The notes under the pieces: model-generated
The model's input: the letters and a program-made list of their open reading frames with translations, nothing else
The model's database searches: none
Told to the model about the DNA's origin: nothing
In this document: in pieces, positions 1-60,402 of the stretch
Layout: each line of letters opens with the position of its first letter
Position numbering within the stretch: the stretch's first letter is position 1
Made by a program: the position numbers and the translations under genes
Origin: an uncultured Bacilli bacterium
GTDB taxonomy: Bacteria > Bacillota_I > Bacilli_A > RF39 > UBA660
Assembly: GCA_947631295.1 (NCBI GenBank)
Contig: CANRKU010000006.1
Coordinates: 1-60,402, forward strand
Direction of reading: 5' to 3'
Length of the DNA stretch: 60,402 bases

Positions 1-78
1 TTAGATGTTTCTATTGAAACCATTGCACAAGCAACAGGATTATCTATGATTGAAATAGAACAATTAAAGAATGAATAG
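1..78 (+). CDS. C-terminal tail of a protein cut by the window edge, possibly Rpn-family nuclease
   Basis: The first 25 codons are open and end in TAG. The tail contains IETIAQATGLSMIEIEQLK, the helical pattern seen at the C-terminus of many Rpn/PD-(D/E)XK transposase-like nucleases, where a similar 'SIEEIEKLK' ending is common. Only the tail is present, so no catalytic residues can be checked, and the family call is an inference from that short pattern. A hairpin terminator follows about 70 bases downstream. Confidence 0.4.
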   Translation, partial: LDVSIETIAQATGLSMIEIEQLKNE

Positions 79-150
79 AAAATCTATTAAATTTTAAAGA
101 GAGTTTAAATCATGTGGTAAATATCTAATGTTTTGCGATATACTATTCAT

Positions 151-217
151 GTAATTCAAGTCCTTTCGTATATTGTTTTTCGTTAACTCAATTATACGAC
201 TTGAATTACTTTTTTTA
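151..217 (+). terminator. Terminator after the partial gene
   Basis: GTAATTCAAGTC (151-162) is perfectly repeated in inverse at 198-209 and followed by seven T (210-216). The 35-base loop is long for a terminator, but the 12-bp stem and T-run are clear. It separates the truncated gene from priA. Confidence 0.6.
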
Positions 218-329
218 TATAGAAATGTTTCACATCAATTGTAACACTACAAGATAGAAATCTGTACTAATTCTTTTTCTTTTAAGATTACTTAGAAAAT
301 GTTATACTTAGATAAAGGATGTAGATAAT

Positions 330-2504
330 ATGATAGCACAAGTATTAGTAGAATTATCTAATAAGAATATTGATAAAACTTTTGATTATATTGTACCAGC
401 TAATTTGATTCTAAAAATGAAAATTGGTATTCGTGTTACTGTGCCATTTGCTCATCAAATATTAGAAGGATTTGTTTTAGGACTTCATGATTTTCAGGAT
501 ACAGATTATGAATTGAAAGAGATTATAGATATAGTTGATACTGATATTATTTTAAATTCAGAATTATTAGAATTAGGGAAATATATTTCTGATACGACAT
601 TATCAACTTTAATATCTTCTTATCAGGCTATGCTTCCTAAGGCTTTAAAAGCAAGAAATGGAGTTGTTGTACCTAAAAAAATGGAATCGTATCTTGTTAT
701 CAAAAAGGTAGGAATCAATTCATTAAATTTAAAACAAACAGAAATTATAAAAGCAATAGAAAAGAACGGTAAGTTATTAAAAAAAGAAGCTAACTTAATT
801 TCTACTAGTAGTGTTAAAACTTTATTGAAAAAAGGTATTCTTGAAGAATGTTATGAAGAGGTTTATCGATTGAATCATCTATCTGAAATAAAAAACAAAT
901 ATCCATTAACTAGTTTACAGCAGCAAGTTGTTGATACCGTTTTGGCTAAAAAGAATACAGATACTGTTTTTTTAATCCATGGTGTTACTGGTAGTGGAAA
1001 AACAGAAATCTATATGGAAATAATTGAAAAATTGTTAGAAGATGGAAAAGAAAGTATTGTGTTAGTACCTGAAATCTCATTAACAGAACAAATTGTTGCA
1101 CGTTTTCAGAATCGTTTTGCAGACAATATTGCGATTCTACATAGTCGTTTAAGTGATGGCGAAAAATATGATGAATATAGAAAAATTGCTCGAGGCGAGG
1201 TTAAAATAGTGATTGGTGCTCGAAGTGCTATTTTTGCTCCATTAAAAAATATTGGTGTTATTATTATTGATGAAGAGCATACAGATAGTTATAAACAGGA
1301 TAGTTGTAATCCTAAATATCATGCATTAGATATTGCTAAATGGAGGAGTAGGTATCATCAATGTCCAGTTGTTTTAGGAAGTGCTACTCCAACTTTAGAA
1401 TCTTATGCTAGAGCAGCAAAAGATGTTTACCAATTAATTGAATTAAAGGAAAGAGTTCACCATCAACAATTACCTAGTATTGAAATTGTGGATATGAATC
1501 AGGAAATGAAAAGAAAAAGAGGAAATTTTTCGCTTTCCTTAATCCAAAGTATGCAGGATGCCTTTTCTAAAAATGAGCAAGTAATTTTATTATTAAATCG
1601 TAGAGGATATTCTTCTTTTGTTTGTTGTAAAAATTGTGGATATACTGAAAAATGTCCTAATTGTGATATTAGTTTAACTTATCATAAAAGTAGTAATACT
1701 TTAAGATGCCATTATTGTGGTTATGGTACTACATTGAGTAAAATATGTTCTCAATGTGGAGAAGAGGCTATTTCGACATTAGGTGTTGGAACAGAGAAGA
1801 TAGAAGAAGAATTAAATCAATTATTTCCCGATAAAAAAGTGGTACGTATGGATTTTGATACTACTAGTACGAAAGGAAGCCATGAAAGAATTATTCGTAG
1901 CTTTTCAGAAGGAAAATATGATATTCTTTTAGGAACACAAATGGTCGCAAAAGGTCTTGATTTTCCCAATGTTACTTTAGTAGGTGTGATTCAGGCAGAT
2001 ACTAGTTTGAATATTCCTGATTTTAGGAGTAGTGAAATTACCTTTCAATTATTATGTCAAGTTGCTGGTAGAAGTGGTCGAGGAGAGAAAAAGGGAAGGG
2101 TTGTGATTCAAACTTTTAATCCAGACCATTATGCTATTCGTTATGCTAAAAATCATGATTATTCTGGCTTCTTTACAGAAGAAATGTCAATTAGACGTAA
2201 ACTTGGGTACCCACCTTACTATTATTTGACAGTAATTAGAATGCTAAGTAGTTCTTATGAAGAAGCTCGTGATGCAAGTAACAAAGTGGCAGAATATTTA
2301 AAGAAGAATCTTTCTTCTTCTACTATTATGTTAGGTCCTAGTATTGCTAGCGTATTTCGTATTAAAAATATTTATCGTTTTCAAATTGTTTTAAAATATA
2401 AAAGAGAAGATAATCTTTATCCTACTTTAAAAAATTTACTAGAGCACTATAAATCCAATTCTAAATTAAAAATTGATATTGATTTTAACCCTATTCATAT
2501 TTAA
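330..2504 (+). CDS. priA: Primosomal protein N' (PriA helicase)
   Basis: This is the replication restart helicase, a superfamily 2 ATPase that reloads the replisome at stalled forks. The N-terminal part (about residues 1-100) is the 3'-end-binding domain. Walker A GVTGSGKTE is near residue 217, the DEEH box near 314, and eight cysteines in CxxC pairs (about 432-480) form the two zinc sites. The C-terminal helicase motifs include QVAGRSGRGEKKG. Length 724 aa is typical for the family. The start is supported by AAAGGA ten bases upstream, and a TATACT -10 lies at 303-308. In Bacillus priA heads the same operon that continues to fmt, rlmN, prpC, prkC, rsgA and rpe. Here def is missing between priA and fmt. 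Confidence 0.97.
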   Translation: MIAQVLVELSNKNIDKTFDYIVPANLILKMKIGIRVTVPFAHQILEGFVLGLHDFQDTDYELKEIIDIVDTDIILNSELLELGKYISDTTLSTLISSYQAMLPKALKARNGVVVPKKMESYLVIKKVGINSLNLKQTEIIKAIEKNGKLLKKEANLISTSSVKTLLKKGILEECYEEVYRLNHLSEIKNKYPLTSLQQQVVDTVLAKKNTDTVFLIHGVTGSGKTEIYMEIIEKLLEDGKESIVLVPEISLTEQIVARFQNRFADNIAILHSRLSDGEKYDEYRKIARGEVKIVIGARSAIFAPLKNIGVIIIDEEHTDSYKQDSCNPKYHALDIAKWRSRYHQCPVVLGSATPTLESYARAAKDVYQLIELKERVHHQQLPSIEIVDMNQEMKRKRGNFSLSLIQSMQDAFSKNEQVILLLNRRGYSSFVCCKNCGYTEKCPNCDISLTYHKSSNTLRCHYCGYGTTLSKICSQCGEEAISTLGVGTEKIEEELNQLFPDKKVVRMDFDTTSTKGSHERIIRSFSEGKYDILLGTQMVAKGLDFPNVTLVGVIQADTSLNIPDFRSSEITFQLLCQVAGRSGRGEKKGRVVIQTFNPDHYAIRYAKNHDYSGFFTEEMSIRRKLGYPPYYYLTVIRMLSSSYEEARDASNKVAEYLKKNLSSSTIMLGPSIASVFRIKNIYRFQIVLKYKREDNLYPTLKNLLEHYKSNSKLKIDIDFNPIHI

Positions 2505-2571
2505 TTGAAAAAGTCTATTTTTGTATTATGATTTTTTTATTAGGAATGGAAATTGGATCATAAGTTCTATT

Positions 2572-3570
2572 ATGAGAACAAAAATGAATAAATTCGTAAT
2601 AGTAATCAATAAAATAGTTGATGTAGATTTCGTTATTTTATTTTTAGGTGGATTTTTATTAGTTATTTTACTAGAATTTGAAAAAACACCTAATCTAGAA
2701 TATATCACAGCTACTTATGCTAGTAATTATTCGGATGTTTCTAATGCAAATTTGGATTCTGTAGCAACAATGGATTCTTCCTGTCCGGAGGTGACGGTTG
2801 TTCGTGCTAATGGAAACCAGGTGATTCTTCCATTAGAAGAGTATCTTATTGGCGTAGTAGCAGCAGAAATGCCCGCTACTTTTCCTATGGAAGCTTTGAA
2901 ATCTCAAGCAATAGTAGCGAGAACCTATACATTAAAGAAAATAAAAGATCAACAAAAAATAACAGATTCTAGTTCTTTTCAAAGCTATAAAGATGATTTT
3001 GAATTAAAAAAATTATGGAAAGATTCTTATGATATTTACTATCAAAAAATAAAAGATGCAGTAAATTCAACGGAAGGTATCGCTATTTATTATGAAGGAA
3101 ACTATATTGATGCCGTTTATCATTCAACTAGTAATGGAAAAACAGAAGATGCTGTTTATGTTTGGGGAAATAGTGTTCCTTATTTAAAAAGTGTTGATAG
3201 CATTTGGGATAAAGAAACTCCATCTTATTCTAAACAAGTTTCAATTGATTTTGATTCGGTGTTAAATTTATTAGGAGTACCGAAAAGTCAAAATAATAGC
3301 TTAGAAATCTTAGCAAGAGATGATAGTGGTAGAGTATTAAAATTGAAGATAGGAAATAAAATATTTACAGGAGTAGAAATTCGTAATTTATTAAAACTTC
3401 GTTCTACCGATTTTGATTTATCGTTAGATCATGGTTATTTAGTCATTACTACTAGAGGATATGGACATGGTGTTGGAATGAGTCAATATGGTGCTAGTGG
3501 TATGGCTCAAGAAGGGTATCATTATCAAGAAATTTTGAAGCATTATTATACAGGTGTTGAAGTTTATTAA
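2572..3570 (+). CDS. SpoIID/LytB-domain protein (stage II sporulation protein D-like)
   Basis: This is a membrane-anchored SpoIID-type protein. In the family, SpoIID is a lytic transglycosylase that degrades septal peptidoglycan during engulfment. One N-terminal membrane segment (about residues 15-35, VDFVILFLGGFLLVILL) is followed by the SpoIID core starting at PLEEYLIGVVAAEMPA, with KSQAIVARTYTL. The C-terminal signature is GYGHGVGMSQYGASGMAQEG. Length is near the family norm (about 330 aa). The start is uncertain: ATG 2572 and ATG 2584 are both possible and neither has a strong ribosome site. It sits unusually between priA and the fmt cluster, which argues with the downstream spore genes that the organism sporulates. 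Confidence 0.88.
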   Translation: MRTKMNKFVIVINKIVDVDFVILFLGGFLLVILLEFEKTPNLEYITATYASNYSDVSNANLDSVATMDSSCPEVTVVRANGNQVILPLEEYLIGVVAAEMPATFPMEALKSQAIVARTYTLKKIKDQQKITDSSSFQSYKDDFELKKLWKDSYDIYYQKIKDAVNSTEGIAIYYEGNYIDAVYHSTSNGKTEDAVYVWGNSVPYLKSVDSIWDKETPSYSKQVSIDFDSVLNLLGVPKSQNNSLEILARDDSGRVLKLKIGNKIFTGVEIRNLLKLRSTDFDLSLDHGYLVITTRGYGHGVGMSQYGASGMAQEGYHYQEILKHYYTGVEVY

Positions 3571-3629
3571 AAGAGAATTTTCTTTTTCTTCTATGCATTT
3601 CATGATATACTAATACTGGATGATGGGAA

Positions 3630-4214
3630 ATGAAAAAGAAATGTATAGTCATAGTTAGTATTTTATTAATAGTTTTTTTTATAATTGGAATAACTTTATT
3701 TTTTTGTGATAATGTTCGTGTTAAATTTTCTTATGAATATGTGAATTATGTGGAATATTCTAATGGCAAGACCATAAAAGTATCTATTCCTTGGGATAAT
3801 AGAATTCATTATCTTTCAGAAAATGAGCTAATGGAATTTTTAGAAAAAGGTACAGGAGTTTTATATTTTGGATATAATACTTGTCCTTGGTGCCGTAATA
3901 GTTTTCCTATCTTAATTGATACTGTTCGAAAAAATAATATTGATGTTATTTATTATGCTGATATTCATAAATTAGATTTTTCTTCTATTCGTGAAAAAAT
4001 AGTTTCTATTTTAGATTCTTATCTAGAAGAAGATGGAGAAGGAAAAAAAGTAATTGCTGTACCAGATGTTTATGTGTTAAAAGATGGTAAAATTCTTGGT
4101 AATCATAGGGGTACAGTTGATAGTTATCATAATCCATATAATGGAATGAGTGATGTTCAAAAAGAAGAACTTGCTAGTATTTATCAGAAATTGATTGAGG
4201 AGATGAAAAAATGA
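3630..4214 (+). CDS. Membrane-anchored thioredoxin-like protein
   Basis: An N-terminal membrane segment (about residues 4-25) precedes a thioredoxin-fold domain with a CPWC active site in VLYFGYNTCPWCRNSFP near residue 90, and a cis-Pro-like 'AVPDVYVLKDGK' further on. It resembles the bacteriocin transport accessory/thioredoxin-like group, and is expected to act as an extracytoplasmic disulfide oxidoreductase; the partner is not visible. TATACT at 3606-3611 lies about 20 bases before the start, and GATGGG serves as a weak ribosome site. The gene overlaps fmt by 4 bases (ATGA), so the two are translationally coupled. Confidence 0.8.
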   Translation: MKKKCIVIVSILLIVFFIIGITLFFCDNVRVKFSYEYVNYVEYSNGKTIKVSIPWDNRIHYLSENELMEFLEKGTGVLYFGYNTCPWCRNSFPILIDTVRKNNIDVIYYADIHKLDFSSIREKIVSILDSYLEEDGEGKKVIAVPDVYVLKDGKILGNHRGTVDSYHNPYNGMSDVQKEELASIYQKLIEEMKK

Positions 4215-5149
4215 GTAAATTAAAAATTTTGTTTATGGGTACTCCTGAATTTAGCGTTCGTGTGTTACAAGGTTTAATTGATTCTTATGATGTTGTTGGG
4301 GTAGTTACTCAGCCTGATAGAGAAGTTGGTAGAAAGCATGAAATTAAATTTTCTCCTATAAAAGAGTTAGCTTTACAGTATCATCTTCCTGTTTACCAAC
4401 CTCAACATATTCGAACAGAGTATGATGATTTGTTAAAATTAAAAGTGGATATGATTGTAACATGTGCTTATGGTCAAATTATTCCTAAAAGATTATTAGA
4501 TTTTCCGAAATATGGATGTATTAATGTTCATGCTTCTTTGCTTCCTAAATTAAGGGGTGGTGCTCCTATTCATAAAGCTATTATCAATAACTATCCTAGA
4601 ACTGGAGTTACGATTATGTATATGACTGAAAAAATGGATGCTGGAGATATTATTTCGCAAGTGGATACTCCTATTTTACCAACAGATAATGTTGGTACTT
4701 TGCATGATCGATTGAGTAAGATGGGAACAGAATTATTATTAAAAACAATTCCTGATATTATTAGTGGGAATATTCATCCTCAAAAACAAAATGAGGCAGA
4801 AGTAACGTACGCTTGGAATATTACGAGAGAAGAAGAAAAAATAGATTTTAATAAAAATACAATTGATATTTTTAATCAAATTCGTGGATTAAATCCTTGG
4901 CCAGGTGCTTATGCTATTTTAGATGGAGTTATAGTTAAGATTTATAAAGCACGTATTAGTGATAGCTTTTTTACTACTAGAAAAAATGGAGAAATTGGTA
5001 AAATCTATTCTGATGGTATTGGTGTTAGTACCAAGAATGGGGAAATCATTATTACTGAACTTCAATTTGCCGGTAAAAGAAAAATGACAGTGCAAGAATA
5101 TTTGAATGGGATTGATTCTAATCAATTAATTGGTAAGGTATTTCAGTAA
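4211..5149 (+). CDS. fmt: Methionyl-tRNA formyltransferase
   Basis: It transfers a formyl group from 10-formyltetrahydrofolate to Met-tRNA(fMet) for initiation. The N-terminal formyltransferase domain has FMGTPEFSV at the start and the family signature SLLPKLRGGAPIHKAI around residues 110-125, including the catalytic Asn/His region (INVHASLLP). The C-terminal domain contains the GLNPWPGAYA motif. Length 312 aa is normal. The usual partner def (peptide deformylase) and the following rsmB are not present in this cluster. Confidence 0.96.
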   Translation: MSKLKILFMGTPEFSVRVLQGLIDSYDVVGVVTQPDREVGRKHEIKFSPIKELALQYHLPVYQPQHIRTEYDDLLKLKVDMIVTCAYGQIIPKRLLDFPKYGCINVHASLLPKLRGGAPIHKAIINNYPRTGVTIMYMTEKMDAGDIISQVDTPILPTDNVGTLHDRLSKMGTELLLKTIPDIISGNIHPQKQNEAEVTYAWNITREEEKIDFNKNTIDIFNQIRGLNPWPGAYAILDGVIVKIYKARISDSFFTTRKNGEIGKIYSDGIGVSTKNGEIIITELQFAGKRKMTVQEYLNGIDSNQLIGKVFQ

Positions 5150-5150
5150 T

Positions 5151-5903
5151 ATGAAAAACAGTGAATTTAAAGAATTATTAAAAAAATGTTTTGGAAAAGA
5201 AAAGAATGATCGATATCATGCTATTGCGATGCTTACGATTTATGGCTTTTTTCTATTCATTTTAATTGCTTTCATACGAATAAGTGGTAGTAATAATAAT
5301 TTAGAACAGAATTTAAGTAATACAGAAACTCCTAGTCCAACTGCTACTATAACACCATCTATTTCTCCTGATCTAGAAAATTATACAGTAAGCGGAAATG
5401 ATATTAATTATAGTTATAGCTATACTATTTCTTATAATGGTACTAGTGAGGTTTATTTAGGAAAAAAAGTAAATAATAAAGAAAAGTTTACATTTATAAA
5501 AGATGGTATTTCTACTAATTATGCTATTTTAGATGATTATTATTTAGTATTCGAAAATGGTACTTATCATATTACAGATCATCCTAGTCAATTTTTCAAA
5601 TATTGTGATGTTGAAAAAATTTTATTAATGATAGAAAATGAAATTCCAATTGAAAATAGTGAAACGGTAAAGTATAATGTTTCAAATTTGAATCTGTCTT
5701 CTATTTTTCAGGATGTTTTATTAATAGATGATAATCAAAATAATTTGATTCAGTTATCTTTCTTTGATAATAATTTAAAAGGTATTGATTTAGATTTTAG
5801 TCATTATATTTCTTCTATAGATGGAAAAACAGAAAATTTTACTATTCATATGGAGTTTGCTGACATTGGTACAACAGAGGATTTTGAAATTCCTATTTCT
5901 TAA
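5151..5903 (+). CDS. Unrecognised membrane-anchored extracytoplasmic protein
   Basis: No family was recognised. A short basic N-terminus is followed by a single membrane helix (YGFFLFILIAFIRIS, about residues 25-40) and a Ser/Thr/Pro-rich linker (TPSPTATITPSISP), then a predicted beta-rich outside domain of about 170 aa. The start at ATG 5151, two bases after the fmt stop, is preferred over the in-frame upstream TTG 5130 because the latter would overlap fmt and add residues not needed for the membrane anchor. It ends the first transcription unit, just before a terminator hairpin. Confidence 0.7.
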   Translation: MKNSEFKELLKKCFGKEKNDRYHAIAMLTIYGFFLFILIAFIRISGSNNNLEQNLSNTETPSPTATITPSISPDLENYTVSGNDINYSYSYTISYNGTSEVYLGKKVNNKEKFTFIKDGISTNYAILDDYYLVFENGTYHITDHPSQFFKYCDVEKILLMIENEIPIENSETVKYNVSNLNLSSIFQDVLLIDDNQNNLIQLSFFDNNLKGIDLDFSHYISSIDGKTENFTIHMEFADIGTTEDFEIPIS

Positions 5904-5920
5904 TTAGTTGACATATATTG

Positions 5921-5969
5921 ACACAAAAAAAGATTATTCTAAATGTATAATCTTTTCTTGTGTTATAAT
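5921..5969 (+). terminator. Terminator hairpin overlapping the rlmN promoter
   Basis: A two-part hairpin: ACACAA (5921-5926) pairs with TTGTGT (5958-5963), and inside it AAGATTAT (5930-5937) pairs with ATAATCTT (5947-5954). An extended -10, TGTTATAAT (5961-5969), begins within the closing arm of the hairpin. The element therefore likely ends the fmt transcript and starts the rlmN transcript. Confidence 0.55.
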
Positions 5970-5994
5970 TTATTATGTATAAGTGGGTGAGTTT

Positions 5995-7014
5995 ATGGAT
6001 AATATTTATAATCTTTCCTTCAAAGACTTGGAAGATTATTTCATCAGCAAAGGAGAAAAAAAATATAAAGGTGAGCAAGTATTTGATTGGTTATATCGAA
6101 AAAAAGTTACTAATTTTGATGAAATGAAGAATATTAAAAAAGAGATTATTGAAATGCTAAAGAAAGAATTTAGTATGAGAACTCTTTCTATTACAAAAGT
6201 AGAACGTGATATTGATGTTAATAAATACTTATTTTCACTTTCTGATTGTGAAAAAGTAGAAGCTGTATTAATGGATCATCCTTATGGAAATAGTTTGTGT
6301 ATTTCTACTCAAGTTGGATGTAATATGGGGTGTAAGTTTTGTGAAAGTGGGAGATTAAAAAAAATAAGAAACTTGGAAACTCATGAAATGATTGAGCAGA
6401 TACTATTAGTTGAAGAAGAGTGCAAAAAAAGAATTAGTCATGTAGTCGTTATGGGAATTGGGGAACCTTTTGATAATTATGATAATTTAGTCAAGTTCAT
6501 AGAAATTATTAATCATCCAAAAGGAATGGAATTAGGAAGCCGTCATATTACAGTGTCTACTTGTGGAGTGGTTCCCAAAATTCAAAAATTTATGGAGTTA
6601 CCTTATCAAGTCAATTTAGCGATTAGCCTTCATGCACCAAATGATGAAATTAGGAATAGTATTATGCCAATTAATAAAGTGTATCCTATTTCTGTTTTAA
6701 TGGATACTTTAAAAGAGTATATAAAAATTACTAATCGCCGTGTAACTTTTGAATATATTTTATTAGATGGTGTGAATGATACTAGTGAGTGTGCGACTGA
6801 ACTTGCTCATTTGGTAAAAGGAATGAACTGTTATATTAATTTGATTCCTTATAACGAAACTAATAATATTTCTTATAAGCGAACAAAATCCTTAAATATT
6901 TCTAATTTTTATGATATACTTAAGAAGAATAAAATAAATGTAACAGTAAGAAGAGAATATGGAAGTAAAATAAGTGCTGCATGTGGACAGCTTAGAAGCA
7001 AAAAGGAGGACTAG
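5995..7014 (+). CDS. rlmN: 23S rRNA (adenine2503-C2)-methyltransferase RlmN
   Basis: This is a radical SAM enzyme that methylates A2503 of 23S rRNA (and A37 of some tRNAs). The [4Fe-4S] binding motif CNMGCKFC is near residue 110, and the second catalytic cysteine lies in SAACGQLR at the C-terminus. GIGEPFDNYDN is the family's SAM-binding segment. The start at ATG 5995 is chosen because GGGTGAG ends four bases upstream; the in-frame GTG 5983 would place that site inside the gene. Length of 339 aa is typical. It heads the rlmN-prpC-prkC-rsgA-rpe run. Confidence 0.96.
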   Translation: MDNIYNLSFKDLEDYFISKGEKKYKGEQVFDWLYRKKVTNFDEMKNIKKEIIEMLKKEFSMRTLSITKVERDIDVNKYLFSLSDCEKVEAVLMDHPYGNSLCISTQVGCNMGCKFCESGRLKKIRNLETHEMIEQILLVEEECKKRISHVVVMGIGEPFDNYDNLVKFIEIINHPKGMELGSRHITVSTCGVVPKIQKFMELPYQVNLAISLHAPNDEIRNSIMPINKVYPISVLMDTLKEYIKITNRRVTFEYILLDGVNDTSECATELAHLVKGMNCYINLIPYNETNNISYKRTKSLNISNFYDILKKNKINVTVRREYGSKISAACGQLRSKKED

Positions 7015-7019
7015 CATAT

Positions 7020-7781
7020 ATGAAATCATTTTACTTAACTGATGCTGGAAAAGTAAGGAGTCATAATGAAGACAGTGTTATTATTGTCCGTAATCAAGAA
7101 GATGATTATTTATTAGCAGTAGCTGATGGAATGGGGGGACATCGTGCTGGGGAAGTTGCTTCTTCTATTGCTATTAGTTATTTAGGAAAACATTTTCAAG
7201 ATACTTTTCGAAATATGAAAAAAGAAGATGCTATTGAATGGATTCGTGATTCTGTCCAACAAATTAATCGTTTGATTTTTAATCATGTAGAAAATCATCC
7301 AGAAAGTAAAGGAATGGGTACCACTTTAGTATTAGCTATTAGCACTAAAGATTTTGTTTTGTATGGTAATATTGGTGATTCCAGTGGATTTGCAATGAAA
7401 GATAATCATATTCATAAAATTACTTATGATCATACTTTAGTAAACTTATTAGTGACAGCTGGGGAGTTAACAGAAGAAGAAGCAAAAGATCATCCAAAAA
7501 GAAATGTTTTAATGAAAGCACTTGGGGCAAATGATCCTATTGAGATTGATATTTTTGATTGTGATATTCATGTATCTGATATTTTATTATGTAGTGATGG
7601 TTTAACTAATTTAGTAGACCAAGAAAGTATTGAAAGAGTATTATTAAGCGATTATAGTGTAGAGGATAAAGTAATTCGTTTAATTAAAAAGGCTATAAAT
7701 CGTGGTGGAACGGATAATGTAAGCATTGCTTATTTAGAAAGATTTTCGAAACTAGATAAAGAAGAAGGTGTGGAAGAATGA
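7020..7781 (+). CDS. prpC: PP2C-type serine/threonine phosphatase PrpC/Stp
   Basis: It dephosphorylates targets of the neighbouring PrkC kinase. PP2C metal-binding motifs are visible: HNEDS near residue 16, ADGMGGHRAGE near 37, GMGTTL, GNIGDSSGF, CSDGLTN and GGTDNVS. Length 253 aa is standard for bacterial one-domain PP2C enzymes. A strong site (AAAGGAGGA) precedes the start. The stop TGA overlaps the prkC start (ATGA), so the phosphatase and kinase are co-translated. The TGA stop also shows that UGA is not read as tryptophan. Confidence 0.96.
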   Translation: MKSFYLTDAGKVRSHNEDSVIIVRNQEDDYLLAVADGMGGHRAGEVASSIAISYLGKHFQDTFRNMKKEDAIEWIRDSVQQINRLIFNHVENHPESKGMGTTLVLAISTKDFVLYGNIGDSSGFAMKDNHIHKITYDHTLVNLLVTAGELTEEEAKDHPKRNVLMKALGANDPIEIDIFDCDIHVSDILLCSDGLTNLVDQESIERVLLSDYSVEDKVIRLIKKAINRGGTDNVSIAYLERFSKLDKEEGVEE

Positions 7782-9568
7782 TTGAAAAGGGGCAATTAAT
7801 TAATGATCGATACGAAATTATTAAGAGTATTGGTGAAGGTGGTATGGCAAATGTCTATTTGGCATATGATAAGATTTTAGATAGACGTGTTGCAATTAAA
7901 GTCTTAAGAGGAGATTTATCGAATGATGAAAAATTTGTAAGACGTTTTCAAAGAGAAGCTCTTTCTGCGTCTAGTTTATCTCATCCTAATATTGTGGAAA
8001 TGTATGATGTAGGAGAAGATAATGGTATTTATTATATTGTAATGGAATATATCGAGGGAAAAACATTAAAACAATTAATCAAAAAACGTGGTGCTTTGAC
8101 CCTTAGCGAAGCTATTGATATTATGCTTCAAATAACAGATGGCATTAGTCAAGCACATGATAGTTATATTATTCATAGAGATTTAAAACCTCAAAATATC
8201 ATGATTAAAGAAGATGGGTCTATTAAAATTACTGATTTTGGAATTGCTATGGCATTAAATTCTACTCAACTTACACAAACTAATTCTGTTATGGGTAGTG
8301 TTCATTATCTTCCACCAGAACAGGCAAGTGGAAAAGGTTCTACTATACGTAGTGATATTTATTCTATGGGAATTTTATTTTACGAATTATTAACAGGAAC
8401 TCTTCCTTTTAAAGGAGAAAATGCTGTTGAGATTGCATTAAAACAGATGAGAGATGAAATTCCAAGTGTTCGTAAAAAAAATCCTGCTATTCCTCAAAGT
8501 GTAGAAAATGTTATTTATAAAGCAACAGCTAAAAATCCTAAAAATCGTTATAGTGATAGTAAAGAAATGCATGCTGATTTGTTAACTGTTTTAAATGATG
8601 ATCGCATGAATGAAGCTAAAATTTCATTTAAATATCCAGAGCATGAAGTAGATGAAAATACTAAAACGATTTCTGCTGTAAAAAAGAAAACGGATGAAAA
8701 GTTAAAAAATGAAGATGAAAAGGAAGAAGAAGTTGCTTCTATTGTTGACGATAAAGTAATTAAAAAGACAAATAAAGCAATTTGGATCTTAGGTAGTATT
8801 TTTACTGTAATTGCTATTATTATGGTTTCTACTTTCTTTGTATTACCATATTTTATGAAAACACCAGATGTTAAGATTCCAGATGTAAATGGGCTTACTG
8901 TAATTGAAGCTGAAGAAGAATTAAAAAAAGTGGGCTTTGAAGTAGCATTAGAAACTATTAAAGAAGAAAATTCTGAGGTAGAAAAGGGGAAAATAATTAG
9001 AACTGATCCTCAAGTAGGTAGAACTATCAAAAAAGGAAGTACCATCACTTTGTATGAATCTTTAGGAGAAGAAATTTATCAAGTAGAGGATTATACAGGT
9101 TCCAATTATATTGAAATTCAAACACTATTAGAAAATGTTTATGGTTTAGATGTAGAAATAGAGAAAAAAGATGTAGATACAATGGAAGAATATGACGAGC
9201 AAGAAATTATAGGTCAAAGTGTAGAAGCTGGAACTGCTTTAGGAAAAGGGGATAGTATTACATTATATATTCCTAATATTGTGGAAGAATATCCTAACAT
9301 GGTGGAGGAAAATTGGACTGTTGAAGATGTAGATGCATTCTGTAAAAAATATGATATTCAATTAAAAATAGAATATGAAGATACTATAGACTATGAACCT
9401 GGTACTTTGATTAGTCAATCACGTTCTCCTAAAACTCCAATTGTTTCAGGCGCAATTTTGAAAATTGTAGTAGCAAAAGCTCCTGATATTACTGAAGAAC
9501 CAGAAGAACCTAGTGATTCTAATACGGCTAATACCAATTCTAATACAGATGAAAATAATCAATCATAA
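7778..9568 (+). CDS. prkC: PASTA-domain serine/threonine protein kinase PrkC
   Basis: This transmembrane kinase senses peptidoglycan fragments; in spore formers it links muropeptides to germination and it also regulates cell-wall growth. The kinase domain (residues 1-270) has GEGGMANVYLA, the lysine in VAIKVLR, HRDLKPQN and DFG. A juxtamembrane acidic/lysine-rich stretch follows, then one membrane helix (about 337-360, IWILGSIFTVIAIIMV). Three PASTA repeats outside are seen at about residues 365-430, 435-500 and 505-570. The C-terminus is an acidic, Asn/Thr-rich tail. Confidence 0.97.
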   Translation: MIEKGQLINDRYEIIKSIGEGGMANVYLAYDKILDRRVAIKVLRGDLSNDEKFVRRFQREALSASSLSHPNIVEMYDVGEDNGIYYIVMEYIEGKTLKQLIKKRGALTLSEAIDIMLQITDGISQAHDSYIIHRDLKPQNIMIKEDGSIKITDFGIAMALNSTQLTQTNSVMGSVHYLPPEQASGKGSTIRSDIYSMGILFYELLTGTLPFKGENAVEIALKQMRDEIPSVRKKNPAIPQSVENVIYKATAKNPKNRYSDSKEMHADLLTVLNDDRMNEAKISFKYPEHEVDENTKTISAVKKKTDEKLKNEDEKEEEVASIVDDKVIKKTNKAIWILGSIFTVIAIIMVSTFFVLPYFMKTPDVKIPDVNGLTVIEAEEELKKVGFEVALETIKEENSEVEKGKIIRTDPQVGRTIKKGSTITLYESLGEEIYQVEDYTGSNYIEIQTLLENVYGLDVEIEKKDVDTMEEYDEQEIIGQSVEAGTALGKGDSITLYIPNIVEEYPNMVEENWTVEDVDAFCKKYDIQLKIEYEDTIDYEPGTLISQSRSPKTPIVSGAILKIVVAKAPDITEEPEEPSDSNTANTNSNTDENNQS

Positions 9569-9584
9569 TATATAGGGAGGTAGT

Positions 9585-10412
9585 ATGGAAGGGCAAATTG
9601 TCAAAATTCTAAGTAATTTATATTTTGTAAATAGTAATCATCATATTTATGAATGCCATTCAAGGGGTAAATTTCGAAATGATAAGATTACACCTACGGT
9701 TGGAGATTATGTAAAATTTGATCCAAAAAATAACTATATTTTAGAAATTTTACCTAGAAAAAATACTTTAGAGAGACCTCTTGTTAGTAATATTGATCAG
9801 GCTTTTATTGTAACAAGTTGTAAAAGTCCTGATTTTTCTGCTAATTTATTAGATAAGTTATTGGTTATACTAGAATATCATGGTATTGAGCCTATTATTT
9901 GTCTGACAAAGAAAGATTTATTAACTTCACATGAAAAAAAAGAGATAAAAAAAATTCAAAAGTATTATCATCATATTGGTTATACTGTATTATGGAATAC
10001 CAATTTATTTCGAATTAAGCGCTTATTCAAACATAAAACCACAGTTTTTACTGGACAAACTGGTGCTGGAAAAAGCTCATTGCTTAATCGATTGGATAAA
10101 AATTTAAAATTAGAAACAGGTGAAATATCTAAAGCTTTAGGTCGTGGTAAGCATACTACTCGTCATGTTGAATTAATAGAACTCTTTAAAGGAAAAGTTT
10201 TAGATACACCTGGTTTTTCTTCTGTTGATTTTAGTGATATGGATGATGTAGATATTCGCAACAGTTTTATTGAATTTAGAAAATTTCCTTGTCCATATCC
10301 AGATTGTATGCATTTGAAAGAAAATGAGTGCCATGTTAAGAAAGAAGTAAAAAATGGTCATATTTTAGAAAGTCGTTATCAAAATTATCAAAGTTTTGTT
10401 ACTAGAAAGTAG
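9585..10412 (+). CDS. rsgA: Ribosome small subunit-dependent GTPase RsgA (CpgA)
   Basis: A circularly permuted GTPase that matures the 30S subunit. The order is an N-terminal OB fold, then G4 (CLTKKD), G1 (GQTGAGKSSLLN, near residue 155), G2, G3 (DTPGFSS). A C-terminal zinc knuckle has CPYPDCMHLKENECHVK. The start has GGGAGG at proper spacing. Length 275 aa is slightly shorter than the Bacillus enzyme (298 aa). Its position between prkC and rpe is conserved in Bacilli. Confidence 0.95.
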   Translation: MEGQIVKILSNLYFVNSNHHIYECHSRGKFRNDKITPTVGDYVKFDPKNNYILEILPRKNTLERPLVSNIDQAFIVTSCKSPDFSANLLDKLLVILEYHGIEPIICLTKKDLLTSHEKKEIKKIQKYYHHIGYTVLWNTNLFRIKRLFKHKTTVFTGQTGAGKSSLLNRLDKNLKLETGEISKALGRGKHTTRHVELIELFKGKVLDTPGFSSVDFSDMDDVDIRNSFIEFRKFPCPYPDCMHLKENECHVKKEVKNGHILESRYQNYQSFVTRK

Positions 10413-10420
10413 GGATAATA

Positions 10421-11059
10421 ATGAAAATTTCAGCATCATTTTTGTCATGTTATAAGATCATTCCAGCAGTAAAAGAATTATCTTTGACGGATGTTGACTA
10501 TATTCATGTTGATTTTGTAGATGGTAGGTTTGTAACTGGAAAAAAGATTCCTTTTCGGAAGCTTAAAAAAATTCGCAAACTTACATCTAAACGTTTAGAT
10601 ATTCATTTAATGACAAACCAATTAACAAAATATATTAAAAAGTTTGCTACTCTTAATTGTGAGTATATAACATTTCACGTAGAGGTTACTGATCATATTG
10701 AAAAATATATTGATATGATTCATAATTATGGAATTAAATGTGGTCTTGCAATCAATCCTGATACTAGTATCGATAAAATTAAGCCTTATTTATCTATGGT
10801 TGATATGGTTTTAGTGATGGGAGTTGTTCCTGGGTATGGTGGGCAAAAGTTTATTCCCAAAACTGTTAATAAGGTAAAAAAATTAAAAGAGTATATTGTT
10901 GATCATAAATTTAAAACTTTTGTTAGTATTGATGGTGGCATTAATGATCAAACTTTAAAAAAGATAAATGAATATGTTGATGTAATAGTAGTAGGTTCCT
11001 ATATTACGAATAGTGATCATTTTCAAGAACAGATTACTAAATTACGTAAAAAAAAGTAA
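10421..11059 (+). CDS. rpe: Ribulose-phosphate 3-epimerase
   Basis: It interconverts ribulose-5-phosphate and xylulose-5-phosphate in the pentose phosphate pathway. TIM-barrel motifs are visible: HVDFVDGRFV (metal-binding His/Asp), HLMTNQ, VMGVVPGYGGQKF (phosphate loop) and SIDGGIN. Length 212 aa is normal. The N-terminal motif is SASFLSCYK where most members have S-x-L-S-A-D. It ends the operon at a palindromic terminator. Confidence 0.93.
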   Translation: MKISASFLSCYKIIPAVKELSLTDVDYIHVDFVDGRFVTGKKIPFRKLKKIRKLTSKRLDIHLMTNQLTKYIKKFATLNCEYITFHVEVTDHIEKYIDMIHNYGIKCGLAINPDTSIDKIKPYLSMVDMVLVMGVVPGYGGQKFIPKTVNKVKKLKEYIVDHKFKTFVSIDGGINDQTLKKINEYVDVIVVGSYITNSDHFQEQITKLRKKK

Positions 11060-11075
11060 TTTAAATTACTTTTTT
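11051..11075. terminator. Bidirectional terminator between rpe and the convergent gene
   Basis: A palindrome of 24-25 bases, AAAAAGTAAT-TTAA-ATTACTTTTT, overlaps the rpe stop codon region and has A/T runs on both sides, so it can terminate transcription from either strand. Confidence 0.7.
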
Positions 11076-11097
11076 GTTTAAAATGTTATTTTATTTT

Positions 11098-11847
11098 TTA
11101 CTTTGAAATGTATTTTTGAAAATTATTTTGTTCATATTCTTGATTATTTTGTATATCTAGTGCTATTTTATCGATAGTTATAAATGGTAACCATCCTTCA
11201 CCAAATGTATATATCTTGTCAGTGTTCATAGATTCTTTAAAATGATTTTGGATAGCAGTATAGATATTTTTTAAATCTTCCTTCTTTTTTAACTTAATAA
11301 TACCTTTTTCTATTTTTTTACCTGGCATTGTTTCTCCATAGGTAATATCATTTTTATTTGTATGTAAAAATATTGTATGAGGTTGTTTATCTGTTTTTAA
11401 TTGTTCAATATATTGGATTAATTGATTTAATTGGAAAGTTAGGGATGCATTTTCTAACCAATTGTGATCGTATGGTTGATCACTACATATATCTAGTGCT
11501 ATTTTATCAATCGTTGTAAATGCTAACCATCCTTCACCAAATGCATATATTTCATCTACATTGGATTCATCTTTAAACTTATTCAAAATAGAATCGTAAA
11601 TTCTTTTTAATCCATCAATGTTATTTAATCGAATAGTATTTTTTTCATTTTTAGTGAATGGTTTCCTTAATCCATATGTAACATTATCTTGATTTCTATG
11701 TAGATATACAGTATGAGGTTGTTCATCCAATCTTAACTTTTCTATATACTGAAGTAATTGATTTATTTCAGTAGTAAATCTTCTTTCTCCATTCTCTAAT
11801 TTTTCTTTTAATTGTTGTAGTTCTTTTTTTTCAGTAACTATATCCAT
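11098..11847 (-). CDS. Unrecognised protein with two tandem homologous domains
   Basis: No known family was recognised. The 249 aa contain an internal duplication of about 105 residues (roughly 20-125 and 135-240). Both halves share the series QYIE(K/Q)L, QPHT(V/I)(Y/F)LH, (V/I)TYG, a lysine-rich stretch, FGEGWL(A/P)F and TIDKIALDI. No signal peptide or membrane helix is visible, so it is likely cytosolic. It has its own near-consensus promoter and a GAGAGGGG ribosome site, which argues for a real, well-expressed gene. The conserved FGEGWL-TIDKIALDI segment may form the core of each domain. Confidence 0.75.
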   Translation of the reverse strand: MDIVTEKKELQQLKEKLENGERRFTTEINQLLQYIEKLRLDEQPHTVYLHRNQDNVTYGLRKPFTKNEKNTIRLNNIDGLKRIYDSILNKFKDESNVDEIYAFGEGWLAFTTIDKIALDICSDQPYDHNWLENASLTFQLNQLIQYIEQLKTDKQPHTIFLHTNKNDITYGETMPGKKIEKGIIKLKKKEDLKNIYTAIQNHFKESMNTDKIYTFGEGWLPFITIDKIALDIQNNQEYEQNNFQKYISK

Positions 11848-11877
11848 AATTTTCCCCTCTCTTTTTGAAATGTCTGT

Positions 11878-11906
11878 ATTATATCATAAATCTGAATGAA
11901 AGTCAA
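11878..11906 (-). promoter_or_regulatory. SigA-type promoter of the duplicated-domain gene
   Basis: On the minus strand, TTGACT (11906-11901) and TATAAT (11883-11878) are separated by exactly 17 bases, and the -10 is extended (TGATATAAT). It lies 31 bases upstream of the start codon. Confidence 0.75.
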
Positions 11907-11932
11907 AAAAAATAAGTGATTATTCACTTATT
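11903..11932 (-). terminator. rpmB terminator
   Basis: On the minus strand AATAAGTGA and TCACTTATT pair around a four-base loop that contains the rpmB stop codon, followed by a run of eight U. It also overlaps the -35 of the next minus-strand promoter. Confidence 0.7.
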
Positions 11933-12120
11933 TTTTCAACTTCTTCAACTTTTTCATCTTTTCTTGCTGTTCTTAATTCTCTAGCACTTACTCTAATTTT
12001 TGTTCCATCTTCTAATCTAACAACTTGAAGATTTACTTCCTGTTTTTTACGAGTAGCATTTAGAGCATGAGAACGTTTATTTCCGAATAATGGTTTTTTA
12101 CTAGTAATTTTTACTGCCAT
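11920..12120 (-). CDS. rpmB: 50S ribosomal protein L28
   Basis: A small basic protein with the L28 N-terminal pattern KKPLFGNKRSHALNATRKK and the following VRLEDGTKIRVSARELRT. The zinc-type cysteines found in some L28 proteins are absent, so it is the cysteine-free form. The acidic C-terminal tail (EKVEEVEKISE) extends slightly beyond many homologues. AAAAGGAGGAAAA gives a strong ribosome site. In Bacillus, rpmB also lies near the prkC-rsgA-rpe operon on the opposite strand. Confidence 0.92.
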   Translation of the reverse strand: MAVKITSKKPLFGNKRSHALNATRKKQEVNLQVVRLEDGTKIRVSARELRTARKDEKVEEVEKISE

Positions 12121-12164
12121 ATTTAATTTTCCTCCTTTTGATACATAATTAACTTGCGCTTATA

Positions 12165-12193
12165 ACTTTACCATATATTTTCCATTTAGTCAA
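12165..12193 (-). promoter_or_regulatory. rpmB promoter
   Basis: TTGACT (12193-12188, minus strand) and TAAAGT (12170-12165) lie 17 bases apart, with a TG dinucleotide one base before the -10. The strong ribosome site at 12128-12139 follows. Confidence 0.65.
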
Positions 12194-12324
12194 ATAAAAC
12201 TTTAGAATTTTTATTAAAAATAAATTGATTTTTGAAATGGCTATTCTGTAAATTAAAAGAAAATATTTGGAAAAAAGAATAATCTAGATACAAAGGTATA
12301 GTATAATAAGTTTAGGTGATTGTT

Positions 12325-13587
12325 TTGAAAAAAATTTATATTTTAATTTTTTCTATTTTTTGTTTCTTATTACCATTTTCAGTAAATGCTTTAGAGGTAG
12401 AAATTCAGTCTTCTAATATGATTTTATATAATCTAAATGATGATACAATAATAGCTTCTAAAGATGAAGATGAACAAATATCGATTGCTAGTATGACTAA
12501 AATTATGACAACTCTAGTTGCTATAGAACATATTACGAATATGGATGAACAAGTTACTTTGACTTCGGATGTTTTTCGTGGATTAGTTGAAGCAAATGCT
12601 TCTGTTGCTGGATTTCGTCTTGGTCAAAAGGTAACGTACCGTGATTTATTATATGGAACTTTTCTTCCTAGTGGAGCTGATGCTACTAATGCTTTAGCAC
12701 TTTTCTTAGCAGGAGGGCAGGAACAGTTTGTTGCTTGGATGAATGAGAAGGCACAGTCTTTAGGACTTACTCATACGCATTTTGTGAATACCTCTGGGCT
12801 AGATGTAGATGGACATTATTCTACTGTAAAAGATGTGGCATCGATGTTAAAAGAAGCGTTAAAAAATGAAACCTTTCGAGAAATTTTTCAAACGAAATCA
12901 TATCTAACTAGTGATAAAAGTATGACATTTTATTCTACTTTAGGTAGTAGCTTAACTAAATTTCATTTAAAGGCAGATTACATTTTGGGAGCTAAAACAG
13001 GTTATACTTATGATGCAGGGAGATGTTTAGCTAGTATTGCCTATGATCAAAATCAGGATATTTATTATTTATTAGTTACCGCAAGAGCACCAATTACACC
13101 TGCTTATTATCATTTAACAGATGCCATTACTATTTATGAATATTATTTTCAAAATTATGGATATCAAAAAATTTTTTCTCAAGGAGATATACTTTTTCAT
13201 TTAAAAACAAAAAGTGCTAAAGAAAAGGAATATCCTATTTCTATTAAAGAAGATTTTCTTTGGTATTTAAAGAATGATTACCAGATGGAAGATGTTACTT
13301 ATCATTATGATGGAATCGAAATTATTACCCCTTTTATGGAAGCAGGTACGAAGTTAGGAACCATTCATCTATATTATCAACAAGAAGAAATTGGTACTAT
13401 TCCTATTGTTTTAGAGAATGCGTTGACATTTTCATTAGTTGCTTTTTTATTAGAACATCTGTTATTAGTAGTTATTACTTTATTTGTTATCATTTGTTTA
13501 TTTTTGTTTTTCTGTTATCAAAAAAAATTAAAGAAAAACCATAAACGTTTAAGATTAAAAATTAGAAAAAAAGTGGACAGAGAATAG
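12325..13587 (+). CDS. D-alanyl-D-alanine carboxypeptidase (PBP5/DacF type)
   Basis: This serine peptidase trims the terminal D-Ala from peptidoglycan stem peptides. A signal peptide (KKIYILIFSIFCFLLPFSVNA) is followed by the S-x-x-K active site in SIASMTKIMTT, an SGAD variant of the S-x-N motif near residue 115, and KTG in GAKTGYTYDAGR. A C-terminal beta domain and a C-terminal membrane anchor (LLEHLLLVVITLFVIICLFL) with a basic tail complete it. The start TTG 12325 is chosen because AGGTGAT (12314-12320) lies at the right distance; the upstream GTG 12316 overlaps that site. A TATAAT at 12302-12307 gives a very short leader. Whether it is the DacA or DacF paralogue cannot be told. Confidence 0.9.
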   Translation: MKKIYILIFSIFCFLLPFSVNALEVEIQSSNMILYNLNDDTIIASKDEDEQISIASMTKIMTTLVAIEHITNMDEQVTLTSDVFRGLVEANASVAGFRLGQKVTYRDLLYGTFLPSGADATNALALFLAGGQEQFVAWMNEKAQSLGLTHTHFVNTSGLDVDGHYSTVKDVASMLKEALKNETFREIFQTKSYLTSDKSMTFYSTLGSSLTKFHLKADYILGAKTGYTYDAGRCLASIAYDQNQDIYYLLVTARAPITPAYYHLTDAITIYEYYFQNYGYQKIFSQGDILFHLKTKSAKEKEYPISIKEDFLWYLKNDYQMEDVTYHYDGIEIITPFMEAGTKLGTIHLYYQQEEIGTIPIVLENALTFSLVAFLLEHLLLVVITLFVIICLFLFFCYQKKLKKNHKRLRLKIRKKVDRE

Positions 13588-13610
13588 TTTTCTATTCTTT
13601 TTTTCTTTTT
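13581..13610 (+). terminator. Terminator of the carboxypeptidase gene
   Basis: AGAATAG (13581-13587, including the stop codon) pairs with CTATTCT (13592-13598) and is followed by a long T-rich tail. Confidence 0.8.
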
Positions 13611-13663
13611 AGATAAGTAATCTGTTCATTTTAGTGGTAAAATAATTATAAAGGAGGAGTATT

Positions 13664-16600
13664 ATGTATGTACCGCTTTATGTAAAAACAAATTATTCTT
13701 TATTATCAAGTTTAATTTCTATCACAAAATTAATTTCTTACTTAAAAGAACATCATTTCTCTTCCATCGCTATTACAGATTCTAATATGTTTGCAACAAT
13801 GGAATTTTACCAAAAATGTAAAAAAGCCGGGATCAAACCTATTATTGGATTAGAAATATCTTTAGAGGATAATATTCTTTTACTATATGCTAAAGATTAT
13901 ATTGGTTATCAAACTTTAATTAAGTTATCTACCATTCAGTCTTCTAGAAAAATCGAAATGCAAGATCTTATCAATTATCATGATTCTGTAATTGGTATCA
14001 TTCCATTTGCATCTTCCGATCTTTATTCTTCCTTAACTTCCATTTTTCCTGAACTTTATTTAGGATATTCCAATAAGAATGAAGAAAAAGAAGCACTCAT
14101 TATTACTAAAAATATCGTTTTTATCAGGAAAGCTTTATATCTTTATCCACAAGATAGTGAATTTTTAAAATATTTGTTTATGATTCGTGATGGGAAAACC
14201 ATTAGTGATGACGTAGTTTATGAAACGAAAGATTTTTCCTTAGATGTTACTGATATTTATGAATTTACAAGTAATGAAAATTTATTTACTACCAATAAAA
14301 TAGCTGATTTATGTAATTTAGAATTTCCTAAAGCAGAATTATTACTTCCTATTTATCAAGAGACCAATGGACTTTCTAGTTTTGAATATTTAAAAGAATT
14401 ATCTAGTTTTGGACTAAAAAAGAGAATGGATGGTAAAGTAGCAGAAAATTATATTAAAAGACTTCACTACGAATTAGATATTATTGAAAAAATGGGATTT
14501 TCTAATTATTTTTTGGTTGTTTATGATTTTATTCGTTATGCTAAGAAAAATCATATTTTAGTAGGACCAGGACGTGGAAGTGGTGCAGGGTCTTTAGTAT
14601 GTTTTTCTTTAGGAATTACAGATATTGATCCCATTCAGTATGATTTATTATTTGAAAGATTTTTAAATCCAGAAAGAATTACGATGCCAGATATTGATAC
14701 TGACTTTCCTGATATTTATCGTGATCAAGTCATTGATTATGTTGTTTCTAAATATGGTAAAAAAAGAGTAAGTGGAATTGTTACCTTTGGAACACTTGCA
14801 GTTAAACAGGCGTTAAGAGATGTAGGACGTGTTTTAAATATACCTACTTATCAAATGGATATGATTTCTAAGAGAATTCCAGCTTTTACGAAACAAAAAC
14901 TTGCCGATTTTTACAATCAAGATATGGAATTAAAAAGAATGTTTGATAGTGATCAAAAACTAAAGAAAATGTATCAGATTGTTTCTTTTATTGAAGGATT
15001 TCCTAGACATACTTCTAGCCATGCTGCTGGTATTGTGATGTGTCAAAAGGATTTAGATGAAGTAATTCCTTTAACGATATCTGATGGTATGTATTTAACT
15101 GGTTATCCAATGGAATACTTAGAAGATTTAGGACTTTTAAAAATGGATTTTTTAGGTTTAAAGACATTAACTACGATTATGAATATTATTTCTGAAATAG
15201 AAAAAACAGAAAATATCAAAATTGATTTTAATCGAATTCCTTTGGATGATGAAAAGGTATTAGAATTATTTCAAAAGGCAGATACAACAGGTGTTTTTCA
15301 ATTTGAAAGTGAAGGTATGAAAAACTTCTTACGAAAATTAAAACCAAATTCTTTTGAAGATATTTTTGCTGCCATTGCGTTATTTCGACCAGGTCCTGCC
15401 CAAAATATTGATTCTTATATTAGAAGAAAACATCAGGAAGAAAAAATAGAGTATTTAGATCCAAGTTTAGAGCCTATTTTAAAAAGTACATATGGTATTA
15501 TTATCTATCAGGAACAAATTATGCAAATTGCTCATACTTTAGCAGGATATACTTTAGGAGAAGCAGATATTTTAAGACGTGCGATGAGTAAAAAGAAAAT
15601 GGATATTTTAAAAAATGAAGAAGAAAAATTTATTCAAAAAAGTATCGAAAATGGATATTCTTATGACATAAGTAAAAAGATATTTGATTTGATTCTAAGC
15701 TTTGCCAATTATGGATTTAATAGAAGTCATTCGGTTGCTTATTCTATGGTTGCTTATAAGATGGCTTATTTAAAATATTATTTTCCTAAATATTTTTATG
15801 CTAGTTTATTATCTTCTGTCATTGGGAGTGAAGCTAAAACAAAAGAATATATTATGGAAGTAAAAGCCTTAAAAATTCCGGTATTAAAACCGAGTATTCA
15901 ATTTAGTAGTTGCTACTACGAAGTAACGCAAGATGGTATTTATTATCCACTATCGGGAATTCGTAATGTTGGAAGTGTTGCTTGCAATGAAATTGTTTCT
16001 AAGCGTGACAGTAAATATTTAGATATTTTTGATTTTTTGGCTAGAGTAGAAGGAATTAATCGAAAAGTATTAGAGTCCTTAATTCTAGCAGGTTGTTTTG
16101 ATTCTTTTGGTATTACTAGAAAAACTTATATTGAAAACTTAGATGCTATTATAAATTATTCTGAATTAGTTTCTACTTTAGATCCAGAATTTGTTTTAAA
16201 ACCTGAATTAGAAGAAAAAGAAGAATATACGAATGAAGAATTAATCTCCATGGAAAAAGATTTGTTTGGTATCTATTTAAGTAATCATCCAATTACTTCT
16301 TATAAAGCTAAAGAAAAAAATAGTATTTCTTTAGATCATATTGATCGTTACTTTAATCAAATTATTTCTACAGTTGTATTCGTAGAAAAAACAAGAGTTA
16401 TTCAAACTAAAAAGGGAGAAGAAATGATGTTTTTTGATGGTAGTGATGAATTTACGAAAATTGATTTTACTTTGTTTCCTAAAATCTATCAAAAATATTC
16501 CTCTATTCAAGTGGGAGATATTCTAAAAATAGAAGGTCGAGTTGAAAGAAGATATGATACTTTTCAAATCATCGTAAGTCAGGTAGTAAAACTAAATTAA
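13664..16600 (+). CDS. dnaE: DNA polymerase III alpha subunit, DnaE type
   Basis: A C-family polymerase. In Gram-positives with PolC, DnaE extends RNA primers on the lagging strand. The domains are an N-terminal PHP-like region (1-200), the polymerase palm with GPGRGSGAGSL and the catalytic PDIDTDFPD near residue 341, the fingers with HTSSHAAGIV, a helix-hairpin-helix region and a C-terminal OB fold. At 978 aa it is shorter than Bacillus DnaE (about 1115). The PHP metal-binding His motif is replaced: the start reads YVPLYVKTNYSLLSS where active PHP domains have H-x-H, so this PHP domain is probably structural only. AAAGGAGGAG supports the start. Confidence 0.96.
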   Translation: MYVPLYVKTNYSLLSSLISITKLISYLKEHHFSSIAITDSNMFATMEFYQKCKKAGIKPIIGLEISLEDNILLLYAKDYIGYQTLIKLSTIQSSRKIEMQDLINYHDSVIGIIPFASSDLYSSLTSIFPELYLGYSNKNEEKEALIITKNIVFIRKALYLYPQDSEFLKYLFMIRDGKTISDDVVYETKDFSLDVTDIYEFTSNENLFTTNKIADLCNLEFPKAELLLPIYQETNGLSSFEYLKELSSFGLKKRMDGKVAENYIKRLHYELDIIEKMGFSNYFLVVYDFIRYAKKNHILVGPGRGSGAGSLVCFSLGITDIDPIQYDLLFERFLNPERITMPDIDTDFPDIYRDQVIDYVVSKYGKKRVSGIVTFGTLAVKQALRDVGRVLNIPTYQMDMISKRIPAFTKQKLADFYNQDMELKRMFDSDQKLKKMYQIVSFIEGFPRHTSSHAAGIVMCQKDLDEVIPLTISDGMYLTGYPMEYLEDLGLLKMDFLGLKTLTTIMNIISEIEKTENIKIDFNRIPLDDEKVLELFQKADTTGVFQFESEGMKNFLRKLKPNSFEDIFAAIALFRPGPAQNIDSYIRRKHQEEKIEYLDPSLEPILKSTYGIIIYQEQIMQIAHTLAGYTLGEADILRRAMSKKKMDILKNEEEKFIQKSIENGYSYDISKKIFDLILSFANYGFNRSHSVAYSMVAYKMAYLKYYFPKYFYASLLSSVIGSEAKTKEYIMEVKALKIPVLKPSIQFSSCYYEVTQDGIYYPLSGIRNVGSVACNEIVSKRDSKYLDIFDFLARVEGINRKVLESLILAGCFDSFGITRKTYIENLDAIINYSELVSTLDPEFVLKPELEEKEEYTNEELISMEKDLFGIYLSNHPITSYKAKEKNSISLDHIDRYFNQIISTVVFVEKTRVIQTKKGEEMMFFDGSDEFTKIDFTLFPKIYQKYSSIQVGDILKIEGRVERRYDTFQIIVSQVVKLN

Positions 16601-16698
16601 AAAAGAAGAAAGATTTAGAAACTAAGGAAAAATAGTTTTCTAAGAAGCTATTTTATGATATATTGGTAATAGAGAAAAAAAGTAAAGGTAGTGATAGG

Positions 16699-17529
16699 AT
16701 GAGACTTCATTTTTCTACAAATGATTATTTGTTGATATGGAATATATTGTTTGGTAGTTCTTTTTCTGAAGAAGTTCATGCCTATAAACAAAGACTTTAT
16801 AAAACTTATCGAAATCAGTATAATGCTTTATCTAAAGATAAGAATGAGATGTTAAAAGATATCAAGAACTTTATTCCAGACGATGATACTTTATATAACT
16901 TAGTATTAGAAACAAATATTTTTGCTCAGGTAAAAGAAGAAGCTGGAAAACATCGCTTGGAATTATTAAAAATATGGGATCAATATCATAAAAGTTTAGA
17001 TCAAGATTTAAAAGAAATTTTAAAATTTTCTTTAAAAGAAGATTATTATATTTCTGTCTTTGCTCCTGATATGGATAGTGCTTTAGCTATTAAAGGATGT
17101 AATACTATTGGATGGGGTTATCGTAATGATTTAAAAGATTCTATCTTTACACTAACCAATATTATTTATTATATTGTTAAAAGTGAAATTGGGGATTTTA
17201 AAAAGGAATATAAAGAATTCGTGGATGTCATTTTAGAACTTGCAATTCAAAATGAACTGTATACAAGAATGAGTAAGAATAGTAGCTATTTGCAAGGAGA
17301 TAAAAGTTTAGCCTTTTTGAAAAGACAAATTTATCCTTATTGGCTTATGTATTTAGGTTGTGAAAAAGAGGATTTTCCAAGATATATGATGAGAGATGGA
17401 ATACCTTTTGAAATTGATCGTTATATTGTAGATAAAAGCCTAAAGAAAATGAATTTATTAGAATTTATAGAATTTTGTATTCATAATCAAAAAAGGATTG
17501 TTCGAATCAATCAATTAGAAATTATTTAA
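16699..17529 (+). CDS. Unrecognised protein between dnaE and polC
   Basis: No family was recognised. The 276-aa product looks soluble and mostly helical, without a signal peptide or membrane helix. It begins MRLHFSTNDYLLIWNILFGS and has the segment IKGCNTIGWGYRN in the middle. ATG 16699 is preferred over the upstream in-frame GTG 16663 because AAAGG lies ten bases before it and an extended -10 (TGATATATT, 16656-16664) overlaps the upstream start. Lying 25 bases before polC in the same direction, it probably shares its transcript. Confidence 0.75.
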   Translation: MRLHFSTNDYLLIWNILFGSSFSEEVHAYKQRLYKTYRNQYNALSKDKNEMLKDIKNFIPDDDTLYNLVLETNIFAQVKEEAGKHRLELLKIWDQYHKSLDQDLKEILKFSLKEDYYISVFAPDMDSALAIKGCNTIGWGYRNDLKDSIFTLTNIIYYIVKSEIGDFKKEYKEFVDVILELAIQNELYTRMSKNSSYLQGDKSLAFLKRQIYPYWLMYLGCEKEDFPRYMMRDGIPFEIDRYIVDKSLKKMNLLEFIEFCIHNQKRIVRINQLEII

Positions 17530-17554
17530 GTGAGTTATTAGCAGGAGGTTTATC

Positions 17555-20500
17555 ATGCAGAAAAATAAAATAAACATATTATTTGACCAACTGAAATTAG
17601 ATATTGATACTAGAAATAAGTTCAGCAATATGGTATTAGAAAAAGTAAAAGTGAATGAGAAAAATGGGAGTTGGACCTTTGTTCTTGTAAATCCTGAAAT
17701 TATTGATTTAGAAGATTATCGAAAATTAGAGGAAAATGCTAGTTCTGCTTTTCCCAATATCCAAAAAGTTTATTTTCAAATTGTGCCTACTGTTAAAAGT
17801 TTGAATAAATTCAAAGAATATTATCAATATGCTTTAGAAAATGTAAAAGATCTTTTACTTTTTTCTAGTATTTTTAATGATAGTTTAATAGAAGAAGAAT
17901 TCAAAATAGAAGTTAGCAATCCAGAAGAAGAAAAACAAGCATTACAGATTTTACCAAAAGTAAATTATTTATTATCTTTATATGGTTTTGATATTCCTTT
18001 ACAAGTTTATTTTAATCAAGAAAAAGCACATACTGTAAAAGATGCAATAACCAAAGATTTAGAAGAAATTACGAAAGAAATCCCCGTAGTAAAAGAACCA
18101 CCAAAAGAAGAAAAAAAAGGATACTATCCAAAAGCAGGTTCTAATAATAGTTATCATAAAGAACCTAAAGAAGATAATCCTAATGTGGTGATTGGTAGGA
18201 CAATTCGTGATACTCCAATTCAAATTAAAAATATCGTGGGAGAAATTGATCCTATTACAGTAGAAGGATATGTATTTGGTGTTGATTATTTTGAATCTAG
18301 TAAAACCGATTTTAAAATTATTACTTTAAAAATTACAGATTATTCGGATAGTATTTACTGTAAAGTTTTCTGTCGAGGAGAAGAAGATTTTAATCAAAAA
18401 AAGAAAGACTTAAAAGTAGGGAAATGGTTTTTAATTCGTGGTTATACGAAAAATGATCAATTTTCAAAAGAATTAGTTTTAAATGCTAGAGATATTAATA
18501 TTTTAGAAAAAGAAACTAAAAAAATAGAAGATCATGCTGAGGTAAAAAGAGTAGAATTACATGCCCATACCATGATGAGCCAAATGGATGGTATTACGAA
18601 TATTGATCTTGGTAAGCATACTTGTGAATTAGTAGAAAGATGTATCAAAATGGGATACCGAGGAGTTGCGATTACGGATCATAACGGTTGTCAGGCCTTT
18701 CCGATTTCATTTGGTATTATCAAAAGTCATAATAAACAAATTCGTAAAAGTATTAAGGAAAAAATAGAAAACTTAGAAAAAGAAATAGAAGAAGAATCAG
18801 ATTCTAGCAAAAAAGAAAATTTAATGAAAGAATTAGAACAAGCTAAAGAAGAATCTAAAAATCCACCTATTTTTAAAGGACTTTATGGTACCGAATTAAC
18901 TTTAGTAGATGATACTGTTAATATTGTCGTGAGACCAACCGATGAAGATTTAATTCATAATACTTATGTTGTATTTGATACTGAAACTACTGGTTTTAAT
19001 GCTGGTGGAGCGGATCAAATGATTGAAATAGGAGCTGTCAAAATACAGGATGGAGAAATTATCGATCGTTTTGATCAACTTATTGATCCAAAAAGACATA
19101 TTCCTGATAAAATTACAGAACTTACTTGTATTACAGATGAAATGGTAAAAGGAAAATTAAGTGAAGAAGAAGTAACCAAGATGTTTTTAGAGTGGGTAGG
19201 TAATTTACCAATGGTTGCTCATAATGCTAAATTTGATATTTCTTTTATTGAAATGGCTATGAAAAAATATAACCTGGGAGAATTTAAAAATACGGTTATC
19301 GATACTTTAGAATTATCTCGTACTCTTGATCAAGGCTTTGCTAGACATTCTTTATCTGCTTTGGTTAAACGATATGATGTACCTTGGGATGAAGATGCAC
19401 ACCATCGTGCAGACTATGATGCTGAAGGAACTGCATATGTATTTCACAAAATGCTTAAAAAATTGGAAATGCAAAAATATGAAAAAATTAGCGATTTAGA
19501 AAAGTTAATTTCTAAAGATGAAATTCATAAATTTGGTAGAACGTATCATTTTAATGCAATCGCTCTTAATAAAACAGGATTAAAAAATTTATTTACGATT
19601 ATTTCTTTAGCCAATACGGTTTATTTATATAAAACTCCTAGAATTTTAAGAAGTAAATTAAATGAACTAAGAGAAGGTTTGTTAATTGGTAGTGGATGTT
19701 ATGAATCAGAGGTATTTGTAGAAGCAAGAAGTAAAGAAGGAGAAGAACTTACTAATATTATTAATTTCTATGATTATGTAGAAGTACAACCAATAGAGGT
19801 ATATGATCATTTAATTCAAATGGGTGATTTTAAAGATGAGAAAGAATTAGAAAATCATTTAAAAAAGATTGTAGATGCTGTAAAACAAGCAGGTAAAATT
19901 ATGGTAGCAACCGGTGATGTACATCATTTTGAAAGAGAAGATAAAATTTATCGTGAAATTATCATTAATCAAAAAGTACCAGGTGGAGGAAGACATCCAC
20001 TGGCTAAAAAAGATATTACGAATATTCCTTCTCAACATTATCGTACTACTGAAGAAATGTTACAGGATTTTTCTTTCTTAGATTCTGACTTAGCTTATGA
20101 AATTGTTGTTACAAATACCAATAAAGTACTTGATATGGTGGATGAAATTGAAGTTATTCCAGATACTGGTGGAACACCATTTTCTCCTCGAGTAAAAAGT
20201 GATGATGAAAAAAGCTACTTAGATTGTCCAAGAGTAGTAACCGATTTAGTATATACCAAAGCCGAAGCATGGTATGGTAATCCATTACCTTATTCCATTG
20301 AGGAAAGATTAGGAACAGAACTTTATGGAGATATTGTATTAAATTCGATTAAACATGAATTAAAAGAATTTAGTGGGGAAGAATTAGAAAAAGAAGCTTT
20401 TAAGAAATTACATGAGGTTATTTTAGCAGGAAAAGATAGTGTGTTAGATCAAGTTCGAAAGTATTTAAAAGAGACAAGTGAAGAAGAATTAACGGAAGAA

Positions 20501-22336
20501 GAATTAGAAAAAAAATTGAAATCTTCTCTTGGAGGAGTAATAGGTGCTGGATTTGATCCTATCTACTTAATTGCTCAAAGATTAGTAAAACACTCGAATG
20601 ATGAAGGTTATTTAGTAGGATCTCGTGGCTCTGTTGGTTCTAGTTTTGTTGCTACTATGATGGGAATTACTGAAGTAAATCCACTTTCTGCACATTATCG
20701 TTGTAGTAAATGTAAACTTAGTATCTTTGAAGATGAAGATCATAATTCGTTAGGAGCTACCTATTCTTGTGGATTTGATTTACCTGATAAAGATTGTCCA
20801 AACTGTCATATTCCAATGGTAAAAGATGGGCAAGATATGCCGTTTGCTACTTTCTTAGGATTCAATGCTGATAAAGTACCAGATATCGATCTTAACTTTT
20901 CTGATTTAAATCAAGCTAGTACACATGCTTATACCAAAGTATTGTTTGGTAGTGATAATGTCTATCGTGCAGGAACGATTGGTACCGTAGCTGATAAAAC
21001 AGCCTTTGGTTTTGTAAAGGGATATTTAGAAGAAAAAGGTATTCTGAATATGCGTACTGCTGAAATAGAACGATTAGCTATGGGTTGTACAGGTGTAAAA
21101 AGAACTACTGGTCAGCATCCTGGTGGAATTGTCGTTATTCCGGATTATATGGATTGTTTTGATTTTACGCCATATCAATTTCCAGCAGAAGATCCAACTT
21201 CTGCTTGGCGAACGACGCACTTTGATTATCACTCTATTGAAGAGTGTGTTCTAAAACTTGATATTTTAGGACATTCTGATCCTACTCAATTACGTTTAAT
21301 TCAACTTCAATCTGGTACTGATATTATGAAAGTACCATTAGATGATAAAGAGACCATGAGTATTTTTACCTCTACGAAAGCTTTAGGTGTTACAACAGAA
21401 GAAATTATGTGTAATACTGGTACGTTAGGAATTCCTGAATTTGGTACACCTTTTACCATTCAGTTAGTAGAAGATACAAAACCTACTTCTTTTGCCGAAC
21501 TTGTTAAAATATCTGGATTATCTCATGGTACTGATGTATGGTTAGGAAATGCGAAGGATTTGTGTACACCAGATGAAAATGGTGTGATTCAAGTACCATT
21601 TAAAGAAACTATTGGCTGTCGTGATGATATTATGGTTTATTTAATGTATCATGGTGTAAAACCAATTAAAGCATTTAAAATCATGGAATTTGTTCGTAAA
21701 GGAAAGGCTAGTAAAGATCCTGAGACTTGGAAGGGTCATGTAGAAACCATGCGAGAAGCTAATATTCCAGAATGGTTTATTGAATCATGTCGAAAAATTA
21801 AATATATGTTCCCAAAAGCTCATGCAGCTGCTTATGTTATTAGTGCTTTTCGTATTGCTTGGTACAAAGTACATATGCCAGTATACTTTTATGCATCTTG
21901 GTATTCTTCAAAAGCAACTGATGTGGATATTGAGGCAATGATCGGTGGATATACACCAATTAAAAATAGAATCTTAGATATTCAAAATAAAGGATATGAA
22001 GCAACCAATAAAGAAAATGGGCAATTAGAAAGTTTAAAGATTGCGTTAGAAGCAGCAGCACGTGGTATCAAATTTTTAAATGTTGATTTATATCAAAGTG
22101 AAGCAACTGTATGGAAAGCGGTAAGTGATACTGAAATTTATCCACCATTTAATTCTATTGATGGCTTAGGAGATACCGTTGCTCAAAATATTGTTTCTGA
22201 AAGACAAAATAAAACTTTCTTAAGTGTGGAAGACTTACAAAAACGTGCAAAAGTATCGCAAACTTTAATCGATAAAATGAAACTCATGGGAATTTTAAAA
22301 GAGTTGCCAGAGTCTAGTCAAGTAACATTGTTTTAG
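17555..22336 (+). CDS. polC: DNA polymerase III PolC
   Basis: The main replicative polymerase of low-GC Gram-positives, with built-in proofreading. An N-terminal domain is followed by an OB fold (about 210-320), the first part of PHP with HAH in ELHAHTMMSQMDG (about 334), the inserted DEDDh exonuclease starting at FDTETTGFNAGG (about 471), and the rest of PHP. A zinc finger with CSKCKLSIF and CPNCH lies near 1050-1090. The polymerase aspartates are in PDIDLNFSD near 1107. At 1593 aa it is longer than Bacillus PolC (1437), partly from an acidic/lysine-rich coil near residues 400-440. It has an intact PHP His motif, unlike the DnaE upstream. AGGAGG precedes the start. Confidence 0.98.
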   Translation: MQKNKINILFDQLKLDIDTRNKFSNMVLEKVKVNEKNGSWTFVLVNPEIIDLEDYRKLEENASSAFPNIQKVYFQIVPTVKSLNKFKEYYQYALENVKDLLLFSSIFNDSLIEEEFKIEVSNPEEEKQALQILPKVNYLLSLYGFDIPLQVYFNQEKAHTVKDAITKDLEEITKEIPVVKEPPKEEKKGYYPKAGSNNSYHKEPKEDNPNVVIGRTIRDTPIQIKNIVGEIDPITVEGYVFGVDYFESSKTDFKIITLKITDYSDSIYCKVFCRGEEDFNQKKKDLKVGKWFLIRGYTKNDQFSKELVLNARDINILEKETKKIEDHAEVKRVELHAHTMMSQMDGITNIDLGKHTCELVERCIKMGYRGVAITDHNGCQAFPISFGIIKSHNKQIRKSIKEKIENLEKEIEEESDSSKKENLMKELEQAKEESKNPPIFKGLYGTELTLVDDTVNIVVRPTDEDLIHNTYVVFDTETTGFNAGGADQMIEIGAVKIQDGEIIDRFDQLIDPKRHIPDKITELTCITDEMVKGKLSEEEVTKMFLEWVGNLPMVAHNAKFDISFIEMAMKKYNLGEFKNTVIDTLELSRTLDQGFARHSLSALVKRYDVPWDEDAHHRADYDAEGTAYVFHKMLKKLEMQKYEKISDLEKLISKDEIHKFGRTYHFNAIALNKTGLKNLFTIISLANTVYLYKTPRILRSKLNELREGLLIGSGCYESEVFVEARSKEGEELTNIINFYDYVEVQPIEVYDHLIQMGDFKDEKELENHLKKIVDAVKQAGKIMVATGDVHHFEREDKIYREIIINQKVPGGGRHPLAKKDITNIPSQHYRTTEEMLQDFSFLDSDLAYEIVVTNTNKVLDMVDEIEVIPDTGGTPFSPRVKSDDEKSYLDCPRVVTDLVYTKAEAWYGNPLPYSIEERLGTELYGDIVLNSIKHELKEFSGEELEKEAFKKLHEVILAGKDSVLDQVRKYLKETSEEELTEEELEKKLKSSLGGVIGAGFDPIYLIAQRLVKHSNDEGYLVGSRGSVGSSFVATMMGITEVNPLSAHYRCSKCKLSIFEDEDHNSLGATYSCGFDLPDKDCPNCHIPMVKDGQDMPFATFLGFNADKVPDIDLNFSDLNQASTHAYTKVLFGSDNVYRAGTIGTVADKTAFGFVKGYLEEKGILNMRTAEIERLAMGCTGVKRTTGQHPGGIVVIPDYMDCFDFTPYQFPAEDPTSAWRTTHFDYHSIEECVLKLDILGHSDPTQLRLIQLQSGTDIMKVPLDDKETMSIFTSTKALGVTTEEIMCNTGTLGIPEFGTPFTIQLVEDTKPTSFAELVKISGLSHGTDVWLGNAKDLCTPDENGVIQVPFKETIGCRDDIMVYLMYHGVKPIKAFKIMEFVRKGKASKDPETWKGHVETMREANIPEWFIESCRKIKYMFPKAHAAAYVISAFRIAWYKVHMPVYFYASWYSSKATDVDIEAMIGGYTPIKNRILDIQNKGYEATNKENGQLESLKIALEAAARGIKFLNVDLYQSEATVWKAVSDTEIYPPFNSIDGLGDTVAQNIVSERQNKTFLSVEDLQKRAKVSQTLIDKMKLMGILKELPESSQVTLF

Positions 22337-22388
22337 ATTGGAAATTTAAAATAGATATGATATTTTATTTTAAGAGGGAGGTATCTAT

Positions 22389-22598
22389 ATGATAACTGAT
22401 GATCATCAATTAAATCATTCATTAGGTCAAAATTATGATTCTAAAAATCTTCAAAATCTATTAATAATGATTGAAAATACAGATATAGTATATAATGGAA
22501 AAGCATATCGTATGTTGGAAAAAGGTTCTATTTCTAAGGCTATAGTTGAAATAACCAAAGAAAATAGAAAAGTTTGTGTAAAATCTTTATTGAGATAA
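22389..22598 (+). CDS. Small unrecognised protein (69 aa)
   Basis: A short open frame with a very good ribosome site (AGAGGGAGG) and its own terminator directly after the stop. The product has no cysteines, signal peptide or membrane segment. The central ENTDIVYNGKAYRMLEKG looks like a compact beta-turn-helix, and I cannot assign a function. The good translation signals are the main reason to call it real. Confidence 0.6.
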   Translation: MITDDHQLNHSLGQNYDSKNLQNLLIMIENTDIVYNGKAYRMLEKGSISKAIVEITKENRKVCVKSLLR

Positions 22599-22600
22599 GT

Positions 22601-22629
22601 AAAAGTGTTTCGACACTTTTTTCTTTTTT
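22601..22629 (+). terminator. Terminator with UUCG loop
   Basis: AAAAGTGT (22601-22608) and ACACTTTT (22613-22620) enclose a TTCG tetraloop, followed by TTCTTTTTT. Confidence 0.85.
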
Positions 22630-22707
22630 GCATAAACTGTGGTAGAATGATATTAAAAATTGAGATAGCATATCGTTTGATAAAATTCTTTCTTAAATTT
22701 ACTTTTT

Positions 22708-22761
22708 TTTGACAGTAAAAATGTCAAATTTATTGTATGTGAATTCTATTAATGATATACT
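22708..22761 (+). promoter_or_regulatory. Inverted repeat and promoter region before the hydrolase gene
   Basis: TTTGACA (22708-22714) and TGTCAAA (22722-22728) form a 7-bp inverted repeat with a 7-base centre. The left arm contains a perfect -35 (TTGACA), with TATTGT 16 bases on. A TATACT at 22756-22761 is a second -10 candidate. An operator overlapping the -35 is possible but not proven. Confidence 0.4.
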
Positions 22762-22776
22762 TTTCTTGGTGGTATG

Positions 22777-23499
22777 ATGATAAAAAACATTAGAAATATA
22801 GATGTTCATTACATACAATATGGTAGTGAAAAAGGCAAAGATATTGTCTTGTTACATGGATGGGGTCAAAACATTGAGATGATGAAGCCACTAGGAGATC
22901 AATTATCTGATTATCATATCACGATATTAGATTTTCCTGGCTTTGGAGAAAGTAGCGCTCTCACTAGTAGCTTAACGATTTATGATTATGTTGAAATATT
23001 AGAGGAATTATTACAAAGTTTAAATATTCATAAACCAATTATCATGGGTCATTCTTTTGGAGGTAGAGTAGCTATTCTTTATGCAGCTAGAAATCCTGTT
23101 TCTAAGTTAGTTTTATTTAGTAGCCCTTGTGTTAGAGACAATTATAAATCAACCAAAGAACAAATTTTGAAATCTCTAAAAAAGTTACCTGGTATGAATA
23201 AAATAGGTGAGTTTGCGAAAAAATATATTGGCTCTACTGATTATCGAAATGCAACTCCTATCATGAGAGAAACATTAGTTAATGTTGTTAATGAAGATTT
23301 AAGTAGTTATGCTAAAAAGATAGAATGCCCAACCCTATTAATATGGGGAACCCTAGATACAGAAGCCCCTATTGAAGATGCCAAAAAATTAGAACAACTA
23401 TTAGTAGATGGAGGATTAGTGGAATTACCAGGATGTACTCATTATGCTTATTTAGAAGCATTGCCACAAGTCATTCGTATATTACATAATTTTTTATAG
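22777..23499 (+). CDS. Alpha/beta hydrolase
   Basis: A classical alpha/beta hydrolase fold: oxyanion-hole region LLHGWGQNIEM, nucleophile elbow GHSFGG (Ser near residue 93), the acid in WGTLDTEAP and the histidine in GCTHYAYLE. At 240 aa the cap is small. ATG 22777 is preferred to ATG 22774 because GGTGG would otherwise be too close. Its substrate cannot be told. It sits just upstream of the murF-like and ddl genes, and the 12-base gap suggests one transcript, a context in which such hydrolases occur next to peptidoglycan precursor genes. Confidence 0.88.
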   Translation: MIKNIRNIDVHYIQYGSEKGKDIVLLHGWGQNIEMMKPLGDQLSDYHITILDFPGFGESSALTSSLTIYDYVEILEELLQSLNIHKPIIMGHSFGGRVAILYAARNPVSKLVLFSSPCVRDNYKSTKEQILKSLKKLPGMNKIGEFAKKYIGSTDYRNATPIMRETLVNVVNEDLSSYAKKIECPTLLIWGTLDTEAPIEDAKKLEQLLVDGGLVELPGCTHYAYLEALPQVIRILHNFL

Positions 23500-23511
23500 G
23501 AGGTTATGATT

Positions 23512-25107
23512 ATGAATATTTATACCATAAGTTTTTTACTTATTTTACTATTTAATGTTATTAAAAATAAGAAAAGCTTGCATATGTTACAACAGAATTT
23601 ATATAACGAGAATAATCGTTATTTGAAATGGATCAGAAGAAATTTTAAAACCGTTTTTTTAACATTAGATTTTATTTCTTGTATCTTATTGCTTATTGCC
23701 TATTTATTAAACAATCAACTATCTTTTTTCTTAGTCATCATTAGTTTAATTTTATATGGCTTAGAAAGTATTCGTGTTCTTAACAATCGTAAAGTAGAAC
23801 AGGTCAAAAAGCCACTGGTAGTTACTGCTAGAGTCAAAAGATTATTGATAACAATTACGATTCTTTTTATCTTACCAATTATTATTTATTTACTTCATGA
23901 TCATCATGGTTATTTGATGTTGATGGTTGAAGGCGTTCTTACTTATTTTAGTTATTTGTTGATCTGGGTTGCTAAAGTAATTAATATTCCCATTGAAAAA
24001 TGTGTATATAAATATTATGAAACCAAAGCAAAAACAAAACTAAAAAGTATGCCTAATTTAAAAGTAGTAGGTATTACCGGTAGTTATGGAAAGACCAGTA
24101 GTAAAAATATTTTAAATGATATTCTAAATATTAAATTTATCTCTCGACCTACTCCAAGAAACCTAAATACAGAATATGGACTTATGATAACGATTAATAA
24201 TCATTTAGATAAATTTGATGATATTTTTATTGCCGAAATGGGTGCTTATAAAATGGGTGAAATTAAAAAGCTATGTAATATGGTTCACCCTAAATATGGT
24301 ATTTTAACTAGAATTGGACTTGCTCATTTAGAAACTTTTGGTAGTCCAGAAAATATTATTAAAACAAAATTTGAATTAATTGAAAGCTTACCAGATGATG
24401 GAATAGGAATATTAAATGGAGATGATCCTAAACAGGTTTCTTATCCGATTCAAAGCAAATGTAAAAAAGTTTGGATTGGAATTGAAAAATCTGATGTTGA
24501 TATTAGGGCTTGCGATATCGAGTGTAGTTATAAAGGTAGTAAATTTAATGTAATTTTTAAAGGGGATAAAACCAAATATCCATTTGAAACAAAATTATTA
24601 GGAAATCATAATATCTATAATATTTTAGCAGGAATTGCATTAGGACGTGAATTTGGAATTAGCCTAAAAGAGTTGCAACAGGGTGTTAGAAAAGTAAGAC
24701 CAATCGAAAGTAGATTGGAACTCAAAAATTTTGGTTATATGTATCAAATTAATGATGCTTATAATTCTAATCCGGTTGGAGCTAAAGCTGCTTTAGATGT
24801 ATTAGCTATGATGCCTGGTATGAAAGTAGTAGTTACGCCGGGTATGACAGAACTTGGTGAAAAAGAAGATGAATTGAATCATATTTTTGGAACTCAGATA
24901 GCAACTGTTGCTGATTATGTCATTTTAGTTGGAGAAAAGAAAACTAGACCTATCTTTGAAGGAATTAATGAAAGTGGTTATGATAAAGATAAATTGTTTA
25001 TTGTAAATAGTGTATACGATGCATATAATTTATTACAGACATTAAAGAAAAAAGAAGATATATATGCATTATTTGAAAATGATTTACCAGATACATATAA
25101 TGAATAG
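23512..25107 (+). CDS. murF: MurF-like Mur ligase with N-terminal membrane domain
   Basis: Likely adds D-Ala-D-Ala to UDP-MurNAc-tripeptide in peptidoglycan precursor synthesis. The N-terminal ~160 residues hold about five hydrophobic helices that standard MurF lacks. They are followed by a complete Mur ligase core: P-loop GITGSYGKTSSKN near residue 186, TPRNLNTEYG, the EMGAYKMGEIK motif, GNHNIYN and the C-terminal DAYNSNPVGAKAAL. The last motif is characteristic of MurF-type rather than MurC/D/E enzymes. ATG 23512 fits the AGGAGGT site; ATG 23506 is too close. ddl, the source of D-Ala-D-Ala, follows 11 bases later. Confidence 0.85.
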   Translation: MNIYTISFLLILLFNVIKNKKSLHMLQQNLYNENNRYLKWIRRNFKTVFLTLDFISCILLLIAYLLNNQLSFFLVIISLILYGLESIRVLNNRKVEQVKKPLVVTARVKRLLITITILFILPIIIYLLHDHHGYLMLMVEGVLTYFSYLLIWVAKVINIPIEKCVYKYYETKAKTKLKSMPNLKVVGITGSYGKTSSKNILNDILNIKFISRPTPRNLNTEYGLMITINNHLDKFDDIFIAEMGAYKMGEIKKLCNMVHPKYGILTRIGLAHLETFGSPENIIKTKFELIESLPDDGIGILNGDDPKQVSYPIQSKCKKVWIGIEKSDVDIRACDIECSYKGSKFNVIFKGDKTKYPFETKLLGNHNIYNILAGIALGREFGISLKELQQGVRKVRPIESRLELKNFGYMYQINDAYNSNPVGAKAALDVLAMMPGMKVVVTPGMTELGEKEDELNHIFGTQIATVADYVILVGEKKTRPIFEGINESGYDKDKLFIVNSVYDAYNLLQTLKKKEDIYALFENDLPDTYNE

Positions 25108-25118
25108 GAGTGAGTGTT

Positions 25119-26339
25119 ATGAAAATTAGATTAGGTGTTATTTTTGGAGGAGAAAGTGTAGAACATGAAGTAAGTATTATTTCAGCAATTCAAGCAATGA
25201 ATAAAATGGATAGTGAAAAATATGAAATTATTCCTATCTATATTACGAAAGATAGACAGTGGTATACTGGTGAAATGTTAAAAGAAATTGATACTTATAG
25301 TGATCTATCTTTGATTAAAAAGTATGCAAAAAATGTTGTTTTGTATGAAAAAAATGGAAGATTTGTGCTTCAAAATAAAAAGGGATTTAAAGGTATTGTG
25401 AAAGAATTAGATATCGTATTTCCAATTGTACATGGAACCAATGTAGAAGATGGTGTATTACAAGGATACCTTCAATCCATTGGTATTCCATTTGTAGGTG
25501 GAGATGTTTATGCATCCGTAGTGGGGCAAGATAAAGTATTTATGAAAGAAATCTTTGAATCCCAAAAATTACCAATTTGTAAATATACATGGTTTTATGA
25601 TACAGAATATGAAGATGATCCAGAACCTATTTTTACAAGTATTAAAAAATTAGGATATCCTGTTATTGTTAAACCTGCAACATTAGGTAGTAGTGTAGGT
25701 ATTAAAACAGCACATGATCAAGAAGAATTAAAAACAGCTATTGATGAAGCAATAAAATATGATCATAAGATTGTGGTAGAAAAACTAGTAGAAAATTTAA
25801 TGGAAGTAAATATTAGTGTACTTGGTAATTATGAAAATCAACAAGTGAGTGCTATTGAACAAGTAATTCCAACAAAAGATTTCTTAACCTATGAAGATAA
25901 ATATATAGGTGGAGGAAAAACAAAAGGTAAATTATCAGGTGGTAAATTTAAAACATCCAAAGGAATGGTATCAGCAAATCGTGTAATTCCAGCACCATTA
26001 AAAGAGGATATGAAAGAAGAAATAGAGACAGTTGCTGTGAATGCATTTAAAGCATTGGGATCTAGTGGTGTAGTTCGAATTGATTTCTTAGTAGATACTA
26101 AAATGAATAAAATTTATATTAATGAAGTAAATAATATTCCAGGATCATTATCTTTCTATTTATGGGAACCAACAGGAAAAGAATATACTGAGCTTTTGGA
26201 TGATATGATCAATATTGGAATAAGAGATTATAAAAAGAGAATAGCGAAAACACATTCATTTGATACTAATATCTTAAAAGGATTTACAGAACTTGGTGGA
26301 TTAAAAGGAATGAAAGGTATGAAAGGAAAACTAAGATAA
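25119..26339 (+). CDS. ddl: D-alanine--D-alanine ligase
   Basis: An ATP-grasp enzyme that makes the D-Ala-D-Ala dipeptide used by the preceding MurF-like ligase. The motifs are GGESVEHEVSIISA at the N-terminus, FPIVHGTNVEDGVLQGYL, the ATP-grasp PATLGSSVGI, and the C-terminal metal site INEVNNIPGS. The start at ATG 25119 follows TAGGAGTGAG. A Gly/Lys/Met-rich tail (GGLKGMKGMKGKLR) extends the C-terminus, and the last codons form part of the terminator hairpin. Confidence 0.95.
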   Translation: MKIRLGVIFGGESVEHEVSIISAIQAMNKMDSEKYEIIPIYITKDRQWYTGEMLKEIDTYSDLSLIKKYAKNVVLYEKNGRFVLQNKKGFKGIVKELDIVFPIVHGTNVEDGVLQGYLQSIGIPFVGGDVYASVVGQDKVFMKEIFESQKLPICKYTWFYDTEYEDDPEPIFTSIKKLGYPVIVKPATLGSSVGIKTAHDQEELKTAIDEAIKYDHKIVVEKLVENLMEVNISVLGNYENQQVSAIEQVIPTKDFLTYEDKYIGGGKTKGKLSGGKFKTSKGMVSANRVIPAPLKEDMKEEIETVAVNAFKALGSSGVVRIDFLVDTKMNKIYINEVNNIPGSLSFYLWEPTGKEYTELLDDMINIGIRDYKKRIAKTHSFDTNILKGFTELGGLKGMKGMKGKLR

Positions 26340-26355
26340 TGTCTTAGTTTTTTTG
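26327..26355 (+). terminator. ddl terminator
   Basis: AAAACTAAGA (26327-26336) and TCTTAGTTTT (26342-26351) pair around a 5-base loop holding the stop codon; a T-run follows. Confidence 0.85.
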
Positions 26356-26402
26356 TGGTATTTTTGAGTGGAAAGAGATATAATGAAAGAGAGGTGATTA
26401 TT

Positions 26403-26768
26403 ATGAAAATATTAAAATGTATGGGATGTGGAGCTCTTGTTAGAGTGCTTGATGACTGTAATTGTCGTTGTGGTATACAGTGTTGTGGTGATAAGATGGA
26501 AGAAGTTTCTTTAAATTCCAAAGATGCTGCTTTTGAAAAACATTTACCACAATATGAAAAAGTAGGAGATAAAATAATTGTTACAGTTCCACATGTAATG
26601 GAAGATGAACATTATATTCAATTTATTAGTTACGTACATGATCAAAAAGAAGAAACGGTTTATTTAAATAGTAATGATACTGCTCAAGTAGAATTTATTT
26701 ATTATCCTCACAGTAAGTTATATAGTTACTGTAATAAACATGGTTTATGGGTAACAGAAGTAGAATAA
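26403..26768 (+). CDS. Superoxide reductase (desulfoferrodoxin-like)
   Basis: A non-haem iron protein that reduces superoxide to peroxide, typical of anaerobes. The N-terminus has a cysteine-rich module (KCMGCGALV and, further on, CGIQCCGDK) resembling the desulforedoxin rubredoxin-type site. The C-terminal neelaredoxin core has the iron ligands KHLPQYE, VPHVMEDEHYI and SYCNKHGLW. ATG 26403 has GAGGTGAT upstream; the longer frame from 26355 would include the -10 TATAAT (26379-26384). It suggests an anaerobic or microaerobic lifestyle. Confidence 0.9.
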   Translation: MKILKCMGCGALVRVLDDCNCRCGIQCCGDKMEEVSLNSKDAAFEKHLPQYEKVGDKIIVTVPHVMEDEHYIQFISYVHDQKEETVYLNSNDTAQVEFIYYPHSKLYSYCNKHGLWVTEVE

Positions 26769-26796
26769 TAGATTTTTAAATAGAAAGCGATGCGGT

Positions 26797-27699
26797 ATGA
26801 TGAAAGATGAAATCAAAGAATTTATAGAAAAAAGACCAAAAGTGAAAGGTGCTTATGGTTATGGATCAGGTGTTTTTAAACAAAGTGGTTATACTAAAAA
26901 AGATAAACCACAAGTTGATTTAATTTTAGTAGTTGATGATTTAAAACAATGGCATTTAAAAAATATGAAGATGAATAGAAAAGATTATTCTTTGATTGGA
27001 AGGTTATTTTTTTGTTATGCATCTATTTCTAAGATAAAGGGATTAACAGGAATTGCTTATTTAAGTAATATTAAGGAAAATGGAAAAATTTATAAGTATG
27101 GAACAATAGAGGAAAAAGATTTAGAGTTTTATTTAAATACTTGGAAAAGTTTTTATCTACCTGGAAGATTTCAAAAAGCTGTTTTACCTATTATTGAATC
27201 GAAAAAGATTACTATTGCCAACCAGAAGAATAGGGAAAGTGTATTATTCACAGCATTGTTAACATTACCGGAAGGGAAACATCAGTTAATTGATGTTTAT
27301 ACACAAATTTGTGGATTATCTTATTTAGGAGATACTAGAATGAAATTTGCAGAAAATCCTAGGAAGGTATTAAATATTGTAGAGGGTAGTTTTGATAGTT
27401 TAAAAAAAATTTATGGAACAAGTAATGATTATTTTAAACCAACTAAAGAATTTGTCTCTATTGATGATGCAAAAATGATCCATGATATTAATAAATTACC
27501 TAAATATTTATTAGAATATTTAGATGATGTTCTTGCTACAAAGGATATTTCAATCATTAGAAAAAAAATTCTAGAATATTTTACGGAATTAAATAAGAAG
27601 GAAAGTTCTTTACAAACAGTAAAAGGAATTTATACGAATGGTATTGTACGTTCTATTTCTTATGCGTCTCAAAAAATATTAAAAAAGATAAAAAAATAA
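26797..27699 (+). CDS. Tam41/Mmp37-type phosphatidate cytidylyltransferase
   Basis: Resembles mitochondrial Tam41, which makes CDP-diacylglycerol from phosphatidic acid and CTP for cardiolipin synthesis. The nucleotidyltransferase-fold motifs are near the N-terminus: AYGYGSGVFKQSGYT (about 18-32) and an acidic VDLILVVDD (about 47-56). Later family-like stretches are IYKYGTIEEKDLEFYL, YLPGRFQKAV, LLTLPEGKHQLIDVY and GLSYLGDTRM. It has no membrane helices, unlike the integral membrane CdsA type, so it would be a peripheral membrane enzyme. The ribosome site is weak (GATGCGG); ATG 26800 is an alternative. The gene precedes the tRNA pair. Confidence 0.85.
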   Translation: MMKDEIKEFIEKRPKVKGAYGYGSGVFKQSGYTKKDKPQVDLILVVDDLKQWHLKNMKMNRKDYSLIGRLFFCYASISKIKGLTGIAYLSNIKENGKIYKYGTIEEKDLEFYLNTWKSFYLPGRFQKAVLPIIESKKITIANQKNRESVLFTALLTLPEGKHQLIDVYTQICGLSYLGDTRMKFAENPRKVLNIVEGSFDSLKKIYGTSNDYFKPTKEFVSIDDAKMIHDINKLPKYLLEYLDDVLATKDISIIRKKILEYFTELNKKESSLQTVKGIYTNGIVRSISYASQKILKKIKK

Positions 27700-27735
27700 A
27701 AAGAAAATTAAAAAAAATATTTTCTTTTTTTATTT
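27698..27735 (+). terminator. Terminator of the Tam41-like gene
   Basis: AAAAAGAAAAT (27698-27708) pairs with ATTTTCTTTTT (27719-27729), followed by more T. Confidence 0.65.
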
Positions 27736-27738
27736 TTA

Positions 27739-27747
27739 TGCTATACT
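27739..27747 (+). promoter_or_regulatory. Extended -10 promoter of the tRNA pair
   Basis: TGCTATACT is an extended -10 located 20 bases before the tRNA-Lys gene; no good -35 is visible. Confidence 0.55.
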
Positions 27748-27767
27748 ATAAGAGTAATTCAAATTTT

Positions 27768-27843
27768 GGGCTGTTAGCTCAGTTGGTAGAGCAACTGACT
27801 CTTAATCAGTGGGTCTAGGGTTCGAATCCCTAACAGCCCACCA
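27768..27843 (+). tRNA. tRNA-Lys (anticodon CUU)
   Basis: A full cloverleaf: acceptor GGGCTGT/ACAGCCC, D-arm GCTC/GAGC, anticodon stem ACTGA/TCAGT with loop CTCTTAA (anticodon CTT), T-arm with TTCGAAT, and an encoded CCA (27841-27843). It is 76 nt. Confidence 0.97.
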
Positions 27844-27856
27844 AAATGGATTATGA

Positions 27857-27886
27857 AGAAAACAGCAAATGTTGTTTTCTTTTTAT
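27857..27886 (+). terminator. Terminator between the two tRNA genes
   Basis: AGAAAACAGC (27857-27866) pairs with GTTGTTTTCT (27871-27880) around AAAT, followed by TTTTATTTT that runs up to the first base of tRNA-Thr. No separate promoter for tRNA-Thr is visible, so its expression may rely on read-through or processing. Confidence 0.65.
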
Positions 27887-27889
27887 TTT

Positions 27890-27965
27890 GCCGACTTAGC
27901 ACAGTTGGTAGTGCAACGCACTCGTAACGCGTAGGTCGTTGGTTCGAATCCGACAGTCGGCACCA
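27890..27965 (+). tRNA. tRNA-Thr (anticodon CGU)
   Basis: A cloverleaf with acceptor GCCGACT/AGTCGGC, D-arm GCAC/GTGC, anticodon loop CTCGTAA (anticodon CGT), T-arm with TTCGAAT, and an encoded CCA (27963-27965). The innermost anticodon-stem pair is an A-C mismatch (ACGCA against CGCGT). A tyrosine integrase gene begins 65 bases downstream, so the 3' end of this tRNA is the likely integration site of the island. Confidence 0.95.
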
Positions 27966-27974
27966 ATTGAATTT

Positions 27975-28006
27975 AACTCTTATTTATTAAGGGTTTTATT
28001 TTTTTT
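27975..28006 (+). terminator. tRNA-Thr terminator
   Basis: AACTCTTA (27975-27982) pairs with TAAGGGTT (27988-27995; one U-G pair), followed by a T-rich run. Confidence 0.65.
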
Positions 28007-28025
28007 AGGTACTATTTAGGTACTA
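28004..28025 (+). repeat. Tandem 11-bp repeat beside the integrase gene
   Basis: TTTAGGTACTA occurs twice without spacing (28004-28014 and 28015-28025), between tRNA-Thr and the integrase stop. Tandem direct repeats in this position are typical arm-binding sites of tyrosine integrases. That role is inferred. Confidence 0.6.
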
Positions 28026-28030
28026 TTTTT

Positions 28031-29173
28031 TTATAAATTATTTAATATATCTACTATTTCATCTTGTACAGTAGGAAATAAATGCATATAAGTATCTTGC
28101 ATGACTTGAATAGTGTGTCCCATTCTATTTGACATCATAAGAAAAAATTTAGCAGTATCTACTTTTACATTTTTCTCATTACTGATTTTTACATATTCGT
28201 TGATTAAAAGACTTACATGAGAATGTCTAAATTCATGGATAGTAATAATCTTGTTTTCAAGCCCTGCTAAGATGAAATATTTATCTTTATAATGGTCTAT
28301 AGTCGTTGATGGCAAAAAGCGAGTATTTCCAAAAACAAACCAATTTTCTTTAAAGTCGGTATATTTTTTCATTTCTTGCTTATATAGTAGTAATTGTTCT
28401 TTTAAAGTATTACTAATTTTAATTTTCCTATTAATATTATTTTTAGTAGATGTTATTGTAAATTTACCTTTTATTTTAGCATACAAAGTTTTATTGACGC
28501 TAATAATATCATTATTAAAATCAATGTCTTTCCATGTCAAAGCTAAAACTTCTCCTTTTCGCATGCCAGTGTAATATAAAAACATAAAAAATGTTTTCCA
28601 TAAAACATTATCTATTACAGATATGAATTTTTGAAATTCTTCATATGTTATGTATCTTATTTTCTCTTCACTTGTTACAACTTTATCATTTTTTGCCTTA
28701 AATCGTTTTGCTATAGTTACTGGGTTTGTTATTACACCATAGTTTATCATGCTAAAATCAAATATTGATTTTAAAATGTTATATAGTTTATTAAGATAAG
28801 CAATTTTATAATTCTTTTTCTCTAATTGTATTTTCCACTCCTGAATATGTGAAATGGTTATTGAATCAATACTCATATTTGCAAAAAAAGATTCTATATG
28901 ATTTTTATAATCGTTTTTATAAGTGCTTACAGTAGATTCTTTACATATTTTACTTAAATTTTTAAAATAGTCTTCAGCAACTAATTTAAATGGTTTATTA
29001 ATAGGATTATCTCTTTTTAATAAAAATAATGCTTGTTCTTGTTCAGCTTCTTTTTTAGTTAAATATCTTTTGGATTTATAGGGCTTATTAATTCCATAAA
29101 AATCTTTTTTATATACTTTAAAATAATATGATCTACCATCTTTAGTTTTATGTTCATCTTTATAAATTGCCAT
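28031..29173 (-). CDS. Phage/ICE-type tyrosine integrase
   Basis: A site-specific recombinase. An N-terminal arm-binding region (Y-F-K-V-Y near residue 17, AP2-like) is followed by a SAM-like core-binding domain (about 65-160) and the catalytic domain (about 170-380). Catalytic residues visible are Arg in TGMRKGEVL, His/Arg in HEFRHSH and the nucleophile Tyr in DTYMHLFP. ATG 29173 is chosen: GGAG then lies eight bases upstream, whereas the upstream ATG 29179 and GTG 29182 are too close. Its orientation toward tRNA-Thr, 65 bases away, marks the left end of the island. It is the most likely enzyme for any recombination at the repeated boxes further right. Confidence 0.93.
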   Translation of the reverse strand: MAIYKDEHKTKDGRSYYFKVYKKDFYGINKPYKSKRYLTKKEAEQEQALFLLKRDNPINKPFKLVAEDYFKNLSKICKESTVSTYKNDYKNHIESFFANMSIDSITISHIQEWKIQLEKKNYKIAYLNKLYNILKSIFDFSMINYGVITNPVTIAKRFKAKNDKVVTSEEKIRYITYEEFQKFISVIDNVLWKTFFMFLYYTGMRKGEVLALTWKDIDFNNDIISVNKTLYAKIKGKFTITSTKNNINRKIKISNTLKEQLLLYKQEMKKYTDFKENWFVFGNTRFLPSTTIDHYKDKYFILAGLENKIITIHEFRHSHVSLLINEYVKISNEKNVKVDTAKFFLMMSNRMGHTIQVMQDTYMHLFPTVQDEIVDILNNL

Positions 29174-29190
29174 TTTCATCACTCCAATTC

Positions 29191-29219
29191 TTTACTTTAT
29201 TTTTAAAATTTAGTATAAT
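29191..29219 (+). promoter_or_regulatory. Promoter pointing away from the integrase gene
   Basis: TTTACT (29191-29196) and TATAAT (29214-29219) are 17 bases apart on the plus strand. No open frame follows; a hairpin terminator lies 55-80 bases downstream, which suggests a small RNA. Confidence 0.5.
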
Positions 29220-29225
29220 TAGAGT

Positions 29226-29303
29226 ACAGAAAAAAGAATTCCGTGCTAGGATTTTTATTTTCTGTACATTTTGACTTCGTATTAACGGTACGAAGTCTTT
29301 TTT
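29226..29303 (+). ncRNA. Candidate small RNA of the island (about 78 nt)
   Basis: The stretch follows a plus-strand promoter and contains two hairpins. GTACAGAAAA (29224-29233) pairs with TTTTCTGTAC (29258-29267). GACTTCGTA (29273-29281) pairs with TACGAAGTC (29289-29297) and is followed by six T (29298-29303). The T-run is only on the plus strand, yet both flanking genes are on the minus strand, so this terminator serves neither. It is antisense to the region between the zinc-ribbon and integrase genes. Transcription is inferred, not shown. Confidence 0.4.
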
Positions 29304-29304
29304 A

Positions 29305-29550
29305 TTACCAAGTATGTCCGCAATTTTGACACACATTGATTCTTTTTTGCGTATTTACAATTTTTTTACGACTACCAATTCCGAATATTTTAAATATTAA
29401 GGCTGGAAAAGTAAAAAATATCCATTTAATAAATGTCCACCACCAACCAATGAGAACCCACCAAATAAAACTATGATGTGCTTTAACTAATTTACTTTCG
29501 TTAACGATTTGAATAGTGACATTCTCACTTTTACACTTTGGGCAAATCAT
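29305..29550 (-). CDS. Small zinc-ribbon membrane protein
   Basis: An N-terminal CPKCKSENV and a C-terminal CQNCGHTW form a split zinc ribbon around a hydrophobic centre (WWVLIGWWWTFIKWIFFTFPALIF) that could be one or two membrane helices. At 81 aa it resembles the small zinc-ribbon proteins often found beside repressors in prophages and integrative elements. A GGAGGT site is just upstream. Function unknown. Confidence 0.75.
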   Translation of the reverse strand: MICPKCKSENVTIQIVNESKLVKAHHSFIWWVLIGWWWTFIKWIFFTFPALIFKIFGIGSRKKIVNTQKRINVCQNCGHTW

Positions 29551-29629
29551 TATATTACCTCCTTTACTTCTAATAATCTATATTAAAAGTTTTCCAATAC
29601 CGCTAGACTACTTTTAATCAAATTTAATT

Positions 29630-30274
29630 TTATAATTTTGTTCTCTTTTCTCTAGCAATGCCTACAACTTTAATAGGTAGTTTTTCTACTTGCTCTTTAG
29701 AAAACATCATAATATCATATCCTGTATTATAAGGTTGTAACACTATTCCTTGCTCATTAACAAGGATTTTTTTAAATGTAGATTCTGTTCCATTAATCAT
29801 AACAGCAACATCTTTACCATTATATAATTCTACATCATCATTTTGTTCAAAAATAACAATATCATTTTCACTATATTTAGGAAACATTGAATCTCCACTT
29901 ATTCTTAAACCATAAAACTTTTTTCCACCGACAGTCCAGTCTTTTGGTATTTCTACATAATCTATAATGTCATTTTGACTTTCTATTGGTATTCCTGCTT
30001 TTATAGTACCATATACAGGTATTTTAACAATATTAGAGTTTATATCAACAATTTCAGCATTATCATAAATAATACTAGAACCAATTAATTTTTCTAATGA
30101 AATATTAAATAATTCAGAAATTTTTATTACATCAGTCATAATTGGAGAACGTTGTCCTAATTCCCATTTTCCAATGGTTGAATAATCTTTATCCAATTTT
30201 TTTGCTAATTCTTCCTGTGTCATTCCATTTTGTAATCTTAAATGTTTTAAATTACTTGAAAAATTATTTTTCAT
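29630..30274 (-). CDS. CI/LexA-like repressor: HTH plus S24 self-cleavage domain
   Basis: The N-terminal XRE-type helix-turn-helix has LKHLRLQNGMTQEELAKKL and DYSTIGKWELGQRSP. The C-terminal S24 peptidase has an Ala-Gly cleavage site in YGTIKAGIP, the catalytic Ser in GDSMFPKYSEND and the Lys in TESTFKKIL. Such repressors keep an element silent and are inactivated by RecA-stimulated self-cleavage after DNA damage. The start at ATG 30274 follows AAGGAGGGG; the longer frame to 30355 overlaps the promoter and operators. It is divergent from the remnant gene and accessory array. Confidence 0.92.
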   Translation of the reverse strand: MKNNFSSNLKHLRLQNGMTQEELAKKLDKDYSTIGKWELGQRSPIMTDVIKISELFNISLEKLIGSSIIYDNAEIVDINSNIVKIPVYGTIKAGIPIESQNDIIDYVEIPKDWTVGGKKFYGLRISGDSMFPKYSENDIVIFEQNDDVELYNGKDVAVMINGTESTFKKILVNEQGIVLQPYNTGYDIMMFSKEQVEKLPIKVVGIAREKRTKL

Positions 30275-30295
30275 TTTCCCCTCCTTGTTTATAGT

Positions 30296-30370
30296 ATAAG
30301 ACAAATTATAAAAAAAAACAAGACAAATTGTCAAAAAAGTATTGACATAAGACAAATAGTCTTATAGAAT
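30296..30370. promoter_or_regulatory. Divergent promoters with three repressor operator-like sites
   Basis: Three copies of an AAGACAAAT motif occur: ATAAGACAAATTAT (from 30296), AAGACAAATTGTCAA (from 30320) and the 19-bp palindrome ATAAGACAAATAGTCTTAT (30346/30348 to 30364). The minus-strand promoter TTGACA (30334-30329) and TATAAT (30310-30305), 18 apart, drives the repressor. The plus-strand TTGACA (30342-30347) and TAGAAT (30365-30370), 17 apart, points to the right. The sites overlap both promoters, as in a lambda-like switch. Confidence 0.75.
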
Positions 30371-30394
30371 ATATGGTGTAAGGAGGTAAAAATA

Positions 30395-30481
30395 ATGTAT
30401 TCAACAGAAGCACTAAAAAGTTTTAGAGGAAAAAGATTAAAGACACAGGATGATATTTCAAACATTTTAAGCGTAATGTAA
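30395..30481 (+). pseudogene. Short remnant of the divergent cro/early gene
   Basis: An AAGGAGGT site and ATG open a 28-codon frame starting MYSTEALKSFRGKRL and containing KTQDDISNIL, which looks like the start of an XRE-type regulator. It stops at TAA 30479-30481. The following ~65 bases can be read in another frame without a recognisable continuation. It is likely a decayed remnant; a real short peptide cannot be excluded. Confidence 0.4.
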
Positions 30482-30662
30482 AACTAGATGAAAATGAATA
30501 TAGAATTTTAATCAAGAGTAGAAATAATAATGTTAGAAAATGAAAATTAATAAAAGTTTTTTCAAGTTATTGATACTTTTGTTCTTTTTTGTTATATCAC
30601 TAATAGTGAGTGATATTTATATCATTCGTGCTTTGTGAGAGTTGTAAATATCTACGACACTC
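30482..30662. other. Non-coding stretch between the remnant gene and the first repeat module
   Basis: No supported gene is seen here. It contains short inverted runs such as ATATCACTAATAGTGAGTGATAT near 30595-30617 that could be a decayed hairpin, and it leads into the first copy of the intergenic module at 30663. Confidence 0.4.
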
Positions 30663-30773
30663 GCACCAGATTGATACCAAACTTGCACTTTTATAGTTCG
30701 AGTTTTAAAATGAAAAAATTTATAGTTTAAATTGATATACATGTCAATTTATAAAACAAACTTGTATATTGAC
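30663..30773 (+). repeat. Intergenic module copy A
   Basis: It opens with GCACCAGATTGATA (30663-30676). The hairpin arms are partly eroded (AACTTGCACT against AGTTCGAGTT). The -10 equivalent is a degenerate TATAGT (30721-30726), then the leader with ATTGATATACATGTCAATTT and TATATTGAC. A further TATAAT (30796-30801 region) and AAAGGAG lie before the GNAT gene. Confidence 0.85.
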
Positions 30774-30824
30774 CTAAGCTAATATACTTATTAAATTATA
30801 ATATATATAGTATAAAGGAGAAAT

Positions 30825-31373
30825 ATGAATATGAATATGAATAAAAATACAAAATTAATTTCTAAGTTAAAAGAATTAGAAAACCTATTGCCGAGTGATG
30901 AACAAGAACTAGAGCAAGATGATTCTGAAGAAAAAATTAATGAAGCAAGAAATAAGATTTACAGTTCTCGTTTAGTTAGTTCAAATGAAATTATTGATTT
31001 ATATAAAGAAGACAATCATATTGAAGGCTATTATGATATATATTTACATAACACTTTTACGTATATCGGCCATATAGGTGTTCAACCATTCGGAAAAAAT
31101 CTTAATAATATATCTTATGAAATCGATGATAAATATAGAGGAAATGGTTATGCTACACAAGCTGTATACACTTTAACAAATTATTTAAGTGAAAATGGAG
31201 TGGAAAACATAGTAATAATATCAAAAAAAGATAATAAATCTTCCATTAGAGTAATTGAAAAATTCCATGAAATGATGCCAGCATTTGAAGTAGAAATAGA
31301 AAATGGTGAGAATGTGGCTTTTTATTATTTCAAGATAAATAATAAATTACAAGATAAAGCTATTAAAAGATGA
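30825..31373 (+). CDS. GNAT-family N-acetyltransferase
   Basis: An acetyl-CoA-dependent transferase. The GNAT motif A is SYEIDDKYRGNGYATQAVY (about residues 103-121), with the R-G-N-G-Y-A acetyl-CoA loop, followed by a motif-B-like NIVIISKKDNKSS. About 50 acidic and lysine-rich residues precede the domain. The first codons are a triple ATGAAT repeat (MNMNMN), so the exact start may be any of three ATGs. It is the first gene behind repeat module A. The substrate is unknown; RimJ/RimL-like ribosomal or antibiotic acetylation are possibilities. Confidence 0.8.
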   Translation: MNMNMNKNTKLISKLKELENLLPSDEQELEQDDSEEKINEARNKIYSSRLVSSNEIIDLYKEDNHIEGYYDIYLHNTFTYIGHIGVQPFGKNLNNISYEIDDKYRGNGYATQAVYTLTNYLSENGVENIVIISKKDNKSSIRVIEKFHEMMPAFEVEIENGENVAFYYFKINNKLQDKAIKR

Positions 31374-31700
31374 TGTTAGCAGTTCAAAAAATAATACTAT
31401 TTCCAATTTAAGAAATGTAAATGATATAAATATAGTCTTAAAAAAGTACGAAGATGATTTAAGAGAACACTCTAATAAATTAGAAATTTGAAAAAGAAAA
31501 TCAAAATTCGTGATGATAGAATTGAAGAATTAGAATATGATTTAGAAGGTGTAAATGATACTATTGATGAATTAGAAGATAAAGTATTAACACTGCAAGA
31601 AACATTGAATTACTTTAAAGAATTATAGCAAAAGTTTATAGAGTTCTTAAAAGAAAAATTCTTCTCTACTGATAAATATGATAAAATAGTAAGCAATTAA
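31374..31700 (+). pseudogene. Decayed coiled-coil gene, possibly relaxase/Mob C-terminus
   Basis: This non-coding stretch of over 300 bases still reads as protein across two frames with stops at TGA near 31488 and TAG near 31626. The readable segments are charged coiled coil (RIEELEYDLEGV, DELEDKVLTLQETLNYF) and then KFIEFLKEKFFSTDKYD. That pattern resembles the C-terminal tail of plasmid Mob/Pre-type relaxases. No N-terminal relaxase domain remains. The resemblance is from memory and moderate. Confidence 0.45.
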
Positions 31701-31716
31701 GGGAGGTTTTCAGTTT

Positions 31717-33555
31717 ATGATAGATTTAGAAAAATTGGATTTAGAGTATAATGATTATAAAAATATTAGAGTTCTATATATTAAATATAAAAGTGAATTT
31801 GAAAAATTTAACAAAAAAAATAGTGAGAAGCTAAATGGTTTATTAGTTGAATACAATTTGATTAAAAATATAAGAAGAAATAGTTCTAGGCAGGATACAA
31901 TGCCTGATGAATTACTTGAAGATTTTATAGAGAAGAATCCATTGTTTGGAGAATGGTATGATTTAGATTGTAAAGTGAAAAATTATAAAAATAAATTGCA
32001 ACAATATTCTTCTACTACCAATGCATTTATGGAATGTTCTAGATTTATTTGTTTAAAACATAAAGAGGATGATGGCTACGATTTATTTGATTTATTTACA
32101 CAAGATAAACTAGATTTAAGCCAATATGATAATGATAAACAACAATATATTATAAATGATTTAAAAAGCCATCATTCATTTATTTGTTATGTAACTCAAG
32201 AAGATTTGCCACTTCTAATGCAAGTAGTTAAAGAAGTAGATAAAGCGATTGCTTACAATGACAATGATACAGAAGATGAAATGGAACAAAAATTGTGGGA
32301 AGAAATAACTAGATGCTATATAATAGAAAAAGAATTTGAAAAAAGAAAGAACTTAATATCATTAAAAGAAATAAATAATATAGAACATGAAAAAAAATTA
32401 GTAGAATTGTTAGGATATAATCTGATTGGACCCGATATGTGCAATCGTTGGTTGATTACAGATGAAAATAATAATCAGGTAGGATTTATACAATATAAAA
32501 AGTTATTTAAGAAAAATAATAAAAAGGGGCTTCCAGCAACATATGGATATCATATAGAAATTAATAGCAATGAAATTAGTTATAATTCAACAAGAAAAGT
32601 TGATAAGGAAAATGATAAAATAGGTATTGATACTAGATTCAATTATGAATTAGATATTAAAAGAAAAGATGGAAATATAGATCATTTAGAGGTAAGCTTT
32701 GGGGAGTATCCGGGATTAACTTTATGGAGTAAAGAATATGGGTTTATAAATTTTAAACTAGATAATGATGGATTATATTTAAACTTTAAGAGTAAAACAG
32801 AAAACTTTAATATTGAAGAAACTATAGTATATAAAACTCATAATAGGCAATTAAGTAATATTCCAAATGAATATGCATATCAATTGAGCTATTGTGATAA
32901 AAGTATAAAAATTGATAATGATAGTTCAAAAGGAATAAAAAGTCGTCAAATAGTTGGTACAAGTACACCATATCAACAAGACTCTAATGAAATAAAAGTA
33001 GTAGAAACAACTTGGGTGAATAGTAGAAAAAGAAATAATAGAGAAACCATTGTCAAAGGAACTATTGAAGAAATGATAGTAAAACATAACATGGGAATTG
33101 CTTCATTTAATCATTTTAGATTTTTAATAAATCAAATATTGCCTTTTAAACAAGAAGTTATTTCTTCAATGATAGATTATTATAAAAAAGAAGAATTAGC
33201 ATTATTTATTCCTGAATTAGGAGCAGCAAGTGAAGAAATGATACAACAAGGTAATTATGATTATAAGGAAAGTAACTGGATTCAAGAAATGCAAAAAGTT
33301 GCATCAATGTTAACAAGAGAAAAAAGTATGGAATTAATTGATGATCGTAAGGAAATTATTGAAGAAAAAATGAAAGAAATTGAGAAAAGAGAAGACGAAT
33401 CAGAAATTTTAGGTATGCTAGAAGATGAAGATTATGATGAAGAAGAATGGAATATGCTTTTAGGAACAAGTAGACAAAGTAACTCTTTAAAGAAAGATAA
33501 TGTTCAAGAAAAAACTTTAGTTAGGAAGAAAAAAGATAGTAAAACAACTGAATAG
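31717..33555 (+). CDS. Large unrecognised island protein (612 aa)
   Basis: No family was recognised. The N-terminal half (1-230) is helical and lysine/aspartate rich. The middle (about 230-400) looks like a beta-rich domain with CNRWLITDENNNQVGF, EYPGLTLWSKEYGF and SYNSTRKVD. The C-terminal part is helical with a long acidic coil (EIIEEKMKEIEKREDE) and a basic tail. There is no signal peptide or membrane helix. GGGAGG precedes the start. A module copy follows directly after the stop, as for the other array genes. It is probably mobile-element cargo. Confidence 0.8.
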   Translation: MIDLEKLDLEYNDYKNIRVLYIKYKSEFEKFNKKNSEKLNGLLVEYNLIKNIRRNSSRQDTMPDELLEDFIEKNPLFGEWYDLDCKVKNYKNKLQQYSSTTNAFMECSRFICLKHKEDDGYDLFDLFTQDKLDLSQYDNDKQQYIINDLKSHHSFICYVTQEDLPLLMQVVKEVDKAIAYNDNDTEDEMEQKLWEEITRCYIIEKEFEKRKNLISLKEINNIEHEKKLVELLGYNLIGPDMCNRWLITDENNNQVGFIQYKKLFKKNNKKGLPATYGYHIEINSNEISYNSTRKVDKENDKIGIDTRFNYELDIKRKDGNIDHLEVSFGEYPGLTLWSKEYGFINFKLDNDGLYLNFKSKTENFNIEETIVYKTHNRQLSNIPNEYAYQLSYCDKSIKIDNDSSKGIKSRQIVGTSTPYQQDSNEIKVVETTWVNSRKRNNRETIVKGTIEEMIVKHNMGIASFNHFRFLINQILPFKQEVISSMIDYYKKEELALFIPELGAASEEMIQQGNYDYKESNWIQEMQKVASMLTREKSMELIDDRKEIIEEKMKEIEKREDESEILGMLEDEDYDEEEWNMLLGTSRQSNSLKKDNVQEKTLVRKKKDSKTTE

Positions 33556-33642
33556 AATTTTATTTATCAATCACTTAAACAATAATAAAATTTTAAAAGT
33601 GAAAAAAGATGGCAAAAAAAGTTTGAAATAACTTTCTTACTC

Positions 33643-33771
33643 GCACCAGATTGATATGAAACTCGGACTTTTATAGTTCGAGTTTCAAAATCTGTTAAAT
33701 TATGATACAATAGACACTAAACTTTTAAATTGAAATTTGTCAATTTAGAAAACATACTTGCAAATTGACAA
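33643..33771 (+). repeat. Intergenic module copy B
   Basis: Box GCACCAGATTGATA (33643-33656), hairpin AAACTCGGACT/AGTTCGAGTTT, -10 equivalent TGATACAAT, then a full leader with the inverted repeat TTGTCAAT (33737-33744) and ATTGACAA (33764-33771). It precedes the 273-aa gene. Confidence 0.9.
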
Positions 33772-33799
33772 ATCCGTTCCTAATTATTGAGGTGACTAT

Positions 33800-34621
33800 A
33801 TGAGTAAAAAACGAAAAAAATTAGATAAGCAACTAAAGCATGATAGACAAATTTCTAGAGATAAAAGAAATTCATTAAAGAAAGAAATAAAAGAGAATGT
33901 TTCTTTACATAGAAATAATGAAATTTTTCATATTATATTTATTTCTAAAGAAACAAAAAATATGGAAAAAATATTATTTGATATGTATCCCTTAAGTAAT
34001 GGGTATTTAATTAATATACCAATTATTACTACACAAATGATAAATGAATGTGAAGATAAGACTCCCAAAGGGATAATTTTACATTATTTTGGGATAGAAT
34101 CTGACTGCATTAAATTAATAGATGGAACAAACTTAATTATTGTCAAAAATTTTAGGGTTATTAATAACTTTAAAAATCTAATAGAATTAATAGTACGTCC
34201 ATATAATGAATACACTTGGTATGATAATAATTGTATAACGACGTTATATGGAGAAAGAATTTTTAAAGGAGAAAAATTAAAGGATTTTTTTGCTACTAGA
34301 AATGATTTAGAAAGCCTCTTTGTATTTCAAGACACTATAACAGAAATATTACTGTATAGAATAATACAAAACAAAATAAATAACAATGAATTTTTAAATA
34401 GTTATTGTGGATTTTTCTACAAAAGCACTGGTATTGAAACAGGCAACAGAAAAAAACAAAATGATTCTGTTGGTTGGTCAACACTTTATAAATTGATTGC
34501 TAAAGATGATGAAAGATTAAAAGAAATATTGGCTAATGAAAAAAATGAAATACATGAATTATTAGGTGATGATGATTCCAACCCCAAAAAGTTGATTTTG
34601 CGACAAAAAAATAATAAATAA
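33800..34621 (+). CDS. Unrecognised island protein (273 aa)
   Basis: No family was recognised. A very basic N-terminus (KKRKKLDKQLKHDRQISRD) is followed by a mixed alpha/beta region (FHIIFISKETKNMEKILFD and later YTWYDNNCITTLYGERIF) and a helical C-terminus. The basic start could bind nucleic acid. No membrane or secretion signals are seen. The ribosome site TGAGGTGAC is good. It lies alone between module copies B and C. Confidence 0.75.
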   Translation: MSKKRKKLDKQLKHDRQISRDKRNSLKKEIKENVSLHRNNEIFHIIFISKETKNMEKILFDMYPLSNGYLINIPIITTQMINECEDKTPKGIILHYFGIESDCIKLIDGTNLIIVKNFRVINNFKNLIELIVRPYNEYTWYDNNCITTLYGERIFKGEKLKDFFATRNDLESLFVFQDTITEILLYRIIQNKINNNEFLNSYCGFFYKSTGIETGNRKKQNDSVGWSTLYKLIAKDDERLKEILANEKNEIHELLGDDDSNPKKLILRQKNNK

Positions 34622-34661
34622 TGTAAACAGTAATAAAAAGTTGTCGTATTTCTTACTTTAG

Positions 34662-34757
34662 GCACCAGATTGATAGTTACTCGGAAAATTCGAGTAAAAA
34701 TAGGAAACTCAGACTATTATAGTTCGAGTTTTAAAATGATCAAATTCATGATATAAT
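34662..34757 (+). repeat. Intergenic module copy C (short form)
   Basis: Box GCACCAGATTGATA (34662-34675), an extra mini-hairpin ACTCGGAAAATTCGAGT, then the main hairpin AAACTCAGACT/AGTTCGAGTTT and an extended -10, TGATATAAT (34749-34757). The TTGTCAAT leader is missing, so the 86-aa gene has a short 5' leader with TTTAGGAG. Confidence 0.9.
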
Positions 34758-34781
34758 GATATAAGTTTAGGAGATGTAAAT

Positions 34782-35042
34782 ATGAACTTACGATATGAAC
34801 TTAAGGAAAAATTATGCGATATTAAGGATAATTTGAGAGATTTGATGTCATATACAATTCCGGAAAAAGAACCTTATGATGCACAACAAAAAGCTATAAC
34901 TCGAGGTGTGCAAATATTAGAACAACAATATCAAACTATTAAGCAAAAAAATCAAAGTATGGATGAACATAAAGAATATGAAAAAATTACTGAAGAACCT
35001 AGATTAGTAAAAACAATGTGTCCCCAAAACGAGAAAAAGTAA
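34782..35042 (+). CDS. Small unrecognised island protein (86 aa)
   Basis: Function unknown. The product is helical and charged (LRYELKEKLCDIKDNLRDLM, then a QILEQQYQTIKQK helix), without membrane segments. It has its own module promoter and a TTAGGAG ribosome site. The size and charge would suit an antitoxin, immunity or small regulatory protein, but nothing in the sequence proves it. Confidence 0.65.
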   Translation: MNLRYELKEKLCDIKDNLRDLMSYTIPEKEPYDAQQKAITRGVQILEQQYQTIKQKNQSMDEHKEYEKITEEPRLVKTMCPQNEKK

Positions 35043-35123
35043 AAACGAATTTGATAAAATTTATTTAGTAATTGATTCATAAATCAATAACCTTAAAAGA
35101 AATTGTAGATAATTATGTTACTT

Positions 35124-35245
35124 AACTAGATTGATACTCAAACTTTTGTAGTCCAAGTTTTAATATGGTTGAGTTTATGATAAAATATTTATAGATTGAA
35201 ATTGATATATTTGTCCGTTTAGAAAACATGCTTGCATATTGTCAA
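35124..35245 (+). repeat. Intergenic module copy D (diverged)
   Basis: Box reduced to CTAGATTGATA, hairpin partly eroded (CAAACTTTTGTAGTCCAAGTTT), -10 TGATAAAAT (35178-35186), and a leader with TTTGTCCGTTTAGAAAACATG, CTTGCAT and ATTGTCAA (35238-35245). A further ~95 AT-rich bases without a gene precede the 314-aa gene. Confidence 0.8.
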
Positions 35246-35341
35246 GCAATAGGTGTGAGGTAGCAATTATTTTAGATTGTATAAAATTATTGTAATTATT
35301 TAAGAAAGTAATTATAATATATATTTACGGGAGGGTTTATT

Positions 35342-36286
35342 ATGTTAGAAATTGAAAAGTTAGATGATGAGTTATATAGAGCGATGTATGGATTGCCAAG
35401 AATCGGAGATGTTCATATCATATGGGAAACAATTAAAAGCAAACCAGAAATATTAAGAGAAGCTGTTAAAATTAAAAGAAATAAATGGGATAATGGAGAT
35501 TTAGTGAATGGATTAACAATTTGTGATGCAATATTAACTGATTTTAGCAATGTTGATCAAGTAGCATACAATGAATTAATTCAAAATATTTATACAAATA
35601 CGGATATAGCTAGGATTGTTATAGACGGTGCAAGTAATGGTGGTGATTCTTACTTATTAATGAGTTTATGGAACAATAATATAAAATTAACTGAAAAGCA
35701 AAAAGATTTTGCAGTTAATGAAGCAATGAATAAAATAGGTACTACTAGATATGAAAATAATATGAATAATTACTCTAGAGAACTTGATGGCAAAGGAATT
35801 ACAGATGAGCAAACTGTGTATACTGAATTTAGTGGGTCTATTAATCCTGTAGGTGCTAAAACAGGTAGTATGTATATGGCAAGTGTTTTTGCTTCATTAA
35901 GCAATACTCAAGCTCATGGATGTGGAGATTTTGATATTAGATATTGGATACTTAGAAATCCAAACTGGACTTCGGATGAAAAGCAAAAGTTAATTATGGA
36001 TTTCTGGGCTGATGATGATGTGTATGATGGAGTTTTAGAACAATGGGAGTGGGGTGTAGCCAACGATAGTGCTAATTATAAAGGCGAAACATTGCCACAA
36101 TTTGATAAATCTCAAATGTATGAATATTCTTATGAAGAACTGTTAAAATTCTATGGTAATAAAAAGACTACTGATAGAATATGGAATGAAATACAATTTT
36201 GCAAACAGATGCATAAGTTAAGACCTCAACAATGGGAAATAGAATCTTCAATGCCAAAAAAATTAGTTAAATTTACTCAAAATTAA
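35342..36286 (+). CDS. Unrecognised island protein (314 aa)
   Basis: No family was recognised. The product is acidic and tryptophan-rich, with repeated helical patterns in the first half (IIWETIKSKPEILREAVKIK; TICDAILTDFSNVD; LLMSLWNNNIKLTEKQKDFA) that hint at a helical-repeat scaffold. The second half has AHGCGDFDIRYWILRNPNW and DFWADDDVYDGVLEQW. No signal peptide is seen. The ribosome site GGGAGGG is strong. It is expressed from module copy D. Confidence 0.75.
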   Translation: MLEIEKLDDELYRAMYGLPRIGDVHIIWETIKSKPEILREAVKIKRNKWDNGDLVNGLTICDAILTDFSNVDQVAYNELIQNIYTNTDIARIVIDGASNGGDSYLLMSLWNNNIKLTEKQKDFAVNEAMNKIGTTRYENNMNNYSRELDGKGITDEQTVYTEFSGSINPVGAKTGSMYMASVFASLSNTQAHGCGDFDIRYWILRNPNWTSDEKQKLIMDFWADDDVYDGVLEQWEWGVANDSANYKGETLPQFDKSQMYEYSYEELLKFYGNKKTTDRIWNEIQFCKQMHKLRPQQWEIESSMPKKLVKFTQN

Positions 36287-36377
36287 GAAATTAAAAAAAA
36301 TATAAAGCAATAATATATTATAGTTATTTTATTAAAGATTCTTTAGCTCAAAAAGTTGTCATATTTCTTCCTTTAGG

Positions 36378-36524
36378 GCACCAGATTGATGGGAAACTCG
36401 AACTTTATAGGAAAACTCGAACTTTATAGTTTGAGTTTTAAAATACTTAAAAATATGATAAAATGTCATATAGATTAAATTGCTACATTTGTCAATTTAG
36501 AAACATGCTTGTATATTAACATAA
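36378..36524 (+). repeat. Intergenic module copy E
   Basis: Box GCACCAGATTGAT (36378-36390). AAACTCGAACTTTATAGG is duplicated, giving two left hairpin arms before AGTTTGAGTTTT. The -10 is TGATAAAAT (36456-36464). The leader has TTTGTCAATTTAG, CATGCTTG and TATATTAAC. It precedes the HAD gene. Confidence 0.9.
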
Positions 36525-36550
36525 CAATATTCATTAAGGGGTATGATAGC

Positions 36551-37183
36551 ATGATAAAAAGACTAATTTTTGATATAGATGGTACTCTTATTAAAAATGT
36601 TCGATTTCAGGATAGTATCACACAGACATTAAAAGAAACTAGAATATATTCAGATAAGAATTTAGAAATATTTTTAAATTCTATTAAAGATTATGAAAAG
36701 CATTACGACAATTATAATTCCACTGATTATTTAAATTTTTTGGGTAATCAATTAGGTATAAACTTAGAAAGCAATTTTCTTGAAATATTTTTTAAACATT
36801 TAAAAACTGCAATTCCTAATAATTTTGATGGAATACAAGAAATACAAGAAACTTTACAATATTTAAGCAAAAAATATGAATTAGTTTTATTATCTAATTA
36901 TTTTGAAAAATCTCAAAGAAATAGATTAGAAGCAATGGGAATAAATAAATATTTCAAAAAATATTATGGTGAAAATAAAATAAAACCATATGATGAATCC
37001 TATTGGCAAGCCAAAGGAATATTCCAGCCATCTGAATGCATAATAATTGGAGATGATTTGGAATTAGATATTAAAAAGCCTTCAAAACTTGGATTCAGAA
37101 CTATTTTAGTTACTGATGAAGAAGACATTTTAATAGATACCATAAAAATTCAAAATATTAAAGAATTAAGAAAAATATTATAG
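36551..37183 (+). CDS. HAD-superfamily hydrolase (phosphatase type)
   Basis: Motif I is IFDIDGTLI (nucleophile Asp near residue 8), motif II is LLSNYF, the conserved Lys is in NKIKPYDESYW and motif III is IIGDDLELDIKKPSKLG. The cap is small and helical, as in phosphoglycolate phosphatase-like members. The substrate is unknown. ATG 36551 has AAGGGG nine bases upstream; the longer frame from 36509 has none and lies in the module leader. The next module begins immediately after its stop. Confidence 0.88.
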   Translation: MIKRLIFDIDGTLIKNVRFQDSITQTLKETRIYSDKNLEIFLNSIKDYEKHYDNYNSTDYLNFLGNQLGINLESNFLEIFFKHLKTAIPNNFDGIQEIQETLQYLSKKYELVLLSNYFEKSQRNRLEAMGINKYFKKYYGENKIKPYDESYWQAKGIFQPSECIIIGDDLELDIKKPSKLGFRTILVTDEEDILIDTIKIQNIKELRKIL

Positions 37184-37332
37184 TTTTCGTTATTTCTTTC
37201 TTTAGGGAGCAGATTGATATAAACTCGGACTTTTATAGTTTAAGTTTTAAAATGCCAAATTTATGCTATAATTTTTATGGGTTGAATTGATATATTTATC
37301 AATTTAGAAAAACACACTTGCACATTAACAAA
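37184..37332 (+). repeat. Intergenic module copy F
   Basis: It starts at the HAD stop codon with TTTTCGTTATTTCTTTCTTT. The box is slightly changed (GAGCAGATTGATA, 37207-37219). The hairpin is AAACTCGGACT/AGTTTAAGTTT, the extended -10 is TGCTATAAT (37264-37272) and the leader has ATTTATCAATTTAG, CTTGCA and ATTAACAA. Confidence 0.9.
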
Positions 37333-37362
37333 ATCAATATAAATATTAGATAGGGTGGAATA

Positions 37363-37848
37363 ATGCATTTTTATTTATTAGATCATGAAGCAACATTTAA
37401 AGATTTAGAAAAATTTAATTTTCCTAATCAAAAAATAGGAGTAATTGCTCATATAGAAAATTCTGATGGAGAAATACTTTTACAACAAAGAGGAGAAAAA
37501 TCACGGGATGAAAATGATTTATTTGAAGAAATTGGTGGAAAGGTTGATCTAGAAGATGTAAGCCTTCAATCAGCAATTATTCGTGAAATAAGAGAAGAAG
37601 CAGGAGAGGAAATTAATTTAGAATTTATTGGTTCTATTGGAATTTATCACTGTTTTAAAAATGATATTAATTGGATATTTGTTATTTATTTTGCTAAATA
37701 TATCGATGGTAATATTAAAGTGATGGAACCAACAAAATGCAAGAGTTATCATTTCTTTAAATATGAGGAAGCTATAAAATCAGATAAAGTAACCGATAGC
37801 TGTAAATATTTGATTAAAGCTATTAATAAATATCATTTAAATAAATAA
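37363..37848 (+). CDS. NUDIX hydrolase
   Basis: The NUDIX box is GGKVDLEDVSLQSAI followed by IREIREEAGEEI (about residues 63-90), matching G-x5-E-x7-R-E-x2-E-E-x-G-U. Length 161 aa is normal. Such enzymes cleave nucleoside diphosphates linked to another group; the substrate is unknown. It is the last gene of the array, behind module F, and the GGGTGG ribosome site is good. Confidence 0.9.
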   Translation: MHFYLLDHEATFKDLEKFNFPNQKIGVIAHIENSDGEILLQQRGEKSRDENDLFEEIGGKVDLEDVSLQSAIIREIREEAGEEINLEFIGSIGIYHCFKNDINWIFVIYFAKYIDGNIKVMEPTKCKSYHFFKYEEAIKSDKVTDSCKYLIKAINKYHLNK

Positions 37849-37856
37849 TATAAAAA

Positions 37857-37887
37857 TAATCGTTATCTCATTTCTTCCTTTACAACC
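37857..37887 (+). repeat. Truncated module copy G at the array end
   Basis: AATCGTTATCTCATTTCTTCCTTTA matches the upstream part of the modules seen before copies C, E and F, but the similarity stops exactly where GGCACCAG would begin. It is taken as the right edge of the array. Confidence 0.6.
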
Positions 37888-37901
37888 TAAATTTTGTAAT
37901 A

Positions 37902-37935
37902 AAAAACTACTAATTTTAATCTTAGTAGTCTTTTT
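37902..37935. terminator. Bidirectional terminator at the array end
   Basis: ACTACTAA (37906-37913) pairs with TTAGTAGT (37922-37929), with A-run and T-run flanks on both sides. It can serve the NUDIX gene and the convergent DUF2798 gene. Confidence 0.8.
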
Positions 37936-37936
37936 A

Positions 37937-38443
37937 TTACTTTTTAAATATCCATTTGAATATTCTTCTTGTAATTGGTTGAATCAAAAATAATTGTCCT
38001 AATAAAGCAAACGGAAAATTTAGTACTACTGTTTGCAGAAAATTAGGAATCAATGATTTTAAAAAATGTGTTACTGTTAGTCCTGCATCATGAAAAATAA
38101 ATGCTGGAAATATTCCTTTATAAAGAATAGTTGCATAAAAGCTCATTAAAGGGCACATGATACATACTGTTGCACATATGATAGCAGTTTCTACAATCAT
38201 AGGTTTATATTCTTTTGGGTTAATTGTTTTTAAAGCCAATTTAACTGATAATGGACTGCCAATAAAAATTTCTGATAAATAAGCAAGTACAAATTCAATA
38301 GGAATTAAAGTGAGTGCAAATTGATAATCTACCTTTAAAATACCACCATTTTCAATACTTAAGCAATAAAAAACAAAGCAGGGAACAGTAATAATTACAG
38401 TAATTAGTGCATAGATAAGCTTTTCTTTTTTAGATTCTATCAT
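37937..38443 (-). CDS. DUF2798-like four-helix membrane protein
   Basis: 168 aa with four hydrophobic helices arranged as two similar pairs, each beginning with a lysine-rich turn. It matches the DUF2798 pattern from memory (AYLSEIFIGSPLSVKLA and the duplicated 'M-S-F' helix). Function unknown. AAAGGAG precedes the start. Its 5' region holds a structured RNA-like element and a T-run, so its transcription is probably attenuated by a ligand or condition. Confidence 0.75.
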   Translation of the reverse strand: MIESKKEKLIYALITVIITVPCFVFYCLSIENGGILKVDYQFALTLIPIEFVLAYLSEIFIGSPLSVKLALKTINPKEYKPMIVETAIICATVCIMCPLMSFYATILYKGIFPAFIFHDAGLTVTHFLKSLIPNFLQTVVLNFPFALLGQLFLIQPITRRIFKWIFKK

Positions 38444-38469
38444 AATAACTCCTTTCTATTTTATTGCAA

Positions 38470-38546
38470 GAAAAAACACATGTCTATCCAATTACCTATT
38501 TTGTACCGTAATCAGATTTACGAGTTAAAATTAACTCAACATGTGT
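38470..38546 (-). promoter_or_regulatory. Structured leader, riboswitch-like attenuator, before the DUF2798 gene
   Basis: Read on the minus strand: P1 ACACATGT pairs with ACATGTGT, enclosing about 55 bases. Inside are P2 GAGTTAA/TTAACTC and P3 GTAA/TTAC, and alternative pairing of TTAC with a later GTAA is possible. Six T directly follow P1, then an AAAGGAG ribosome site. An extended -10, TGTTATGCT, lies upstream (38587-38579). I do not recognise it as a known riboswitch class. Confidence 0.5.
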
Positions 38547-38702
38547 CGTTTACTACTTATTTCTTACAAATCTATCTAAGCATAACATAAAATTTGAAAT
38601 ATTTCTAGTAACATTTTTTCTTTTTTGTACAATGTAAACTTTTCAATAAAATACTAGCAGATAAAAAATTATATTTATAATCATTTCATTTATTCAGACT
38701 TT

Positions 38703-39737
38703 TTATTTTAATTTTTGAATTATAATACTAACAGTAGGACTAATAAGAGGAGAATTTAATTTTAGAGAGCTTGCAGGTGGACTTTCTATAATAATAGAGT
38801 TCTTACCTAAATTGGTTAATTGACACCATTGTCTATCATTAGTAAAATCTAGAATTCCAGATCCTGTAACTAGAGTAGGAGTAGTTCCATCGGCCCAAAG
38901 AGAGGTACCCATATATACAATATCTTCTCCAACCTTTTTAAAACCAATAGAAATCATATTTGAATTCGTTTGTGGACTAATTGGTGGAACTATTCGTGCA
39001 AGTACGGAAAAATCAATTTTATAAACTCCTGATTCAAAAAATGTAATAGTATTATTTTCACTATTCATATAAAAAAGAGAATCTGTATCAATAGGTTTTG
39101 AAGCTATAGGTAAGTTTTCATCTGGTAAAATAGTACGACTTTGGTCTCCTAAATCTTGGGATGTAGTTAGAAAAAAAGCAACAGGTAAATTTACAGTTCC
39201 TGGTATTCCTTGGGGACCTTGGTCTCCTTTTGGACCTTGATCACCCTTAGGACCTTGAGGACCTTGGTCTCCTTTGGGACCACGGATAATCCCAACATTA
39301 ATCCATTTATCTGTTTCATCTGCCCAGACATATAAGTAATCTCCTACTAAGTAAGAATCACCCTTAGAACCTTGTGGATGATTCTTTTGTAGTTCTTGTT
39401 CAGTAGCATAATATCCTAAAATGGTTACACTATTTCCATCTATTCCTTGAGGACCAGTAGGACCCGTTGCACCTATTTCTCCTTGATCACCCTTAGGACC
39501 TCGTATTACTCCTACATCCATCCATTCTTTAGTAGAATTCATCCATACATAAAGTTGTTCTCCAACGATATAGGCATTTCCTATTTCTCCAGTTGGATGT
39601 TCTTTGATAAAATCATCATAATTATCATAGCTACCTAAAATGGTCATAGTAGCACCAACTTCTCCTTGAGGTCCAGTTGGCCCAGTAGGTCCTAAGATAA
39701 AACAATTTTTTGGTAAATAAGAAAATTTATCATTCAT
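38703..39737 (-). CDS. Collagen-like spore-surface protein with duplicated globular insert
   Basis: The protein mixes [10 protein letters not shown]-type collagen triplets (about residues 16-28, 80-98, 152-180) with two copies of a ~50-aa globular module. Each copy reads TILG-Y, a short helix, HP-G-GDSYLVG-YLYVW and W-(D/N)VG-IRGPKGDQG. The last ~165 residues form a C-terminal beta-rich domain like the TNF-like cap of exosporium collagens. No signal peptide is seen, as expected for a protein made in the mother cell. It is probably exosporium or a related surface fibre. Confidence 0.8.
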   Translation of the reverse strand: MNDKFSYLPKNCFILGPTGPTGPQGEVGATMTILGSYDNYDDFIKEHPTGEIGNAYIVGEQLYVWMNSTKEWMDVGVIRGPKGDQGEIGATGPTGPQGIDGNSVTILGYYATEQELQKNHPQGSKGDSYLVGDYLYVWADETDKWINVGIIRGPKGDQGPQGPKGDQGPKGDQGPQGIPGTVNLPVAFFLTTSQDLGDQSRTILPDENLPIASKPIDTDSLFYMNSENNTITFFESGVYKIDFSVLARIVPPISPQTNSNMISIGFKKVGEDIVYMGTSLWADGTTPTLVTGSGILDFTNDRQWCQLTNLGKNSIIIESPPASSLKLNSPLISPTVSIIIQKLK

Positions 39738-39786
39738 ATTTTTTCTACCTTTCTAATCATTGATATACTATATCATATGAATCAAA

Positions 39787-41007
39787 CTAGCTATAAATAC
39801 TATTTGTCATATTAGTAACAGCAGTTAGGATATAAGATATTTTATACCAGGTTTGATAATTGACTTCTCCTGTTTGTGATAAAGAGAAAACTTTTTGAAA
39901 TGTTTTAACTGCATCTTTAGTATCACTTCCAAAATAACCATTTGGATTTTTAATAACAGGAATTCCTGGATAACTCCCTCTAATATAGTTTAGGGTATTT
40001 TGTAAGATATAAACATCATTACTACAATCTCCTTCTTTTAAATTGGTAGTAAAAGAATAAGGATAATCTTGGGTAGTTTTTGCTTCATAAATATTAATAT
40101 TACTTCCATAGTAAAATCTTAAAATATCTAAAGCACTATAACCTCTATCTCCTAATGACTTTGATCCCCATTGGCTTAAATAACCTTCCTCTGTTGTATC
40201 ACTTTTATAATGAGCTAGTAATGGTTCTATTCGAATTCCACTTCGAATATAGTTTGTAAAAATATCATCTACTATATTAGAAATTGGTTCAAAAATTGTA
40301 CCATTTCTTGTATATTTTTGATCATAAGTGGTTGTCGATGTGATTGTAAAATTATATCCTCTACTAGGATACCATTCAGTATAAATGCGATTTAAAGTAA
40401 AAGAAATAATTGCTAAGATATTTGCTTTTATAGTTTCTGTTGGCCAAGTACTATAAATCTCACTGCTAGCAACGTTCTTGATATAATCAATAAAAGGAAC
40501 GGTATAATTAATGGCATTCGTATTACTTGGGATTCCATCATGAACAATGATATTTGCTGGAATTAAAACTTCTGATAAAAGAATTGGGGCAATTCCTGAA
40601 TCGGTGGTAGTATCTTCTTGTTCAATATATGGTGGATAGTCTCCCCATAATGTATTTGGACTAATTTCTGAAACATTTTCATTTTGATTTTCATCAATAG
40701 AAGTTAAGTAAATATTTTGGATAGAAGTAATTCCATCAAATATTTGTACTCCTTCAATTGTAGTAGGAGTAAGACCTAATGCTGTTACACTAACATCATA
40801 AGTTTCATATGGTCTGGTTGTTTGTTGTTCTTCTTCGGAATAATTTTTACTAACGGTTTCTAACGTTAATAATTCTGTTTGTCCATTTTCGTTAGTATTA
40901 GTAGTCATTATAATATTACCGTTTTTTGATATAGTAACTGTTGCATTTTTAACAGGATTTGCAATACTATCACTATATACATTTATTAATAAATATCCGT
41001 TTATCAT
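39787..41007 (-). CDS. SleC-like spore cortex-lytic protein
   Basis: The order is an N-terminal CnaB-like/beta region (YLLINVYSDSIANPVKNATV), then a SleC-type catalytic region of the SpoIID fold with TVPFIDYIKNVASSEIYSTW, ANILAIISFTLNRIYTEWY, YLSQWGSKSLGDRGYSALDIL and a Tyr-rich end. A C-terminal peptidoglycan-binding domain (about 325-390) contains DVYILQNTLNYI, GYFGSDTKDAVKTFQ and TGEVNYQTWYK. SleC proteins are lytic transglycosylases that open the cortex at germination. No signal peptide is seen. It is divergent from the LysM gene. Confidence 0.82.
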   Translation of the reverse strand: MINGYLLINVYSDSIANPVKNATVTISKNGNIIMTTNTNENGQTELLTLETVSKNYSEEEQQTTRPYETYDVSVTALGLTPTTIEGVQIFDGITSIQNIYLTSIDENQNENVSEISPNTLWGDYPPYIEQEDTTTDSGIAPILLSEVLIPANIIVHDGIPSNTNAINYTVPFIDYIKNVASSEIYSTWPTETIKANILAIISFTLNRIYTEWYPSRGYNFTITSTTTYDQKYTRNGTIFEPISNIVDDIFTNYIRSGIRIEPLLAHYKSDTTEEGYLSQWGSKSLGDRGYSALDILRFYYGSNINIYEAKTTQDYPYSFTTNLKEGDCSNDVYILQNTLNYIRGSYPGIPVIKNPNGYFGSDTKDAVKTFQKVFSLSQTGEVNYQTWYKISYILTAVTNMTNSIYS

Positions 41008-41073
41008 ATTTCACCTCATTATATTATATATAATATCTTTCCAATAAATGAATATAATTGATTAGGTGATGTT

Positions 41074-42189
41074 ATGTTAGAAAATAATTTAAAATTAGGT
41101 GATACTGGTAATAATGTTAAAATTTTACAAGAAAAGTTAAAAATTTTGGGTTTTTATAATGCTATGATTACAGGAAGTTTTGGTCTTAGTACTGAAGTAG
41201 GGGTAAAGGCTTTTCAAAGACAATATAATTTAGAAGAAACAGGAATTGTGGATAACAGAATGTGGCAATTATTATTTGAACTTACTGAAACAGCAGAAGA
41301 TATGACTCGTGTTAATTCTCTTTTAAGTATTGGTTCCACTGGTGAGGAAGTTCGGGAATTACAAACAAAATTAAAGGCACTTTTATATTATACTGGTTCT
41401 ATTAATGGTATTTATGATTTGGAAACAGAAAATGCTGTAAAAAGGTTTCAGCTAAATAATGATTTAACCACAACAGGTACTACAAATAATCAAACATGGA
41501 ATTTAATTAATACTTTGTATGGAAATTTAAGTGATTGTGTAACGGGTGGTGTTGGTGATACTAGCACGACTTATACTGTGAAAAGTGGAGATACTTTGTA
41601 TTCGATAGCAAGAAAATATAATACAACCGTAGATGAATTAAAAAAATTAAATAATCTTACAAGTAATACTTTAAGTATTGGTCAAGTTTTAAAAATACCA
41701 ACTACTACTGATAGTGGCGATAGTACTTATACAACTTATACCGTTAAAAGTGGAGATACATTGTATTCGATAGCAGAAAAATATAATACAACGGTAGATG
41801 ATTTAAAGAGATTCAATAATCTTACAAGTAATACCTTAAGTATTGGTCAAGTTTTAAAAATACCAACACCTACTGATAGTGGTGATAGTACTTATACAAC
41901 TTATACTGTGAAAAATGGGGATACTTTATATTCTATTGCTAGAAAATATAATACAACTGTAGATGAAATCAAGCGTTTCAATAATTTAACTAGTAATACT
42001 TTAAGTATTGGTCAGAATTTAAAAATACCAATAACTGGTGGAGGAAATGGTACCATCACTTATACTGTGAAAAGTGGAGATACATTGTATTCGATAGCAA
42101 GGAAATATAATACAACGGTAGATCGTATTAAAAATTTAAATAATTTAACGAGTAATACCTTACGTGTAGGGCAGATATTACGAATTTAA
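41074..42189 (+). CDS. Protein with two peptidoglycan-binding domains and four LysM repeats
   Basis: Two PG_binding_1 domains (about residues 8-65 and 85-140) are followed by four LysM repeats (about 165, 222, 276 and 327 onward), each reading YTVK(S/N)GDTLYSIA and NNLTSNTL. The repeats are near-identical in DNA sequence, so they arose recently. No signal peptide or catalytic domain is visible. This suits a spore-coat assembly or cortex-binding protein such as SafA-like morphogens. The AGGTGATGTT ribosome site is good. Confidence 0.85.
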   Translation: MLENNLKLGDTGNNVKILQEKLKILGFYNAMITGSFGLSTEVGVKAFQRQYNLEETGIVDNRMWQLLFELTETAEDMTRVNSLLSIGSTGEEVRELQTKLKALLYYTGSINGIYDLETENAVKRFQLNNDLTTTGTTNNQTWNLINTLYGNLSDCVTGGVGDTSTTYTVKSGDTLYSIARKYNTTVDELKKLNNLTSNTLSIGQVLKIPTTTDSGDSTYTTYTVKSGDTLYSIAEKYNTTVDDLKRFNNLTSNTLSIGQVLKIPTPTDSGDSTYTTYTVKNGDTLYSIARKYNTTVDEIKRFNNLTSNTLSIGQNLKIPITGGGNGTITYTVKSGDTLYSIARKYNTTVDRIKNLNNLTSNTLRVGQILRI

Positions 42190-42195
42190 TATATG

Positions 42196-42232
42196 AAAAA
42201 AGTATTAGAAATAATTCCAATACTTTTTCTTT
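42196..42232. terminator. Bidirectional terminator between LysM and collagen-like genes
   Basis: AAAAAAGTATT (42196-42206) pairs with AATACTTTTT (42219-42228), with T-run and A-run flanks. Confidence 0.8.
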
Positions 42233-42234
42233 TA

Positions 42235-42999
42235 TTAACGAAGTTGTATGATAACTAAGTGTGCTGAAACTGCTTCTGTTCCACCTGCTGATGGAGTAAT
42301 CGTTAGTGCGGTTGAGTTACCAGCGGGATTTCTTACTGTTAAAATAGAGTTGATTTCTGTAGTTGTGATTATAGCAATTCCTACAATTTGACTAGTACCT
42401 GTTGCTCTACCTACAGTAGTATATGCTAGATTTTCGTTATTTAACGTTAGCATTAATTGACCTGCTTCGTCAACTCCTACTTGAAATATGATTAGATAGG
42501 TACCAATTTGTGCTAAATTAAATGAATTTTCATTGATTCTAGCAATTCCAGAACCACTATTAGGACCATTTTGTGGAAAATCAACATCACTTCCGACTGC
42601 AATAGTTTCTGTATTATTAGGTGGCATTAATGCATAAAAATCAGCATAGTTTAGTATTCCACCAGCAGGACCTGTAGCTCCTGTTGTACCTTGAGGACCA
42701 GTAGGTCCTGTTGGCCCAGTAGGTCCACTAGCAGGTCCTTGAGGTCCGGTAGGCCCAGTAGGTCCAGTGGGTCCTCCAGCAGGCCCCTGAGGTCCAGTTG
42801 GTCCAGTTGTACCTTGAGGCCCGGTAGGTCCGGTAGGTCCACCAGCAGGTCCCTGTGGTCCAGTTGGTCCGGTAGGACCTGGCATAAATTGATAGCATGA
42901 ACAGTAGTTAGTATCATTATTTGGTTTTATTTCTTGGTGATTTGTAGTATTATTGCAATCATCATCATTATTATGGCAATAATAGAACGATTGATTCAT
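42235..42999 (-). CDS. BclA-like exosporium collagen protein
   Basis: An N-terminal Asn/Asp/Cys-rich stretch ends at [13 protein letters not shown], followed by about 75 residues of GPT/GPQ/GPA triplets. The C-terminal domain (about 118-254) is the BclA TNF-like cap, with [46 protein letters not shown] and [16 protein letters not shown]. BclA forms hair-like filaments on the spore surface. The N-terminus lacks a secretion signal. GGAGGATTACC is the ribosome site, and the upstream promoter looks SigK-type. Confidence 0.9.
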
Positions 43000-43027
43000 G
43001 GTAATCCTCCTTATGTGATTGAATATT

Positions 43028-43054
43028 TACTATATGATATGTATTTTTTTGAGT
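43028..43054 (-). promoter_or_regulatory. SigK-like sporulation promoter
   Basis: On the minus strand AC (43054-43053), 16 bases, then CATATAGTA (43036-43028) fit the SigK pattern AC-N16-CATANNNTA. It precedes the BclA-like gene, which in Bacillus is under mother-cell sigma control. No SigA -35/-10 is evident there. Confidence 0.55.
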
Positions 43055-43178
43055 AATGATACTTTCTTTACATCACTATTATTGGATTATTTATCATAAA
43101 TTCTTGTAAAAAGGATATTTCCATTTACAAATTTATATGATACAATTAATAGTAGTTATAGAATATGGAGGGAATATC

Positions 43179-43610
43179 ATGGCGTTTGATGGTATGAAAA
43201 AATTTTTTGGAGTAGAGGGCGATAATTTAGACTCTTCTGATACAAAAGAGGAACAGTTTTATAGTGTTTCTAATGAGGACGTATCATCTGGAAAAGAAAT
43301 GGGAAGTAATAAGATGATTTTATTCGAACCACGTGCTTATTCAGAAAGTACTCAAATTGCAGATTATTTAAAGAAAAGAAATACAGTGGTAGTCAATTTA
43401 AAAAGAGTTACTCCAGACCAAGCAAAGAGAATTGTGGATTTTTTAACGGGTAGTCTATATGCTATGAATGGTAGTTTACAAAAATTAGGGGGAGGAATTT
43501 TTCTATGCGCTCCTAATAATGTAAATATTGAAGGAAAAATTACAGATGATTCTTCTAGTAAAGTAGCTAAAGGTAAAAAAGAAGAAAAAGAGGATGAATT
43601 TAATTGGTAA
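43179..43610 (+). CDS. sepF: Cell division protein SepF
   Basis: It aligns FtsZ filaments and tethers them to the membrane. An N-terminal amphipathic helix (MAFDGMKKFFGV) is followed by an acidic linker and the conserved core KMILFEPRAYSESTQIADYL with KRNTVVVNLKRV, DQAKRIVDFL and GSLQKLGGGIFLCAP. ATG 43179 fits GGAGGG; the longer frame to 43137 overlaps the -10 (TGATACAAT, 43138-43146). In Bacillus the order is sepF, divIVA, ileS, and the same order holds here with extra genes. Confidence 0.95.
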   Translation: MAFDGMKKFFGVEGDNLDSSDTKEEQFYSVSNEDVSSGKEMGSNKMILFEPRAYSESTQIADYLKKRNTVVVNLKRVTPDQAKRIVDFLTGSLYAMNGSLQKLGGGIFLCAPNNVNIEGKITDDSSSKVAKGKKEEKEDEFNW

Positions 43611-43641
43611 ACGAAACTAATTTTTAGTTGAGGTGGATTGT

Positions 43642-44076
43642 ATGAAGAAATTTAGTAAGGAGTTTAATGGATATAATAAAGAAGAAGTCAATGCTTTTTT
43701 AACAGATACGATTAATCAAATTGAAAAAGTATTAGCAAAGTTAGAACGCCAACAAACTGAAATTTCTTCCTTAAAAGCTCAAATTATTCATTATCAAGAT
43801 ATTGAAAGAAGTCTTAATTTAGCACTTTCAAATGCCCAAGAAGTAGGAGAAAATATTCGTAAAATGGCACAGAGCGAAGCTAAAAATATTGTCGATGAAG
43901 CCCATCGTAATGCAAATAGAATTGTAAACGATGCTCTTATTCGTAGTGAAAAAATAGAAATCAAAACTGAAAATGCTGAACGAAATTTAAGAATCTTAAA
44001 AAATAAATTGAGGAAAATTATTGAACAGCAATTAGAGGTTGTTGAAGAAATAGAAATTTTAGAAGTAGAAGAATAA
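43642..44076 (+). CDS. divIVA: DivIVA-domain cell division protein
   Basis: A coiled-coil protein that marks curved membrane at poles and septa. It has the N-terminal lipid-binding motif KKFSKEFNGYNKEEVNAFL and a long coiled coil (about 30-140). It is short (144 aa) next to typical DivIVA. GAGGTGG supports ATG 43642. A small imperfect hairpin follows the stop (AAGTTA/TAACTTT). Confidence 0.88.
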   Translation: MKKFSKEFNGYNKEEVNAFLTDTINQIEKVLAKLERQQTEISSLKAQIIHYQDIERSLNLALSNAQEVGENIRKMAQSEAKNIVDEAHRNANRIVNDALIRSEKIEIKTENAERNLRILKNKLRKIIEQQLEVVEEIEILEVEE

Positions 44077-44150
44077 GTTAAAGTAACTTTATTCTTGCTG
44101 TTTCAGATTTTTTAGTGATTCATCTCAATAGAAAGGAATATTAGTTCATT

Positions 44151-45836
44151 ATGAAAATTGAAGTAAATCAGCTAACTAAAAGTAATAAATTTTTATTTTT
44201 TATCAAGTTCTTAGTTTCTTTCCTTTTGAGAGGCTCATTACTTGTTATTCCTTTTTTTTACAGCTATGCAGTGGAAGAAATTACGAATGGGAATTTAAAT
44301 AAGGCCTATTTTTTAGGCCTTTTGTTACTGGTTATTACTATTATTTATTATATTTCTGAAATAGTAAATGATTATGTCTATGAAAAATTATATTATAAAC
44401 TTTATGTTGGCCTTACTAAAATAGGATTAAAGTTTACTGAAAATAATTCTATTTATAGTTTATCGAGACTTTCTTTAGGTCAATATAATAGTATGATGAC
44501 TGATGATATTAATGTTGTTGCTGATTGTTATGCATCTATTCCAATGGCGATAGCAAGAGTTGTAGAGCTTAGTTTTATATTTTATTATTTTTTTTCTGTG
44601 AGTATGTTGGTAGGATTATTATCTTTAGTTGTTTCTTTGATTGTTTTTATTATTCTTTATTTTGGAAATCAAAAAGTTAATAATATTAATGCCCAAGACA
44701 AACTATGTCATGACCAACGATTAGGAGTTTTGCAAGAATATTTTTTAGGTATGAAAGAGGTAAAAGGTTTTCGTTTATTTCATGCTATTAATCATCGTAT
44801 TGAAAAAAATTATGATACTTATTTAAATTGGCATACTAAATATGGTTTATGTAAAGTAATTGTTAAATATGGGGCTTTATCCATTGTTGATATTTCTAAA
44901 GTATTATTTTTGTTTTATGGATTTAATTTGTCTTATCATGGCAAAATTTCCTTAGCGATTATCTTAATGGTATATAGTTATTTTGAAAAATTAAATACTT
45001 GCTTTACAGGTTTACTAGATTTTAATAATCAATATCAAAATTCTAATGTAGCCATAGATAGATTGTTTAAATTGAAAGAGTTTTCTCATGAAGAAAAATT
45101 TAAAGAAAATCCTAAGATGGTTGGTCGAGGTGTCATAGAATTTAAAGATGTACTTTATGGAAAAAGAGAGGATCCAATTTTAAATCATTTTACTGCTCAT
45201 ATTAATAGTCACAGTATTACAGTTATTACAGGTACAACAGGTGCTGGTAAAACGGGTGTTATTGATTTATTATTAAAATTAAATCAACAGCATGAAGGAA
45301 CAATTACCATTGATAAATTGAATATTAATGAATATGCTGATGATATTTATTTTTCTAGCGTAGCAGCTGTTCGTAAAAACCCTAGTTTTTTTCATATGTC
45401 TATTCGTGATAATTTAGAGATAGTAGAACCTGATTTTGAAAAAATTGTTACTGTTTGTCAAGAACTTGGGGTTCATGATGATATTATGAAACTTTCTAAT
45501 GGTTATGATACTATTATTTCAGAAAGTGCCTCTAATGTGAACAATGATTTAAAATATTTATTATCTATTGCGCGTGTGATATTAAAACATCCTAAAATAT
45601 TATTGTTTGATGAGACATTAAATGCCTTTCCAAAAGAGGTTGACTTACAATTAATTGATTATTTTAAAAAGACAAAAGGTAGCTATAATGTTATTATTAT
45701 TTCTAAAGAAAAACATGTAATAGAAGAAGCTGATCAAGTAATTTTTATGGAAAAGGGTAGTGTTACTATATCTGGTAGACATGAAGCTATGCTTTTAAAA
45801 AATGAAAATTATAGAAAATATTTTGAAGAATTATAA
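44151..45836 (+). CDS. ABC transporter-like protein with degenerate ATPase
   Basis: It has the layout of a fused half-transporter: about six membrane helices (1-300), then an ATPase domain. Walker A (TGTTGAGKTGVIDLLLK) and Walker B (ILLFDETLNAFPKEV) are present. The Q-loop region reads SVAAVRKNPSFF (no Gln), the signature reads SASNVNNDLKYLLSIA instead of LSGGQ, and the H-loop position is SKEKHVIEE. It may bind ATP without efficient hydrolysis, or act as one half of a heterodimer. The substrate is unknown. It lies between divIVA and ileS. Confidence 0.78.
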   Translation: MKIEVNQLTKSNKFLFFIKFLVSFLLRGSLLVIPFFYSYAVEEITNGNLNKAYFLGLLLLVITIIYYISEIVNDYVYEKLYYKLYVGLTKIGLKFTENNSIYSLSRLSLGQYNSMMTDDINVVADCYASIPMAIARVVELSFIFYYFFSVSMLVGLLSLVVSLIVFIILYFGNQKVNNINAQDKLCHDQRLGVLQEYFLGMKEVKGFRLFHAINHRIEKNYDTYLNWHTKYGLCKVIVKYGALSIVDISKVLFLFYGFNLSYHGKISLAIILMVYSYFEKLNTCFTGLLDFNNQYQNSNVAIDRLFKLKEFSHEEKFKENPKMVGRGVIEFKDVLYGKREDPILNHFTAHINSHSITVITGTTGAGKTGVIDLLLKLNQQHEGTITIDKLNINEYADDIYFSSVAAVRKNPSFFHMSIRDNLEIVEPDFEKIVTVCQELGVHDDIMKLSNGYDTIISESASNVNNDLKYLLSIARVILKHPKILLFDETLNAFPKEVDLQLIDYFKKTKGSYNVIIISKEKHVIEEADQVIFMEKGSVTISGRHEAMLLKNENYRKYFEEL

Positions 45837-45909
45837 ATTTTTTATGTTATTTTTTATTGCTTAAGAAAATCTTTTATGATAGTATAGTGTGCTAATAGGG
45901 AGGCAAATT

Positions 45910-46446
45910 ATGAGAATATATCGTTGTCTTTCAGAGCAGGAAGATATTAATCAAATTATCTTAAGCAAAAAAAATACTCATGTTTATCAAAAAAATATAT
46001 CTTATATTCATTTCTTTAGATATAGTCAATCAGCAGAATTTTTTTATCAGAATTATCTTTCTTTGAATACTACTAATATTATGTATATGGTTGCTAATAT
46101 CCCTAATTCTATTTTAAAAAAGTATACTGGTTATGCTATTTATAAAAATAATGTTATAATACCGCAGTATGCATTACCAGAAAAGGTAGTACAAGAAAAA
46201 TATGTTGTTACAGTATCTCCGTATATAGATGATTATTTTTCTAGTGATAAAAAAGAGTATAGTAAATATGAGAAAGCATTGCAGTCATTAGCAGAACTAT
46301 TTTGTAATGATTATGATGTTATTATTCAGTTTTTATCTCAGTATGATCTGACAGATTTATTAGATGTTGATGATGATGATCGCACAGAAGAACAAATTTA
46401 TGCTGATACAAAAATAATAAAAAAGGAGAAAATAATTGAAAACTAG
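45910..46446 (+). CDS. Unrecognised protein (178 aa)
   Basis: No named family was recognised. It begins MRIYRCLSEQEDINQIIL and has KNISYIHFFRYSQSAEFFY and the acidic tail DLLDVDDDDRTEEQ. The 'YR-L-S' start and 'YIHFF-Y--SAE-F' pattern recall a group of conserved Bacillota hypotheticals, but no function is known to me. ATG 45910 fits GGGAGG; the longer frame starts in the promoter. The T-box promoter begins inside its last codons. Confidence 0.7.
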   Translation: MRIYRCLSEQEDINQIILSKKNTHVYQKNISYIHFFRYSQSAEFFYQNYLSLNTTNIMYMVANIPNSILKKYTGYAIYKNNVIIPQYALPEKVVQEKYVVTVSPYIDDYFSSDKKEYSKYEKALQSLAELFCNDYDVIIQFLSQYDLTDLLDVDDDDRTEEQIYADTKIIKKEKIIEN

Positions 46447-46464
46447 TTTTTGATATGATATAGT
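46436..46464 (+). promoter_or_regulatory. Promoter of the T-box transcription unit
   Basis: TTGAAA (46436-46441), 17 bases, then extended -10 TGATATAGT (46456-46464). The T-box leader begins shortly after. Confidence 0.7.
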
Positions 46465-46479
46465 AATAACTAGTAAAAA

Positions 46480-46691
46480 CAAGAGCGAAAGACGGAATAA
46501 TGAAAAATAGTTAGAGAATTCTTGATTTGGTGAAAAAAGAATCTATTGGAAATTATTTAGATCACTTTCAAGTTTGTGCTTTATGGATAAGATAAAGTCG
46601 GAGAAATCCGTTATCAATATAAGAGGGTAGATTTTCTATCAATTAAGGTGGTACCGCGATCATTCGTCCTTATACGAGTGGTCGTTTTTTT
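46480..46691 (+). promoter_or_regulatory. T-box riboswitch, isoleucine specifier (AUC)
   Basis: A tRNA-sensing leader. Stem I contains AGAGA and GGTGA in its distal part. The lower stem GAAAG/CTTTC frames a specifier bulge with ATC (46561-46563) followed by A, which indicates tRNA-Ile. The T-box sequence AAGGTGGTACCGCG is at 46645-46658. The terminator stem CGATCATTCGT (46657-46667) pairs with ACGAGTGGTCG (46674-46684) and precedes seven T. Uncharged tRNA-Ile should allow read-through into the downstream genes, ending in ileS. Confidence 0.93.
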
Positions 46692-46706
46692 GTGAAAGGG
46701 GAAGCT

Positions 46707-47654
46707 ATGTTACTACAAATAATAATATTAATTATTGGTTTTATTGTCTTAATTAAAGGAGCGGATATCTTTGTGGATGGGACTAGTCATTTAGCTAGAA
46801 ATTTTAAAATTTCAAAGATGTTAATAGGCCTTACTATTGTTGCGTTTGGAACAAGTGCTCCAGAATTTGCTGTTAGTATTCAGTCAATTTTAGCTAATAG
46901 TGGAGAAATCGTTATAGGAAATGTAATAGGAAGTAATATTTTAAATATTTTGTTAATCTTAGGATGTGCCAGTTTCATTCACGATTTAAAAGTAAAAAAT
47001 AATACTGTAAAAAAAGAATTACCGATTACTTTATTACTTACTAGTTTATTAGTACTATTAATGAGTGATCAAATGATTAATCATCAACCTAATGTTTTAA
47101 CTCGTGGAGATGGGATTACATTATTATTATTTTTTTTAGTATTTATCTATTATTTAATTTCTATGATGAAAAATAAAATAGATGAAATAGAAAAAGAAGA
47201 AATCCTCTATCCACTATGGAAATCTATTCTTTATACTATAGGCGGAATTATAGGTATTATTATTGGTAGTAACTTAGTTGTACATAGTGCTGCTTTGATT
47301 GCAGAGTCTATTGGAATTAGTGAAAGAATTATTGGGTTGACGATTATTGCTTTAGGTACTTCTCTACCGGAATTAGTAACTAGTGTTGTTGCTACTAAAA
47401 AAGGAGAGTATGATATTGCGATAGGGAATGTAGTGGGAAGTAATATCTTTAATATAGGAATTGTATTAGGAATTCCCATTTCTCTATTTGGCGAAATACC
47501 GGTAGGAACTTTTAGTATGATTGATTTAGGATTTTTGTTTTTATCAGCACTTATGTTATTTGTTTTTGCAGCAAATGATTATAAAATTAGAAAATATGAA
47601 GGAATTTGTTTATTATTCATGTTTGTGATTTATTATACATTAATATTAATTTAG
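46707..47654 (+). CDS. CaCA-family Na+/Ca2+ antiporter-like protein
   Basis: Two homologous five-helix halves each carry the alpha-repeat motif: GTSAPEFAVSI with GNVIGSNILNIL, and GTSLPELVTSVVA with GNVVGSNIFNIG. It exchanges cations (Na+ or H+ for Ca2+) across the membrane. Length 315 aa is typical of YrbG-type members. ATG 46707 follows AAAGGGGAAGCT. It is the first gene after the Ile T-box, an unexpected position for an ion antiporter. Confidence 0.9.
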   Translation: MLLQIIILIIGFIVLIKGADIFVDGTSHLARNFKISKMLIGLTIVAFGTSAPEFAVSIQSILANSGEIVIGNVIGSNILNILLILGCASFIHDLKVKNNTVKKELPITLLLTSLLVLLMSDQMINHQPNVLTRGDGITLLLFFLVFIYYLISMMKNKIDEIEKEEILYPLWKSILYTIGGIIGIIIGSNLVVHSAALIAESIGISERIIGLTIIALGTSLPELVTSVVATKKGEYDIAIGNVVGSNIFNIGIVLGIPISLFGEIPVGTFSMIDLGFLFLSALMLFVFAANDYKIRKYEGICLLFMFVIYYTLILI

Positions 47655-47665
47655 AAGGTGATAGA

Positions 47666-48289
47666 ATGGAAATAAATATGCCAGAACAGATTCATAATCA
47701 GGATATTATGATATATCTTCGTAGTCATCAAAAACAGTTGAAATTTTATGAAGCTTTTTTTATAGAACATATAAAAAAATATCATTATTGTACTAAGGAA
47801 ACTATGATTATGCTTATTCATAAATACAATGCTATGATTTGGGAAATGGATGATTTAAAATCAATGATGAACTATCTTAATTGTATGGTTAAGGATATTC
47901 CAATGTTCATTGATACGATGCAAAGTGTTCACAAGTTAGATTTTATTGGTATTAATTATTTGCTTTTACCTATATTATGTTATTATGGAGTAGAAGAGTT
48001 ACAAGTGATAGATTATTATGATTATACTGTACAAGTTGCTGATGCTTTGTCTATTTCACCATTTAATCAATTTGATTTGTATAGGGATTCTTTCAATCAA
48101 GCAAAAGACATATTAGATAATTATCAAATAGCTGGTTATATTTCGATTTTAGAAAATATGAAATGGATAAAATTAAATTTAAAATTAGATAGAAAAAAAA
48201 GTAATGATATGCTTTTAACTTATGAAAAAATTTATCAAAAAGAAAAAGTAGAAAAAGTAAAAGAAATTGTTAAGAATGTAATTAATTAA
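47666..48289 (+). CDS. Unrecognised protein, paralogue of the next gene (copy 1)
   Basis: Helical, 207 aa, no membrane segment. It shares with the next gene the segments D-MI-YL--HQK, LFIE-I-K---T-E, a conserved YLL-PIL-YYG near the middle, and an end with YE-IY----V-KVKEIV. Family unknown. ATG 47666 follows AAGGTGAT. It is part of the T-box unit. Confidence 0.75.
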   Translation: MEINMPEQIHNQDIMIYLRSHQKQLKFYEAFFIEHIKKYHYCTKETMIMLIHKYNAMIWEMDDLKSMMNYLNCMVKDIPMFIDTMQSVHKLDFIGINYLLLPILCYYGVEELQVIDYYDYTVQVADALSISPFNQFDLYRDSFNQAKDILDNYQIAGYISILENMKWIKLNLKLDRKKSNDMLLTYEKIYQKEKVEKVKEIVKNVIN

Positions 48290-48361
48290 TATAGAAAGGA
48301 ACTAATTAGTTTTATAGAAATATAAATTTTTCTATAAAGTTGATTATACAAGGTAGTAAAA

Positions 48362-48982
48362 ATGAAAAATATAGAATTTAAAATTACAGAACATGATATG
48401 ATAAAATATTTGCAATGTCATCAAAAAGAAGCTTTATTTCAATATCGTGAAGCTTTATTTATACAATATATGAAAGAAATAAATGGTATAACTAGTGAGC
48501 AATTAGAAATAATAATGGCAAAATACAATTTTGATGGTAGAAAAATAAGAGGAACTTATTACCTTAAAAAAAATCCTATTCTTTCTAGTCGTGGTTGTGA
48601 TTTAGTGGAAGAACCGTTTTGTCAACATTTATCTACTTTTTCCAATTATCTAAAATATTACCGTTTAGATAGTGCTGGTATTTGTCATTTATTAATACCA
48701 ATTATGAAATACTATGGTAATAGTAAATTTCATTTCAATCGATTATATACTAATCTAAGTATTGTATCTGATACTTTAGTCATTCCTATGATGAATCCTA
48801 TGAGTGTTATCAAATCTACTTTGGAGGATTACCGGATATGTAGAAAATTAGAAATACATAATCAAATGATTTATGTTAAAATGGGTAGAGAGCAATGTAG
48901 AAGAGAAATATTAGCTTATCAAGAAATATATGATGATGATAGAATACATAAAATTAAAAAAATAATAAAAGGGAGGGTGTAA
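48362..48982 (+). CDS. Unrecognised protein, paralogue of the previous gene (copy 2)
   Basis: 206 aa, similar in layout to the previous gene (DMIKYLQCHQKEAL, HLLIPIMKYYG, AYQEIYDDDRIHKIKKIIKG), with divergent middle parts. No known family. A hairpin (TTTATAGAAA 48311-48320 against TTTCTATAAA 48329-48338) lies between the two copies. Its stop is 3 bases from the ileS start, so the two are transcribed together. Confidence 0.75.
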   Translation: MKNIEFKITEHDMIKYLQCHQKEALFQYREALFIQYMKEINGITSEQLEIIMAKYNFDGRKIRGTYYLKKNPILSSRGCDLVEEPFCQHLSTFSNYLKYYRLDSAGICHLLIPIMKYYGNSKFHFNRLYTNLSIVSDTLVIPMMNPMSVIKSTLEDYRICRKLEIHNQMIYVKMGREQCRREILAYQEIYDDDRIHKIKKIIKGRV

Positions 48983-48985
48983 TTT

Positions 48986-51900
48986 ATGTTTAAAGAATTA
49001 GAAAAAGAAAAAAATAGTGTTTTAGAAGAAAGAAGAATGAATCACTTCTTACAGGATAATATTTTAAATAAATCGATTGAGAAAGGGAAAGATTACTTTG
49101 TATTTTTTGATGGTCCAGCTACTGCAAATGGGATGCCTGGAATTCATCATATGCTTGCTAAATTATTAAAAGATTGTTTTTGTAAATATAAAACGATGCA
49201 GGGATATAAAGTGATTCGTAAAGTAGGTTGGGATACACATGGTTTACCTGTTGAAGTACAAGTAGAAAAAGAACTTGGTTTTTCTGGTAAGAATGATATT
49301 GAAAAATATGGAATTAAAGAATTTAATGAAAAGTGTCGTGAAAGTGTATGGAAAAACGAAAAAGCTTTTCGTGATTTTACCAATAAAATGGGACAATTCA
49401 TTGATCTAGAACATCCCTATATTACATATGATAATAACTATATTGAAACCGAATGGTGGATTTTAAAGAAATTTTTTGAAGAAGGTTTAATCTATGATGG
49501 ATTAAAGATTTTACCATATTGTCCTAGATGTGGAACAGGACTTGCTAGTCATGAGGTTGCTCAAGGATATAAAGAAATTAGTGTTAATACAGTAACAGTT
49601 CCTTTTAAATTGAAGGATGAAGAAAATACCTATCTATTAATTTGGACAACAACTCCATGGACTTTAATGTCCAATGTTGCTGCTTGTGTTAATCCTAATG
49701 AAAAATATATCAAATGTTTATCTAAAGGTTACAACTTTATTGTTGCTGAAAAACTTGCTCATAAAGTGTTAGGAGATGACTTTGAGGTTGTTTCTGAATA
49801 TCTTGGAAAAGATTTAGAATATAGAGAGTATGAACAATTTTTACCATTCTTAAAAGTAAATAAAAAAGCTTTCTATATTACTTGCGCTGATTATGTTACG
49901 ATGGAAGATGGAACTGGTATTGTTCATATTGCACCTGCTTTTGGACAAGATGACTATGAAGTAGGATTAAAATATGATTTACCAATGTTAAATCCAGTAG
50001 ATGAAAATGGATGTTATACAGAAGGACCTTGGAAGGGTAGATTAGTTGTTGATTCTGAACTTGAATTAGAAATTATTAAATATCTAGCTAGTGAAGATAA
50101 ATTATTTAAAAAACAGAAAATGGAACATAATTATCCACATTGTTGGAGATGTAAAACACCACTTGTTTATTACTCAAAACCAAGTCTTTATATTAAGACA
50201 ACGGCTTTTAAAGATAAGATTATCGAAGCAAATAATACAGTTCATTGGTATCCAGATTATGTAGGTGAGAAACGTTTTGGAAATTGGCTTGAGAATATGA
50301 ATGATTGGGCTATTTCTAGAAATCGTTATTGGGGTACTCCTATTCCATTATGGAGATGTAGCTGTGGACATGATGAAATGATTGGTTCTAGAAAAGAATT
50401 GGTAGAAAAAGCAATAGAAGATATTGATGAGACCATTGAACTACATCGACCATATGTAGATGAAATTCATATTAAGTGTCCAAAATGTGGAAAAGAAATG
50501 ACGCGTGTTAAAGAAGTTATGGATTGCTGGTTTGATAGTGGTGCTATGCCTTTTGCACAATATCATTATCCATTTGAAAATAAAGAATTATTTGATTGCC
50601 AATTCCCAGCTGATTTCATTAGTGAAGGAATTGATCAAACTCGTGGATGGTTCTATTCCTTACTCGTTATTTCTACCTTTGTAAAAGGATGTAGCCCTTA
50701 TAAAAATGTTTTAGTAAATGATTTACTTTTAGATAAATTTGGTCAAAAAATGCATAAATCAAAAGGAAATGCTGTTGAACCATTTAGTATTTTAGATACA
50801 TATGGTGCTGATCCTACTAGATTTTATATGTTATATACTTCTCCTGTTTGGACACCACTTAAGTTTGATGAAGAAGGAATTAAAGAAGTACAATCTAAAT
50901 TCTTTAATACCTTAAAAAATACTTATACTTTCTTCCAAATGTATGCAAATACTGATAATATTGATCCTAAAACATTTGAAGTATCTTATCAAGACTTGGA
51001 AGAAATTGATAAATGGTTACTTTCTAAATATCATAAATTAGTAAAATATATGACTGCTGCGATGGAAGAATATGATTTAAATAAAGCAGTAAGACTTGTG
51101 AATAGTTTTGTGAATGAAGAATTATCTAATTGGTATATTAGAAGAAATAGAAGAAGATTCTGGGGTAGTACTTTAGATACTAGTAAGAAAGCTGTTTACC
51201 AAACTACTTATCAAGTATTAGAAGGAGTATGTCGATTAATTGCTCCTATTGTACCATTTATTTCTGATGAAATTTATACGAATTTAACGAATGAAGAATC
51301 TGTTCATTTAGCTTCTTATCCTGTTTGTGATGAAGATAAAATTAATGAGAAAATAGAACGTCGAATGGATTTAATCAGAGATTTAATTTCTTTAGGAAGA
51401 AATGCTAGAGAAGAAGCTAAAATCAAAGTTAGACAACCAATTCAAGAAGTGATCATTGATGGTAAAAATGAGGAAATAATATCTGATTTAGTCGACTTAA
51501 TTAAAGAAGAATTAAATGTTAAAGAAGTAATCTTTGCATCTGATTTATCCGAATATATGAATTTTGAGGTTAAACCTAATTTTAAAATTTGTGGTAAGAT
51601 GTTTGGACCTCATATGAAAGAATTCCAAGAAAAATTAACCAAATTACGAGAGGATGATATTTCTACTTTAGAAAATAATGGTACGATTAAAATGGAAGTA
51701 GATCAAGAAGAAGTAGAAGTTGTTCCAGAAATGGTTGAAATTAGAGTATCTTCTAAAGAAGGATTTAATGCTAGTCATGAAGGAAATCACTTTATTGTAT
51801 TAAATACTACTTTAACCAATGACTTAATTCAAGAAGGAATTGTGAGAGAATTTATTAGTAAAGTACAGAATTTGAGAAAGGCAAAAGATTTTAATATTAC

Positions 51901-52078
51901 GGATAGAATTACGATTTATTATTCTGAAAATAAAGAGTTTGAAGATGCCATTTCTAATTACATAGATACAATTCAAAAAGAGACCTTGGCTTTAGAATTA
52001 GTAAAGAAAGATTTAGAAGTAGAAGAAACCAATTTAAATGGATTAGATGTTAAATTTGATGTTGAGAAAATAAAATAA
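48986..52078 (+). CDS. ileS: Isoleucyl-tRNA synthetase, IleRS2 type with GXHH motif
   Basis: It charges tRNA-Ile and is controlled by the upstream T-box. The class I catalytic core begins DGPATANGMPGIHHMLAK, where the HIGH motif is GIHH (first and third residues swapped). The KMSKS equivalent is KMHKSKGN near residue 590. An editing domain follows the DTHGLP region, and the C-terminal anticodon-binding and zinc-type tail complete it. 1030 aa fits the IleRS2 group. The start is well supported by GGGAGGGTG. Confidence 0.96.
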   Translation: MFKELEKEKNSVLEERRMNHFLQDNILNKSIEKGKDYFVFFDGPATANGMPGIHHMLAKLLKDCFCKYKTMQGYKVIRKVGWDTHGLPVEVQVEKELGFSGKNDIEKYGIKEFNEKCRESVWKNEKAFRDFTNKMGQFIDLEHPYITYDNNYIETEWWILKKFFEEGLIYDGLKILPYCPRCGTGLASHEVAQGYKEISVNTVTVPFKLKDEENTYLLIWTTTPWTLMSNVAACVNPNEKYIKCLSKGYNFIVAEKLAHKVLGDDFEVVSEYLGKDLEYREYEQFLPFLKVNKKAFYITCADYVTMEDGTGIVHIAPAFGQDDYEVGLKYDLPMLNPVDENGCYTEGPWKGRLVVDSELELEIIKYLASEDKLFKKQKMEHNYPHCWRCKTPLVYYSKPSLYIKTTAFKDKIIEANNTVHWYPDYVGEKRFGNWLENMNDWAISRNRYWGTPIPLWRCSCGHDEMIGSRKELVEKAIEDIDETIELHRPYVDEIHIKCPKCGKEMTRVKEVMDCWFDSGAMPFAQYHYPFENKELFDCQFPADFISEGIDQTRGWFYSLLVISTFVKGCSPYKNVLVNDLLLDKFGQKMHKSKGNAVEPFSILDTYGADPTRFYMLYTSPVWTPLKFDEEGIKEVQSKFFNTLKNTYTFFQMYANTDNIDPKTFEVSYQDLEEIDKWLLSKYHKLVKYMTAAMEEYDLNKAVRLVNSFVNEELSNWYIRRNRRRFWGSTLDTSKKAVYQTTYQVLEGVCRLIAPIVPFISDEIYTNLTNEESVHLASYPVCDEDKINEKIERRMDLIRDLISLGRNAREEAKIKVRQPIQEVIIDGKNEEIISDLVDLIKEELNVKEVIFASDLSEYMNFEVKPNFKICGKMFGPHMKEFQEKLTKLREDDISTLENNGTIKMEVDQEEVEVVPEMVEIRVSSKEGFNASHEGNHFIVLNTTLTNDLIQEGIVREFISKVQNLRKAKDFNITDRITIYYSENKEFEDAISNYIDTIQKETLALELVKKDLEVEETNLNGLDVKFDVEKIK

Positions 52079-52081
52079 TGT

Positions 52082-52118
52082 AAAATCCTAGTTCTACTTC
52101 TAGTACTAGGATTTTCTA
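52082..52118 (+). terminator. ileS terminator
   Basis: AAAATCCTAGT (52082-52092) pairs with ACTAGGATTTT (52105-52115). Confidence 0.8.
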
Positions 52119-52141
52119 ATAAAATAAAATGAGGTGTTATT

Positions 52142-53530
52142 ATGTATGATGTCGTAATTATTGGAGCAGGTCCTGCGGGATTATTTGCTGCTTATGAATT
52201 GATTACAAAGAATCAGAAATTAAAAATTGCTTTAGTGGATAAAGGAAGTAAAGTAGATAAACGATTTTGTCCTATGAATAAAAATAAAACGGATTGTAAG
52301 AATTGCCAACCATGTAGAATTTTATCTGGTTATGGTGGAGCTGGAACTTTCTCCGATGGAAAATTAAATTTTATTCCAAAACTTGGAAAAAGTGATTTAT
52401 TTAAATATATGAGTGAAAGTGAAGCTTATCAATTAATTGATGATACGGAAGAAATCTTTACAAAATTTCATATGGATAGTGATATTTATCCAAGTAATAT
52501 GGAAGAAGCAGAGAAAATTAAAAAACAAGTTACGATTTCTGGTGCTAGACTTCTTCTTATTAAACAGAAACATATTGGTAGTGATTATTTACCTAATTGT
52601 ATTAATGAATTATGTGAATATTTAAGCAATCATCATGTAGATTTATTAGAAAATACAGATATTGTAGATATTAATTCTAAAGATGGTTTTTATGAAGTTA
52701 TCGATAGTAAAAATCATGTTATGACTAGTGAAAAAGTAATAGTAGCGCCTGGTAGAACAGGAGCTAAATGGATTCAAGAATTAGCTGATAAATATCAGAT
52801 TCCTTATATTTCTCAGAGTATTGAAATTGGAGTTCGTGTAGAAGTTCGAAAAGAAATATTAGAAAATATTACGAATATTATTTATGATCCTACTATTTTT
52901 ATTAAAACAGATACTTATGGTGATGAAATTAGGACATTTTGTACAAATCCTGGTGGGTATGTAACGAAAGAAAATTATTATGGTTATATTTGTGTCAATG
53001 GGCATGCTTTAAAGGATAAGAAATCCAATAATAGTAATTTTGCTTTTATTAGTAGAGTGAATTTAACAGAACCAGTTACGAATACTCGTGAATATGGGGA
53101 AGCGATTGCTAGAATTGCGAATGTCTTAGGAGATTCTAAACCTATTATTCAAAGATTAAAAGATTTGCGAAGTGGAAGACGATCTAATTGGCATAGAATT
53201 GATAAGGGCTTTGTAGAACCTACATTAAAAGATTGTGTAGCTGGAGATTTAGCTTTAATATTACCACATCGAATTATTACGAATATTATAGAAGGACTCG
53301 ATAAGTTAAATCAAATTATTCCTGGTGTCAATAATGATGAAACATTACTTTATGGACCTGAAATTAAGTTTTTTAGTAACGAAATTACTACAAATAATCA
53401 TTTTAAATTAGAAAAAGAGGATATTTATTTTATTGGTGATGGAGCAGGAAAAGCGGGAAATATTGTAGTAGCAGCAGCAACAGGAATTGTAGCTGCCCGT
53501 GATATCTTAGAAAATATGAAAAATAATTAA
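52142..53530 (+). CDS. FAD-dependent dehydrogenase-like protein (COG2509 type)
   Basis: A Rossmann FAD motif GAGPAGLFAAYELI is at the N-terminus, with GYGGAGTFSDGKLNF, and a late FAD contact is in FIGDGAGKAGNIVVAAATG. Four cysteines near residues 43-57 (CPMNKNKTDCKNCQPC) resemble an iron-sulfur or metal site. Length 462 aa fits the family; its substrate is unknown. GAGGTG precedes the start. Confidence 0.85.
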   Translation: MYDVVIIGAGPAGLFAAYELITKNQKLKIALVDKGSKVDKRFCPMNKNKTDCKNCQPCRILSGYGGAGTFSDGKLNFIPKLGKSDLFKYMSESEAYQLIDDTEEIFTKFHMDSDIYPSNMEEAEKIKKQVTISGARLLLIKQKHIGSDYLPNCINELCEYLSNHHVDLLENTDIVDINSKDGFYEVIDSKNHVMTSEKVIVAPGRTGAKWIQELADKYQIPYISQSIEIGVRVEVRKEILENITNIIYDPTIFIKTDTYGDEIRTFCTNPGGYVTKENYYGYICVNGHALKDKKSNNSNFAFISRVNLTEPVTNTREYGEAIARIANVLGDSKPIIQRLKDLRSGRRSNWHRIDKGFVEPTLKDCVAGDLALILPHRIITNIIEGLDKLNQIIPGVNNDETLLYGPEIKFFSNEITTNNHFKLEKEDIYFIGDGAGKAGNIVVAAATGIVAARDILENMKNN

Positions 53531-53536
53531 AAATAC

Positions 53537-53646
53537 TTGCTTTTTTAGAAAACTTTTAGTATATTATACATGTACCTTTTCTAGGGTGTGGATCTAATTC
53601 CGACCATATACTTGGATGAGGCTAATAAAAAAAAGGAGGAATTGAA
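53537..53646 (+). promoter_or_regulatory. rpsO promoter and leader
   Basis: TTGCTT (53537-53542) and TATATT (53560-53565), 17 apart, are followed by a leader of about 70 bases. It contains GGGTGTGGATCTAATTCC and GACCATATACTTGGATGAGG stretches that can fold, then AAAGGAGG. S15 often represses its own translation through such a leader, and that is plausible here but not shown. Confidence 0.5.
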
Positions 53647-53916
53647 ATGGCTTTAACAAAAGAAGCAAAACAAGCTATTATTAAGAAATATGCAAGAGAT
53701 GAAAAAGATACAGGATCTTGTGAAGTACAAATCGCTATTTTAACAGAAGAAATTAAAGAATTAACAGAACATTTAAAAGTACATATTCATGATCATCATT
53801 CTCGTCGTGGACTTCTTAAGAAAGTTGGACAAAGAAGAAATATGCTTAACTATTTAGCTAAGAAAGATGTTCAAAGATATCGTGATATTGTTAGCAAGTT
53901 AGGTTTAAGAAAATAA
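53647..53916 (+). CDS. rpsO: 30S ribosomal protein S15
   Basis: 89 aa with the family pattern [35 protein letters not shown] and LNYLAKKD. It binds 16S rRNA helix 22. The rpsO-pnp pair is conserved across bacteria. Confidence 0.97.
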
Positions 53917-53931
53917 TTATAGAAATTGATA

Positions 53932-53963
53932 GGCACTATTTTCATAGTGTCTTTGTCTTTTTT
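53932..53963 (+). terminator. rpsO terminator
   Basis: GGCACTAT (53932-53939) pairs with ATAGTGTC (53944-53951; one G-U) around TTTC; a T-rich tail follows. Confidence 0.7.
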
Positions 53964-54007
53964 ATAAGTTTTATCAATAGGATAAGATAGGGAAAAGGAG
54001 GTAATTT

Positions 54008-56185
54008 ATGAAAAAAGTATTTGAATTTGATTTTAGAGGAAAGAAATTAGTAGTAGAACATGGTGAAGTTGCTAAACAAGCTGATGGGGCTGTGTTAGTA
54101 AGATATGGGGATACCGTTATTTTATCTACCGTTGTTGTTAGTAAAACAGCAAATGTTTTATCGGATTTTTTTCCGTTAATGGTTTTATATAATGAAAAAT
54201 TATATGCAGTAGGAAAGATTCCAGGGGGATTTATTAAAAGAGAAGGTCGTCCTACTGAAAAGGGAACACTTGCTGCTCGTATGATTGATAGACCAATGAG
54301 ACCAATGTTTCCAGAAGATTTTAAAAATGAAGTACAGATTGTCAATACGGTATTATCCGTTGATCCTGATTATTCACCAGAGTTAACAGCAATGTTTGGT
54401 TCTAGTTTATGTACTTGTATTAGTAAAATTCCTTTTGATGGACCAATTGCTGGAGTAAAAGTTGGTTATGTTGATCAGGAGTTTATTATTAATCCAACTC
54501 CAGAAGAATTAGAAAGAAGCGAACTTGATTTAACGGTAGCTGGAACAAAATATGCGATTAACATGGTAGAAGCAGGTGCGAAACAAGTATCTGAAGATTT
54601 GATGTTAAAAGCTTTGATGTTTGGTCATGAAGCAATTAAAGAATTAGTTCATTTCCAAGAAGAAATTATTGCTGAAATTGGCGAAGAAAAAATGGAATAC
54701 GAAGTACTAGAATTAACGGATAGTCTTCGTAAAGAAGTAAGAGATTTAGCTGAAAAGGATTTAGATCAAGCTTTAAGAATTAAAGATAAATTAGAAAAAT
54801 ATGCTAAAATCGATGAAATTAAGGAAAGTGTTGTTGAAAAATACACCAAAGAAAATGAAGACAAGTTAAAAGAAAAAGAACTAGTAGAATTAATTACGAA
54901 AGTAAAACTAATCTTAGAAGAAATCGAATATGAAATCTTTAGACAGATTGTAGTAAAAGAAAAAACAAGAGCTGATGGTAGAAAAATGGATGAGATTAGA
55001 CCACTATCTACCGATATTGATTTGCTTCCTAGAACCCATGGATCTGCTTTATTTACTCGTGGACAAACTCAGGCTTTAGCAATTACTACGTTAGGCGCTT
55101 TAGGAGAACATCAAATTTTAGATGGGCTTGATATGGAAACAGAAAAAAGATTTATGTTACACTATAATTTCCCAGCTTTTTCAGTAGGAGAAACAGGAAG
55201 ATATGGAGCACCTGGTAGACGTGAAATTGGTCATGGGGCTTTAGGAGAAAGAGCACTTTTACAAGTAATGCCATCAGAAGAAGAATTTCCATATACCGTT
55301 CGTGTGGTATCCGAAGTATTAGAAAGTAATGGTTCTAGTAGTCAAGCAACCATTTGTGCTGGATGCATGAGTTTAATGGCAGCAGGAGTTCCTATTAAAG
55401 CACCAGTTGCTGGTATTGCGATGGGATTAATTACGCATGAAGATGAATATACGATTTTAACGGATATTCAAGGGATGGAAGATCATCTTGGGGATATGGA
55501 CTTTAAAGTAGCAGGTACTAAAGATGGAATTACGGCTTTACAAATGGATATTAAGATTAAAGGAATTACTGAACAAATCTTAAAAGAAGCACTTGCTCAA
55601 GCAAAGAAAGCTCGTTTAGAAATTCTAGATGTCATTACAAAACAGATTCCAGAACCTCGTAAAGAAGTAAGTAAATATGCTCCTAAGACTTTGACATTTA
55701 TGATTAAACCTGAAAAAATTAAAGATGTCATTGGCCGTGGAGGAGAAATGATTACTAAGATTATTTGTGATGCTTCCCATGTAAATGCTGTTACCGATAT
55801 CAATGCTGTTAAAGTTGATTTAGAAGATGATGGTAGAGTAACAATTTATCATTCTGATAAAGAAATTATTGAAAGAACACGTGATATGATTTTAGATGTC
55901 ATTAAGGAAGTAGAAGAAGGACAAATTTATAATGCAAAGGTTGTTAAAATTGAAGACTTTGGATGCTTTGTACAAGTATGGCCTGGATGTGAAGGACTTG
56001 TCCATATTTCAGAATTATCTCATAATCATGTAAAGAAATGTGAAGATGTAGTATCACTTGGTGATGAAATCTTAGTAAAAGCAATTGGTCAGGATAAAAA
56101 GGGAAGATTAAATTTCTCTAGAAAACAAGCTTTACCTAGACCAAACATTGAAACTAGTGAAAAAGAGAAAAGGGAAGAAAAATAA
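54008..56185 (+). CDS. pnp: Polynucleotide phosphorylase
   Basis: A 3'-5' phosphorolytic exoribonuclease. Two RNase PH domains, the second with [13 protein letters not shown] and the phosphate-binding [11 protein letters not shown], are separated by a helical domain. A KH domain ([12 protein letters not shown]) and an S1 domain ([12 protein letters not shown]) are at the C-terminus. 725 aa is normal. AAAAGGAGG precedes the start. Confidence 0.97.
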
Positions 56186-56211
56186 TTGTGAGTCAGGGGG
56201 GAAAATAAAAA

Positions 56212-57987
56212 ATGAAAAAAGAACTATTAATTGAATTAATTCAAGAATTACATCAAAGAAATTTATTACCATCGAAATTAAAAACAGAAATGTTAATTAA
56301 CTTTAATGATAGTCAGGTAGCATTCTTAGAAAATTTGCTTTCTGCAGGTCTTATACAACAGAGTAATTTAAATTATGTTGTTGGTGAAATTTCGAAAATC
56401 AAAGGGTCCTTTCAAATTGATCAAATGGTATTAAGTCATGTTTATTTATATTTTGAGGATCTCAATCGATATTTGAAATGGATTCTTCATAGTTTACAGA
56501 AGAATGCCAATAAGACTTACAACTACATGCAAAAATTATTTAAATGTGTTACTAATGATAATGGTTATATAGCTAATTCCATGCTTTTAGATATGGTGGA
56601 AAATAAAAAAATAAATGATTTAAATTTGGCAGATAGTATTTTGAATGTGTGTCAGATTGTCTATGATCGCGATTTTCCAATAGAAGTAATCTCTAAATTA
56701 AAGCAAATAGCCTTAAATGATCAAATTTTAAACTTAGTAAAACAGAATGATCACTCTTCTCGAAAATCCTATCAAGAATTATTGGAAAATTTTAGGGAAA
56801 TTATCAATAATGCTACATATTTTAATGAAACGTATGCCTTAACAGAACATTTACTAGAAAAAAAGAAAGTAAAGTGTATTGGTGATCTTTCTTGTTTAAT
56901 TGAAAAGCTAGCACAGCATGATAGTGATTATTATGATTTCCATTGCTTGGAAACAGTTTTATTAGAATATTGTCCATTAGAACAGGTAAATGTGGATGCC
57001 TTAGTTTATGATGTTGGTGCTTTCTCTTGTGATAAAAATGATGATAAAAATGAATTTTTAACACTAACACAACTCATTTTTCAACAAGTATCTAAAGAAA
57101 AAGTCACTGCTATTTATAATTTAGTTTTGGATACAGTATCAAATATTCCATGTTGGTCATTCCATACGGCTGATGAAACGATGCAATCAATACTAGACAT
57201 GATGCAACCAATTCTAACCAATCAAAATTTTTTAGATTATCTTAATCAAGATGGCAAATTAGATATTCTTTATATATTTATCTCAAATATAAATGATTTA
57301 AGCCTTTATCCAAAGAAAAGTTTTCAACTTCTAAATAATCAAGAATTATCCTTTGATACCTACTCTAAAATATTATCATCATTTTCCGTACAAGAATCAA
57401 GAAAAATTTTTAAAGCCAAACAAACTATATATAATAATCAGCAAGTATTAGATCTGATAGAACAGGATTCTTCTATCTTAAAAAGAATGAATTATATCCT
57501 ACTAGAAAATAGAAATCTTGGTATTTCGCAAGGAGAAATATCTTTGTATCAAAATCCTACTTTTTTAAAATCTCAATTCTTTGCGAAAAAATATTACCCA
57601 TTCTTAAAAAACAGTGGTATTCTTCTTAAAGGTGTAGTCTTTCAAAATAATTTCTATGAGATATTAAATACATGTGATTTTGAAGATCCTAATTTATTAT
57701 TTTATATGCAAACTTTACTAAATAGTGATTATGATGCAGTCGACTTAGGTCATATTTATGGTGATATTCTTGCTAAGAAAAAAGAAGTACTTGTTAGTGT
57801 TAAAGATTCTATTTATGAAATTCTTGCTTCTAAAGATAGCGAACAAGTCAACTCTTATCTAGCACTGTTAGAAGCTAGTCCATCTAACTTTGATATTAAA
57901 GCAGATACTCCAATTATTTATCAGAAAAACAAAAGACTTGAAAATAAAAAGCTATATGGAGGAAAAGAAAATGATACAAACAAATAA
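56212..57987 (+). CDS. Unrecognised helical protein, paralogue of the next gene (591 aa)
   Basis: No family was recognised. It is helical throughout, with no signal peptide or membrane helix. The N-terminus (MLINFNDSQVAFLENLLSAG, then VVGEISKIKGSFQID) and the C-terminus (VKDSIYEILASKDSEQVNSY) match corresponding parts of the next gene. It appears to be a larger copy with an inserted middle region. GTCAGGGGGG is a strong ribosome site. The gene overlaps the next by 17 bases. Confidence 0.75.
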   Translation: MKKELLIELIQELHQRNLLPSKLKTEMLINFNDSQVAFLENLLSAGLIQQSNLNYVVGEISKIKGSFQIDQMVLSHVYLYFEDLNRYLKWILHSLQKNANKTYNYMQKLFKCVTNDNGYIANSMLLDMVENKKINDLNLADSILNVCQIVYDRDFPIEVISKLKQIALNDQILNLVKQNDHSSRKSYQELLENFREIINNATYFNETYALTEHLLEKKKVKCIGDLSCLIEKLAQHDSDYYDFHCLETVLLEYCPLEQVNVDALVYDVGAFSCDKNDDKNEFLTLTQLIFQQVSKEKVTAIYNLVLDTVSNIPCWSFHTADETMQSILDMMQPILTNQNFLDYLNQDGKLDILYIFISNINDLSLYPKKSFQLLNNQELSFDTYSKILSSFSVQESRKIFKAKQTIYNNQQVLDLIEQDSSILKRMNYILLENRNLGISQGEISLYQNPTFLKSQFFAKKYYPFLKNSGILLKGVVFQNNFYEILNTCDFEDPNLLFYMQTLLNSDYDAVDLGHIYGDILAKKKEVLVSVKDSIYEILASKDSEQVNSYLALLEASPSNFDIKADTPIIYQKNKRLENKKLYGGKENDTNK

Positions 57988-58870
57988 ATTATGTTCCGTT
58001 TTGAATAATCAGCAACAAAATTTATTTTTACAATTAGCAGAAGCTGGATTTATTCATCTAGGTAATGAGCAAAATGTAATTAAAGAAATCTTAAATATAC
58101 AACAATTACCTTTTATTGATAAAAATATGCTAGATCGTTTATACTTATCTTCTCATCAACCAGATAAAATACTTAGTTTTATTCTGAATGAATTAAAAAT
58201 GAATTCCAATCAAGAACTTTCTAATATTAATAAATTAGACAGTCTTATACAAGATACTGAATATATTTTTAATGTACCATCTGTTATTGATGTTATTAAT
58301 TATTCTGAATTAAGAAATTTGAAATTGATCAGTGTTGTTCTTGATGCTTATAAAAATATTTATTCTCATTCATTAGATTGGAATAAAGTAACGAGTAGAG
58401 TTAATAAAGTTATTTTAGATGCTGATATTTTAAATCTTTTTAGAGCATATCAATCTGATATTAATCGTAATGTTATTTATAGAAATATGATAAATTCCTT
58501 TACAGGAATAGGAGAGGATGAAAATTTTGATGATGTTTATTCTTTTTTGTCTACTCTTGCTAAAAAGGATCAGGTAAAAGATATTGATTTATTACCTAAT
58601 ATTATTACCTCAGTTTCTCACTTAGATTATAATTTTACTCTCTTTAGTTTTCTTTTATCTAATGTTATAGAGTGGCAACCAGAAATTATAAATAAAGTGA
58701 TTGATATTTTGAATAATATAGATGAAGAAATAAAAATAGAATCTCTTGACAATATTCAGAATGTTCTTTATGAAATTCTTAGTTCTAAAGATGAGGAAAA
58801 AATAAGTAACTATTTTCAAATGTTAGTATCTAACTCATATTCGAAAAAAATGAAGAAAGAAAAAAAATAA
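57971..58870 (+). CDS. Unrecognised helical protein, shorter paralogue (299 aa)
   Basis: It begins MIQTNKLCSVLNNQQQNLFL and has IHLGNEQNVIKEILNIQQLP, matching the first gene's N-terminus, and ends with NVLYEILSSKDEEKISNYFQ, matching its C-terminus. No family known. GGAGG (57958-57962) lies eight bases before ATG 57971, inside the previous gene. The basic tail (KKMKKEKK) runs into the terminator. Confidence 0.75.
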   Translation: MIQTNKLCSVLNNQQQNLFLQLAEAGFIHLGNEQNVIKEILNIQQLPFIDKNMLDRLYLSSHQPDKILSFILNELKMNSNQELSNINKLDSLIQDTEYIFNVPSVIDVINYSELRNLKLISVVLDAYKNIYSHSLDWNKVTSRVNKVILDADILNLFRAYQSDINRNVIYRNMINSFTGIGEDENFDDVYSFLSTLAKKDQVKDIDLLPNIITSVSHLDYNFTLFSFLLSNVIEWQPEIINKVIDILNNIDEEIKIESLDNIQNVLYEILSSKDEEKISNYFQMLVSNSYSKKMKKEKK

Positions 58871-58886
58871 TTCTTCTTTTTTTTTT
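58852..58886 (+). terminator. Terminator of the paralogue pair
   Basis: GAAGAA (58852-58857) pairs with TTCTTC (58870-58875), followed by ten or more T. The stop codon lies in the loop. Confidence 0.6.
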
Positions 58887-58921
58887 AATTTTTGGTATAC
58901 TAATGATAGGAAGGTGAGAAT

Positions 58922-59485
58922 ATGAAAAAATCAACCATGATTATACTTGGTGTTGTAGCAGTTATTATTTTAGTAATTGCGATGTTTGCAGGAAGTTATA
59001 ATTCTTTAGTAGATAAAGGAGAAAAGGTAGATAAGGAATATGCTAATATCTCTGTTCAATTAGAAAGAAGAGCAGATTTAATTCCTAATTTAGTGAATAC
59101 AGTAAAAGGATATATGGAACATGAAGAAGCAATTATTAATTCTATTACTGAAGCAAGACAAAATTTATTGAAGGCAAGTAGTGTTGAAGAAGAAAGCAAA
59201 GCTAATAATGAATTAACTAATTCTTTAAATGCTCTTATGTTAGTAGTAGAAAATTATCCAGATTTAAAAGCCAATCAAAATTTTATTCAATTATCTGATG
59301 AACTTGCAGGAACAGAAAATAGAATTGCCACTGCTCGTCGTGACTATAATGAAGTAGCAACTGATTATAATACTACTATTAAAAAATTTCCAACTAATTT
59401 ATTAGCTAGTATGTTTGGTTTTGAAAAGAAAGCTTATTTTGAAGTAAGTGAAGGAAAAGACGAGGTTCCAAATGTTGAATTCTAA
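58922..59485 (+). CDS. lemA: LemA-family membrane protein
   Basis: An N-terminal membrane helix (IILGVVAVIILVIAMF) is followed by the LemA helical domain with YNSLVDKGEKVDKEYANI, ERRADLIPNLVNTVKGY and a conserved end (FPTNLLASMFGFEKKAYF). The cellular role is unclear. TATACT (58895-58900) and AAGGTGAG precede the start. It overlaps the next gene by 14 bases; lemA and TPM genes are often paired. Confidence 0.93.
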   Translation: MKKSTMIILGVVAVIILVIAMFAGSYNSLVDKGEKVDKEYANISVQLERRADLIPNLVNTVKGYMEHEEAIINSITEARQNLLKASSVEEESKANNELTNSLNALMLVVENYPDLKANQNFIQLSDELAGTENRIATARRDYNEVATDYNTTIKKFPTNLLASMFGFEKKAYFEVSEGKDEVPNVEF

Positions 59486-60227
59486 AATAAAAAAGATTTA
59501 TTTCTTTTTTGTTTTTTTCTTTCTTTGTTTTTTACCAGTATCTGTTTTAGCACTTGATACGGTAGATTCTACTAGTGAATTTTATGTCAATGATTATGCA
59601 AATATTTTAAGTACGGAAACAGAAAAATATATTATGGATCACAGTAGTGCTTTAGATCAAGAAACAGATGCCCAAATTGTAGTTGTTACTATCCCTTCTT
59701 TAGAGAACAATAGTTTAGAAGAATATGCAACTACACTTTTTCGAAAATTTGGAATTGGTGATGGTCAAGAAAATAGTGGTTTGTTATTACTATTAGCATT
59801 AGAGGAAAGACAAATGCGAGTTGAAGTTGGGTATGGTTTGGAAGGAATTTTACCAGATGCTAAAACTGGAAGAATCCAAGATACTTATATGATTCCTTAT
59901 TTATCAGAAGATAATTTTGATGAAGGAATTTTAAATGGTTATAAAGCATTCTTTCAAGAAATCGCATCTTATTATGATTTTAGTGGTGAAATTGAAGAGC
60001 CAGTAGAAGAAGAAACAGATGGTGATATTTTTGATTTTTTCTTTTTCTTTTTTGAACTTGGAATGTTAGGACTTGTCATTTATTTTCTCATTCATAATCG
60101 TAATGGTAGAGGAACTGGAATGTTTATGGGAGGTAGTTTTTCATCATTTGGTGGAGGTTCTTCCTTTGGTGGATTTTCTGGTGGTGGAGGATCTTCTGGT
60201 GGTGGTGGAAGCTCTAGAGGATTTTGA
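59472..60227 (+). CDS. TPM-domain (YgcG-type) membrane protein
   Basis: A signal peptide (IYFFFVFFFLCFLPVSVLA) is followed by a TPM domain with VNDYANILS, DAQIVVVTIPSL, LFRKFGIGDG, MRVEVGYGLEGILPDAKTGRI. A membrane helix near residues 192-208 and a C-terminal Gly/Ser-rich tail (GGGSSFGGFSGGGGSS) complete it. TPM domains have been reported to have phosphatase activity in plants; the role here is unknown. ATG 59472 follows GAGGTT inside lemA. Confidence 0.9.
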   Translation: MLNSKIKKIYFFFVFFFLCFLPVSVLALDTVDSTSEFYVNDYANILSTETEKYIMDHSSALDQETDAQIVVVTIPSLENNSLEEYATTLFRKFGIGDGQENSGLLLLLALEERQMRVEVGYGLEGILPDAKTGRIQDTYMIPYLSEDNFDEGILNGYKAFFQEIASYYDFSGEIEEPVEEETDGDIFDFFFFFFELGMLGLVIYFLIHNRNGRGTGMFMGGSFSSFGGGSSFGGFSGGGGSSGGGGSSRGF

Positions 60228-60327
60228 TAGACATCTGTTGACATTGTTTGAATAGAAAATAATTTTCAATGCAATGAATATTTTTTCAAAAAACATTATC
60301 TAATATTTCTAAACATCTAAATTTATG

Positions 60328-60358
60328 AAAGAGATTGGTAAGAATCTCTTTTCTTTTT
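60328..60358 (+). terminator. Terminator after the TPM gene
   Basis: AAAGAGATT (60328-60336) pairs with AATCTCTTT (60343-60351), followed by TCTTTTT. Confidence 0.8.
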
Positions 60359-60381
60359 GGAAAAATAAAAAATTATTTTCA

Positions 60382-60402
60382 TATAGTGTATTAGGTGATG
60401 GT
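60382..60402 (+). promoter_or_regulatory. Promoter and ribosome site of a gene beyond the window
   Basis: TATAGT (60382-60387) and AGGTGAT (60393-60399) at the edge match the pattern of several genes here whose -10 lies very close to the start codon. Confidence 0.3.

Follow-up and report, generated by a model that had tools for sequence, protein, structure and literature searches.

The window analyzed here, a stretch of 60,402 nucleotides from an uncultured Bacilli bacterium, probably contains an array of mobile single-gene cassettes that are anchored at tRNA genes, derive from a large serine recombinase (LSR) element and are moved by an LSR acting in trans. Sequence comparison makes evident the cassette boundaries, the tRNA anchoring and the passage of cassettes from one genus or locus to another. 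A serine-recombinase element of this genome has matching boundaries, which makes the array look like an integron assembled from different parts.

Each cassette extends from a left end (LE), made up of ~10 nt, a palindrome and in most cases a promoter, to a ~30-nt right end (RE) finishing in ACCA. It sits right behind the CCA at the 3' end of a tRNA or tmRNA gene or behind the ACCA of the preceding cassette. A sequence-only reading of the window had described six shared intergenic modules (A–F) with a T-rich part, a box, a hairpin and an extended -10, and all six are present with their parts in that order. The positions given for A–E hold, while F begins at 37206 rather than 37184. The box GCACCAGATTGATA is exact at 30663, 33643 and 34662, has one mismatch at 36378 and two at 37206, and has a degenerate copy, AACTAGATTGATA, at 35124. 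That reading missed that the CACCA of the module is a tRNA 3' end: GCACCAGATTGATA is a joint in which a tRNA-3'-end-like ...ACCA is followed by the LE of a cassette. The T-rich part does lie upstream of the box, but it belongs to the preceding cassette as its RE.

The module hairpin has the form AAACTCGnACT-TTTAT-AGTnCGAGTTT; the palindrome of module A spans 30679-30705 (plus strand), and the same element lies at 33659, 34705, 36412 and 37221 and, degenerate, at ~35137. Most modules carry their own promoter, with TG-extended promoters in identical register in modules B, C and E; counted over the whole region, promoter-like sites are no more numerous than expected by chance. The leader described as structured is conserved in sequence but has no consensus fold (0 pairs over 50 leaders), and we rejected a structured RNA leader; Rfam matched only tRNA and tmRNA. 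A module profile search recovered the window copies with E = 6e-10 to 3e-18, except for the lengthened C and E copies, which the profile broke into pieces (best 3e-12 and 8e-8), and a reversed-pattern control gave 0 matches in 386 genomes.

All modules and cargo genes lie on the plus strand, as first read, and the alternation of single cargo genes with modules holds for five cassettes of one gene each. Cassette A (30669-33648) is a composite of an LE, a GNAT gene (30825-31373), a Mob_Pre gene remnant (31390-31682), a 612-aa gene (31717-33555) and an RE of class 2 that reaches ACCA at 33648. Cassette B (33649-34667) comprises an LE with promoter, a leader, a 273-aa gene and a class 1 RE; cassette C (34668-35128) comprises an LE with two palindromes, an 86-aa gene and a class 2 RE with the degenerate core AACTA. 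Cassette D (35129-36383) has an LE, a leader, a 314-aa gene and a class 1 RE ending in CACCA. Cassette E (36384-37211) combines an LE with a doubled palindrome, a HAD phosphatase gene (36551-37183) and a class 1 RE, and cassette F (37212-37887) an LE, a NUDIX gene (37363-37848) and a terminal class 1 RE (~37855-37887) whose ACCA core is degraded.

The same organization extends across one bacterial order, where the LE was found in 53 of 150 sampled genera. We classified 121 distinct LE copies. In 63 of them the neighbor is a tRNA or tmRNA gene called by ARAGORN, always at the same offset (CCA), and 53 abut a conserved RE; five are left over, two of which resemble uncalled tRNA ends. Classified copies in related genomes, the comparison that the sequence-only reading had suggested, mark the beginnings of cassettes, behind a tRNA CCA or an RE, and are not bare promoters. 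The anchors include at least 12 tRNA/tmRNA species, with tRNAs for Thr, Leu, Ala, Met, Phe, Glu, Arg and Lys as well as tmRNA among the targets. The discriminator base is A in all 71 tRNAs preceding a recognized LE type (71/134 versus 0/31 others; Fisher p ~4e-9, uncorrected for relatedness). Inverted repeats at a similar distance are also found at ordinary tRNA terminators. One ORF occupies 22 of 40 cassette intervals, with a median of 1.3 kb. The REs fall into two classes: hairpins occur in many class 2 ends and in hardly any of class 1, for which no consistent fold was found, and a folded, attC-like RE was rejected on this ground. PADLOC matched only five families among 79 cargo proteins, and defence islands were rejected. 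The hosts are uncultured gut bacteria with small genomes, mostly from rabbits.

The window's own locus can be compared with that of a sister species. The anchor is tRNA-Thr(cgt) (27890-27965, plus strand), whose 3' end GGCACCA is of the proposed attB type; its upstream neighbor, tRNA-Lys(ctt) (27768-27843, plus strand), is conserved in the sister species. The two genomes share the tRNA-Lys/tRNA-Thr locus at 89% identity up to the CCA, and homology ends at 27968, at most 3 nt from it. Other genes follow in the sister species (G307), none of the window cassettes is present at its tRNA-Thr locus, and homology picks up again at 39789. Modules and genes are not fixed together at this locus.

Cassettes D, E, F and parts of A recur in other genera and at other loci, with homology bounded by the cassette ends. 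Parts of cassette A were matched in L090, L147, L081, L165 and L082, its Mob_Pre remnant with 84-85% identity to L090 and L147. Cassette D has a counterpart in L142 that matches it over its full LE-to-RE length at 81% identity, and its first 393 bp are 87% identical to sequence at a tmRNA CCA in genome G253. G223 holds relatives of two further cassettes: one in its tmRNA array is 89.5% identical to cassette E up to the RE, and one in its tRNA-Leu(caa) array is 89% identical to cassette F (37309-37882). Elsewhere, near-identical cassettes stand behind different tRNAs in different genera, and homology stops at ACCA on both sides. L081 8681-10228 in a tRNA-Arg array and L092 6214-7757 at tRNA-Thr are 84% identical over 1552 bp, ending at CACCA. 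Together with the sister-species comparison, these matches support the gain, loss and shuffling of single-gene cassettes with unrelated cargo that had been suspected at the modules. Viral and plasmid vehicles were rejected: none of 2.9 million viral contigs contains LE1, which is also absent from plasmids, and LE2 is likewise absent from viral contigs.

What moves the cassettes is likely, judging from shared ends, an LSR encoded on a small Mob_Pre-bearing element. These integrative mobilizable elements (~5-8 kb) carry a 91-94 aa ORF, the LSR, a Mob_Pre relaxase (46-60 bits, cut-off 25.5) and cargo; further conjugation genes were not recognized in them by eye. The LSR has resolvase and recombinase domains (PF00239 and PF07508, above cut-off) and a weak Zn ribbon. 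It is a relative of CcrB and not a member of that family (131 bits against the NCBIfam cut-off of 900), and its similarity to TnpX (chain 2mhc, E 1e-6) is only distant. LSR-Mob_Pre elements begin right behind a tRNA/tmRNA CCA at readable junctions, the one in L090 behind a degenerate GCGCCA, and finish in a class 2 RE and CACCA, followed by cassettes or native DNA. One such element lies on another contig of the window's genome (G000:C3), and a relic of an LSR element, a class 2 RE ending in GCACCA (30604-30668, plus strand), precedes module A and matches the RE of the G000:C3 element at 94% identity across 67 nt. Cassette LE1 and the element LE are alike in architecture more than in sequence. 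Target choice varies within the family, since related LSRs are found at tRNA-Gly(TCCA) and tRNA-Trp(GCCA). The cassette-rich MAGs G223 and G136 have no close LSR homologue, G136 lacking any PF00239 match, which implies that the enzyme is supplied elsewhere or is missing from incomplete MAGs.

These MAGs, the ~100-bp LE repeats at many loci and the degraded cores of D, F and the terminal RE would also fit a history in which most shuffling comes from homologous recombination at the repeated LEs once DNA has been taken up, with site-specific insertion ancient and now inactive. We consider this unlikely. LE copies are typically ~70-85% identical and therefore poor recombination substrates, members of one cassette family follow a tRNA in one place and an RE in another, the ACCA junctions being exact, and cassette proteins are 95-99% identical between genera, which points to recent movement.

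Less likely still is a true integron or a relative, in which the window's tyrosine integrase or an Xer-like one recombines attC-like sites. The likeness is architectural: single-gene cassettes with unrelated cargo in one orientation beside an integrase gene. At least one tyrosine recombinase was present in 31 of 31 genomes tested, G223, G106, G299 and G136 having only an Xer-like pair. However, the phage-type integrase (28031-29182, minus strand; PF00589) scores 29.3 bits against the integron-integrase model TIGR02249, whose cut-off is 265; two Xer proteins also fall below that cut-off, and no IntI was found next to the array. Homologues of the phage-type integrase show no association with modules (38/93 module genomes versus 111/293 others), and it was rejected as mobilizer; with 29305-30271, which includes an S24/HTH phage-type repressor (29630-30271, minus strand), it forms a separate element at the same tRNA. 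The view that a tyrosine recombinase was the only candidate gives way to a probable serine recombinase on another contig. Inspection by eye found no attC sites between cassettes; the junctions read RE-ACCA-LE, their conserved ends being two distinct sequences rather than an attC pair, and the joint shares only ACCA, too short for the 6-8 bp overlap usual for tyrosine recombinases. A search for tyrosine recombinases inside single-gene cassettes found none. The host Xer pair, also present in cassette-free genomes and with no LE nearby, was rejected. In a comparison by eye, no resemblance was seen between the LE palindrome and dif-like Xer sites (11+6+11 bp). A Y1 HUH transposase (IS200/605-like) was likewise rejected (4/15 cassette-rich versus 6/15 cassette-free genomes).

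That one promoter module was copied in front of resident genes to give a regulon is very improbable: most copies do hold a promoter and the cargo differs, but this idea is refuted in its simple form because homology is cassette-bounded, with LE, gene and RE moving as one block from one tRNA locus or genus to another. In addition, 116 of 121 module copies begin at a tRNA CCA or RE, and the sister species lacks the genes as well.

Our preferred reading is movement by the LSR. An excised circle would carry RE-ACCA-LE as attP, the tRNA 3' CCA would serve as attB, and a Ccr/TnpX-like LSR, encoded by a small integrative mobilizable element with ends of the same kind, would exchange strands in trans. 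An LSR needs a 2-bp core, so sites identical only in ACCA or CCA fit this enzyme. The cassettes are probably non-autonomous derivatives of this element, comparable to SCC elements without ccr: they would no longer have the LSR and the relaxase but would retain an accessory gene, expressed from the LE promoter. This suggests that genes may be stockpiled in cassette arrays independently of the integron tyrosine integrase. A tRNA 3' end as anchor offers many places at once; an LSR with a minimal ACCA site could account for a large part of the accessory genes in these uncultured bacteria and might be of use as a tool for integration at multiple sites.

Several known systems share parts of this organization. 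SCC/SCCmec and the Enterococcus cassette chromosome (ECC) have one site and orientation, tandem composites, recombinase-less members, a Ccr-like LSR and a short shared core. They use one protein gene as site and are multi-gene units of tens of kb; here, all anchors found are tRNA/tmRNA genes of at least 12 species, not the rlmH 3' end, the units are mostly single-gene with their own promoter, the probable recombinase is not CcrA/B/C, and a relaxase lies on the autonomous element. In Tn4451-type elements, TnpZ (Mob/Pre) sits beside the TnpX LSR, a pairing of LSR and relaxase also seen here. Recombination at a 2-bp core and, as in CIME accretion, decayed neighbors in tandem are further parallels. 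Tn4451 differs in its low site specificity, and the text consulted mentions no long arrays of single-gene derivatives (PMC5704250). Dehalococcoides ssrA islands are likewise serine-recombinase islands in tandem behind tmRNA, with DsiB a CcrB homologue and some lacking an integration module, but they use only ssrA, insert in the T-loop with a 20-bp direct repeat, and are large, carrying reductive dehalogenase genes (PMC3146451); here, insertion is at the CCA end of many tRNAs, with ~4 bp shared and ~1.3-kb units. Acinetobacter pdif/dif modules (XerCD) also place small gene modules between short recombination sites, yet these are Xer-type dif sites on plasmids, whereas our units are directly oriented, have two different ends and occupy chromosomal tRNA loci.

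The closest analogy is to integrons, which likewise stockpile single-gene cassettes in one orientation, commonly with GNAT genes, and exchange them among species of one habitat. The sequence-only reading was right about this single-gene, single-repeat architecture, but with no IntI, no attC or single attI, an unassociated tyrosine integrase, tRNA-end anchors and a probable serine recombinase, the array is not an integron. The contrast it drew, that each cassette has its own promoter, is true of most modules here but too strong, because chromosomal integron cassettes can carry promoters (PMC8618304). We found no published description of such arrays in the open-access literature searched. We tentatively suggest that they may be a new gene-capture system, an integron analogue that uses tRNA genes ending in ACCA as integration sites, equips cassettes with their own promoters and tRNA-proximal hairpins, and employs the serine recombinase of a small mobilizable element to carry single genes across dozens of genera within one order of gut bacteria.

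The six repeated intergenic modules (A–F, 30663-37887) claimed by the sequence-only reading are present, with their parts in the order and on the strand described. The window is an entire contig of a 1.1-Mb, 92% complete MAG. The modules stand well clear of chance expectation: intact copies in the window match the module profile with E-values of 6e-10 to 3e-18, and C and E, which are lengthened, are hit as several weaker fragments. The left end (LE) of each cassette usually carries an extended -10 promoter. Downstream of the promoter lies a leader, GTCAATTTAGAAAACACACTTGCATATTGAC, which is highly conserved in sequence across the window copies (33712-33794 and 35186-35268) and 48 relatives, but this set yielded no consensus RNA fold. 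Of 386 genomes examined in the family, 93 contain the module palindrome, spread over 53 of 150 genera, and none of 106 genomes from 21 other families of the class does. A reversed control pattern had no matches in the 386 genomes. When 84,980 species genomes were searched, exact matches fell in uncultured Bacilli MAGs, nearly all of the 'Lapin' (rabbit) series, the exceptions in labelling being one Clostridia and one Tenericutes.

The key to cassette boundaries came from contig C5 of the same genome, where the module of another array starts directly 3' of the CCA of the tmRNA gene; from it we recognized the box as the joint between ...ACCA and the next LE. Among 121 distinct module copies, 63 follow a tRNA or tmRNA gene at constant offset and 53 follow a conserved right end (RE) of class 1, AAAGTTGTnGTACTTCTTCCTTTAGGGCACCA, or class 2, AAAGTTGTAGATAACTTCTTCATTCGCACCA. 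Five are unassigned, of which two (loci L157 and L136) resemble uncalled tRNA ends and two (L130 and L137) resemble RE variants. Every tRNA with a recognized LE behind it has discriminator A (71 of 134, versus 0 of 31 for other discriminators); loci were picked by LE, so these counts give no genome-wide rate, although the contrast between discriminators holds. Misassembly at repeats is an unlikely source of the junctions, since LE copies are merely about 70–85% identical and the junctions recur across many independent MAGs.

A third LE type, TACTCGGAAAATTCGAGTA followed by a terminator, occurs at L079 (1540-2170), L010 (about 1640-1960) and L007 (about 2030-2260). Behind it, the opposite strand carries an ORF for a small hydrophobic peptide, which overlaps a repeat-rich RNA region that has no Rfam match; the two look like a type I toxin-antitoxin pair.

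Cassettes are small, with a median LE-to-LE interval of 1.3 kb and a single ORF in 22 of 40 intervals, although longer intervals can conceal other LE types. The varied cargo includes GNAT, NUDIX, TatD, glutamine amidotransferase, deformylase and phosphatases, along with many unknowns. A few of 79 cargo proteins matched defence families (QatD, viperin-like, PDC-S07, PDC-S22). Beside the variable region lie collagen-like Gly-X-Y (GPTGPQGP) proteins (38703-42999), and two proteins next to them, of 406 and 371 aa (39787-42189), show conservation in the sister species.

Sequence comparison indicates that cassettes move between loci and genera. Cargo proteins 77–99% identical occur across genera behind different tRNAs, and DNA homology between cassettes begins and ends at CACCA. 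In the clearest pair (L081 8681-10228 and L092 6214-7757; 84% over 1552 bp), LE and RE fall at the edges of the aligned segment. Window cassette D is 81% identical to L142 from LE through RE and 87% to a cassette at the tmRNA CCA of genome G253. Cassettes E and F match tmRNA (89.5%) and tRNA-Leu(caa) (89%) arrays of genome G223, and parts of cassette A match other arrays. The sister species G307 is 89% identical across the tRNA-Lys/tRNA-Thr region up to the CCA, and homology returns at 39789; at this locus it has none of the window's cassettes, nor its integrase. G105 and G223 belong to one genus, yet the cassettes at their shared tRNA-Leu and tRNA-Met loci differ.

Which enzyme could mobilize them? 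HUH transposases show no association with cassettes. The window's tyrosine integrase, which lies with an S24 repressor between tRNA-Thr and the array (28031-30355), is of phage type, sits at tRNA ends independently in many genomes and has no module association. Its closest homologues have another flank in common, AGGTACTATTTAGGTACTATTTT, and together with its repressor it represents a tRNA-targeting phage or satellite family of its own. Across the bacterial family, homologues of this element are found at the 3' ends of tRNAs for Ser, Ala, Thr, His, Gly and Glu. In several cassette-rich genomes the only tyrosine recombinases are the Xer pair, also present in cassette-free genomes.

A search for serine recombinases found one such gene adjoining two arrays. 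Closer inspection revealed a family of elements, each made up in order of a 91–94 aa ORF, a large serine recombinase (LSR, 615–642 aa), a Mob_Pre relaxase (about 450 aa), at least one cargo gene and a class 2 RE-CACCA; beyond them lie cassettes or native sequence. Their left junctions follow the CCA of tRNA-Thr, tRNA-Leu or tmRNA with the cassette layout, 10–11 nt then palindrome, and their left-end type, LE2, is found between cassettes. RE profiles made before the element sequences L231, L238 and L250 were obtained match their ends (23.3, 22.1 and 22.3 bits). The small ORF (L231 9041-9322, L238 6157-6432, L250 6925-7206 and others) lies directly behind the tRNA and always precedes the LSR; it has no match in Pfam or NCBIfam and is a candidate directionality factor. 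The window's own genome carries one LSR element, behind tRNA-Leu on contig C3. The 67 nt preceding module A are 94% identical to that element's RE, and a Mob_Pre gene fragment lies within cassette A, so the window locus probably once held an element of this type.

At the level of sequence, these comparisons establish ACCA-bounded cassette units, tRNA anchoring, exchange, and LSR elements sharing the cassettes' RE and left-end layout. We propose that RE-ACCA-LE would serve as attP and the tRNA 3' CCA as attB, with the recombination core within CCA and the LSR acting in trans on cassettes. An LSR is favoured because the sites have only ACCA in common, reduced to CCA for related elements at tRNA-Gly and tRNA-Trp, and because two identical base pairs suffice for LSRs of the kind found in Tn4451 (PMC5704250). 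LE hairpins may stand in for the tRNA terminator displaced by insertion; ordinary tRNAs carry terminators at a similar distance. Two MAGs with many cassettes (G223 and G136), both incomplete, yielded no close LSR, so there the enzyme could be supplied in trans or lost, or the arrays could be dead. Degraded cores at D, F and the last RE suggest that the window array may be partly fixed.

The array behaves like an integron, as first proposed, but it lacks the integron hallmarks that were checked, IntI by score and attC by inspection. Our search of the open-access literature turned up no precedent for the combination seen here, in which LSR-type cassettes of one gene with its own promoter line up behind the CCA of many tRNAs throughout an order. 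By enzyme, SCC/Ccr is nearest, although the LSR's CcrB score of 131 bits lies below the cut-off, 900. By placement, the nearest are the tandem ssrA islands of Dehalococcoides, described as having a CcrB-like DsiB (PMC3146451), and the autonomous LSR element is similar to Tn4451-type IMEs.
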